From IMG/VR virus record IMGVR_UViG_3300020404_000607, positions 1 through 29,402 of that record: a stretch of DNA of 29,402 bases; one strand, given 5' to 3'. Both the position numbers and the translations under genes were made by a program. This DNA comes from a virus. Position 1 is the first letter of the stretch, and each line of letters opens with the position of its first letter. Positions 1 to 29,402 of the stretch are shown here, in pieces. The notes under the pieces were generated by a model. It was given only the letters and a program-made list of their open reading frames with translations, was not told the origin of the DNA and ran no database searches.

Positions 1-738
1 CTTTTCATCACGACCTGGCACTTCACTCCAATGAACCTCTACAGGAACAAAGTTATTATTTTTATTTGTTGCGTCAACCCACATCTTGTAAAACATATTC
101 ATACCATGTGGTGTAGATACGATCATTACTTTAGAAGATTTACCAGAAGATATTGTAGGATAAACTGAACTAAAAAATTCCTCTGCAATACTGTTTGGCA
201 CATAAGCGAACTCGTCTAGAAATATAATATTAAAGGTACTTCCTCGAACAGCACTAGAAGAGGTACTTGCCGCTACAATCCTACTTCCGTTTTCTAGTTC
301 GAGTGAACCTTTGTTCCAGTTGAGAACGCCTTGTTGCATCCATTTGGGTAGATGTTCGTAAGCCAATTGCAAACGACCTAACAAATCTCTTGCAGTAGAT
401 GATTTGTTGGCCAGTATCGCAACATTCACATTGTCATTAAATAAGACATAATGTAAGAGGTAAGAGACTATGATAGTTGACTTTCCACTCTGTCTAGGTA
501 ATTTACATATTGTAAACCTATTGTCGTGGAAAGTATCTACCATCTTCCGCTGAAAGTCATACATCTCAAAAGGTACAAGACCTTTATCAATGGTGACAAT
601 TTTTAAATAATTTTCTATAAAATATTTAGGACTTTCTAAACACTTTACAACTTCTTGAATTTGTTTTTTTGTAAAACGAGAAGGTGTATGTGCTTTTTTT
701 AAATTAGGATTACCTAAATATTGATCTGTTGTTGCCAT
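1..738 (-). CDS. gp17: Terminase large subunit gp17, N-terminal part (cut by window edge)
   Basis: This is the ATPase domain of the DNA-packaging motor, which pumps phage DNA into the prohead and cuts it. The frame is open from ATG at 738 to the window edge, giving 246 residues; T4 gp17 has about 610. Visible motifs are an adenine-binding Q-motif-like stretch FEMYDFQRKM (57-66), Walker A LPRQSGKS (80-87), Walker B IIFLDEFA with the catalytic Glu (171-178) and the coupling motif STPHGMN (208-214). The C-terminal nuclease domain lies outside the window. The gene starts 4 bases after the stop of the PAP2-like gene and is last in the gp13-gp17 transcription unit. The family assignment is very secure. 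Confidence 0.97.
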   Translation of the reverse strand, partial: MATTDQYLGNPNLKKAHTPSRFTKKQIQEVVKCLESPKYFIENYLKIVTIDKGLVPFEMYDFQRKMVDTFHDNRFTICKLPRQSGKSTIIVSYLLHYVLFNDNVNVAILANKSSTARDLLGRLQLAYEHLPKWMQQGVLNWNKGSLELENGSRIVAASTSSSAVRGSTFNIIFLDEFAYVPNSIAEEFFSSVYPTISSGKSSKVMIVSTPHGMNMFYKMWVDATNKNNNFVPVEVHWSEVPGRDEK

Positions 739-742
739 GTGA

Positions 743-1366
743 TTAAACTAATTGTTTTAGTGATTTTGATAAGTCTTTATATTTTATTCTTATGCCTCTT
801 GCATTATCTTCAGCTAATTCAAGACCAAAGTCTGCTTTATTCATTAACACATACATTTTTTCACCAAGTAAATTACCTATATCAAAATCAGATATATAAT
901 GAAAACCTGCAACCACTCTACCATATCCACACTCATAAGCAGCTTTCATCAATTCTTTTTCTGCTCTTGGTTCTTTACCTGCCACATATCTTGCAATAAT
1001 AACTGATTGACAAGCATGACCACTAGGATAGGCAGGTGTTTTATTTGTCTTACTTGGTAATGTTTGAATTTCAGGTAAAACAACATGAGGTCTTTTTCGA
1101 TTAAAGAAATCTTTAAAATGTGTAATTATCGGAACAGATTCTTTTAAAATTTGTTCAAGTTCATTTTCATGAAATTCTAATTTATATTTTTTAATAACTT
1201 TTTTAATAGCAAAATAAGGATCTTGATCGTGATCTCTAACAGACTGTACCTGTTCTGGTGTTCTCACTCTTGTTATTTCATTTACCTGTATTGCCTCAGG
1301 CATATCTTTTTTAGGTGGAGGTGGTAATGTAATTACTTCTTCTAGTTTTTGTCTAAAAAATATCAT
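743..1366 (-). CDS. PAP2-superfamily (acid phosphatase-like) protein between the terminase genes
   Basis: This 207-residue protein has the full PAP2/vanadium-haloperoxidase phosphatase signature: K-x6-RP (K85, R92, P93), PSGH (114-117) and R-x5-H-x3-D (R150, H156, D160). H156 would be the nucleophile and H117 the acid/base, so hydrolysis of a phosphomonoester is the expected chemistry. The substrate is unknown. I see no signal peptide or membrane segment, so it resembles soluble class A acid phosphatases more than membrane lipid phosphatases. The usual Ser before the last Arg is Gly here. The start ATG overlaps the gp16 stop as ATGA, with AAAGGAAAAG upstream, and the gene ends 4 bases before gp17. 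It is therefore tightly inserted in the packaging operon and expressed late; T4 has no gene here. A virion or packaging-associated enzyme is possible but unproven. Confidence 0.85.
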   Translation of the reverse strand: MIFFRQKLEEVITLPPPPKKDMPEAIQVNEITRVRTPEQVQSVRDHDQDPYFAIKKVIKKYKLEFHENELEQILKESVPIITHFKDFFNRKRPHVVLPEIQTLPSKTNKTPAYPSGHACQSVIIARYVAGKEPRAEKELMKAAYECGYGRVVAGFHYISDFDIGNLLGEKMYVLMNKADFGLELAEDNARGIRIKYKDLSKSLKQLV

Positions 1367-1770
1367 TTCTTTTCCTTTAACATTTTTTGTAGTTCAGTCG
1401 TAGATCCTACAAATAAAGCGTTAGTTACATTTTTAGGTCCTTTATCTGGCACTTCTTTTACTTTCTTTAACTTATCTTGCAAGTCTAGTAAATTTTGCGA
1501 TACTTCACTTACTGTTTTAATTAGTTGTCCTGCAACTTCATAAGCACGAGGATGTTCACCCTCTTTTGCAAGACTTAATATACCATCAATTGCTTCATTA
1601 CCTTTGTCAATTAAATTATAAAGATTTTTTCTACCAGTTTCAAAATCTATTTCTGGATCTTTATCTTGTGGTACAACTAAATCTTTTGTTTCTTTTTGTA
1701 TAACTTCTAACTCGTTTGGTTCTTCAGCAATACCTAATACTTCATTTAGTTTATCATCAATTTTGCTCAT
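1363..1770 (-). CDS. gp16: Terminase small subunit gp16
   Basis: This is a 135-residue acidic and helical protein, a little shorter than T4 gp16 (164 residues). The small terminase recognises concatemeric phage DNA and stimulates the ATPase and nuclease of gp17. The central stretch NLIDKGNEAIDGILSLAKE (52-70) followed by EHPRAYEV and a second helix (QLIKTVSEVSQNLLDLQDKL) follows the T4 gp16 pattern of two antiparallel helices that build the oligomeric ring. Position supports the call: it follows gp15 by 10 bases and overlaps the next gene as ATGA. The C-terminus is Lys-rich (KEKK). The call rests on sequence pattern plus synteny. Confidence 0.9.
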   Translation of the reverse strand: MSKIDDKLNEVLGIAEEPNELEVIQKETKDLVVPQDKDPEIDFETGRKNLYNLIDKGNEAIDGILSLAKEGEHPRAYEVAGQLIKTVSEVSQNLLDLQDKLKKVKEVPDKGPKNVTNALFVGSTTELQKMLKEKK

Positions 1771-1780
1771 TTAAATCTTT

Positions 1781-2614
1781 CTATGACGGTTTAGTAGGAC
1801 TAGAAGTCTTATCTTCACCAGTTGTCTCATCATAATCTAAAGTGTCTGTAAAAAATTCTAATGTAGTCGTATAAGTGTAAGCGTCATCTTTATCAGCAGA
1901 TGTAGGGTTTGGTTGCACTGTAACTCTCTCTACTCTTGGTGCATTACTACCTGTATCAGAATATAGATCAGCAGATACCTTTTTGATTATTGCGTTAGTG
2001 CTGATTGGTCCATATAGATATACTTTTGCAGTAAAACTTAAAGTATAAATTATTCTTCTTAAACTAGTTAGTGATCCTGAGTAGTCATCTGAATAATCTA
2101 CACTATTTAAAATAAACGGTATATCTCTTTTTGTATCCATAGTTCTATCTTCAATCATAGTAACAGTATAATCTGGTTGAAAGTAAGGTAATATTTGTTC
2201 TATGATTTGTAATCCATCATCTGAATTTGCAGTAAAAACATTTAACTGAAAGTTCACATTATATGGCACAGGCATATACTGATTATTCATTTTAGTTGTA
2301 TCGGCGTTTGTTGTAACTTTTGTTATCTTTTGATTCTTATTTAATTTTCTAGTAGCGTCATATGAATATCCAGTGATTTCAAATGACATTCGAGGTAGAG
2401 TGATTGCCACTTTAGAATCATCACCTGTTAAGTCTTGCTGTGCGTCTAATCTTGCAAGAAACTTTTCCTTAGGTGAATAAGATAAAGGCACTTTTATATT
2501 TTGTAGTGGATTCCCGCTAGAATCTAATCTCTTAATATTTACATTATTAAATATTGTACCGAACGCAATAACAGTATTACGAATTTTTTTGTGATAGAAG
2601 TGTTCTCCAAACAT
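1781..2614 (-). CDS. gp15: Tail sheath stabiliser / tail terminator gp15
   Basis: The protein has 277 residues, close to T4 gp15 (272). gp15 forms the hexameric ring that caps the tail tube and sheath and docks the tail to the neck. The N-terminus MFGEHFYHKKIRNTVIAFG and following INVKRLDS-like segment, then KVPLSYSPKEKFLARL (residues about 41-56) and ITLPRMSFEITGYSYD (about 71-86), match the gp15 family pattern. The last 15 or so residues are low-complexity (Asp, Thr, Ser, Lys). The start ATG overlaps the gp14 stop by one base (TAATG), implying translational coupling. It belongs to the late operon that starts at gp13. Confidence 0.93.
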   Translation of the reverse strand: MFGEHFYHKKIRNTVIAFGTIFNNVNIKRLDSSGNPLQNIKVPLSYSPKEKFLARLDAQQDLTGDDSKVAITLPRMSFEITGYSYDATRKLNKNQKITKVTTNADTTKMNNQYMPVPYNVNFQLNVFTANSDDGLQIIEQILPYFQPDYTVTMIEDRTMDTKRDIPFILNSVDYSDDYSGSLTSLRRIIYTLSFTAKVYLYGPISTNAIIKKVSADLYSDTGSNAPRVERVTVQPNPTSADKDDAYTYTTTLEFFTDTLDYDETTGEDKTSSPTKPS

Positions 2615-3381
2615 TAGTATTCGTCAACCTCTCCGAATGGGTTTCTTTCGCTGAAGTCTAATATATCATCAGCAGTTGAAGATGTATTTGTTCCTGCAGC
2701 CGTTTCAAATGCCTGTCCTTGGTCAGTAGGTTGTTGAGTTGCCATTGTGAAACTCTCATTTATTATGTAATCTATTTTACCAATACTACTTTCTAATACA
2801 AATGAACCGTCTTCGTTTTCTAAAGTAAATTGAAAATTCATTGAATCAGTTGATAGACTATCTTCAACACTATCAATTGTAGAAATACCAGTATCAAGTC
2901 TTTCTGAACTATATTCAAATCTAGTACAAGATAACTTGTAAGTAGGTAAAGAACTTTGTTGATAGAATGGTTGTTCGTGTTCAACAAACTGTATTTCAAA
3001 AAATGCGTTTGTAGTTGGGAAGTAAACTAAGTCACCTTCTTGTGGTCTATCAGCAACTAAATCTGAATTATTACCTACTAGAGTTTCCCATCTCAATTTA
3101 GATAAAGTAAATACAATATCATCTCTTAATTCTAGACCAAACTTTTTAATAATCTCTTGTTCGCCCATATATCCATCAGTATTATCTACATACATTTCAA
3201 TGATATATGAATCATCAAATGAGCTCGCAGGATCCTCACCAAAGATTACGTCTTTGTTAGCAATCTTTCTTGGTAAGTAGTAAACATCTTGGCCGTAAAT
3301 CTTGAGCTGTTCTATAATTAAATCTTCGTATAGTCTCTGCTCAGATGTTGTGCCTGTGTCGAAATAGACATTCGTTGGCAT
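2614..3381 (-). CDS. gp14: Neck protein gp14
   Basis: This 255-residue protein matches T4 gp14 (256 residues) in length. gp14 is part of the head-completion/neck complex that seals the filled head and accepts the tail. The N-terminal segment TNVYFDTGTTSEQRLYEDLI and the following IYGQDVYYLPRKI are family hallmarks; the middle part contains the pattern FTLSKLRWE and DLVYFP. The C-terminal 50 residues are Gln/Thr/Ser/Asp-rich and end with a conserved-looking FSERNPFGEVDEY. It starts 4 bases after the gp13 stop and overlaps gp15 by one base. Confidence 0.94.
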   Translation of the reverse strand: MPTNVYFDTGTTSEQRLYEDLIIEQLKIYGQDVYYLPRKIANKDVIFGEDPASSFDDSYIIEMYVDNTDGYMGEQEIIKKFGLELRDDIVFTLSKLRWETLVGNNSDLVADRPQEGDLVYFPTTNAFFEIQFVEHEQPFYQQSSLPTYKLSCTRFEYSSERLDTGISTIDSVEDSLSTDSMNFQFTLENEDGSFVLESSIGKIDYIINESFTMATQQPTDQGQAFETAAGTNTSSTADDILDFSERNPFGEVDEY

Positions 3382-3385
3382 TTAG

Positions 3386-4192
3386 TTATCCTTGTTGCAT
3401 ATGAGCGGGTTCTTCATAATTTAATCTGATTTCTTCCTCTAACTGTCTTTGTTCTTGAATTGCTGTAGAGAATAATTCAGGCCCATTTAAAGTAACCCCA
3501 CCTAACATAGCGGTGCCTGAAAATTTTGAAAGATTTTGTCCCCATTGTTTTTTAATTAGTGTTGTAGCATATCTTTTTAAATATATGTCATCATATATAT
3601 CGGTATGAGTATCAGGGTCTAATTTACGAAAAACTTCTATAATTAAATATTCATCTGCCTTTATATCTACTCCCCAATCCATATCAATAAACAATCTGTT
3701 TGATAAATGATTAAATCTCATTGGTTTTTCTCCCACTAAAACGTGGTCAAGAAAATCAAGATGTTGCATTGTCATTTGATAATGTACGATACTTGTAGAT
3801 GAAAAATCATACAAGTCATTTAATCTTAATTGATATCTAACATCAAACATGTTTAAGTTTGCTCTGTCTGATAAAGGAAATACATTGACAACAGAAATTA
3901 CACTTGAAGGAACTACAATAAAATTATCTGCTCTTTCATAAGTAGTTGTAACAGAATTATCTGTAATTGACTCTGAAGCATTAGTTGTCATTCTTGTAAT
4001 ATCGGCTTGAGTTACTTTATATTTTAAATACATTCTCTCAACACCATCAACATGATATTGAGCAAAATATTGAACTGCTTCATCTATTCTGTCATCTACT
4101 TGGTCGTCATCAACATTTATATCAATTACAGGCTTACCTAATGCTCTTAAACAGTATTCTTTAAATGTTGCCTTTGTAGTTGGGACTGCCAT
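3386..4192 (-). CDS. gp13: Neck protein gp13 (head completion)
   Basis: At 268 residues this is somewhat shorter than T4 gp13 (309), as is usual in marine T4-like phages. gp13 joins gp14 in the connector below the portal and is needed to complete the head before tail joining. The N-terminus (FKEYCLRALGKPVIDINVDD, then DDRIDEAVQYFAQYHVDG) is the typical family opening, and IIEVFRKLDPDTHTDIYDD lies in the C-terminal half. It is the first gene of the gp13-gp14-gp15-gp16-PAP2-gp17 unit. A TATAAATA late promoter lies 21 bases upstream, and AAGGAAG serves as the ribosome binding site. Confidence 0.94.
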   Translation of the reverse strand: MAVPTTKATFKEYCLRALGKPVIDINVDDDQVDDRIDEAVQYFAQYHVDGVERMYLKYKVTQADITRMTTNASESITDNSVTTTYERADNFIVVPSSVISVVNVFPLSDRANLNMFDVRYQLRLNDLYDFSSTSIVHYQMTMQHLDFLDHVLVGEKPMRFNHLSNRLFIDMDWGVDIKADEYLIIEVFRKLDPDTHTDIYDDIYLKRYATTLIKKQWGQNLSKFSGTAMLGGVTLNGPELFSTAIQEQRQLEEEIRLNYEEPAHMQQG

Positions 4193-4213
4193 ATATTATT
4201 CTTCCTTTATAAC

Positions 4214-4221
4214 TATTTATA
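4214..4221 (-). promoter_or_regulatory. T4-type late promoter (TATAAATA) for the gp13-gp17 unit
   Basis: The plus strand reads tatttata, the exact complement of the T4 late promoter -10 box TATAAATA. It lies in the 33-base gap between the 443-residue structural gene and gp13. The expected transcription start is about 6 bases downstream, leaving a very short leader that contains AAGGAAG before the gp13 ATG. T4-type late promoters need gp55 sigma factor and the gp45 clamp. Confidence 0.85.
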
Positions 4222-4225
4222 CTTA

Positions 4226-5557
4226 TTACAATGCCATTGCAATTGCGATAGCGAACGCCTGTGTTGTTTTTGCGTCTAGTTGTGTTTGAATATTACTTGA
4301 AACTCCGTCTAAATGACCTATTTCAGTTGACGTTACAGCACTTACAGATACGTCACCACTACCGTCTGAGACTAATGCTCTACCAGTAGTTAAGTCTGCC
4401 ATCTTACTAAATGCAATTGCAGCTGATGATTTGATATCTGCATTGACAATATTTGTAATTGTGTTATTATCACTATCAATACTTTTATTTGTTAAAGTTT
4501 TTGTTGTAGCAGCAAGAAAAGTATCTAATGTAGCAACTGTTGTTTGACGCATTGTACCATTATCGTTAGTCACTAAACCATCACCACTTGCAAAAGCAGT
4601 TGTTCCTGCTGATGTGTCACCATCTATTATATTTAATTCAGTAGCAGTAGATGTTACACCGTCTAATATATTTAACTCAGCCGCAGTTGAAGTAACACCA
4701 TCTAAAATATTTAATTCTTCTGGTGTTGATGTAATTTGTGTTGTTGATGCAGCTGCAAGAACTGGTAATGTTCCTGAAACGTTAGGTAAAGATATTGTTC
4801 TATCTGCTGTTGGGTCAACTGTTGTTAATGTTGTTTCATGAGCATCTGCTGTTGCACCTTCAAATACAAAAGCATTTTGAATACTAACAGTTGTAGAATC
4901 GACTGTTGTTGTTGAACCTGAAACAGATAAGTTACCTGCAATAGTAACATTTGCACCACTTAATGTTATAGCATTACTACCACCATTAGCAATCGTACTT
5001 GTTGTTAGTGTAGTAATTGTTTGTGAAGTTGCTGTTCCCCCAACAACACCATTAATTGTTGGAGCAGTTAAAGTTTTATTTGTGAGTGTTGAAGATGTTC
5101 CAGAAACAAAAGTATCTATCTGTGAAGCATTAAGTTTCTTTTCTGTACCACCATCTGATACTACAAATTTATCTGTAGCAGCTAAAGTAATTCCTGTACC
5201 ATCAGAATATGAATCAATGTCTAATCCTAATTCTGCATTAACATAGTCTGATATTTGAGTTGCGGTTACAAACTTTTCTGTACCACCATCTGATATAGCA
5301 AACTTATCAGTATCAGCAATTGTTATACTTGACCCATCGGTCATTCCGTCAATATTTAAAACTGCTTCTACACTACCAAATTCTAATGCACTCGCACCTG
5401 AATTAACTTTTAATACTTGACCAGCAGAACCTATTGATAATGAAGCCCCAAGACCACCATGTGTTAATCCTACTGTATCGCCTGTCTGAAACTCAGAAAG
5501 ACCTGTTGCAGTACCAGCGTCATTAAATACTGCTCTAATTGGTGTTTTATTTGCCAT
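4226..5557 (-). CDS. Putative fibre/neck structural protein with ELNILDG repeats
   Basis: This 443-residue Thr/Ser/Gly/Ala-rich protein has almost no charged clusters and no cysteine, as expected for a trimeric beta-structured virion fibre. It contains the phage module VFEGATADAHETTL...DPTADRTISLPNVSGT (231-263), shared with the 415- and 417-residue proteins of this window. Three tandem 13-residue units ELNILDGVTSTA occur at 281-313, and STEIGHLDGVSSNIQ (410-424) echoes them. Two related DKFxxSDGGTEK units occur at 84-95 and 129-140. The C-terminus AFAIAIAMAL (434-443) resembles those of the two paralogs. It occupies the place of T4 wac, just upstream of gp13, but no sequence link to fibritin is visible, so the exact role is open. 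Confidence 0.75.
   Translation of the reverse strand: MANKTPIRAVFNDAGTATGLSEFQTGDTVGLTHGGLGASLSIGSAGQVLKVNSGASALEFGSVEAVLNIDGMTDGSSITIADTDKFAISDGGTEKFVTATQISDYVNAELGLDIDSYSDGTGITLAATDKFVVSDGGTEKKLNASQIDTFVSGTSSTLTNKTLTAPTINGVVGGTATSQTITTLTTSTIANGGSNAITLSGANVTIAGNLSVSGSTTTVDSTTVSIQNAFVFEGATADAHETTLTTVDPTADRTISLPNVSGTLPVLAAASTTQITSTPEELNILDGVTSTAAELNILDGVTSTATELNIIDGDTSAGTTAFASGDGLVTNDNGTMRQTTVATLDTFLAATTKTLTNKSIDSDNNTITNIVNADIKSSAAIAFSKMADLTTGRALVSDGSGDVSVSAVTSTEIGHLDGVSSNIQTQLDAKTTQAFAIAIAMAL
4610..4726 (-). repeat. Three tandem 39-bp in-frame repeats (ELNILDG unit)
   Basis: Within the 443-residue structural gene, residues 278-316 contain three copies of a 13-residue unit with ELNILDG or ELNIIDG at 281, 294 and 307. 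The DNA copies (plus strand aatatttaa and variants) differ at several third positions, so the array is old enough to have diverged. Units of this kind are common in phage tail and fibre proteins. Confidence 0.8.
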
Positions 5558-5566
5558 TATTTATTC

Positions 5567-6877
5567 CTAAAATTGAAAAATGGTAGTGTCACTATCAGCT
5601 AGTGCGTTCCCATTTGCCAATGTAAATGTTTTTGTTCCTGTAAACGTTGTTCGAGTATCAATCGAAGCGTTAAACTCAAAGTCTGTATTCTTCGTATCTA
5701 GTCCTGCTGAAGCAGTAAAAAAAGGTATTACCCTGGTAGGTTGTCCCCCAGCTGCACCAGTACCAGTAGCCAAAATTGCTAATTCGTTATCACCTGATTT
5801 TGTGCCTGCAGGTAATGTTGCACCTGTTGCTGATATTGCAATTGCACCTGTACCATCAGAACTTATTGTTGCACCTGCAAGGTCAATTGTATCACCAGCA
5901 AGAAATAAATCATTAAATCTTTTTGTTGAACTACCTAAATTTCTTAAATTAGTTACGTCTGGTACAATGTCTTGGTCAATTCTACTTAAATCTACTGGTG
6001 CCCCAAAAGTACCATCTTGTAAATCTAAACCGTCACCAGCATTTGAACCACTTGAATCTGTGCCATCTAAAATTACTCTATCACCAGCATTTGAACCACT
6101 TGAGTCTGTAGCATTTAAAACTAAATCTTCAGTTTCTAAAACTGTACCTACAAACTTATTAGTTGCTGAGTCAAATTGTAAAACTCTTTTATCTACGAGA
6201 GCAGTATCAGTATCAATATCAGTTAATGCAGCCAATGATGAAGATGTTGTTCCAAAAACTATTTTACCTGTTGATGCTTGATACTTTAATACCTTGCCAT
6301 CACCAATAGAACTTATGTCTACATCATCTAACTTTGTTAAATTAACTTCACCGCCACCACCTATTGTGGACATTTGTTTAGTTACAATATCTTTAAACTG
6401 AACAAACTCTTTTTTCATATCATCTAAAGAGGTTATATTCTCTAGACTTTTTAATTTTTCTTTTTCTAGTTCATTTGCAACTTTCATTTCAGAAAGTTTT
6501 TTAGTTGTCTGTTTAATTATATCATCTGTATTGTCATCTTCAGAAATTTCAATTTCAACAACTGGTTTTTCTTCTTTTATTTCTTTTTCAGGTTCTAGTA
6601 ATAATTCTTTTTTCTTTTTTGGTTTTGTTTTCTTTTTCTCTTTCTTTAGAGAAGAAAACAATTCTTCTAAATCAGATATTTTCTTTTCTGACTTAGCAAT
6701 CACTTCTTGTTTTTGTTTTTTCGCATCAGCGATTACAGAGAAAAAGTCTTCTAATTTCTCTTCTGGTTGTTCTGCGACCTTAACAACCTTCTTTATATCT
6801 TCTTTGATTTTAGAATTTAATTTTTTTTCTTGTAAGAGTGAAATTTGTTTTTCTATATCTGGATCAATATCTATCAT
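5567..6877 (-). CDS. Two-part structural protein: charged coiled-coil N-half, fibre-like C-half
   Basis: This 436-residue protein has two very different halves. Residues 1-170 are Lys/Glu-rich with heptad-like leucines and isoleucines and a basic cluster KKEKKKTKPKKKKE (78-91), predicting long helices or a coiled coil. A glycine hinge STIGGGGEVNL (170-180) follows. Residues 181-436 are Ser/Thr/Gly/Asp-rich and beta-like, with a duplicated TDSSGSNAGD (257-266 and 273-282) and the marine-phage motif NLGSSTKRFNDLFLAGDTI (313-331). The gene starts 2 bases before the stop of its upstream neighbour and ends 9 bases before the next gene. The arrangement suits a virion fibre or whisker held by a helical stalk, but the role is inferred from architecture and position only. 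Confidence 0.7.
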   Translation of the reverse strand: MIDIDPDIEKQISLLQEKKLNSKIKEDIKKVVKVAEQPEEKLEDFFSVIADAKKQKQEVIAKSEKKISDLEELFSSLKKEKKKTKPKKKKELLLEPEKEIKEEKPVVEIEISEDDNTDDIIKQTTKKLSEMKVANELEKEKLKSLENITSLDDMKKEFVQFKDIVTKQMSTIGGGGEVNLTKLDDVDISSIGDGKVLKYQASTGKIVFGTTSSSLAALTDIDTDTALVDKRVLQFDSATNKFVGTVLETEDLVLNATDSSGSNAGDRVILDGTDSSGSNAGDGLDLQDGTFGAPVDLSRIDQDIVPDVTNLRNLGSSTKRFNDLFLAGDTIDLAGATISSDGTGAIAISATGATLPAGTKSGDNELAILATGTGAAGGQPTRVIPFFTASAGLDTKNTDFEFNASIDTRTTFTGTKTFTLANGNALADSDTTIFQF

Positions 6878-6879
6878 AA

Positions 6880-7212
6880 TTATCTACTTACGCTTGGTGT
6901 TACCGTTGCACGTCCCTCTATTCTTCGAGTGATAAGTCCTGAACTATCAGTTGTTGTCAAATCCCAAACATATCTACCTTCTGAAAGAGCACCTGTTACA
7001 GTATCAGTTAATGCAATAGAACAAGTACCGTCAGTTGCACTTACCTTTGCTGTTGTAAACGAGGTCGATGAACTAGCAAGATGTGTTTTTCTCATAGTAG
7101 CAGTTATCGTTTCGCTTGATAAATCGACTACTGTTCCTGTTGAGTCTTTTACTGTTAATGTTTCAGTATAATCGCAATCTTGGTCGATAGTAATATTCTG
7201 TATTGTTGCCAT
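6880..7212 (-). CDS. Small beta-rich virion protein (BppU N-domain-like)
   Basis: The 110-residue protein reads like a single beta-sandwich: ITIDQDCDYTETLTVKDSTG, then DLSSETITATMRK, TCSIALTDTVTGALSEGRYVWDLTTTDSSG and GRATVTPSVSR. This alternating strand pattern with the closing VTPSVSR is common in small phage baseplate or tail proteins related to the N-terminal domain of BppU-type proteins. Two cysteines (C13 and C68) could pair. It is first in its unit: a late promoter lies 27 bases upstream and AGGAATGATTA precedes the ATG. A virion role is likely from family resemblance and context; the location within the particle is unknown. Confidence 0.65.
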   Translation of the reverse strand: MATIQNITIDQDCDYTETLTVKDSTGTVVDLSSETITATMRKTHLASSSTSFTTAKVSATDGTCSIALTDTVTGALSEGRYVWDLTTTDSSGLITRRIEGRATVTPSVSR

Positions 7213-7239
7213 TAATCATTCCTGTTTTTCTTATAATAC

Positions 7240-7247
7240 TATTTATA
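7240..7247 (-). promoter_or_regulatory. T4-type late promoter (TATAAATA) for the 110/436/443-residue gene unit
   Basis: The plus strand reads tatttata, giving TATAAATA on the minus strand, 27 bases before the ATG at 7212. The leader contains CAGGAATG as the ribosome binding site. It sits in the 140-base gap after the radical SAM gene, so structural genes downstream need not rely on read-through from the enzyme cassette. Confidence 0.85.
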
Positions 7248-7290
7248 ATCCAAGAAAAGAGAAAGCTAAACAAAATTAACGGGATTTGCC

Positions 7291-7324
7291 GTCTCATAGC
7301 CGCCCGCTAGGCGGCGTTAGAGGC
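7291..7324. other. GC-rich stem-loop in the gap after the radical SAM gene
   Basis: A perfect 6-bp all-GC stem GCCGCC/GGCGGC with a 5-base loop lies at 7299-7315. A second helix GTCTC/GAGGC (one G-U pair) flanks it at 7291-7295 and 7320-7324, separated by an internal loop. It stands out in this AT-rich sequence and lies between the stop of the radical SAM gene and the next late promoter. No run of T follows directly on either strand, so a simple intrinsic terminator is not well supported. It may stabilise the 3' end of the cassette mRNA or stop transcription weakly. The rest of the 140-base gap holds only the late promoter. Confidence 0.55.
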
Positions 7325-7352
7325 TGCCTGCATATGATAGTACCCCCTAATT

Positions 7353-8780
7353 TTAGACATTTTTAACCTGTGCATCTGATTTTCTTCGAACTATAGTAAT
7401 TGGTTGAGGTTTTAACTCACCTATTTTTCTTGCTTTTCGTGTTTTCTTAGGTTTACCATTAACTGCCCAAAATATATCTTTACGGTCTTCTCTAAAATTA
7501 CCTTCAATATATATTGGAAAATAACCTGAGATACTATCTATAACATGACAAAACATAATTACGTTATCACTATATGCATTATTACAAGATGCTTCCCAAA
7601 GTTCACCTGTTAAAAATAAACAAGAACCTTTACATAGATGTATTACAGGACATTTAGGACAGTCTGGTCGGTCACTCCAATGTGTGCCTGTTTTTATTTT
7701 TACTTTCTCTAAATCATTTACATGACCAATATGATGTGAAATGCCTGCAGGATTAGTTGATACAGGACTTACATTTTGACAAGTCAAAACATTTCCATTT
7801 AAATCTACAGCCATATTTTTTCTTTCACTCATTCCGCATTTTTGAGGTAATGTTTCTACACGTCTTCCTATCTGTAGACTTTTAATAAAGTCTCTGGCTT
7901 TTTTGTCAACTAAACCAAATCTTGACGCTGTGTTTTCTCTTAATTCAGCAACCGCTTTGATTCTGTAATCAATATCTTTTTCACCATCTAGTAAAGAAGT
8001 ATCAAGACCTCCGTCATCATATGCATCAATAAATCCACCTTCACCAAGTTCTAAATATTGTAAATATTCTTTACCAATTTCTTTTTCTACAAAGTTTTCA
8101 AACCATTTTTGAACAGTTGCACGACTTATATTATCGGCATGTATCATTGAATTAAAAGACATTCTACCTTTAGGTGCTAATCTTTTAAATAAATCTATAA
8201 TACCTACTTTTGATTTAGGGTCACTCAAAGGGTCAGGACCACGAATATGTTGACCTACAGCATCATGTGACATTCCTATAGAAAAACCATACTCTTCTAA
8301 AAAATCATTCTTTTCTTTATCTAATAAACTACCATTAGTAACCATACTCATTGTACAATCAGGATATTTTTTCTTTAATGCAATAGCTAATGGTTTCAAA
8401 GTTTTCCAATAAACTAAAGGTTCTCCTCCCCAAAATTCAAATCTTGGTTTGCCGTCACCATGATACCAGTTGTCCATGTTACTAACAAAGTCATCTACTT
8501 GTTTGTAATTAGTTGCTTTTGCTCTAGGAACAAATCTTTGACTACAGTATGAACAAGAATAGTTACAAGATAAACCTAATTGTATTTTAATTTTTTCTAG
8601 TTCACCTTTTCCTTTTTCCATTTCTGCAACTTTAACGTTATTTGGGTCTTGTACTTCTGCACCTCTTATCACTGGCAGTCCTGTATCTTTCCAATGTAAC
8701 GTACTTACATCGGTATCGTATACCATTTGTCTTTTATGTTGTGTCTCAAAGTTATGACAAGTTAATGTAAATTTAGGCAT
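7353..8780 (-). CDS. Radical SAM/SPASM peptide- or protein-modifying enzyme
   Basis: This 475-residue enzyme has the radical SAM cluster motif C72-x3-C76-x2-C79 (GLSCNYSCSYCSQRF), GGEP for SAM binding (118-121) and MVTNGSLL (147-153). Its C-terminal part carries the complete SPASM signature: C315-x13-G329-x4-C334, then C374-x2-C377-x5-C383-x3-C387, then C399. This predicts two auxiliary [4Fe-4S] clusters, as in anaerobic sulfatase maturases and RiPP maturases, which act on peptide or protein side chains. The substrate is not identifiable here. An ATG at 8780 overlaps the previous stop as TAATG and is preferred over an upstream non-ATG start. The last 30 residues are a basic tail. It is last in a late operon with three putative 2OG oxygenases and an Ig-like protein. 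Such enzymes need a low-potential electron donor, presumably from the host. Confidence 0.9.
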   Translation of the reverse strand: MPKFTLTCHNFETQHKRQMVYDTDVSTLHWKDTGLPVIRGAEVQDPNNVKVAEMEKGKGELEKIKIQLGLSCNYSCSYCSQRFVPRAKATNYKQVDDFVSNMDNWYHGDGKPRFEFWGGEPLVYWKTLKPLAIALKKKYPDCTMSMVTNGSLLDKEKNDFLEEYGFSIGMSHDAVGQHIRGPDPLSDPKSKVGIIDLFKRLAPKGRMSFNSMIHADNISRATVQKWFENFVEKEIGKEYLQYLELGEGGFIDAYDDGGLDTSLLDGEKDIDYRIKAVAELRENTASRFGLVDKKARDFIKSLQIGRRVETLPQKCGMSERKNMAVDLNGNVLTCQNVSPVSTNPAGISHHIGHVNDLEKVKIKTGTHWSDRPDCPKCPVIHLCKGSCLFLTGELWEASCNNAYSDNVIMFCHVIDSISGYFPIYIEGNFREDRKDIFWAVNGKPKKTRKARKIGELKPQPITIVRRKSDAQVKNV

Positions 8781-9319
8781 TACTTTTGTACCCTTGGTTT
8801 GTAAATATATTCCCATTTAGATGCAGGAGTTAAATGTAACCCTACACTTATTCTGAGTTTATTTTTTTCACTAGGTGTCTCAGGCATATGAAACAGATTA
8901 GAATTAAAAAGAACAGCCCTATTTGGTACATATGGCACTCTATGAATTTGGTCATCTTGATGTATTTGTAATGCACCTGCCCAATCATTTTTCCATTCTT
9001 TAGAACCAAACCAGATAAGACTAAGGTCTTTTGGTGTGCCGTCTTGATGTAAATGTGACTCGTTCAATGCAGTTGCACCATTGATGCCTACTCGTTGTAC
9101 AGCATAAGGTGTTTTTATTTGTTGATGGTCTAGTGAATTACAAGTTGTAAATCTGTTATACAATTTTTCTCCTATTGCCTTTTCTACATCAGGATTAAAA
9201 ATACGCCAACCTTGATTGCCTGTTATGTTACTTAAATTTGGAAACTGCCAATAACCTTTTTTAAAAAATTCGTAACAGTAATCCCAATCTTCATCTTTTA
9301 AAAAATTATCTATAATCAT
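8780..9319 (-). CDS. 2OG-Fe(II) oxygenase (HxD...H...R type)
   Basis: This 179-residue protein has a complete facial-triad pattern: H91-Q-D93 in SHLHQDG, H144 in NSNLFHMPE and the 2-oxoglutarate-binding R156 in LRISVGLHL. The double-stranded beta-helix strands around them (WAGALQIH, RAVLFNS) fit the prolyl-4-hydroxylase-like 2OG oxygenase fold. Such enzymes hydroxylate proteins or small molecules using Fe(II), O2 and 2-oxoglutarate. It is clearly different in sequence from the two oxygenase-like genes before it. The ATG overlaps the previous stop (ATGA) and its own stop overlaps the radical SAM start (TAATG), so stoichiometric co-expression is likely. The substrate is unknown. Confidence 0.85.
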   Translation of the reverse strand: MIIDNFLKDEDWDYCYEFFKKGYWQFPNLSNITGNQGWRIFNPDVEKAIGEKLYNRFTTCNSLDHQQIKTPYAVQRVGINGATALNESHLHQDGTPKDLSLIWFGSKEWKNDWAGALQIHQDDQIHRVPYVPNRAVLFNSNLFHMPETPSEKNKLRISVGLHLTPASKWEYIYKPRVQK

Positions 9320-9939
9320 ATTGTAATAAAAGAGTCTGCTTGTTGTCTGTCCTTAACTTTGGCGTTTATAACAATAAATATTCTATCTCTTTTTCCTTTA
9401 TACATCTCAGATTCATGAAATAGATATGATGGATGTATGATTAACATTTTAGGTTTAGGTTGTAATTGAATTAACATATCATGATTTAGACCTCTTGAGC
9501 GTTGTGCTATTGGGTCAATTAATAAAAACCTACCATCATCATTATCACACGTTGGGTCATTACTTTCTACATTATCTAAATCTATATAGTAAACTCCAGT
9601 ATAATCAATACCTCTATGAGTATGAGGTCGTGCCCGATTACCTTTGACAAATCTTCTAGGGAATGCAGTTACCTGTATTTCTAATTCATGTGGGTCTATA
9701 AATTTTTCTGCATATAACATCTCATACAGTTTTACTTTAATTCTTTCTTTAAACAATTTTATTATTGGTGTGTCTAAAGCAAATAGATTTGGTACTTTAA
9801 TCTCTTTGTTAAAAATTTCAGGAGTACCATTAAATTTATCAATCTCTGGCTCAACCGCTTTTAATAACTGAAGATTATCTTCACTGGTCAACAGGTCTTC
9901 TTCGACCATAATATTATTTACCCATGCTTGATATATCAT
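9316..9939 (-). CDS. Putative 2OG-Fe(II) oxygenase, paralog of the next upstream gene
   Basis: Using the ATG at 9939, which overlaps the upstream stop as ATGA, the protein has 207 residues; a longer reading would need TTG and 48 bases of overlap. It shares the pattern HTHRGIDYTGVYYIDLD (106-122), DPIAQRSR (142-149) and HPSYLFHESEMYKGKRDR (169-186) with the 215-residue neighbour. This resembles the 2OG-FeII_Oxy_5/TIGR02466 style, with H106 or H108 plus D112 and H169 or H175 as candidate iron ligands and R186 as the 2-oxoglutarate contact. The ligand assignment is tentative because the classic HxD is not exact. Close paralogs lie side by side, so a gene duplication followed by substrate specialisation is plausible. 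Confidence 0.78.
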   Translation of the reverse strand: MIYQAWVNNIMVEEDLLTSEDNLQLLKAVEPEIDKFNGTPEIFNKEIKVPNLFALDTPIIKLFKERIKVKLYEMLYAEKFIDPHELEIQVTAFPRRFVKGNRARPHTHRGIDYTGVYYIDLDNVESNDPTCDNDDGRFLLIDPIAQRSRGLNHDMLIQLQPKPKMLIIHPSYLFHESEMYKGKRDRIFIVINAKVKDRQQADSFITI

Positions 9940-10583
9940 AGTTTTTTGTAAAACGGTGCTTGTATAGGTTCTGCTACTCTGCAAACAACAGTAAAGAAAG
10001 ACCTAGTTTTTTTGCCTAAATAAGGTTCACTAAAATGATACAAATATGCAGGGTGCATGACAAGCATTTTAGGATAAACTACTACGTCTACGTTTTGTGT
10101 GTGGTTCATTGCTCTTGACCTTTGTGATATAGGGTCAGTAAAAATAAATCTACCTTTAGGTTGTTTAAAATTATCACCTAGACCTTCCATAGGATCCAAA
10201 TCTGCATAATATACTGCCACATAATCACAACCTCTGTGATTGTGTGTTTTACTTCTGTCACCATGTTCGTGTTCTCGATATGCGGCTACTGCTTCAATGT
10301 CATATTTTTCAGGTTCAATAAAACCATCTGCTTCCATTAATAATCTTACACGAGATTTTATAAGAGCTGCAAGTTTATCTATAGCAGGATGGTCAACATT
10401 GAATAAATTATAACCTTGACGATTAGGGTCTTGAATATCTGGAACATGTTTAAATACTTTTGAGTGTTCTTTACCAATTCTAATTAACTCTTGATTATCT
10501 TCATCAGTTATGTCAACGCCTTCCATAATAACGTTTGTTGCCCAGAAAGACTGTAGTTTTATATTTTCATTATCTAATTTCAT
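9936..10583 (-). CDS. Putative 2OG-Fe(II) oxygenase
   Basis: This 215-residue protein resembles the TIGR02466/2OG-FeII_Oxy_5 group found widely in marine T4-like phages. Key stretches are THNHRGCDYVAVYYADLD (113-130), GRFIFTDPISQRSR (144-157) and HPAYLYHFSEPYLGKKTR (177-194). Candidate iron ligands are H114 or H116, D120 and H177 or H183; R194 is the likely 2-oxoglutarate contact. AGGAAAGG precedes its ATG, which lies inside the end of the Ig-like protein gene (14-base overlap). Expression is therefore tied to a virion-like protein, which hints at a role in modifying virion proteins, though this is an inference from context. Substrate unknown. Confidence 0.8.
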   Translation of the reverse strand: MKLDNENIKLQSFWATNVIMEGVDITDEDNQELIRIGKEHSKVFKHVPDIQDPNRQGYNLFNVDHPAIDKLAALIKSRVRLLMEADGFIEPEKYDIEAVAAYREHEHGDRSKTHNHRGCDYVAVYYADLDPMEGLGDNFKQPKGRFIFTDPISQRSRAMNHTQNVDVVVYPKMLVMHPAYLYHFSEPYLGKKTRSFFTVVCRVAEPIQAPFYKKL

Positions 10584-11334
10584 ATTCTACCTTTCCTGTA
10601 AAATGTTTAAAACCTGCTTTAACTTTGCCTCTACCTTTAAATAAAATCTTAGTACTTGCTTTACCTACATTGTTTGTATAAATTCTATTTTCACGCAACA
10701 CACCTGTTGTTGTTTCTAAAAATATTTCTACATTTTCTTTAAGAGCATTTGTACCATCAGCTTCTAATAATTGTGCTGTAATATTATCTTCATTATCCAT
10801 ACTTAATTGAATCGTTGGCATCATAGGAATAATATCATCTAATCCGTTACCATTAATAGTTTCTATCATTTTATCACCTTGTTCAACACCATTAATTATA
10901 ATTTTAGAAGCAGGTAGAAATACAATCCAATCGTCAATGGGTGAGTCTGCCCAAGGTCTAGCAAAAGAGAAACCTTGTTGTATACCTAACATTGATGCTA
11001 CAACATGTCCTGTAGTTGATTTAGATTCACTAGTGTGTCTGAAGAAATCGTATACTCTAACTTTTTCATGTAATCTAAAACCTACAGCGATAATTGCGTG
11101 TGGTTGATTTATCTGTTTATTAGAAGATGTGTCTCTGTTTAAGTCAGCTCGAGACAAGTAACCTTGATAGTGGTCTCTTTGGTCCATACGCATTTCACGT
11201 CTGTATGTAACGAGGGAGTCTTTACTACCCATTAGTTGTAAGTCATATTCCAGGCCTTCTGGAGTATGATTGATTCTTAATTCATTTGGGGATTGTTGCT
11301 CATTTACATGAGGGCATTTTTTGTATCCAATCAT
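10570..11334 (-). CDS. Ig-like virion protein, paralog of the 228-residue protein
   Basis: This 254-residue protein is taken from the ATG at 11334, which has AAGGAG 8 bases upstream; a GTG 9 bases earlier would overlap that ribosome binding site. Its C-terminal 75 residues form an Ig-like (invasin/Big_1 style) domain: VEIFLETTTGVLRENRIYTN, then NVGKAST and KVKAGFKHFTGKVEYEI. The same domain and an upstream segment (HAI..., FFRHT, DSPIDDW) are shared with the preceding 228-residue protein, so the two are full-length paralogs. Ig-like domains decorate many phage capsids and tails. It is the first gene of the oxygenase/radical SAM operon and so a candidate substrate or partner for these enzymes. 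Confidence 0.72.
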   Translation of the reverse strand: MIGYKKCPHVNEQQSPNELRINHTPEGLEYDLQLMGSKDSLVTYRREMRMDQRDHYQGYLSRADLNRDTSSNKQINQPHAIIAVGFRLHEKVRVYDFFRHTSESKSTTGHVVASMLGIQQGFSFARPWADSPIDDWIVFLPASKIIINGVEQGDKMIETINGNGLDDIIPMMPTIQLSMDNEDNITAQLLEADGTNALKENVEIFLETTTGVLRENRIYTNNVGKASTKILFKGRGKVKAGFKHFTGKVEYEIR

Positions 11335-11380
11335 TAAATACACTCCTTTTCATAATATTATATCATGATGATAATATAAC

Positions 11381-11388
11381 TATTTATA
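11381..11388 (-). promoter_or_regulatory. T4-type late promoter (TATAAATA) for the Ig-like/oxygenase/radical SAM cassette
   Basis: The plus strand reads tatttata in the gap between the two Ig-like genes, 46 bases before the chosen ATG at 11334. The leader ends with AAAAGGAGTGTATTTA before the ATG and contains the palindrome ATCATGAT inside an AT-rich dyad. This places the enzyme cassette under late control, with the virion genes. Confidence 0.85.
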
Positions 11389-11396
11389 TGGATATT

Positions 11397-12083
11397 TTAT
11401 ATAGTTATTTCTGCTTTGCCTGAGAAATATTTGAAACCTGCTTTTACTTTACCTGCGGAAGCACCAACTACTGTAGTTGTAGCGACACCACTTGAATTTG
11501 TTTTGACTCTATTTTTATTTAGATATCCGCCTGTAGTTTCAAAGTAAATCTCTACGTCTTCTTTGACAGGGTCGATTGTAGCTGAAATATCTGTTCCGTC
11601 TTTAGACATTGAAATACTTGGTAGTAAGTCGCCGGCAGCAGCACCAATCGACCTATTATTATCTACATTAAATGTAGCAAGAGCACTACCTTCATTTGTA
11701 GCAATACTTGAGTTTACTACTAATGTCCAATCATCTGTTGAACTATCAACATAAGGTATAAACACAAACACTATAGGTTTAATGTTCATTAAATTTCTAA
11801 GTGACCCTACACTTGACTTGTTGTGTTGTGTATGTTTAAAAAAGTTTGTAGCTTTTAATGTACCAGCTGCACCATAATTGTCGTCATGAACTGACAATAC
11901 AGAAATAGCATGATGTGTACTAATAGTTTCTTTTGATTTATGGTCTGCTAAAATAAGGTCTTTATCAAACTCATATGTATTTGAACCTATTGTAATTTCA
12001 AATTCGTCACTACCTTTATCTTTTAGTGTTACTGTTTGGTCTTTATATGCCGGTTCAGTTTGTGTATTTTTTCTTAAATTCAT
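11397..12083 (-). CDS. Ig-like virion protein (228 residues)
   Basis: The protein has an N-terminal beta-rich part with VTLKDKGSDEFEITIGSNTY, a middle part with HHAISVLSVHDDNYGAAG and NFFKHTQHNKSS, and a C-terminal Ig-like domain (about 170-228) with VEIYFETTGGYLNKNRVKT, SSGVATTTV and KVKAGFKYFSGKAEITI. It aligns along its whole length with the 254-residue protein downstream, at moderate identity, which shows an old tandem duplication. It contains no cysteine. It starts 11 bases after the stop of the large fibre-like gene with AAGGATAAACA upstream, so it is probably read from the same late transcript. A decoration or fibre-accessory role is likely, but the location is unknown. Confidence 0.7.
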   Translation of the reverse strand: MNLRKNTQTEPAYKDQTVTLKDKGSDEFEITIGSNTYEFDKDLILADHKSKETISTHHAISVLSVHDDNYGAAGTLKATNFFKHTQHNKSSVGSLRNLMNIKPIVFVFIPYVDSSTDDWTLVVNSSIATNEGSALATFNVDNNRSIGAAAGDLLPSISMSKDGTDISATIDPVKEDVEIYFETTGGYLNKNRVKTNSSGVATTTVVGASAGKVKAGFKYFSGKAEITI

Positions 12084-12094
12084 TGTTTATCCTT

Positions 12095-12130
12095 TTAACA
12101 GTTACAGTTACACGCACAGTCGTGGTTGTG
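12095..12130 (-). other. Codons for the HNHDCACNCNC tail
   Basis: Residues 742-752 plus the stop of the fibre-like gene encode HNH, D, then C-A-C-N-C-N-C. The alternating cysteine spacing is regular, and all four Cys codons are TGT or TGC. In a trimeric fibre this would place twelve cysteines and six histidines at one end. That fits metal binding, disulfide or thioether crosslinking, or an enzyme-modified tip. I list it separately because of the nearby radical SAM/SPASM and oxygenase genes. Confidence 0.85.
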
Positions 12131-14353
12131 ACCAGATGAAGCAAAACCGGAAACGGCATTGAATGTTCCGTCGCCTCTTAAAAATGTAGTACTATTTCTT
12201 GTACCACTAGCAGAAATTTTAGCCAATGTAACTTGGTTGTCTCCTATGTGGGCAGTATCAATACTACCGTCTGTATAATGTTCACTATTGATTGCATCAT
12301 CAGCAATTTTAGCACCTGTGATTGCGTCTGCCTGAATGTCTGCTGTTGCGACTGTATCGTTTGGTAGTAAAGGTACTTGACTAAATGTAACTACACCGTT
12401 TGAAGCAATTGTCATAGCATCTGCATCTGAAGCAACACCTATTGTACCGCCATCTTTAATTACTAAATCATCTGCAATAGTTAAAAGACCAGCAGAACTT
12501 AATGACATTTTTTCTGAAGCTGCTTCTGAAACGCCTGTTTTGAAACTTAATTTTGTTGCATTACTAGAAGAACTAAAGTCTCCTTCTGAGACAGCCTCAA
12601 TACCAGCAGCAACAAGTATCGCATCTGTACCTGTTCCCTCATCTGGTGCCTGAAAATCTATTTTACCAATAACATCATTAGCAGCGATATCTGTTTCGCC
12701 TGTTTGTAATGTTAATGAAACTGGTTTATCGTCTGCCGTAGCAGTATGTTTTAATATTAGTCCTGTGTCAGCAGTATGAATTAATCTAATTTCTTGGTCA
12801 TTACCAAATTGAATTGTACCGCCATCTGCCAAGAATAAATCTGACCACTCTAATGAAGCAGAACCTAAAGCTTCTCCGTCAGCACTTGAAGGATTACTTG
12901 AGCCTGCAGCCGCAAAGGATAATACACCAGAACCATTTGTTACTAATGCCTCTCCACTACTTCCGTCTGAAGATGGTAGAGCAAATGATGTGCCTCCAGA
13001 TGTAAGTGTAAGTTTTGAACCATCTGATTCAATTTTTTCGTTTGCATCTGTAAAGTGTAAACCTACGTTTGTAGGAATAATAACATCTGTAGCCGCTGTT
13101 AATTTAATATTGTTACCAGAGATAGTTAAATCTGTACCATCTCCTTCAATTTTTTCTGCTGAATCACCGAACACCATTCCTACATTGTTAGGTAAGTGTA
13201 CGTCACTTGTAGCAGTTAAGTTGATTTTAGCGCCTGATGTTATTGTTAAATCTGTGTTGTCGCCTTCTATTTTCTCGCCAGTACCGAAAGTAACTCCTAC
13301 GTTTGCAGGAACTACAACATCACTTGTAGCAGTTAAGTTAATTTTGCCACCAGATGTTACTGTTAAATCTGTATTATCGCCTTCAATCTTTTCACCAGTA
13401 CCAAATGTTATACCTACATCTGCAGGAACTACAACATCTGCTGTAGCAGTAAGATTAATATTATTACCTGAGATAGTTAAATCTGTTCCGTCGCCTTCAA
13501 TTTTCTCAGCATCATTACCGAATGTTAATCCAACATTTGCAGGTATGTTAATATCTGTTACTGCTGTTAGATTAAGGTCAGCACCAGCATTGATAGTTAA
13601 ATCTGTTCCGTCTGAAGATATTTTCTCTCCACCTTTATCAAAGAAGTAAACTGCCCTATCATCAGCAATTCTCATTACTTCGTTACCGTCATACTGATTA
13701 AATACTAAGTCGTCTGAGTCGACACCGAGTTGAATAACTTGAGCACCTGAAGTGCCGTCCATGTCTAGAGTAAGTTGTAAAGTACCAGCGTCTTTGAATT
13801 CTACGTTACCACCAGCAGCATCTATAACGATATCGTTTGATGAGTCTAGTGTAATATCTGTGCCATCGTTTGTAATGGAGTCAAGTGCAATACTTCCAAT
13901 ATTTGTAATGTCAGCATCACTCATATCGAAACTACCTGTTACATCTAAGTTTCCACCAATACTTGCATTACCTGTAACTGTTAAGTTATCAGCGATTGTT
14001 GTTTCACTTGTAGTATGTCCGATTGTTACAACGATACCAGAGGTTTCAGTTGCAATTTTTAAAGCACCTGTTTTGTTTGCAACATATGAATTAGTGCCAT
14101 CGTGATAGATTTCTAAATCATCACCAGTACCAAATAGTCCCTTTGCACTATCAGCAAATTTTTGACTACTTCCTGTTAATACACTAAATGTATTTGCTGT
14201 GAATTGAAAGTCATCGGCATCCGAAATCTTAATATCAATCTGGTCATCTGTGTCCGCTGTTATTGTCGTATCACGGTCAGCATCTAAAATTAATTCTGCG
14301 CCGTCTAAATCTAAAAGATTTTTACCAATTAAGTTTTTTTCGATATATGCCAT
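12095..14353 (-). CDS. Large tail-fibre-like protein with six repeats and a Cys-rich C-terminal tail
   Basis: This 752-residue Asp/Thr/Ser/Gly-rich protein has typical marine-phage fibre phrases: FADSAKGLFGTGDDLEIYHDG (66-86), LEWSDLFLADGGTI (501-514) and TTFLRGDGTFNAV (722-734). Six tandem repeats of 38-40 residues begin with EKIxxDxTDLT at 243, 283, 321, 360, 400 and 439 and fit a beta-solenoid or trimeric fibre shaft. The last 12 residues are GHNHDCACNCNC. These are the only four cysteines in the protein, and the HxH (742-744) recalls iron-binding HxH motifs of T4 gp37 tips. It lies where T4 encodes gp12 and other fibres and starts 10 bases after a small virion gene. A receptor-facing fibre is the best guess; no adhesin domain is recognisable. 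Confidence 0.8.
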   Translation of the reverse strand: MAYIEKNLIGKNLLDLDGAELILDADRDTTITADTDDQIDIKISDADDFQFTANTFSVLTGSSQKFADSAKGLFGTGDDLEIYHDGTNSYVANKTGALKIATETSGIVVTIGHTTSETTIADNLTVTGNASIGGNLDVTGSFDMSDADITNIGSIALDSITNDGTDITLDSSNDIVIDAAGGNVEFKDAGTLQLTLDMDGTSGAQVIQLGVDSDDLVFNQYDGNEVMRIADDRAVYFFDKGGEKISSDGTDLTINAGADLNLTAVTDINIPANVGLTFGNDAEKIEGDGTDLTISGNNINLTATADVVVPADVGITFGTGEKIEGDNTDLTVTSGGKINLTATSDVVVPANVGVTFGTGEKIEGDNTDLTITSGAKINLTATSDVHLPNNVGMVFGDSAEKIEGDGTDLTISGNNIKLTAATDVIIPTNVGLHFTDANEKIESDGSKLTLTSGGTSFALPSSDGSSGEALVTNGSGVLSFAAAGSSNPSSADGEALGSASLEWSDLFLADGGTIQFGNDQEIRLIHTADTGLILKHTATADDKPVSLTLQTGETDIAANDVIGKIDFQAPDEGTGTDAILVAAGIEAVSEGDFSSSSNATKLSFKTGVSEAASEKMSLSSAGLLTIADDLVIKDGGTIGVASDADAMTIASNGVVTFSQVPLLPNDTVATADIQADAITGAKIADDAINSEHYTDGSIDTAHIGDNQVTLAKISASGTRNSTTFLRGDGTFNAVSGFASSGHNHDCACNCNC
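12989..13627 (-). repeat. Six tandem 114-120-bp in-frame repeats (EKIEGD...TDLT unit)
   Basis: The array covers residues 243-455 of the fibre-like protein. The unit is roughly EKIEGDxTDLTIxSGxxINLTATxDVxxPxNVGxxFGxxx. The middle copies (residues 321-359 and 360-398) are the most alike and probably the youngest duplication. Between copies the DNA differs mainly at third positions, consistent with selection on the protein. Confidence 0.88.
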
Positions 14354-14363
14354 TAATTATTCC

Positions 14364-14723
14364 TTATACATCTTCTAGAACTGATACAGTAATATCTACT
14401 GAACTGGCAGCACTAGCAAGAGCTTCTAAATTGTCTCCGTTTGAACCATCGTTTTGTAATACTAATTTATTTCCTGACATTACTTCTAAAGAAGAGCCTG
14501 CAGGAATAGTAGCATTTTTTACAATAAATACATCATTTGAACCATCTTCATTATCTAAAAAAATACTGATGGTCTTATCGCTGGTTGTTTTATTCGCACA
14601 AGTAAGACCGATAACGATTGATTCTAAAGCAGAACTAGATGATCCTGCAGGTACAGCGTAAATCGTTGTATTACTGGTGTGACTTATGTCTGGTGTACAG
14701 AATCTTTTAAAATCGTTAGCCAT
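14364..14723 (-). CDS. Small virion-associated protein (119 residues)
   Basis: The opening ANDFKRFCTPDIS, then TTIYAVPAGSSSSALESIVIG, the strand DVFIVKNATIPAGSSLEVM and the closing SSVDITVSVLEDV match a small beta-rich protein that recurs in marine phage structural regions. It contains two cysteines (C9 and C42). It heads a unit with two late promoters directly upstream and AGGAAAAGGG before the ATG, so strong late expression is likely, as for an abundant particle protein. The next gene begins 10 bases after its stop. Its place in the virion is not known to me. Confidence 0.65.
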   Translation of the reverse strand: MANDFKRFCTPDISHTSNTTIYAVPAGSSSSALESIVIGLTCANKTTSDKTISIFLDNEDGSNDVFIVKNATIPAGSSLEVMSGNKLVLQNDGSNGDNLEALASAASSVDITVSVLEDV

Positions 14724-14741
14724 GTTTTTTCCCTTTTCCTA

Positions 14742-14749
14742 TATTTATA
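14742..14749 (-). promoter_or_regulatory. T4-type late promoter, proximal copy, for the 119-residue gene
   Basis: TATAAATA on the minus strand, 18 bases before the ATG at 14723. The short remaining leader carries AGGAAAAGGG. Confidence 0.8.
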
Positions 14750-14783
14750 CTATATTTCATAATTAATCTGTTATTCTTACTAC

Positions 14784-14791
14784 TATTTATA
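14784..14791 (-). promoter_or_regulatory. T4-type late promoter, distal copy
   Basis: A second perfect TATAAATA starts right after the stop of the 415-residue gene and lies 42 bases upstream of the proximal copy. Together they make a tandem late promoter in a 71-base gap, the only such pair seen in the window. Confidence 0.8.
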
Positions 14792-14794
14792 CAA

Positions 14795-16042
14795 TTAACC
14801 TAGTGCAATTGCCTGAGCAATAGCAAAAGCATTTGTGGCCGCACCTGTCGTAGTGATTAGTGTTCCTGTCTCATTTGGTATTGTAACAGTTCTATCTGCT
14901 GTTGGGTCTACAACTGTTAATGTAGTCTCATGTGCGTCAGCAGTTGCACCTTCAAATACGATACTTGAGTCTGTTAAAGACAAGTTAGTCGCAGTTAAAT
15001 TTGTAATAGTAGGTGAGTTTAAAGTTGGACTTGTCAAAGTTTTATTTGTCAAAGTCTGTGTTCCTGTTAATGTTACAACTGTACTATCAAGTGCAAGTGT
15101 TACTGTATTACTTGAGCCTGAACTGTCAATACCAGTACCACCAGCAACGGTTAGTGTCTCACTATCTAAATCAATCGCAATAGTTCCACTATCAGTTGTA
15201 ATGTCTAAATCTTGAGCAGTTATAGTTGCATCAACATATGCCTTAATACTTTGTTGCGAAGCAGCTTTTGTGGCAGAATTAGATGCCATATTATCTTCAT
15301 CAAGAAAGGCAGTTCCTGAAAGAGCAGTATTTAAAACACCACTATTAATTACAGGACTTGTTAAAGTTTTATTCGTTAATGTTTGAGAACCTGTTAGAGT
15401 TGTTATGGTTGAATCAATTGCAAGTGTTATTGTGTTGCCTGAACCTGAACTATCTAATCCTGTTCCACCAGCAATCGTCAATGTTTCACTATCAAGGTCA
15501 ATTGCAATCGTGCCACTATCTGAAGTTACATCTAAATCTTGAGCAGTAATTTGAGCATCAACATATGCTTTGATTGATTGTTGAGATGCTAACTTTGTTG
15601 CACTATTAGAATCCATACCGTCTTCATCTAAAAATGCAGTTCCTGAAAAAGCAGTATTAAAAACACCACTTGTAATAACTGGTGCAGTTAAAGTTTTATT
15701 TGTAAGCGTTTCAGTTGCATCTACTACAGAAACAGTACCAGACGCATCTGGAAAAGTAATTGTTCTATCAGCAGTTGGGTCAGATACTTGTATTGTTGTT
15801 TCGTGTGCATCATCTGTATCGCCTTCAAAAACTATTTTAGTTTCGAATATTGAAGTACCTGCTTTCAGAGCAGCAATTTCTGTATTCATTGCAACGACAG
15901 CTTCTACAATATCTGTAGATGAAGCAATTGTGCCACTTGCACTTGTTAGGCTCGAAATATCTCCAACATCAGCCGCTGTCAGATTATAAGTCTGTCTAAA
16001 AGTTTCTAGTGTATCTGTTACTGCTACGGTTCTATCTGCCAT
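14795..16042 (-). CDS. Repeat-built structural protein (415 residues), paralog of the upstream gene
   Basis: The N-terminus MADRTVAVTDTLETFRQTYN and following DVGDISSLTSASG (about 26-37) match the upstream 417-residue protein. Two tandem 109-residue units (110-218 and 219-327) each contain TLTNKTLT, SGTAFLDED, NSATKxASQQSIKAYVD, AQDLD and IDLDSETLTxAGGTG. A third partial TLTNKTLT follows at 330. The unit is flanked on both sides by the module VFEGxTxDAHETTxxVxDPTADRT (71-94 and 362-385). The C-terminus NAFAIAQAIALG matches the signature seen in two other proteins here. This mosaic make-up is typical of phage fibre proteins that evolve by module shuffling. AGGATAAATA precedes the ATG, 13 bases after the previous stop. 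Confidence 0.75.
   Translation of the reverse strand: MADRTVAVTDTLETFRQTYNLTAADVGDISSLTSASGTIASSTDIVEAVVAMNTEIAALKAGTSIFETKIVFEGDTDDAHETTIQVSDPTADRTITFPDASGTVSVVDATETLTNKTLTAPVITSGVFNTAFSGTAFLDEDGMDSNSATKLASQQSIKAYVDAQITAQDLDVTSDSGTIAIDLDSETLTIAGGTGLDSSGSGNTITLAIDSTITTLTGSQTLTNKTLTSPVINSGVLNTALSGTAFLDEDNMASNSATKAASQQSIKAYVDATITAQDLDITTDSGTIAIDLDSETLTVAGGTGIDSSGSSNTVTLALDSTVVTLTGTQTLTNKTLTSPTLNSPTITNLTATNLSLTDSSIVFEGATADAHETTLTVVDPTADRTVTIPNETGTLITTTGAATNAFAIAQAIALG
15062..15715 (-). repeat. Two tandem 327-bp in-frame repeats
   Basis: These encode residues 110-218 and 219-327 of the 415-residue protein and are strongly similar at the protein level, with identical stretches such as SGTIAIDLDSETLT. 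Related units of 330 bp occur in the next gene (16320-16979), giving four copies of the same module within 2 kb. Confidence 0.88.
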
Positions 16043-16055
16043 ACTACTATTTATC

Positions 16056-17309
16056 CTATCCTAATGCTATCGCAAATGAAGTTGACTTACCCTTAGTTAC
16101 ATGGGTTGCTGTTGTTGCTAATGTCATATCTGTATTTGGTATTGTGATTACATTGTCTTGTGTAGGTTCTTCACAATCTAAAGTTGTCTCAAAATCATTT
16201 GATGTAGAACCTTCAATTATAATTCTTTCACCTACGTTTAATCCACTTACAGTACCAGATGATAATGTGAACGCACTAACGACTGGTTCTGTAAATGTTT
16301 TATTTGTTAATGTTTGTGACGCTGTCGTTATTGCAATAGTCGAATCAACGGCAACTGTCAACGTATTACCTGTAGCACTTGAATCTAGTCCTGTGCCTCC
16401 TGAAACAGTTAATGTTTCACTATCTAAATCAATATTTAATGCCCCACCACTATCGGCTGCAAAATCTAAATCTTGAGCAGTTGTCTGAGCATCAACATAC
16501 GCCTTAATACTTTGTTGTGAAGCCAATTTTGTTGCACTATTAGAATCTAAATCATCTTCATCAAGAAAAGCAGTTCCACTTATTGCTGTATTTAAAACAG
16601 CACTAGTTAATGTGGGAGTTGTTAAAGTTTTATTTGTTAGTGTTTGTGTTCCTGTTAAAGTTGTTACAGTTGAATCAATAGCAAAAGTTGCTGTATTACT
16701 TGTAGCACTTGAATCTATTCCTGTACCACCTGCAAGTGTTAATGTTTCACTATCTAAATCTATACTTTGTTCTGTACCACTATCTGGTGCAATATCTAAA
16801 TCTTGGGCAGTTAAATTAGTATCAACGTATGCCTTAATACTTTGTTGTGTTGCAGCCTTTGTAGCAGAATTAGATGCAAAATTATCTTCGTCTAATACGG
16901 CACTACCACTTGCACCTGTATTTAAAACAGCACTTGTTATTGTAGGTGTTGTTATTGTTTTATTTGTATATGTTTGTGACGCAGTTATTACTGCCATTTC
17001 ACCACTAGCGTCTGGTAAAGTAAATGTTCTATCTGCTGTTGGGTCAGTTACAACAAGAGATGTTTCAAATGCATCATCTGTAGCACCTTCAAAAATTAAA
17101 CCGTCACCACTAAAAATGTGAGAGTCAGTTGATATAGTTGTTAAGTCAGGATTCAATAATACAATTGCTTCGACAACATCTGTTGCACTTGCAATAATAC
17201 CACTTGCATCTGTAATACCTGAAATATCTCCTATGTCTTCAGCAGTACCATTAAATTCAAATCTAAATTTATTTAATGTATCACCCGCTGATATATTTCT
17301 ATCTGCCAT
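16056..17309 (-). CDS. Repeat-built structural protein (417 residues)
   Basis: The layout is that of its downstream paralog: a shared N-terminal domain (DIGDISGITDASG, about 26-38), a LIFEGATDDAFETSLVVTDP module (71-90), two 110-residue repeats (111-220 and 221-330), a third partial repeat start at 331 and a degenerate EGSTSNDFETTLDCEEPTQDN module (367-387). It ends in SFAIALG. Only one cysteine is present (C379). The ATG overlaps the end of the preceding small gene by 11 bases. Both paralogs keep the same order of parts, so the whole gene was duplicated rather than only the repeats. A fibre or baseplate-associated role is likely. Confidence 0.75.
   Translation of the reverse strand: MADRNISAGDTLNKFRFEFNGTAEDIGDISGITDASGIIASATDVVEAIVLLNPDLTTISTDSHIFSGDGLIFEGATDDAFETSLVVTDPTADRTFTLPDASGEMAVITASQTYTNKTITTPTITSAVLNTGASGSAVLDEDNFASNSATKAATQQSIKAYVDTNLTAQDLDIAPDSGTEQSIDLDSETLTLAGGTGIDSSATSNTATFAIDSTVTTLTGTQTLTNKTLTTPTLTSAVLNTAISGTAFLDEDDLDSNSATKLASQQSIKAYVDAQTTAQDLDFAADSGGALNIDLDSETLTVSGGTGLDSSATGNTLTVAVDSTIAITTASQTLTNKTFTEPVVSAFTLSSGTVSGLNVGERIIIEGSTSNDFETTLDCEEPTQDNVITIPNTDMTLATTATHVTKGKSTSFAIALG
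16320..16979 (-). repeat. Two tandem 330-bp in-frame repeats
   Basis: These encode residues 111-220 and 221-330 of the 417-residue protein, with TNKT at 115 and 225, LDEDxxxSNSATK and QQSIKAYVD in both. They are homologous to the pair in the downstream paralog. Confidence 0.88.
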
Positions 17310-17529
17310 TTGACATACCCACTAGTAAGTTTTTTATTTCTCTCATTTCATTTCTTAATTCATTTACTTCACGAACTATTTCTCTTACTTCATCATCTTT
17401 TTCTTTTTGTTTTGCTTTTCTTGCCATATACTTTGCATAGGCATCTGAATCAGTATTAATGATTGCTTGAGATTTTAAATCTCTAACTAAGTTTGTGTGG
17501 CCTTCGACCTTTGCGATATCTCTACTCAT
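17299..17529 (-). CDS. Small conserved coiled-coil protein of T4-like marine phages
   Basis: With the ATG at 17529 the protein has 76 residues and starts SRDIAKVEGHTNLVRDLKSQ, a start I recognise from small proteins next to the gp10-like gene in marine T4-like phages. A longer reading from TTG at 17550 would extend 17 bases into the end of the preceding gene and seems less natural, although the ATG lacks a clear ribosome binding site. The middle part AYAKYMARKAKQKEKDDEV and the end REVNELRNEMREIKNLLVGM form a heptad-like helix. Function is unknown; its position suggests a baseplate or assembly role. Confidence 0.72.
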   Translation of the reverse strand: MSRDIAKVEGHTNLVRDLKSQAIINTDSDAYAKYMARKAKQKEKDDEVREIVREVNELRNEMREIKNLLVGMSNGR

Positions 17530-17533
17530 AAAA

Positions 17534-20500
17534 TTAAACTGCCAGAGCAATTCCTCGTAAATCTTTCACTCTAGGTGGGTAAGAACTAACTGTACCCTTT
17601 AGAACTATTTTTAATTGGAAAGATGTAAACGTAGGTAAATCACTCACACTATATTGATGTTCTTTAAATGTACTATTGTCGTCTGTTGGTGTAACAGCCG
17701 TATCAGGAGAACCATCATCATTAAATGGTGTCCAGACTAATTCTTTTATGTTTCTAGCGTCATCAGCTGCACTTGTTCTAAAATACATTTCAACTTCAGA
17801 AGTTGAAGGAACATAAGCAGATAATCGAATATCTAATGCAGTTGAGTCATTAATTAATTTAACTGGTCTTGTTACATATTTTGCAGAAGAACTACCGCCA
17901 CTTTTTGCAGTATCAGCAACAAAATCTGGTGTAGTTCCTTCAACAGGATTATATAAATGATTTCGTATTAAGTGAGTACTTAATCTAGTTGTATCAACTA
18001 CAGGTGATAAATTTTCAGCAGTTGAGTCTATCGTAATATCTAAATTTAAAGATTTACCACCAGACATCTCGTTAGTTTCATTGATTGCAGAAGCAACAAG
18101 TTTAGGTCCTGTAAAGTAATAATCTTCATTTAATTCTACTGCCACTTTATCAGAAGCAGTTGTTAAAGTAAATTCTGTTTCAGTTCCTTCTAGTGTTTTA
18201 CCAGTTGTTGCTCTTAATGTAGCACCAATCGTTGTATTTGGTGGTTGAATAACACCTGCAACTGGTTGAATTACATCATATAAAATGTTTCTTGTTGCAG
18301 TAACAGTAGCACCACCAACATCACCTAATGCAGTAGCAAAATCAGAGTTCTGTGCTGTAATTACATAACTATGCATTTTAATATCTGAGATAGATGTATA
18401 TGTGCCATTAATATTTGTTGAAGCAACACCATTGTAAGTACCAGAAGCGATACCAGCAATTGTTACATTGTTTGATGTGCCATGCATACCATGATTTCTA
18501 TGAGTTACTCTTAATGCAGTAGTGCCTATTGTTGCACCACTAGTATGAGTGGCCTCTGTTGTAGAATTTGCACCACGAGTGACGCCGGTCAATGAAGTTG
18601 CAGTTTTTCCTGTATATGTCATTTGTTCAGAATCAATCAATATTGTTCCTGAAGTAGGAAATTGTTTTGTACTAACTACATCAATTTCAGTTTCACTATC
18701 ATCTAATCCTTCATTTAAAGTACCTGTAATTGTTGTTATAGGATTTAGTCTTAATGTTTTAGTTGGTAATTCATCATTAACAAGATGAACAGTACCAGAA
18801 GTGTTTGTTGTAAATGAAGCACGATTAATTTTAAATTTAACATCTTCGTTTTGGTCAGCAGTCCATGTAGAAGCATTTTGTGATTTAAACATACTTCCAA
18901 GATATGGTTGTTGTGAAATTAATCTTGCACCATCTAGAGTTGTTTGTCCTAGTCTTGAAGTGTACATTGTGTATTCGTCTGTATTTGATAATACACAGAA
19001 AGCGTATTCAATACCATTTTGTAAGAATACAGGACTAGGGAAAGTAAATTTTGTGGCCGTAGAAGCATCAGTTGATGTACTAATGTCAGCGGCATCAACA
19101 GTTACCTCAGCAAATGGTACAACTGTTGTTGTTGGATAACCATTTACCATTGTTCTAATTTGAGTCGTTACAGGTATTGTACTTGATTTACTTGCAAAGA
19201 AAACTTCAATACTAGTTACATATATGCCGTCTACTTGGTCAACTAAGAATGATTGACAAACTGGGTCGGACCAACCGCCACGTGTTTCTCTCACTACCCT
19301 TGTACCAATTGCACCTGTTATTTGGTCTGTGTCTGTAGCAGTTACTCTTTGTACTTGTGCTTCTCTTGTTGATATTACTGTTCCTTGAACTGTTTGAACT
19401 AAACCTTTTGCCGTGTAGTCTGATTCAGCTGATGTAGTTACAAGTCCTTCTACTTTTGAATTTGTTGAACTTGAAGTTAATCTAAATGTTCTTGTACCTA
19501 CTCTCCATCTTGGATTTGCGTCAACTGTTGATGTTGGTAAAGCAAATACACCTGTGGCAGTACCAACAGCGTTAGTTGTTAAAGCTGCACCTGCTGTTGA
19601 GCCTGTTGGTGTTACATATGCAGATATATCTACACCATCAAAGAAAGGATAAATTCTAGTATCAGGTTTCATACCTTTCGCAGTAAATGAAATATCTTTC
19701 GCTCTTATAAATGTTGCAAAGGCAACTTGTACTACTCTATTACCAATATTTGTATTTCTTAATCCACCAGGAATTAAAGATGTTCTTATACCTGTTCTTG
19801 TTCTATTATTAACTTCTTGTGTTCTGACAGTTGTTGTATCTACACGTCTACGACCTCTTCCTCTTTCCCAACGAGATGATGTTGATTCGGTACCAGCAAC
19901 ATCAACACTTGTCCAGTTATTGTTCCATTCATTCCATACAGTACCTAAATTTAATTCTCGTACAGCTTCCCCAGCCGTATCTGTCAATGTGTCAAATATA
20001 CTAGGAATTTCAATTGTCATTTCAGGAAGTGTTTCTGTTTCCATCCAATCATCTTGGTCGGGTGTTAAAACAACTTGTCCAGTAAATGATATAACATCAT
20101 ATGGATTTAAGTTGACAACTGTACTAGCATATTGTTGTTCTATTTCTGTTATTTCAGTATAAGGTAAAGTAATTAAGTCACCAGTTTTTTGATAACCGTT
20201 TGTTGTTCTAATAGCATCTGTCATTGCAGTACTATTTTCTAATGAAGAATCTGCTTCTATTAGATTACTATTATCCATATGGTGAGAAGGTCTTAATTCT
20301 CCTGCAGCCATATCCATAGATATAGAATAATCATTATCAGAAACATCTCCAATGCCATGACCAGTAAAGTTATCTACAATGAAACCATTTTTAAATCTAT
20401 CAAATCCATCAGCGTCTTGTATCTGTAAAGATTTGGCGTCTTGTTCTAACAAGTTTAATTGAGTGTAGAATTCAACACTTTCTATTCTCTTATGTAGACC

Positions 20501-23500
20501 ACCAATATCTCTCATGGTGTATCTTCTATTATCAATTGCTTTTATTTCTATATCAGAGGTATTAAAAGTAAATGCAGGTATAAACGCATCATATAAATGT
20601 ATTGCATCTTTTAATGTTTCACCAAATGCTGGTTCTATTGCAGAAGCACCTCTAACTACTACAAATTGACCTTTTGATGATAAATAAACTCTTGCCCTAT
20701 TTGAAAGGTAATATTCTAAGTCAGCAGTTACATCGGTATTAATTTTCATAAACTCGATTGCTGAAGCGCCTGTGCCATCAAAAGACCTATCAATATCACC
20801 AGAATTAATAGTAGAAGCATTATCTACTCTTGGTCTAAAGTCTAGACTATCTCTAAGAACAAAATCTTGACCTGTTGTGTCAGACGTATAATCAGGAATA
20901 TCTTTATATGCAAAACCAGAATAACTATCAACACTAAAGAAGTTACCAGCCCCATGTTCGAAGTAATCAAAATTAATTAATAGTCTTCCAGTTGGTGGTG
21001 ATTCCCCTGCTTTTAATTTTAATCTACCTATATCGTAAAAGTTATCTCTTTGTCCAGTATCTAATTCAAATCTTCTTGTAATATCTGTATCAGTTGTAGC
21101 TGCAGCTGTATCGAAATCAGCAGCCATAAAGACACTATTTAATTTATGAACATCTGCTTTTCCTAAACTAATAAAATCGTCTGTTGCAAGTGCAAGAGTA
21201 TCTACTGTTACAGTTTGTCCAGTTGTATTAGTTTTTGTTTTTGCACTAAGAACAGAGCCTGACATTGTTGCAGTAAGTTTAACTTTATGAGCATTGTATC
21301 CACTACCTAAATCTATTGTTAAAGTTTTACCTGTCGGAGAACCGGCAAGTGTAAAATCACTTCCTGTTGATAAAGATATGACATCTCCAGCAGCACCTGT
21401 AGTACCAGAACCTGTTGTCATGATTGTTAGTGTATAATCATTTTCACTAAACGCAGTAAATACTTCGTTAGTACCAGCAGTAAATGTAGCAGTACCAGAA
21501 CTTGAAAGGGTTGTTACGAACTGTCTACGGAATTTAAAACTTGTATCACTTAATCCAGAGTTGTCTCCAGTTAATAATGTTTTAACAACTTCATAAGGTA
21601 AACGAAATATTGAAGTATTTGTAATTGAGTCTTGAATTTTTGTTCTTTGTCTTACTAGTTCTCTAGATGTTGCAGTCGCAGTACTTAAATCACGAACTGT
21701 TTGTAATCTTGTGTTTGATTCAATGTTTTGTACAATTCTTGTAACTGAACTACCACCATCATCAATAAAATTGATTTGGTCGCCTATTTTTAATTCAGTT
21801 AAAAATTTAGTTCCAGAACCAACTAACACGTCATCTTGGTCAGCAGGATTTTCTAATCCTATAGCAACTACTAAATCACCAGTTTCAGTTTCATCTTCTA
21901 ATATTATTGAATCTTCAGAGTCAGCACCAGTTGCGTCTGTACCATCTAAGACGATACTACCAAAAGATGTAGAAGGATTAACTGTTGTAACAACTCCAGA
22001 TAATGTTGTGTTTTCACCAAAGACTGAATCTAATGAAACGTTGGAAGTATATGTTGGACTTCCTGCCATTGAAATACCTTTAGTTTGACCAAAATCTTTT
22101 TCTTCAAAACCTTTACACCCTAATGAATCAAATTGTACTGTTCCTGTTCTAGAGTTTGTCGGTGCAGTAATTGTTTCGCCTCCAACAAATTCTCCTTGTA
22201 AATCATTTAATACAATTGTTGTATGAACAACAGTACCACCAGATGTGTAAGCAGAAAAACCAGTTCCGTCAACAGGTTCAACTACAGTTGTTGCGGCTGT
22301 TTGAGCAGTAAATAATTCGAAAGTTGTTGCAGTAGCATTGTGAACAGTAAACGTACTGTTAATATCAGTCATGCCAGAAACACTACTAATTGTAACTTGT
22401 TGACCATCTGTAAAGTTATGACCACCAGACATTGAAACAACAACAGGATCCGCCTGAGTAGCACCTGTAACTGTTGCAGTACCTTCAGTTGAAATACTTT
22501 CTATAATACCAGTTGCACCTGAAGTGCCACCAGTTAGTTTATCACCAGTTGTTAATGCACCTGACATAGCACCATTTACATTTATGTGAGCAAACATTTC
22601 TATGTCAAATAAGAAGTGTTTAAATTTTACATCTTTTGTAGTGTCATTTGATAAATGAGATGTAGTTCCTGAATCAGGACTTACAGCAGTACCAGAGTTA
22701 AATTCAAATGCTCTAGTTTTTGCACGACCAATATCAAAGACATGAGCGAGAGAAGTACCAAATACAGTACCTCTTGTTGCATGTTTTGTATCTACTAGTC
22801 TTAAAGATTTATAATTTTCTACCTCACCAGATACAAAGTTAATATCAGGTGAACCAAAAACATTTTCAACATTGACAAAAGAACCTATATTATATCTTGT
22901 TGTAGCACCACTATCTGTTTCAAAATCTCTTGCCTTATCTACATCAACATAAGTTGTTCCTATTTTACTTATTTCATATCCATGAACATAAGCTTTTCCT
23001 TGAGAGAGACCAAATGCTAACTTATCGTCTGTAGCAGTATTACCATCATCGGAAGTAGTACCAGCTGCATAGATACCACGATTAGTTCCTGATAGTAAAT
23101 GTTCTCTAATATCTAATTCAAAATCATTTACAACATAGTTTCCTGATTCGTCAAAAGTTCTTCTTGCTAAAGTGTCTTCAAGAAACGTAGGGTCTCTAGG
23201 GTCAAAGGGTTTGTTTTGTATTTTGCCATCTTTTAATCTAAACAATTCTACAAAGTTAGAATCTTCAGTTGATGTTGTTGATAATTTTGTAAGGGTTAAA
23301 TTAATTTTAAATCTGTGAGCACCAGTTGCGTTCTCGTTTGATGAACCGGTTGCATTGTCTAATAAACTTGAATCGTCTGTTGATGTTGTAAAAGTTTCAT
23401 TTATTGTTAGACCAACACGATAACTTGGAGTATTTGTATACTTGTCTAGTGTAATTGTTTGTTTATCTACTTCAACAAAGAAACCATTTATGTAATAAGT

Positions 23501-24001
23501 ACCTGCTTCTATATGAGCTGCAGAACCTGTAGCACAAGTATTGACTACGGCAGTCTCGCCAGAAGAAACAGAACTTGTTAAAGGTTCACCATCAGTAAAT
23601 TTATCTGAAGCATTATCAGTACCAGAGTTTTTGTATTTAACAAATAGTGTATCTGGATCCGTACCATCAGTTCCAACGACAGCAACAACATCAGCAACTA
23701 CGCCAGATGTTCCGCCAGTTACATTACTGCCTACAAAGTTTGTTAATGTTCCTGTGAAAGAGGTTAATTTTACAGCATAGTAACTTAAATCGTAAACTGA
23801 TTCGCCAGGTATAACCATTGAACCATGTTTATAGATTGAGTCGCCAAGTTTCTCTATTTGGTTTTGTAATATTGTTTGTTGAGTTGTTAGTTCTCTCGCC
23901 TGAACAGCAAACGCTGGGCGATACATGACTCTATGAAATTTCTTTGATTCTGAAAAGTCATCATAATAAGGACTAACATTAAAATCAGTTTTTGATGGCA
24001 T
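17534..24001 (-). CDS. Giant DUF4815-type baseplate/tail-fibre protein (2155 residues)
   Basis: The N-terminus (FNVSPYYDDFSESKKFHRVMYRPAFAVQARELTTQQ, residues 7-42, then QNQIEKLGDSIYKHGSMVIPG) is the hallmark of the DUF4815 proteins that follow gp8 in marine T4-like phages, at the position of T4 gp9/gp10. Further parts are an E1-FCCH-like beta module (about 517-590; GGHNFTDGQQVTISSVSGMT), a DGTDxxGxxxxDSIILED phrase (686-703), an Arg-rich patch RGRGRRRV near residue 1380, and a beta-rich C-terminal third with SSTNSKVEG and CQSFLVDQVDGIYVTSIEVF. It is far longer than T4 gp10 (602 residues), so several functions are probably fused. It starts 12 bases after gp8 and probably links baseplate wedge and fibres. 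Confidence 0.82.
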   Translation of the reverse strand: MPSKTDFNVSPYYDDFSESKKFHRVMYRPAFAVQARELTTQQTILQNQIEKLGDSIYKHGSMVIPGESVYDLSYYAVKLTSFTGTLTNFVGSNVTGGTSGVVADVVAVVGTDGTDPDTLFVKYKNSGTDNASDKFTDGEPLTSSVSSGETAVVNTCATGSAAHIEAGTYYINGFFVEVDKQTITLDKYTNTPSYRVGLTINETFTTSTDDSSLLDNATGSSNENATGAHRFKINLTLTKLSTTSTEDSNFVELFRLKDGKIQNKPFDPRDPTFLEDTLARRTFDESGNYVVNDFELDIREHLLSGTNRGIYAAGTTSDDGNTATDDKLAFGLSQGKAYVHGYEISKIGTTYVDVDKARDFETDSGATTRYNIGSFVNVENVFGSPDINFVSGEVENYKSLRLVDTKHATRGTVFGTSLAHVFDIGRAKTRAFEFNSGTAVSPDSGTTSHLSNDTTKDVKFKHFLFDIEMFAHINVNGAMSGALTTGDKLTGGTSGATGIIESISTEGTATVTGATQADPVVVSMSGGHNFTDGQQVTISSVSGMTDINSTFTVHNATATTFELFTAQTAATTVVEPVDGTGFSAYTSGGTVVHTTIVLNDLQGEFVGGETITAPTNSRTGTVQFDSLGCKGFEEKDFGQTKGISMAGSPTYTSNVSLDSVFGENTTLSGVVTTVNPSTSFGSIVLDGTDATGADSEDSIILEDETETGDLVVAIGLENPADQDDVLVGSGTKFLTELKIGDQINFIDDGGSSVTRIVQNIESNTRLQTVRDLSTATATSRELVRQRTKIQDSITNTSIFRLPYEVVKTLLTGDNSGLSDTSFKFRRQFVTTLSSSGTATFTAGTNEVFTAFSENDYTLTIMTTGSGTTGAAGDVISLSTGSDFTLAGSPTGKTLTIDLGSGYNAHKVKLTATMSGSVLSAKTKTNTTGQTVTVDTLALATDDFISLGKADVHKLNSVFMAADFDTAAATTDTDITRRFELDTGQRDNFYDIGRLKLKAGESPPTGRLLINFDYFEHGAGNFFSVDSYSGFAYKDIPDYTSDTTGQDFVLRDSLDFRPRVDNASTINSGDIDRSFDGTGASAIEFMKINTDVTADLEYYLSNRARVYLSSKGQFVVVRGASAIEPAFGETLKDAIHLYDAFIPAFTFNTSDIEIKAIDNRRYTMRDIGGLHKRIESVEFYTQLNLLEQDAKSLQIQDADGFDRFKNGFIVDNFTGHGIGDVSDNDYSISMDMAAGELRPSHHMDNSNLIEADSSLENSTAMTDAIRTTNGYQKTGDLITLPYTEITEIEQQYASTVVNLNPYDVISFTGQVVLTPDQDDWMETETLPEMTIEIPSIFDTLTDTAGEAVRELNLGTVWNEWNNNWTSVDVAGTESTSSRWERGRGRRRVDTTTVRTQEVNNRTRTGIRTSLIPGGLRNTNIGNRVVQVAFATFIRAKDISFTAKGMKPDTRIYPFFDGVDISAYVTPTGSTAGAALTTNAVGTATGVFALPTSTVDANPRWRVGTRTFRLTSSSTNSKVEGLVTTSAESDYTAKGLVQTVQGTVISTREAQVQRVTATDTDQITGAIGTRVVRETRGGWSDPVCQSFLVDQVDGIYVTSIEVFFASKSSTIPVTTQIRTMVNGYPTTTVVPFAEVTVDAADISTSTDASTATKFTFPSPVFLQNGIEYAFCVLSNTDEYTMYTSRLGQTTLDGARLISQQPYLGSMFKSQNASTWTADQNEDVKFKINRASFTTNTSGTVHLVNDELPTKTLRLNPITTITGTLNEGLDDSETEIDVVSTKQFPTSGTILIDSEQMTYTGKTATSLTGVTRGANSTTEATHTSGATIGTTALRVTHRNHGMHGTSNNVTIAGIASGTYNGVASTNINGTYTSISDIKMHSYVITAQNSDFATALGDVGGATVTATRNILYDVIQPVAGVIQPPNTTIGATLRATTGKTLEGTETEFTLTTASDKVAVELNEDYYFTGPKLVASAINETNEMSGGKSLNLDITIDSTAENLSPVVDTTRLSTHLIRNHLYNPVEGTTPDFVADTAKSGGSSSAKYVTRPVKLINDSTALDIRLSAYVPSTSEVEMYFRTSAADDARNIKELVWTPFNDDGSPDTAVTPTDDNSTFKEHQYSVSDLPTFTSFQLKIVLKGTVSSYPPRVKDLRGIALAV

Positions 24002-24013
24002 TATATTCCTCTA

Positions 24014-25471
24014 CTAAAATTCAATAATTAATTTTACGTTTTCTGTTTGGTCAGATGCCCTTGTTATAGGACTTCTTTCTTCGACATAAATTATATCTCC
24101 TGAATCATATGCTAATTCTGGATTAGCATAACCAGAAGCAAATGTTACTCCGTTTACTGTAGCAGAACTACTTGTGTTGGGTGTTGCAGATGCACTAGAA
24201 CTTTGTCCTGTGATTGCGTTCGCACCACTTAATGCTGTTAAGTTACCATTAGTATCAGTACCTACATCTGGAAATCTAGTTTGATAGTAATATAAAATTT
24301 TATTTGTTGAATCAAATTCAATAACTTTTGCAACAGCACCTGTAGAAGCCTGATTGATTTCCTCATCTGGTGTAAATGTTCCTGATACAGATGAGAATAT
24401 AGTAGCATAAATTTGTCGTCTTGTAGTTGCAGATGCAACTGTTGTTGTTCCGAAGTTAGTTGGGTCTCTTAAAAGACCAATTCTTCTAAAGTCATTTCCT
24501 ACACCAATATCAGATGTGCCTTCGACACCGACTAGTGATTTATTTAACATGACATAGAATCCGCCTAATTCTTTTATAGCGTTTGCACCGTGACCACCTT
24601 TAGGTGGAATAATTACATTTAAGTTTGAGCCTGAGCCTGCACCACCAGCATTTGTGGCGGCAATAATATCAGCATCTCTAATATATGCAAAAGTATATCC
24701 AGTTCCTGCAGTTGTAACAGTTGCGGCTGAGATTGCACCAGAACCAATTGTTACTGAAGCAACACCACTTGAACCATCACCACGAATTGGTATTCCTGTA
24801 ATTGTTGTACCTGAAGATGTATTGAAACTTGAACCTCCAGCAACAACTAAGATTGTGTCTAACGCACCATCAACGGCAGCAGCTGATACGGTAGAATCTG
24901 TTGATACATGAATAAAGTCAGTTGACATAAAGTTTAGAGTTTCAGCAGATGTTAAAGAGTACATATATTTCCATCTATATCCATCAGATGTTTCAAAAAT
25001 TGAGTTTGATGTAGAAGTTGGTTCTACAGTCGAAGCAGTTGCACCATCATTTTCTATAACTTTGTAAACAGCAAAAGCGCTGTTCATTACTACGAAAGAC
25101 GAATCAAATAGATTTGTTGCGCCACTATTTGCAGGATTAGAAGAACTGATATTATGTTCGTACATATCATAAGTTGTTCCTGTTGTCCAGTTTCTTCGTG
25201 GTATACAATGTGATACGTCACTTGAAGTTATTATTTTTGCACCTAACATATCATCATAGTTATAGAACTCTGAAGTTACATCATCATTCGGTGTTGGTGG
25301 AGAAGCGTCTGTTCCCTCGTTGATTGAATTGCCTTGAGCATCAGCATCGGTTGCCCAAGAGTGTGCTCTGCCTATAAATAAATAATATGTCGTTGCAGCC
25401 GTTTCACTAAATGATTCAACGAACTGTTCGGCATTATTTATTCTGAATTTGTTTGTGACTATTGCTGCCAT
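24014..25471 (-). CDS. gp8: Baseplate wedge protein gp8
   Basis: The 485-residue protein is longer than T4 gp8 (334). Hallmarks of the marine gp8 group are the start AAIVTNKFRINNAEQFVESF, TYYLFIGRAHSWATD (about 28-42), the segment DMLGAKIITSSDVSHCIPRRNW, VYKVIENDG and DGYRWKYMYSLTSAETLNFMS (about 168-188). gp8 dimers form part of each of the six baseplate wedges, bound to gp7 and gp10. It follows gp7 with a 50-base gap that contains a late promoter, and the next gene begins 12 bases after its stop. Confidence 0.9.
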   Translation of the reverse strand: MAAIVTNKFRINNAEQFVESFSETAATTYYLFIGRAHSWATDADAQGNSINEGTDASPPTPNDDVTSEFYNYDDMLGAKIITSSDVSHCIPRRNWTTGTTYDMYEHNISSSNPANSGATNLFDSSFVVMNSAFAVYKVIENDGATASTVEPTSTSNSIFETSDGYRWKYMYSLTSAETLNFMSTDFIHVSTDSTVSAAAVDGALDTILVVAGGSSFNTSSGTTITGIPIRGDGSSGVASVTIGSGAISAATVTTAGTGYTFAYIRDADIIAATNAGGAGSGSNLNVIIPPKGGHGANAIKELGGFYVMLNKSLVGVEGTSDIGVGNDFRRIGLLRDPTNFGTTTVASATTRRQIYATIFSSVSGTFTPDEEINQASTGAVAKVIEFDSTNKILYYYQTRFPDVGTDTNGNLTALSGANAITGQSSSASATPNTSSSATVNGVTFASGYANPELAYDSGDIIYVEERSPITRASDQTENVKLIIEF

Positions 25472-25508
25472 TTTAGTTTCCCATTAAGTATTTATGTTCT
25501 TTATATAT

Positions 25509-25516
25509 TATTTATA
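25509..25516 (-). promoter_or_regulatory. T4-type late promoter (TATAAATA) for gp8 and downstream genes
   Basis: A perfect TATAAATA lies between gp7 and gp8, 37 bases before the gp8 ATG. A near copy, CATAAATA, at 25489-25496 is 17 bases before the ATG and could act as a weaker second site. Confidence 0.85.
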
Positions 25517-25521
25517 AGAGT

Positions 25522-28500
25522 TTATGAAGGTTCTTGTGTGATGTCTGTAGGAAACGCAAAATTATTTTTATGGTCTAAATCAGTATTAACACCTTCTAAA
25601 TCTAATAATCTCATAGTTTCTCCATCAACGTCTTCATTTAAAGTTCCTGTAAATCGTAATTGTGCCCAATCTGCTATTGTTGTACTTGCAGATATACCAA
25701 ATTCACTTTGTAATACACCTGATTCACTTTCTAATCTAATATTAGAATTACCTGTTTCTGTATGTCCTTCTAATAATATACCATTGTTGTGAGCATATCT
25801 AGTGAAAGGTGCTCGTAAGTTTCTCATTCTAGGACCACCGTAAGCAAAACCATTACTTACACCGACACCTCTTACTGTATATCCAAATTCATCTACTATA
25901 CTTCCTTCACCAGTTTCTGCTAATATAACTCCTGTGTCATCTTCTAAAGTAAACGGTTCACTATTTAAGGCATAGAAACTTCTTCTATTTCTTTCCTGCA
26001 TTTCAATAGTAGTTTCTGGATGTAAATTTAATTCTTTTTCTGTGTTTGTATTTGGGTCATCATAATCGTCTGAAACATTTACAGGTATACCTGCTCTTGC
26101 AACAGCTGATGATAGTAATGTTTTACCATCTAACTGAACATTGTTACTCATGAATTTTAATCCAACACCTGTTCGTCTACCAAAGAATGTAGAGAATAGA
26201 GTATTTAATCTCATGTAAATAGGACTATCTTCTGTACCAGAGAACAATCCTTGTGACAATGTAGCACCAACTGGTTGTTTAACTTTCACATTTATTTGAG
26301 ATGCAATGTTTACTTCACCAGTTACATAGAATCCACTTGGGTGAGTTGCTTTCTTAATAGCGTCTCGCCACTTACTAATTGATTCTGAAACTTTTATAAC
26401 ATATGAAAAATCTTGATAGTATATACTATCTTGTATTCTTTTTGTTTGTTCTGATAGATGCCCGTCTTGAGAAATATATTTTCCTGTTGTTTGTATTCTT
26501 GTATTAATTGCTGTTGTTGCAGTAAGATTATTTGATTTAACTACAGTCGCTGTTGTGCCGCCAGAAAAAGTTACTGTATCATCTATTTCTAATTCACTAG
26601 TTGTTGCTGTGTATTTTAAAAGAGGTGCTGTAAAGTCAAGAACTGTTCCTGTTGCACCACTCACACTACTTGTAAATGTTTCATCTTCAGTTATTGTACT
26701 TGAAACTGTTTTAAGAATAGCGTATTTAGGAAACGCAAGTGTTGGTGCTGATGTAAAATTAATACCATGTTCAACAATACTTAATGATGTTGCTTTTCCT
26801 ATATTATCACCATAAGGTATAACAGTAGTATCTGCACCATCAAAAGCAATATCTGATAAAAGTCTTCCGCCTCTTTCTAATTCTATTCTACTGAAAGGTG
26901 ATGATACACTTGATGTAGAATCCTCTAAAGAAATAAATCTATCACCAGAAACTGTTGCTGTAGGTAATGTAGTATATCCACCACCACTTGATATCATTCT
27001 AATATCTGTTATGTCTCCACTACCAGTAGAGTTTTCTTGAACTATTTTATTACCTTTATGTAATCCATCATCTTGTGTTTCATCTTCTAATACAACATGG
27101 TCATTATCTTCCATATTGTAAGGAACATTTGGTTGTGAATCTTGATTTAAGATAAAGAAAGTATCTGAAACTTCGTTATCATCTTCTTCACTTACTAAAT
27201 GTCCTACTTCATTCTCTAATTCAAATCTAATTTCTGTTTCAACTTCTTGTGAAGCAGAATCTAAAAGTTTACATGGTTTTCCATCGGTACCAAATCCAAC
27301 AGCGTCTTCTAATATTATATCACCAGAACCTGAACCTGTAATTGTTTCATCTTCTAACTCTACATGAATAGCAACACTTCCTGTTTCTGGTGCAAACCCA
27401 CCATTTACAACAGCAACTTTTGCTTGGGCTGTTCCTGAACTAAATGTTAATACATCTCCTTCTTGATAACCTGTACCGGCTGCATCAACAATAACCTCGT
27501 CAACTCCTGCACCACTTATATCTAGAACTTGAATACGAGCACCTGCACCAGCACCACCTGATAATGTTGCCTCATCACCAACTGTTAATGTTGCACCGGC
27601 ATTTGTTATTGTTGTTGATGATATTGCTTGACTTACTGTAAGTTTTACAATCTCGTTAGGGTCATTAAAATTAGCACCTTCAATTACTTCACCATTTACA
27701 AAAGTACCAACAGTAGTTTCATCATTAATTTCAATCTCAATAATCTCAACAGCACCTTCTCTAAACTTAGTAATATTTTCAACGATTGCTGTTGCTTCGT
27801 TTATGCTATCGTTAGAAGGACTATTTGTTTGTTTTATTTCTTGACCAATTAAAAATATTGGATTGTTAAGTGCTTGTGCCTCTGTTTGTGTACAACGAAG
27901 AAATGTTTGTGTAGCAAACTTACCATCAGACACTCGTAACATATCTTCATTAGGTTTATATACCTCTGATGGTTCATTAAATAGCATTCTGAAAAATGCT
28001 TTGTGAGCCTTATCAGTTCCTTTTGCACGATATAATGATTTAATATTTTTAATTAATTTTCTTGTATTTAAACTAGAGTGTGTATCTTTTGGAATAGTTT
28101 TAAGAAACTCTTCCTTCATTTGAGATAAGAAATCTTCTATTGTATGGTCTGGGTCAGAATAGTTTAAAAGTTGTTGAATGTTCTCAACAGGATTTGCACG
28201 ATATTTACCTACAATTGCTGTAGCGCCAGATGTTGCACCAGTTACAGTTTCACCTGTAATAAAAGCATTGTTTGATGTAATAGTGTATCGTGAATTAGCA
28301 AAATCTTCAGCAAGAATAGTTGCTGTAGCACCAGAAGTTGAACCAGTTATTACTTCACTCTTTTGTAGTGTACCAGAAAAAGAAAGTTGTTCGTCTACAA
28401 GTTTATCACCTGCATCTAAACCAAAAGAACTTGTTCTATCTAATAAGACAAAATTATTAGTTGCACCTTCGCCTTCTAAAAGTATATTGTCTACTGAAGT

Positions 28501-28656
28501 AAAAGATGATAATTGTATTTCTGCTGATTCTAGAAAAAGATAATAAGACTTTATAAACTCAGCAAATTTAGGATGTTCTTCAAGAACAAACTCTGGGAGT
28601 TGTCTTTTAACTAAGTTTGATAATTTTCTCGTATTTGTTTTTTTAAATGTTGCCAT
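25522..28656 (-). CDS. gp7: Baseplate wedge protein gp7-like (1044 residues)
   Basis: Position between gp6 and gp8 and a length almost equal to T4 gp7 (1032) support the assignment. The N-terminus LSNLVKRQLPEFVLEEHPKF, then FAEFIKSYYLFLE, is typical for the marine counterpart. Residues 180-240 contain the conserved-looking EEFLKTIPKD, LIKNIKSLYRAKGTDKAHKAFFRMLFNEPSE. The rest is beta-rich with many short phrases of the type xxLEDxTG (IILEDAVGFG, VVLEDETQDDG, FTLEDDTGVI, IRLESESGVL). gp7 connects wedge proteins gp6, gp8, gp10 and gp53 around the hub. It begins 15 bases after the gp6 stop, with GGATAACA before the ATG. Confidence 0.82.
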   Translation of the reverse strand: MATFKKTNTRKLSNLVKRQLPEFVLEEHPKFAEFIKSYYLFLESAEIQLSSFTSVDNILLEGEGATNNFVLLDRTSSFGLDAGDKLVDEQLSFSGTLQKSEVITGSTSGATATILAEDFANSRYTITSNNAFITGETVTGATSGATAIVGKYRANPVENIQQLLNYSDPDHTIEDFLSQMKEEFLKTIPKDTHSSLNTRKLIKNIKSLYRAKGTDKAHKAFFRMLFNEPSEVYKPNEDMLRVSDGKFATQTFLRCTQTEAQALNNPIFLIGQEIKQTNSPSNDSINEATAIVENITKFREGAVEIIEIEINDETTVGTFVNGEVIEGANFNDPNEIVKLTVSQAISSTTITNAGATLTVGDEATLSGGAGAGARIQVLDISGAGVDEVIVDAAGTGYQEGDVLTFSSGTAQAKVAVVNGGFAPETGSVAIHVELEDETITGSGSGDIILEDAVGFGTDGKPCKLLDSASQEVETEIRFELENEVGHLVSEEDDNEVSDTFFILNQDSQPNVPYNMEDNDHVVLEDETQDDGLHKGNKIVQENSTGSGDITDIRMISSGGGYTTLPTATVSGDRFISLEDSTSSVSSPFSRIELERGGRLLSDIAFDGADTTVIPYGDNIGKATSLSIVEHGINFTSAPTLAFPKYAILKTVSSTITEDETFTSSVSGATGTVLDFTAPLLKYTATTSELEIDDTVTFSGGTTATVVKSNNLTATTAINTRIQTTGKYISQDGHLSEQTKRIQDSIYYQDFSYVIKVSESISKWRDAIKKATHPSGFYVTGEVNIASQINVKVKQPVGATLSQGLFSGTEDSPIYMRLNTLFSTFFGRRTGVGLKFMSNNVQLDGKTLLSSAVARAGIPVNVSDDYDDPNTNTEKELNLHPETTIEMQERNRRSFYALNSEPFTLEDDTGVILAETGEGSIVDEFGYTVRGVGVSNGFAYGGPRMRNLRAPFTRYAHNNGILLEGHTETGNSNIRLESESGVLQSEFGISASTTIADWAQLRFTGTLNEDVDGETMRLLDLEGVNTDLDHKNNFAFPTDITQEPS

Positions 28657-28671
28657 TGTTATCCATTACCA

Positions 28672-29402
28672 TTAATATGATGAATAACTACTGGTCGTTG
28701 TATAAGAAGTTCCTGCCTGAGATGAACCACTTTCAACAGTATCAATATTACCAGTTACAGTTGAATTAGAAATGTCTATTTCTAAAACTTGATTACGAAC
28801 TGGAACAATGTCATTCGAATTAGGAAGACCAAAAATTCTTATTCTTGTACTAGCTGCACCATCAATATTTGAAATACTTGTTATGTGTGCTGATGTTAAA
28901 ATTATTTCACCAGTTGCATAATCAACAGTACCAAAACTTGTACTTGTATAAATTCTTGTTGTGCCACTAAAATAGTAAACTCTAATATTTCCAGCACCAT
29001 CATCATCTAAGAAATGTTCGTTAGTTGAATCATCATTATTAATTTTAAAACCTGTTGATGATATAACACCACCACCTGTCATATTATGACCTGAATGAGG
29101 ATTGTAAAATGCGTTGTTAAATGAAAGTGTATATTTTAAGGATTCATTTAAAGTTGGTGTAATAAATTTATATAATTTAAGATTTGTAATATTACTTAAA
29201 ATAGATGTGTCAGCATTATTAATATCTTCTAATAATTGTGAGTGTCTAAAAATACCAGTAAAGTCTTGTAACTCATTTTCATTGTAATTTGAAATTGCTG
29301 TTAATACATTTGTTTGAAGTGTACTTACATCTTTTGTTGTTGCACCAGTATCGTATTTAAAATTTGTGTCGAGTATAAGAAAGGTTACTTCTGGGTCAAT
29401 AA
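28672..29402 (-). CDS. gp6: Baseplate wedge protein gp6, C-terminal part (cut by window edge)
   Basis: The frame is open from the window edge to TAA at 28672, giving 242 residues. An ATG at 29082 is internal, since coding continues upstream without a stop. Reading in from the edge I find NFKYDTGATTKDVSTLQTNV, AISNYNENELQDFTGIFRHS, LLEDINNADTSILSNITN and later GTVDYATGEIILTSAHI and IVPVRNQVLEIDIS. These are strong hallmarks of gp6 of marine T4-like phages and of the wider gpJ-type wedge family. gp6 forms the wedge dimer ring that drives the baseplate change at infection. Confidence 0.93.
   Translation of the reverse strand, partial: IDPEVTFLILDTNFKYDTGATTKDVSTLQTNVLTAISNYNENELQDFTGIFRHSQLLEDINNADTSILSNITNLKLYKFITPTLNESLKYTLSFNNAFYNPHSGHNMTGGGVISSTGFKINNDDSTNEHFLDDDGAGNIRVYYFSGTTRIYTSTSFGTVDYATGEIILTSAHITSISNIDGAASTRIRIFGLPNSNDIVPVRNQVLEIDISNSTVTGNIDTVESGSSQAGTSYTTTSSYSSY

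Follow-up and report, generated by a model that had tools for sequence, protein, structure and literature searches.

A radical SAM/SPASM enzyme encoded by a virus is strongly linked, at the level of genes, to a short (Asn-Cys)n repeat that closes a tail fibre. The link emerged from analysis of a 29,402-nt stretch of viral DNA (the window; positions 1 to 29,402 of IMG/VR record IMGVR_UViG_3300020404_000607, one strand) and of related loci. Enzyme and tip are paired in both directions, whichever of the two is used as the starting point, the tips have a distinctive composition and polarity, and the SPASM architecture of the enzyme is complete. With modest confidence we take the enzyme to be a dedicated RiPP-like maturase that cross-links the tail-fibre tip, most likely through Asn-Cys thioethers at NxxC spacing.

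The enzyme gene is the last of five overlapping minus-strand genes (7353-11334) whose reading frames and order were confirmed from the sequence. Consecutive genes overlap by 1, 4, 4 and 14 bases, within the range given by an earlier sequence-only reading of this DNA, and the ATG of the radical SAM gene at 8780 shares one base with the stop codon of the gene upstream (TAATG). The shared late-type promoter which that reading had placed at 11381 was also recovered (Table 1). Of the seven copies of the motif in the window, six share the strand of the genes and precede a gene start by 19 to 61 bases, although the count alone is not significant (7, where 4.15 are expected; 9 shuffles in 100 reach as many). 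The proposed setting among fibre genes holds as well: the order is gp8-like baseplate wedge protein, then the 2155-aa protein and fibre genes, followed by head-tail adaptor, head closure, tail sheath stabilizer and terminase small subunit. The 2155-aa protein, whose PHROG matches are unnamed, occupies by position the VrlC place of relatives. A nucleotide search of annotated phages with the cassette gave no match.

Table 1. Features of the fibre-tip cassette and its surroundings in the window.
Feature	Coordinates	Strand	Basis
Tail fibre-like protein, 752 aa, proposed substrate	12095..14353	-	Partial match to phage tail fibre
C-terminal tip CACNCNC, proposed modification site	12098..12118	-	Read from sequence; after GHNHD
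First Ig-like partner, 228 aa, paralogue of second	11397..12083	-	Pfam Big_1 2.6e-4, below cut-off
Late promoter-like TATAAATA	11381..11388	-	47 bases before ATG at 11334
Second Ig-like partner, 254 aa, first gene of overlapping set	10570..11334	-	Fold of model
Putative 2OG-Fe(II) oxygenase, 215 aa	9936..10583	-	PF13759 1.7e-7, above cut-off
Putative 2OG-Fe(II) oxygenase, 207 aa	9316..9939	-	PF13759 4.2e-11, above cut-off
Probable 2OG-Fe(II) oxygenase, 179 aa	8780..9319	-	PF13640 8.7e-5, below cut-off
Radical SAM/SPASM enzyme, 475 aa, proposed fibre-tip maturase	7353..8780	-	PF04055, phrog_1802, ten Cys

Part of the fibre upstream of the cassette resembles a protein annotated as a putative tail fibre in Roseobacter phage CRP-345 (32% of length, 1e-19); the PHROG family of the window fibre is without a named function. 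This fibre ends in ...GHNHDCACNCNC-stop and contains exactly four cysteines, at residues 746, 748, 750 and 752. The probability that all four would fall within the last seven residues by chance is 2.6e-9. This Cys-rich tip is absent from the sequence-only reading and lies outside the interval of the five genes.

The Pfam model Radical_SAM matches the enzyme above its cut-off (2.9e-11) and the phrog_1802 profile matches residues 53-406 at 7.3e-60. The CxxxCxxC and seven-Cys SPASM signature noticed from the sequence proved fully conserved: C73, C77 and C80 of the CX3CX2C motif, together with C316, G330, C335, C375, C378, C384, C388 and C400 of the SPASM pattern (GX4C, CX2CX5CX3C, final C), are invariant across 73 aligned relatives, whose identity with the window enzyme goes down to 26%. 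Fold comparison, in which most matches cover residues 54-421, gave as nearest neighbors by VIA-align 5why (Z 23.7) and 5wgg (Z 23.3), both titled as thioether bond formation, followed by ChlB and anSME (Z 20.1), with EpeE lower (Z 13.3). We take 5why and 5wgg to be CteB. By Foldseek the top match is anSME (4.4e-13), 5why being a close second (5.2e-13).

Among the 25 NCBIfam models listed, of 34, for 57 relatives, the lowest E-value belongs to PapB, a ranthipeptide maturase; the SCIFF maturase model TIGR03974 and the general SPASM model TIGR04085 each match all 57. For the window enzyme alone the first model is viperin, which is no peptide maturase, and of the 25 models listed only TIGR04085 reaches its cut-off (28.4 bits against 27); the PapB model, at 50.4 bits against 340, does not.

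To quantify the pairing we assembled 127 enzyme loci that extend 2.5 kb or more upstream. A same-strand gene with an (Asn-Cys)n tip is present in 120, in 116 of them within 5 kb upstream; the same search of the other strand returned 1 of 127 and of reversed sequence 1 of 148. Removal of near-copies left 92 of 99 loci with a tip gene, against 1 of 99 for the other strand. Many of the loci are related, and the counts are thus not independent. Rather than sitting in unrelated metabolic clusters, a finding that would have counted against the sequence-only reading, the radical SAM gene is accompanied by a tip-bearing structural gene in nearly every locus.

The converse search began with the tip. 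Interrogating DNA for CNCNCNC-stop recovered 46 stretches of viral contigs with 31 different 40-aa ends, and 41 of the 46 contigs carry the enzyme (E 1e-100 or better); the enzyme is missing from one tip contig, G026, which spans 23.7 kb. Of three occurrences of the Ser version, one closes a reading frame, and none of the three contigs carries the enzyme.

Two fibre families were followed across 80 loci each. In the first, tip and enzyme occur together in 69. Seven loci have a tip and no enzyme anywhere on their contigs; most lie near contig ends, the exception being L268 with 3872 bases left; two count as enzyme without tip, one being a Hint variant (L241) and the other ending NCNCDRNCGC (L243); and two more are cut off by the end of the sequence. 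No complete tip-less relative exists among the 80, hence this family offers no comparison of joint loss. In the second, N-terminal family, 31 loci have both and 40 have neither, of which 12 are truncated by a contig end; 9 have the tip only, each with no more than 1041 bases of downstream sequence, and none has the enzyme only. For 24 of the 28 closed tip-less fibres whole contigs were searched, and none carries the enzyme, these fibres being mostly more distant relatives.

The seven enzyme loci that fail the tip rule are a mixed set: L009 and L016 end INCRNCNC, L162 has NCNCDC ahead of an acidic tail, L150 looks frame-shifted, and L074, L180 and L183 show no tip. A first scan of viral contigs, with the window enzyme as sole query, had returned just two near-identical loci. 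Mosig, Melnitz and HTVC008M, the nearest isolates by gp8, have no coding-strand CxCxC gene in the 32-34 kb taken from each, and do not figure among the 11 records returned for the enzyme at 1e-5. Plasmids yielded three weak enzyme matches, annotated as FibroRumin maturase, quinohemoprotein maturase and radical SAM protein.

Could the pairing reflect nothing beyond shared ancestry, a single conserved phage block with no functional link? Many loci are related, and whole gene orders are common to some clades, yet enzyme identity to that of the window goes down to 26%, the fibres fall into different families (clusters 2 and 4 among them), tips occur also on separate small proteins or on fibres with Hint domains, and none of the 24 tip-less fibre contigs searched has the enzyme; we give this explanation almost no credence.

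In 98 different tips Asn precedes the first Cys in 91, the second in 86 and the last in 49; its greater frequency before early cysteines fits acceptors upstream of donors. Some tips carry Ala, Val, Arg or Thr in place of Asn. The thioethers we envisage would follow the NxxC spacing of NxxcA, for which an Asn20-Cys23 beta-thioether is reported (PMC8326336), although the alternation of Asn and Cys places Asn at -1, -3, +1 and +3 alike, so that spacing cannot be read off most tips.

Ranthipeptide maturation (NxxcB/NxxcA, PapB, CteB/SCIFF) is the closest known parallel. Shared features are a radical SAM core with a seven-Cys SPASM domain, the nearest fold by VIA-align, and a Cys-rich substrate, with Asn or Asp near Cys, encoded close to the enzyme; a candidate substrate of this kind, with potential Asn, Asp or Thr acceptors, is present in 120 of the 127 loci. 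The systems differ in that the substrate there is a leader-core peptide, whereas the one proposed here is the C-terminus of a large fibre of the virion; in that the model of the window enzyme has before its core about 57 residues predicted to form three strands, without the helices of a full RRE; and in that the enzyme falls far below the maturase cut-offs among the matches listed. The window enzyme belongs to the family phrog_1802, annotated as 'radical SAM domain-containing protein' without a substrate. Its member gp30 of Achromobacter phage JWF is 45% identical to the window enzyme and has, two genes upstream, a fibre-like gene, gp28, with CNCDCNCNCSC; unlike in the window, a Hint domain follows the fibre tip, with a predicted cut immediately ahead of the Cys that opens CFPAGT, and a lone gene without a Pfam match stands between fibre and enzyme.

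The enzyme might act on the tip in some other way, by making formylglycine from Cys, as in sulfatase maturation, by epimerising alternating residues or by forming another bond. We regard this as unlikely. In its favor, anSME shares the SPASM architecture, heads the Foldseek comparison and is among the nearest folds by VIA-align, and one GenBank record names the JWF homologue anaerobic sulfatase-maturating enzyme. Formylglycine fits the tips poorly, however: CxPxR, the sulfatase motif, occurs in the last 45 residues of none of 123 tip genes. Moreover, the Asp that follows a cluster Cys in anSME, where it is catalytic, aligns with Gln336 in the window enzyme (at least 90% conserved). As to epimerisation, in polytheonamide the next event falls two residues on, which would suit a two-residue repeat, but the proteusin epimerases carry a radical SAM cluster only (both from PMC8326336), and EpeE is comparatively distant in fold.

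In a second alternative the tip serves to bind metal or to form disulfides, and the enzyme is directed at something else nearby, for example the Ig-like protein. CxCxC is a good metal ligand, and the GHNH that precedes the window tip resembles the iron-binding His motifs that T4 long tail fibres possess; an Ig-like homologue, moreover, is present in 109 of the 127 loci. Metal binding needs no SPASM enzyme, however, while the tip is the more constant partner and occurs also in loci without an Ig-like homologue (e.g., L004, L005, L158, L161 and L186-L189). The Ig-like proteins of the window contain 0 and 1 Cys. Taken together, we judge this alternative improbable.

More doubtful still is the idea that the cassette serves auxiliary metabolism or modification of the host surface and lies in the host recognition cluster by chance. 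According to PMC7029224, pelagimyophage host recognition clusters hold glycosyltransferases, and two genomes differ there by radical SAM cassettes. Those cassettes occupy the same genome region in related phages, and the passages concerned give their presence, with neither substrate nor tip described. Mosig has MoaA-like, aminotransferase and hydroxylase genes in that region. Against this stand the tight pairing of enzyme and tip, which spans different fibre families, phages and bacterial genomes, and the JWF enzyme gene, which adjoins tail genes; the idea has very little to recommend it.

The Ig-like partner and the 2OG oxygenases are accessory to the enzyme-tip pair. The sequence-only reading had called for a search for co-occurrence of the radical SAM gene with the oxygenases and the Ig-like protein; both do recur, a 2OG-family gene in 75 of the 127 loci, but the most constant partner is the tip. 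The assignment of an Ig-like protein in that reading stands in part: no Pfam cut-off is reached, but the model of the second partner (mean pLDDT 84.5) predicts an Ig-type fold for residues 172-254 (beta-glucuronidase domain, Z 11.3; intimin, Z 10.3), the fold comparison saying little outside those residues. Both partners fall in one cluster in relatives. Of the three oxygenases that the reading proposed, two pass the PF13759 cut-off and the third falls below that of PF13640. The 9316-9939 protein also matches TIGR02466 (2.8e-10, below cut-off). Neither the Ig-like protein nor oxygenase 9936-10583 matched anything in annotated phages. Across 120 loci, tip Asp and a locus oxygenase occur together in 39, oxygenase only in 35, Asp only in 17 and neither in 29, a comparison confounded by lineage and therefore not used as evidence.

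NCBIfam places a 2OG oxygenase, FlmC, and a radical SAM/SPASM peptide maturase, FlmE/OhkG, under one gene prefix, and a peptide pathway joining both enzyme types may therefore be known elsewhere. The window proteins match these models weakly: 21.5 bits against a cut-off of 240 for FlmC (the 8780-9319 protein, 2e-4) and 29.8 against 500 for FlmE/OhkG.

If the enzyme is indeed a cross-linking fibre-tip maturase, then late in infection, after fibre synthesis, it would bind the extreme C-terminal Asn-Cys repeat (HNHDCACNCNC in the window). A SAM-derived radical would take hydrogen from Asn or Asp residues of the tip, which would then be joined to the Cys three residues further on (NxxC), turning the tip into a small thioether-bridged knob. 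The neighboring Ig-like protein may assist assembly of the fibre tip or present it, and the 2OG oxygenases, which about 60% of loci encode, may hydroxylate the tip or its neighbor. In ten loci a Hint-type sequence begins where the tip ends or immediately behind it; in such phages the Hint domain might excise itself and leave the tip as a free end. The proposal of the sequence-only reading, a system that modifies virion proteins, was thus right in kind and is strengthened, with the likely target moved to a fibre tip beyond the cassette.

More tentatively, we suggest a previously undescribed virion maturation in which a dedicated radical enzyme, encoded by phages and prophages of several bacterial groups, closes overlapping Asn-Cys thioether rings, arranged like a ladder, along the (Asn-Cys)n fibre end. 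The product would be a receptor-binding tip locked by covalent bonds through RiPP-type chemistry; some phages would also hydroxylate or halogenate it, and in others a self-cleaving Hint domain would expose it. A search of titles and abstract openings, with most subscription journals and all preprints outside its scope, found no description of such fibre tips or of a radical SAM enzyme acting on a virion.

Many phages appear to end a tail fibre with a short Cys-Asn repeat paired with its own radical enzyme, which provides a concrete candidate substrate for an enzyme family so far labelled 'radical SAM' or sulfatase maturase only. Tail-fibre tips help decide which host bacteria can be bound. A tip cross-linked like some peptide natural products would, if real, be a new way to build a part of a virus; recombinant fibres made without the enzyme could be inactive, sequence-based prediction of host range would overlook a layer of chemistry, and the enzyme would be a natural means of stapling the end of a protein with a short tag.

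The fibre-like gene of the window ends in FASSGHNHDCACNCNC, a feature that the sequence-only reading had not mentioned. Its 752-residue product contains just four cysteines, at residues 746, 748, 750 and 752; for four positions drawn at random the probability of such a placement is 2.6e-9. We refer to this C-terminal (Asn-Cys)n run as the tip. The closest annotated relatives of the window's radical SAM/SPASM enzyme belong to Achromobacter phages JWF and 2-1 (45% and 48% identity), where the gene two upstream of the enzyme bears NCNCDCNCNCSC or NCNCDCNCSC, followed immediately by FPAGT, with which a Hint domain starts (Pfam match obtained for JWF).

Coordinates of the features discussed
Locus	Position	Feature
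Window	7353-11334	cassette of five overlapping minus-strand genes
Window	7353-8780	radical SAM/SPASM enzyme
Window	8780-9319	oxygenase-like protein
Window	10570-11334	Ig-like protein
Window	11381	promoter-like sequence
Window	11397-12083	other Ig-like protein
Window	12095-14353	fibre-like gene with tip
L004 (JWF)	9646-11097	gp28, tip and Hint domain
L009	7277-8224	DctP group
L079	7508-8388	three small tip genes
L097	734-4839	Cys-rich protein and neighbours
L196	5954-14023	Halomonas sulfidaeris locus

A four-enzyme alignment search of viral contigs supplied the best 80 of at least 351 confirmed loci (from the first 600 candidates), and a 57-row alignment search of a one-genome-per-species collection supplied 71, including records titled Limnohabitans, Burkholderia paludis, Polynucleobacter, Rhodoplanes tepidamans, Thalassobius vesicularis and Magnetospirillum. 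With L002–L005 the total was 155 loci, of which 148 held a family enzyme of at least 100 bits and were kept; the other seven were removed. A tip was scored where a closed reading frame of at least 60 residues contained CxCxC with N or D between the cysteines, placed within 12 residues of the end, before a Hint-type start or, given at least four cysteines, within 60 residues of the end.

By this rule a tip gene lies on the enzyme's strand in 127 of 148 loci. Among the 127 loci having at least 2.5 kb upstream, a same-strand tip gene is present in 120 (within 5 kb upstream of the enzyme in 116) and seven are without one. The opposite-strand control gave a tip in 1 of 127 loci, and reversed sequences, both strands considered, in 1 of 148. 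Removal of near-copies of the enzyme left a tip in 92 of 99 loci, with 1 of 99 on the opposite strand.

The reverse query, a DNA pattern for CNCNCNC-stop, was blind to the enzyme; some matched contigs were already among the enzyme-based viral loci. It matched 46 stretches with 31 different 40-residue ends, closing a reading frame of at least 30 residues in 43, and the enzyme is present on 41 of the 46 contigs. Two of the remaining five (L106, L117) have just 72 and 78 bases beyond the motif, in two (L109, L123) the motif ends no reading frame of at least 30 residues, and G026 (L111) is unaccounted for. A serine version of the pattern matched three stretches, none on a contig with the enzyme.

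In a first fibre family (80 loci) tip and enzyme occur together in 69; two loci are cut off, and seven have a tip without enzyme, with 101 to 3,872 bases remaining downstream. Two were scored as enzyme without tip: L241, which reads NCDCNCNCGTC before a Hint-type start, and L243, whose fibre ends NCNCDRNCGC. For a second family a slightly wider rule also accepted a separate tip gene up to 2.5 kb downstream: 31 loci have both, nine the tip only, with 72 to 1,041 bases remaining downstream, and none the enzyme only; both are missing from 40, of which 12 are cut off and 28 closed. Searching the whole contigs of 24 closed tip-less and 15 tip-only records (39 in all) for the enzyme gave a single match, its first 39 residues at the very end of L298. 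Because the pairing holds in both directions, we consider it highly probable that the enzyme acts on the fibre tip.

Among 98 different tips, N precedes the first Cys in 91, the second in 86 and the third in 68; the last is preceded by N (49), D (16) or A (13), and in 42 a Cys stands directly at the stop. The repeat unit is accordingly Asn-Cys, with its start most constant. A Hint-type start (FPAGT or similar) immediately follows the run in ten loci, nine by the tip rule plus L241. Six of these fibres were scanned, and all matched a Hint family at 0.01 or below, one above the cut-off and two at just 0.002–0.005. In JWF gp28 the last Cys of the run, residue 308, is where the Hint profile begins, which would make it the Hint nucleophile; in L187, L188 and L241 one additional Cys comes after the run. 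In a quick tree built from 112 enzyme rows, the eight Hint rows require three changes, counted against oxygenase-bearing rows. That the tip needs to be a free end is suggested, not shown. In the Halomonas sulfidaeris genome there are two tip genes, a Hint domain comes after one of them, and the enzyme frame is short (576 bases).

Ten cysteines, three of the SAM cluster and seven of SPASM, are invariant across 73 aligned relatives of the enzyme. For its predicted structure (mean pLDDT 93.2) the nearest fold by VIA-align is 5why (Z 23.7, rmsd 4.2, 354 aligned), then ChlB (21.1), anSME (20.1) and TigE (19.6); Foldseek places anSME first and 5why fourth, with close scores. The window enzyme matches 34 NCBIfam models, viperin in the top row, and among 25 of these the general SPASM model alone reaches its cut-off. 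Across 57 relatives, the lowest E-value among the models listed belongs to PapB (3.9e-19), followed by sulfatase maturase and geopeptide maturase. Five relatives (L144, L153, L151, L170, L173) come from MAGs named Akkermansia muciniphila, Verrucomicrobia, Prosthecobacter or Planctomycetaceae; on the tree their enzymes are interspersed with enzymes from Comamonadaceae or viral contigs, and binning may have assigned phage contigs to the wrong host.

As to the modification, we lean overall towards a thioether at NxxC (Asn three residues before Cys), because ranthipeptide acceptors are Asn, Asp and Thr (PMC8326336), because the start of the repeat is where N varies least, and because VIA-align's nearest fold is a thioether-forming enzyme. 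Steps of the mechanism past this bond we infer.

The window is a single viral record of 29.4 kb. Its gp8-like protein has its nearest annotated-phage relatives in Pelagibacter phages Mosig and HTVC008M and Methylophilales phage Melnitz. By gene order the cassette is flanked by gp8/VrlC-like and neck genes, the interval of the host recognition cluster of pelagimyophages (PMC7029224). The five reading frames of the sequence-only reading are present, overlapping by 1, 4, 4 and 14 bases when the radical SAM start is taken at 8780, as is its promoter-like TATAAATA. Pfam bore out the radical SAM call and placed two of the three proposed oxygenases above cut-off, the third falling below. The oxygenase-like protein at 8780-9319 best matches phrog_274 (3.9e-15), whose description, 'DNA endonuclease V', seems to be a misannotation. 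The two Ig-like proteins are tandem paralogues, as in the nearest relatives (L002, L003, L006–L008), whereas most other loci drawn have a single one.

An Ig-like homologue occurs in 109 of 127 loci (82 of 99 after near-copy removal) and one or more 2OG-family genes are present in 75 (53 of 99), the latter count being based on profiles of our own clusters; of five cluster members from outside the window (L042, L045, L051, L061, L076) checked against Pfam, two pass the cut-off, one falls below and two have no match. In L097 a 133-residue protein with 21 Cys and an (NC)n end lies between the radical SAM gene and a fibre-like gene whose own end looks to be of the peptidase S74 type; genes for an Ig-like protein and a tryptophan halogenase (PF04820, 3.1e-30) come next, the halogenase adjoining the enzyme. 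HTVC008M too has a halogenase, adjoining an oxygenase. Behind one fibre-like gene of L079 stand three consecutive small genes (92, 95 and 98 residues), each like a fibre's C-terminal part and with its own tip (NCNCNCNCNC, NCNCVCNC, NCNCNCNC): are these exchangeable tip cassettes? In L009 and its relatives a DctP gene (9.5e-43), for a TRAP-type solute-binding protein, is accompanied by two small genes that are conserved, a group found after the radical SAM gene in many loci and, in L033 and L034, between the Ig-like partner and the radical SAM gene.

The presence of radical SAM cassettes in phage regions of this kind has been noted before (PMC7029224), and the enzyme family exists as phrog_1802; for the link to the fibre tip, searches of one open-access library gave no description. 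We rate the finding as probable RiPP-type radical SAM/SPASM maturation transferred onto a part of the virion.

Follow-up and report, generated by a model that had tools for sequence, protein, structure and literature searches.

Why should a phage fibre protein carry its only cysteines at its extreme C-terminus, on the same strand as, and upstream of, a radical SAM/SPASM enzyme? An earlier note on this DNA had proposed two readings of this cysteine tail, one as a substrate of the enzyme and the other as a metal site comparable to the HxH iron site of T4 gp37. Comparison of the locus with related phage and bacterial loci strongly supports the first, in which the tail would be a substrate of the SPASM enzyme, on the basis of two-way co-occurrence and cassette exchange.

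The fibre, its tail and the downstream genes

We infer that the window (the whole stretch of DNA analysed, 29,402 nucleotides) belongs to a T4-like pelagimyophage, because its terminase fragment shows 78% identity to Pelagibacter phage HTVC008M and its baseplate and neck genes are T4-like. Translation of the ORF at 12095-14353 confirmed a fibre of 752 residues with exactly four cysteines, all within the last seven residues (C-terminus GHNHDCACNCNC), and the ORF terminates ...SGFASSGHNHDCACNCNC*, with the stop codon directly after the tail. The 12 tail residues are encoded at 12098-12133, rather than at 12095-12130 as noted earlier, a shift corresponding to the stop codon. This tail was kept exactly in a near-identical phage (L001, 100%) and in L002/L083, whose fibre is 93% identical overall.

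Downstream of the fibre, one co-directional run encodes a pair of related Ig-like proteins, then three 2OG-Fe(II) oxygenases and finally the radical SAM/SPASM enzyme. The enzyme had been placed two genes beyond the next promoter; counting from the fibre, it is instead the sixth gene downstream, and promoter-like matches in the region were not above those of shuffled sequence (26 found versus 32.7 expected). The features of the region are:

12095-14353, minus strand: fibre protein, 752 aa (phrog_13518); shaft common to other marine phages, tip not
12098-12133, minus strand: alternating-Cys tip GHNHD-CACNCNC, proposed from sequence as the radical SAM substrate; tail class found in 93 of 106 enzyme loci
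11397-12083, minus strand: partner protein 1, 228 aa, two beta domains, the C-terminal one Ig-like (Big_1-like), ending VKAGFKYFSGKAEITI
10570-11343, minus strand: partner protein 2, 257 aa, paralogue of partner 1 (31% identity, same cluster)
9936-10583, minus strand: 2OG-Fe(II) oxygenase a (2OG-FeII_Oxy_5; PF13759, 1.7e-7; phrog_81)
9316-9984, minus strand: 2OG-Fe(II) oxygenase b (2OG-FeII_Oxy_5; PF13759, 4.7e-11); true start probably downstream of the listed TTG
8780-9319, minus strand: 2OG-Fe(II) oxygenase c (2OG-FeII_Oxy_3-like; PF13640, 8.7e-5, under the curated cut-off; cluster 21)
7353-8780, minus strand: radical SAM/SPASM enzyme, 475 aa, starting at Met13 of the listed 487-aa ORF (PF04055, 3e-11; phrog_1802, 8e-60)
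6880-7212, minus strand: candidate fibre-assembly protein, 110 aa, just downstream, of uncertain membership in the system (phrog_1084; phrog_3304, 'L-shaped tail fiber protein assembly')

Other fibre-like proteins of the window, encoded at 14795-16042, 16056-17309 and 4226-5557, have hydrophobic C-termini (NAFAIAQAIALG, TSFAIALG and QAFAIAIAMAL, respectively), and shaft homologues elsewhere terminate in KAIAMAIVFG or SAIGLIIALG; such hydrophobic tails may represent a second, conserved kind of fibre tip. A protein encoded at 743-1366, adjoining the terminase gene and lacking a PHROG match, contains YPSGHA...GFHYISD and appears PAP2-type phosphatase-like by eye.

Co-occurrence of the tail and the enzyme

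With an alignment of four enzymes as the query, 23 loci were collected from bacterial genomes and, from viral contigs, the best 80 of at least 350 relatives. A first pass found a C-terminal alternating-Cys run encoded at 66 of the 80 viral loci. A scan of all ORFs then found the tail in 89/103 enzyme loci, compared to 0/78 control loci (728 kb) that had been picked solely for a similar fibre shaft and were scanned the same way (Fisher p = 4e-37, which overstates independence, as the loci are partly redundant). Together with the Hint fusion of Halomonas (L105), the window and the Achromobacter phages JWF and 2-1, the tail was present at 93 of 106 enzyme loci, a proportion that applies to the closest relatives of the enzyme and to tails recognised by automatic ORF calling. 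Among the 13 loci without a tail, the sequence begins no more than 1.5 kb before the enzyme gene in eight and no more than 1.9 kb before it in one, so the fibre would be missing from these nine. The upstream sequence was present and contained no tail in L098, L102, L107 and L176; the enzyme of L107 is cut by the contig end. Conversely, none of 36 whole control contigs that share the shaft and have another tip contained the enzyme.

The reverse scan, for NCNCNC followed by a stop codon, returned at least 120 stretches, 82 of them with an in-frame ORF. The matches listed included 73 fibre or tip proteins ending in NCNCNC, and the enzyme was encoded on the same contig for 62 of them. By the criterion of the earlier note, tails in many phages without the enzyme would argue against a substrate role; for the remaining 11 of the 73 proteins listed, the contig ends within about 1 kb, on the side where the enzyme is expected, and this test did not refute the substrate role. 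The matches listed also included nine non-fibre phage proteins of three families (L200/L247/L260; L203/L233/L252/L268/L286; L241) that end in NCNCNC, with no enzyme relative found on their contigs, indicating that such an end does not always require the enzyme. In sum, the co-occurrence of tail and SPASM gene that the earlier note had suggested as a check was found in both directions, and the association is far beyond chance.

Composition of the tail

The consensus tail is N-C-N-C-N-C at the extreme C-terminus of a fibre or tip protein. Among 73 distinct tips, the residue preceding the first Cys was Asn in 64, each run contained 2-7 Cys, and the 227 positions between cysteines were mostly Asn (150), followed by Asp (23), Ala (18) and Arg (11). 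The tail of the window, DCACNCNC, deviates from the usual N-C-N-C start. Runs were located either within the last few residues or right before Cys1 of a Hint domain. Codon usage was mixed for both Cys (285 TGC, 94 TGT) and Asn (230 and 113 of its two codons), and this variation, together with the fixed position of the tails at the protein end, led us to reject a microsatellite or frame artefact. The pattern indicates constraint on the tail at the protein level and counts in favour of the substrate reading.

The same tips bear on the proposal of a T4 gp37-like iron site. HxH binds iron in T4 gp37, and this, together with the Ferrojan Horse idea, can be counted in favour of a tip that is an unmodified metal site, holding Fe, Zn or Cu through Cys with or without His, with the enzyme modifying something else; the alternating Cys and the His-rich stretches of some tips (DPHHHHNNCTNCNCNC) could also bind metal. 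However, an HxH within the last 24 residues occurred in just 5 of the 73 distinct tips, and was absent from the marine relative L108, so that an iron tip is unsupported as a general function. A metal site also leaves the near-obligate linkage to a radical SAM enzyme unexplained, and we regard it as very unlikely, the least likely of the alternatives considered.

Several phages encode tandem proteins of 80-100 aa (one in L251 has 167 aa) that each end in NCNCNC and contain little beyond tip and tail (L235, 2048-2634; L251; L259; L295; L302); in most cases the contig also encodes the same enzyme. These tandem proteins of about 90 aa (92-98 aa in L235 and L259) are putative minimal natural substrates. 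In L199, L215, L090 and L091, very Asn-Cys-rich proteins of 131-173 aa, with 15-21 Cys and NC pairs throughout, are encoded upstream of the enzyme.

The cassette is independent of the fibre shaft

The marine relative L108 encodes close relatives of partner 1 (74%), partner 2 (85%), the three oxygenases (75-84%) and the enzyme (82%), and its fibre ends in IDCNCNC (tip ...VPPDAIDCNCNC, without HxH), but only the last ~67 residues of that fibre are common with the fibre of the window. In contrast, L003-L011 have the shaft in common with the window fibre (in most of them about 68-79% across residues 488-714) but different C-termini, and no cassette genes were found in the sequence examined. The presence of the cassette with another shaft and of the shaft without the cassette indicates that tail and enzyme travel together, independently of the shaft, and showed that tail, partner, oxygenases and enzyme form one cassette. 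Vertical linkage specific to one fibre was rejected for the same reason. Clustering of shaft cores placed 131 sequences in one big cluster, probably through low complexity, and no exact count of independent shafts is claimed.

Achromobacter phages JWF and 2-1 were recovered by a protein search with the enzyme, and their own enzymes show 42-43% identity over the full alignment. Their fibre, encoded two genes upstream of the enzyme, is unrelated to that of the window and contains NCNCDCNCNCSCFPAGT in JWF and NCNCDCNCSCFPAGT in 2-1. In these two phages and in Halomonas L105, the Cys run abuts Cys1 of a Hint domain (PF05203, 3e-12). The three fusions are:

L082 (JWF), 6646-8097: Cys run-Hint fusion
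L084, 3655-5097: Cys run-Hint fusion
L105, 6502-7722: Cys run-Hint fusion

Hint domains self-cleave at Cys1, so the mature fibre would again terminate in the Cys run, with the fusion releasing the tail as a new C-terminus. The window has a stop codon after the Cys run and no Hint domain there. Phage JWF has been cultured and is a temperate siphovirus that infects Achromobacter (PMC3899368). In Halomonas sulfidaeris (L105), two copies of the enzyme gene flank the Hint-fused tail protein, one of them apparently broken by a stop codon.

Partner proteins and oxygenases

Of the 101 enzyme loci in the neighbour clustering, 83 have a member of the partner family (cluster 2) between fibre and enzyme and 53 have 2OG oxygenases; in freshwater T4-like loci the minimal set was fibre-partner-enzyme. 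In structural comparison, the AF2 model of partner 1 (pLDDT 85) resembled intimin D0-D1 as well as uncharacterised phage proteins. The position of the partner directly after the fibre suggests, by analogy with gp38, a tip adhesin or chaperone.

The frequency of the partner gene at enzyme loci could also mean that the enzyme acts on the Ig-like partner, or on a host or phage glycan, leaving the Cys tail only to clamp the partner by disulfides or to anchor it. Yet the tail was present without a clustered partner (e.g. L090, L091, L094, L141, L142 and L158), the partners are highly variable in sequence (mean column identity 19%) with few Cys in those of the window, and the placement of the tail at the protein end across many shaft types is the layout expected of a tag read by an enzyme. 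We therefore consider a partner or glycan target very unlikely; the enzyme very probably acts on the tail, judging from the co-occurrence and cassette data.

The enzyme family and its predicted chemistry

Ten cysteines were invariant in 58 homologues of the enzyme, all of them ligands of the radical SAM cluster or the SPASM domain, and other columns contained at most 29% Cys. They comprise the radical SAM motif CxxxCxxC (C84-C88-C91) and C327, C346, C386, C389, C395, C399 and C411, which match the spacing of the seven-Cys SPASM motif, CX9-15GX4C..CX2CX5CX3C..C (PMC6231123). Seven SPASM cysteines for two clusters imply a CteB-like Aux I cluster with a putative open coordination site, an arrangement that CteB shows and that has been considered for AlbA (PMC6231123). 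The AF2 model of the enzyme (pLDDT 88.7) was nearest to anSME, CteB, ChlB, TigE, SkfB and SuiB in Foldseek. An RRE-like N-terminal domain was not apparent in the model, whose first 91 residues contain strands but no helix of at least four residues.

The enzyme could act on the tail by another chemistry, converting Cys to formylglycine to give an anSME-like aldehyde tip, or epimerising alternate residues to give a D/L beta-helical needle resembling polytheonamide. anSME, which acts on a Cys in a large protein, is the best whole-length neighbour in sequence and structure, and the JWF enzyme is annotated as a sulfatase-maturating enzyme. However, Cys261, the eighth Cys that completes the ligation of Aux I in anSME, has no Cys counterpart at the aligned site, and 58/58 homologues have Gln in the position that follows the second Aux I Cys, where anSME has the catalytic Asp277 next to Cys276. 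Similarly, the period-2 spacing of Asn and Cys recalls the every-second-residue pattern of PoyD (PMC8326336), but the radical SAM epimerases PoyD and EpeE need an additional Cys as hydrogen donor (PMC8326336), and the 58-homologue alignment contained no further conserved Cys for this role. Taken together, formylglycine formation or epimerisation of the tail seems unlikely.

A precedent for SPASM cross-linking of a protein subunit rather than a peptide is QhpD, which makes Cys-to-Asp/Glu thioethers within a full subunit, the QHNDH gamma subunit (PMC8172795), although it differs in being a bacterial enzyme with another fold context, no fibre and no NC repeat. From the putative open Aux I site, the missing counterparts of Cys261 and Asp277, the missing hydrogen-donor Cys and this precedent, we infer that the cysteine pattern of the enzyme fits thioether cross-linking better than it fits epimerisation or the making of formylglycine. 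Whether the tail contains thioether cross-links is, on this sequence evidence, about evenly balanced.

Enzyme loci in bacterial genomes were found in Rhodobacteraceae, Burkholderiales and Halomonas, as well as in MAGs, with several copies in the marine isolate Thalassobacter stenotrophicus CECT 5294. The enzyme was scarce in cellular genomes, occurring in 3 of 249 genomes of the family of Thalassobacter and in 1 of 274 of the class of Limnohabitans; both counts include the seed genome. This scarcity rules out a host housekeeping maturase, and the enzyme family is phage-borne. One locus from a genome in the family of Thalassobacter (L317, 3380 bases) encodes two different radical SAM enzymes in tandem.

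Comparison with known systems and proposed mechanism

The arrangement resembles that of the ranthipeptide and sactipeptide maturases CteB, PapB and AlbA, in which a seven-Cys SPASM radical SAM enzyme is encoded beside a Cys-rich substrate, and CteB was among the top structural matches of the enzyme of the window. In contrast to those systems, the substrate here would be a virion protein of ~80 to 1082 aa that lacks a peptide leader and is modified at its C-terminal tip, where Cys recurs at every second residue, spaced mainly by Asn; nor was an RRE seen. As in T4 gp37/gp38, a fibre gene is followed by a candidate tip-adhesin gene, but here the conserved feature is not an HxH metal site, and T4 gp38 is not known to have a radical SAM neighbour. 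A radical SAM cassette has been described as a difference between MAGV3 and MAGV16 in the host-recognition cluster of pelagimyophages (PMC7029224). These phages probably belong to the same group as the window virus, given its terminase, and the genome region is similar; that study, whose text nowhere mentions cysteine, makes no connection with a Cys tail on a fibre or with Achromobacter or other phages. No paper linking phage fibres to radical SAM maturation was found among the open-licence PMC papers searched, and the probable chemical finishing of the fibre tip in many unrelated phages looks like an undescribed process.

It is likely that the tail is a RiPP-like core at the C-terminus of a virion fibre and that the radical SAM/SPASM enzyme encoded alongside carries out its maturation. 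We propose that the enzyme would abstract hydrogen from residues of the N-C-N-C strip, joining Cys sulphurs to carbons of neighbouring, mostly Asn or Asp, residues, and that the tip of the presumably trimeric fibre would become a compact polycyclic cap resistant to reduction and proteases. In loci that have 2OG oxygenases, these may hydroxylate either this tip or the fibre. The Ig-like partner may serve as tip adhesin or chaperone, and the mature tip would contact or penetrate the host surface. More tentatively, these tails may define a widespread and undescribed class of virion proteins in phages of alpha-, beta- and gammaproteobacteria, probably including SAR11, with a thioether-stapled, often hydroxylated polycyclic cap that binds receptors or penetrates the envelope and, in some phages, a Hint domain as a self-removing protector; this full proposal is somewhat less probable than its negation.

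Phage fibre tips are usually viewed as plain folded protein, at times with a bound metal or a chaperone. If the proposal is correct, a radical enzyme that finishes the fibre tip would add a new layer to virion maturation and would explain the radical SAM cassettes in host-recognition regions of marine phages (PMC7029224). It would also supply a large family of natural substrates built on the NC repeat, among them proteins of ~90 aa suited to biochemistry, and it raises the testable question of whether the outermost point of the virus is a modified peptide on which infection depends.
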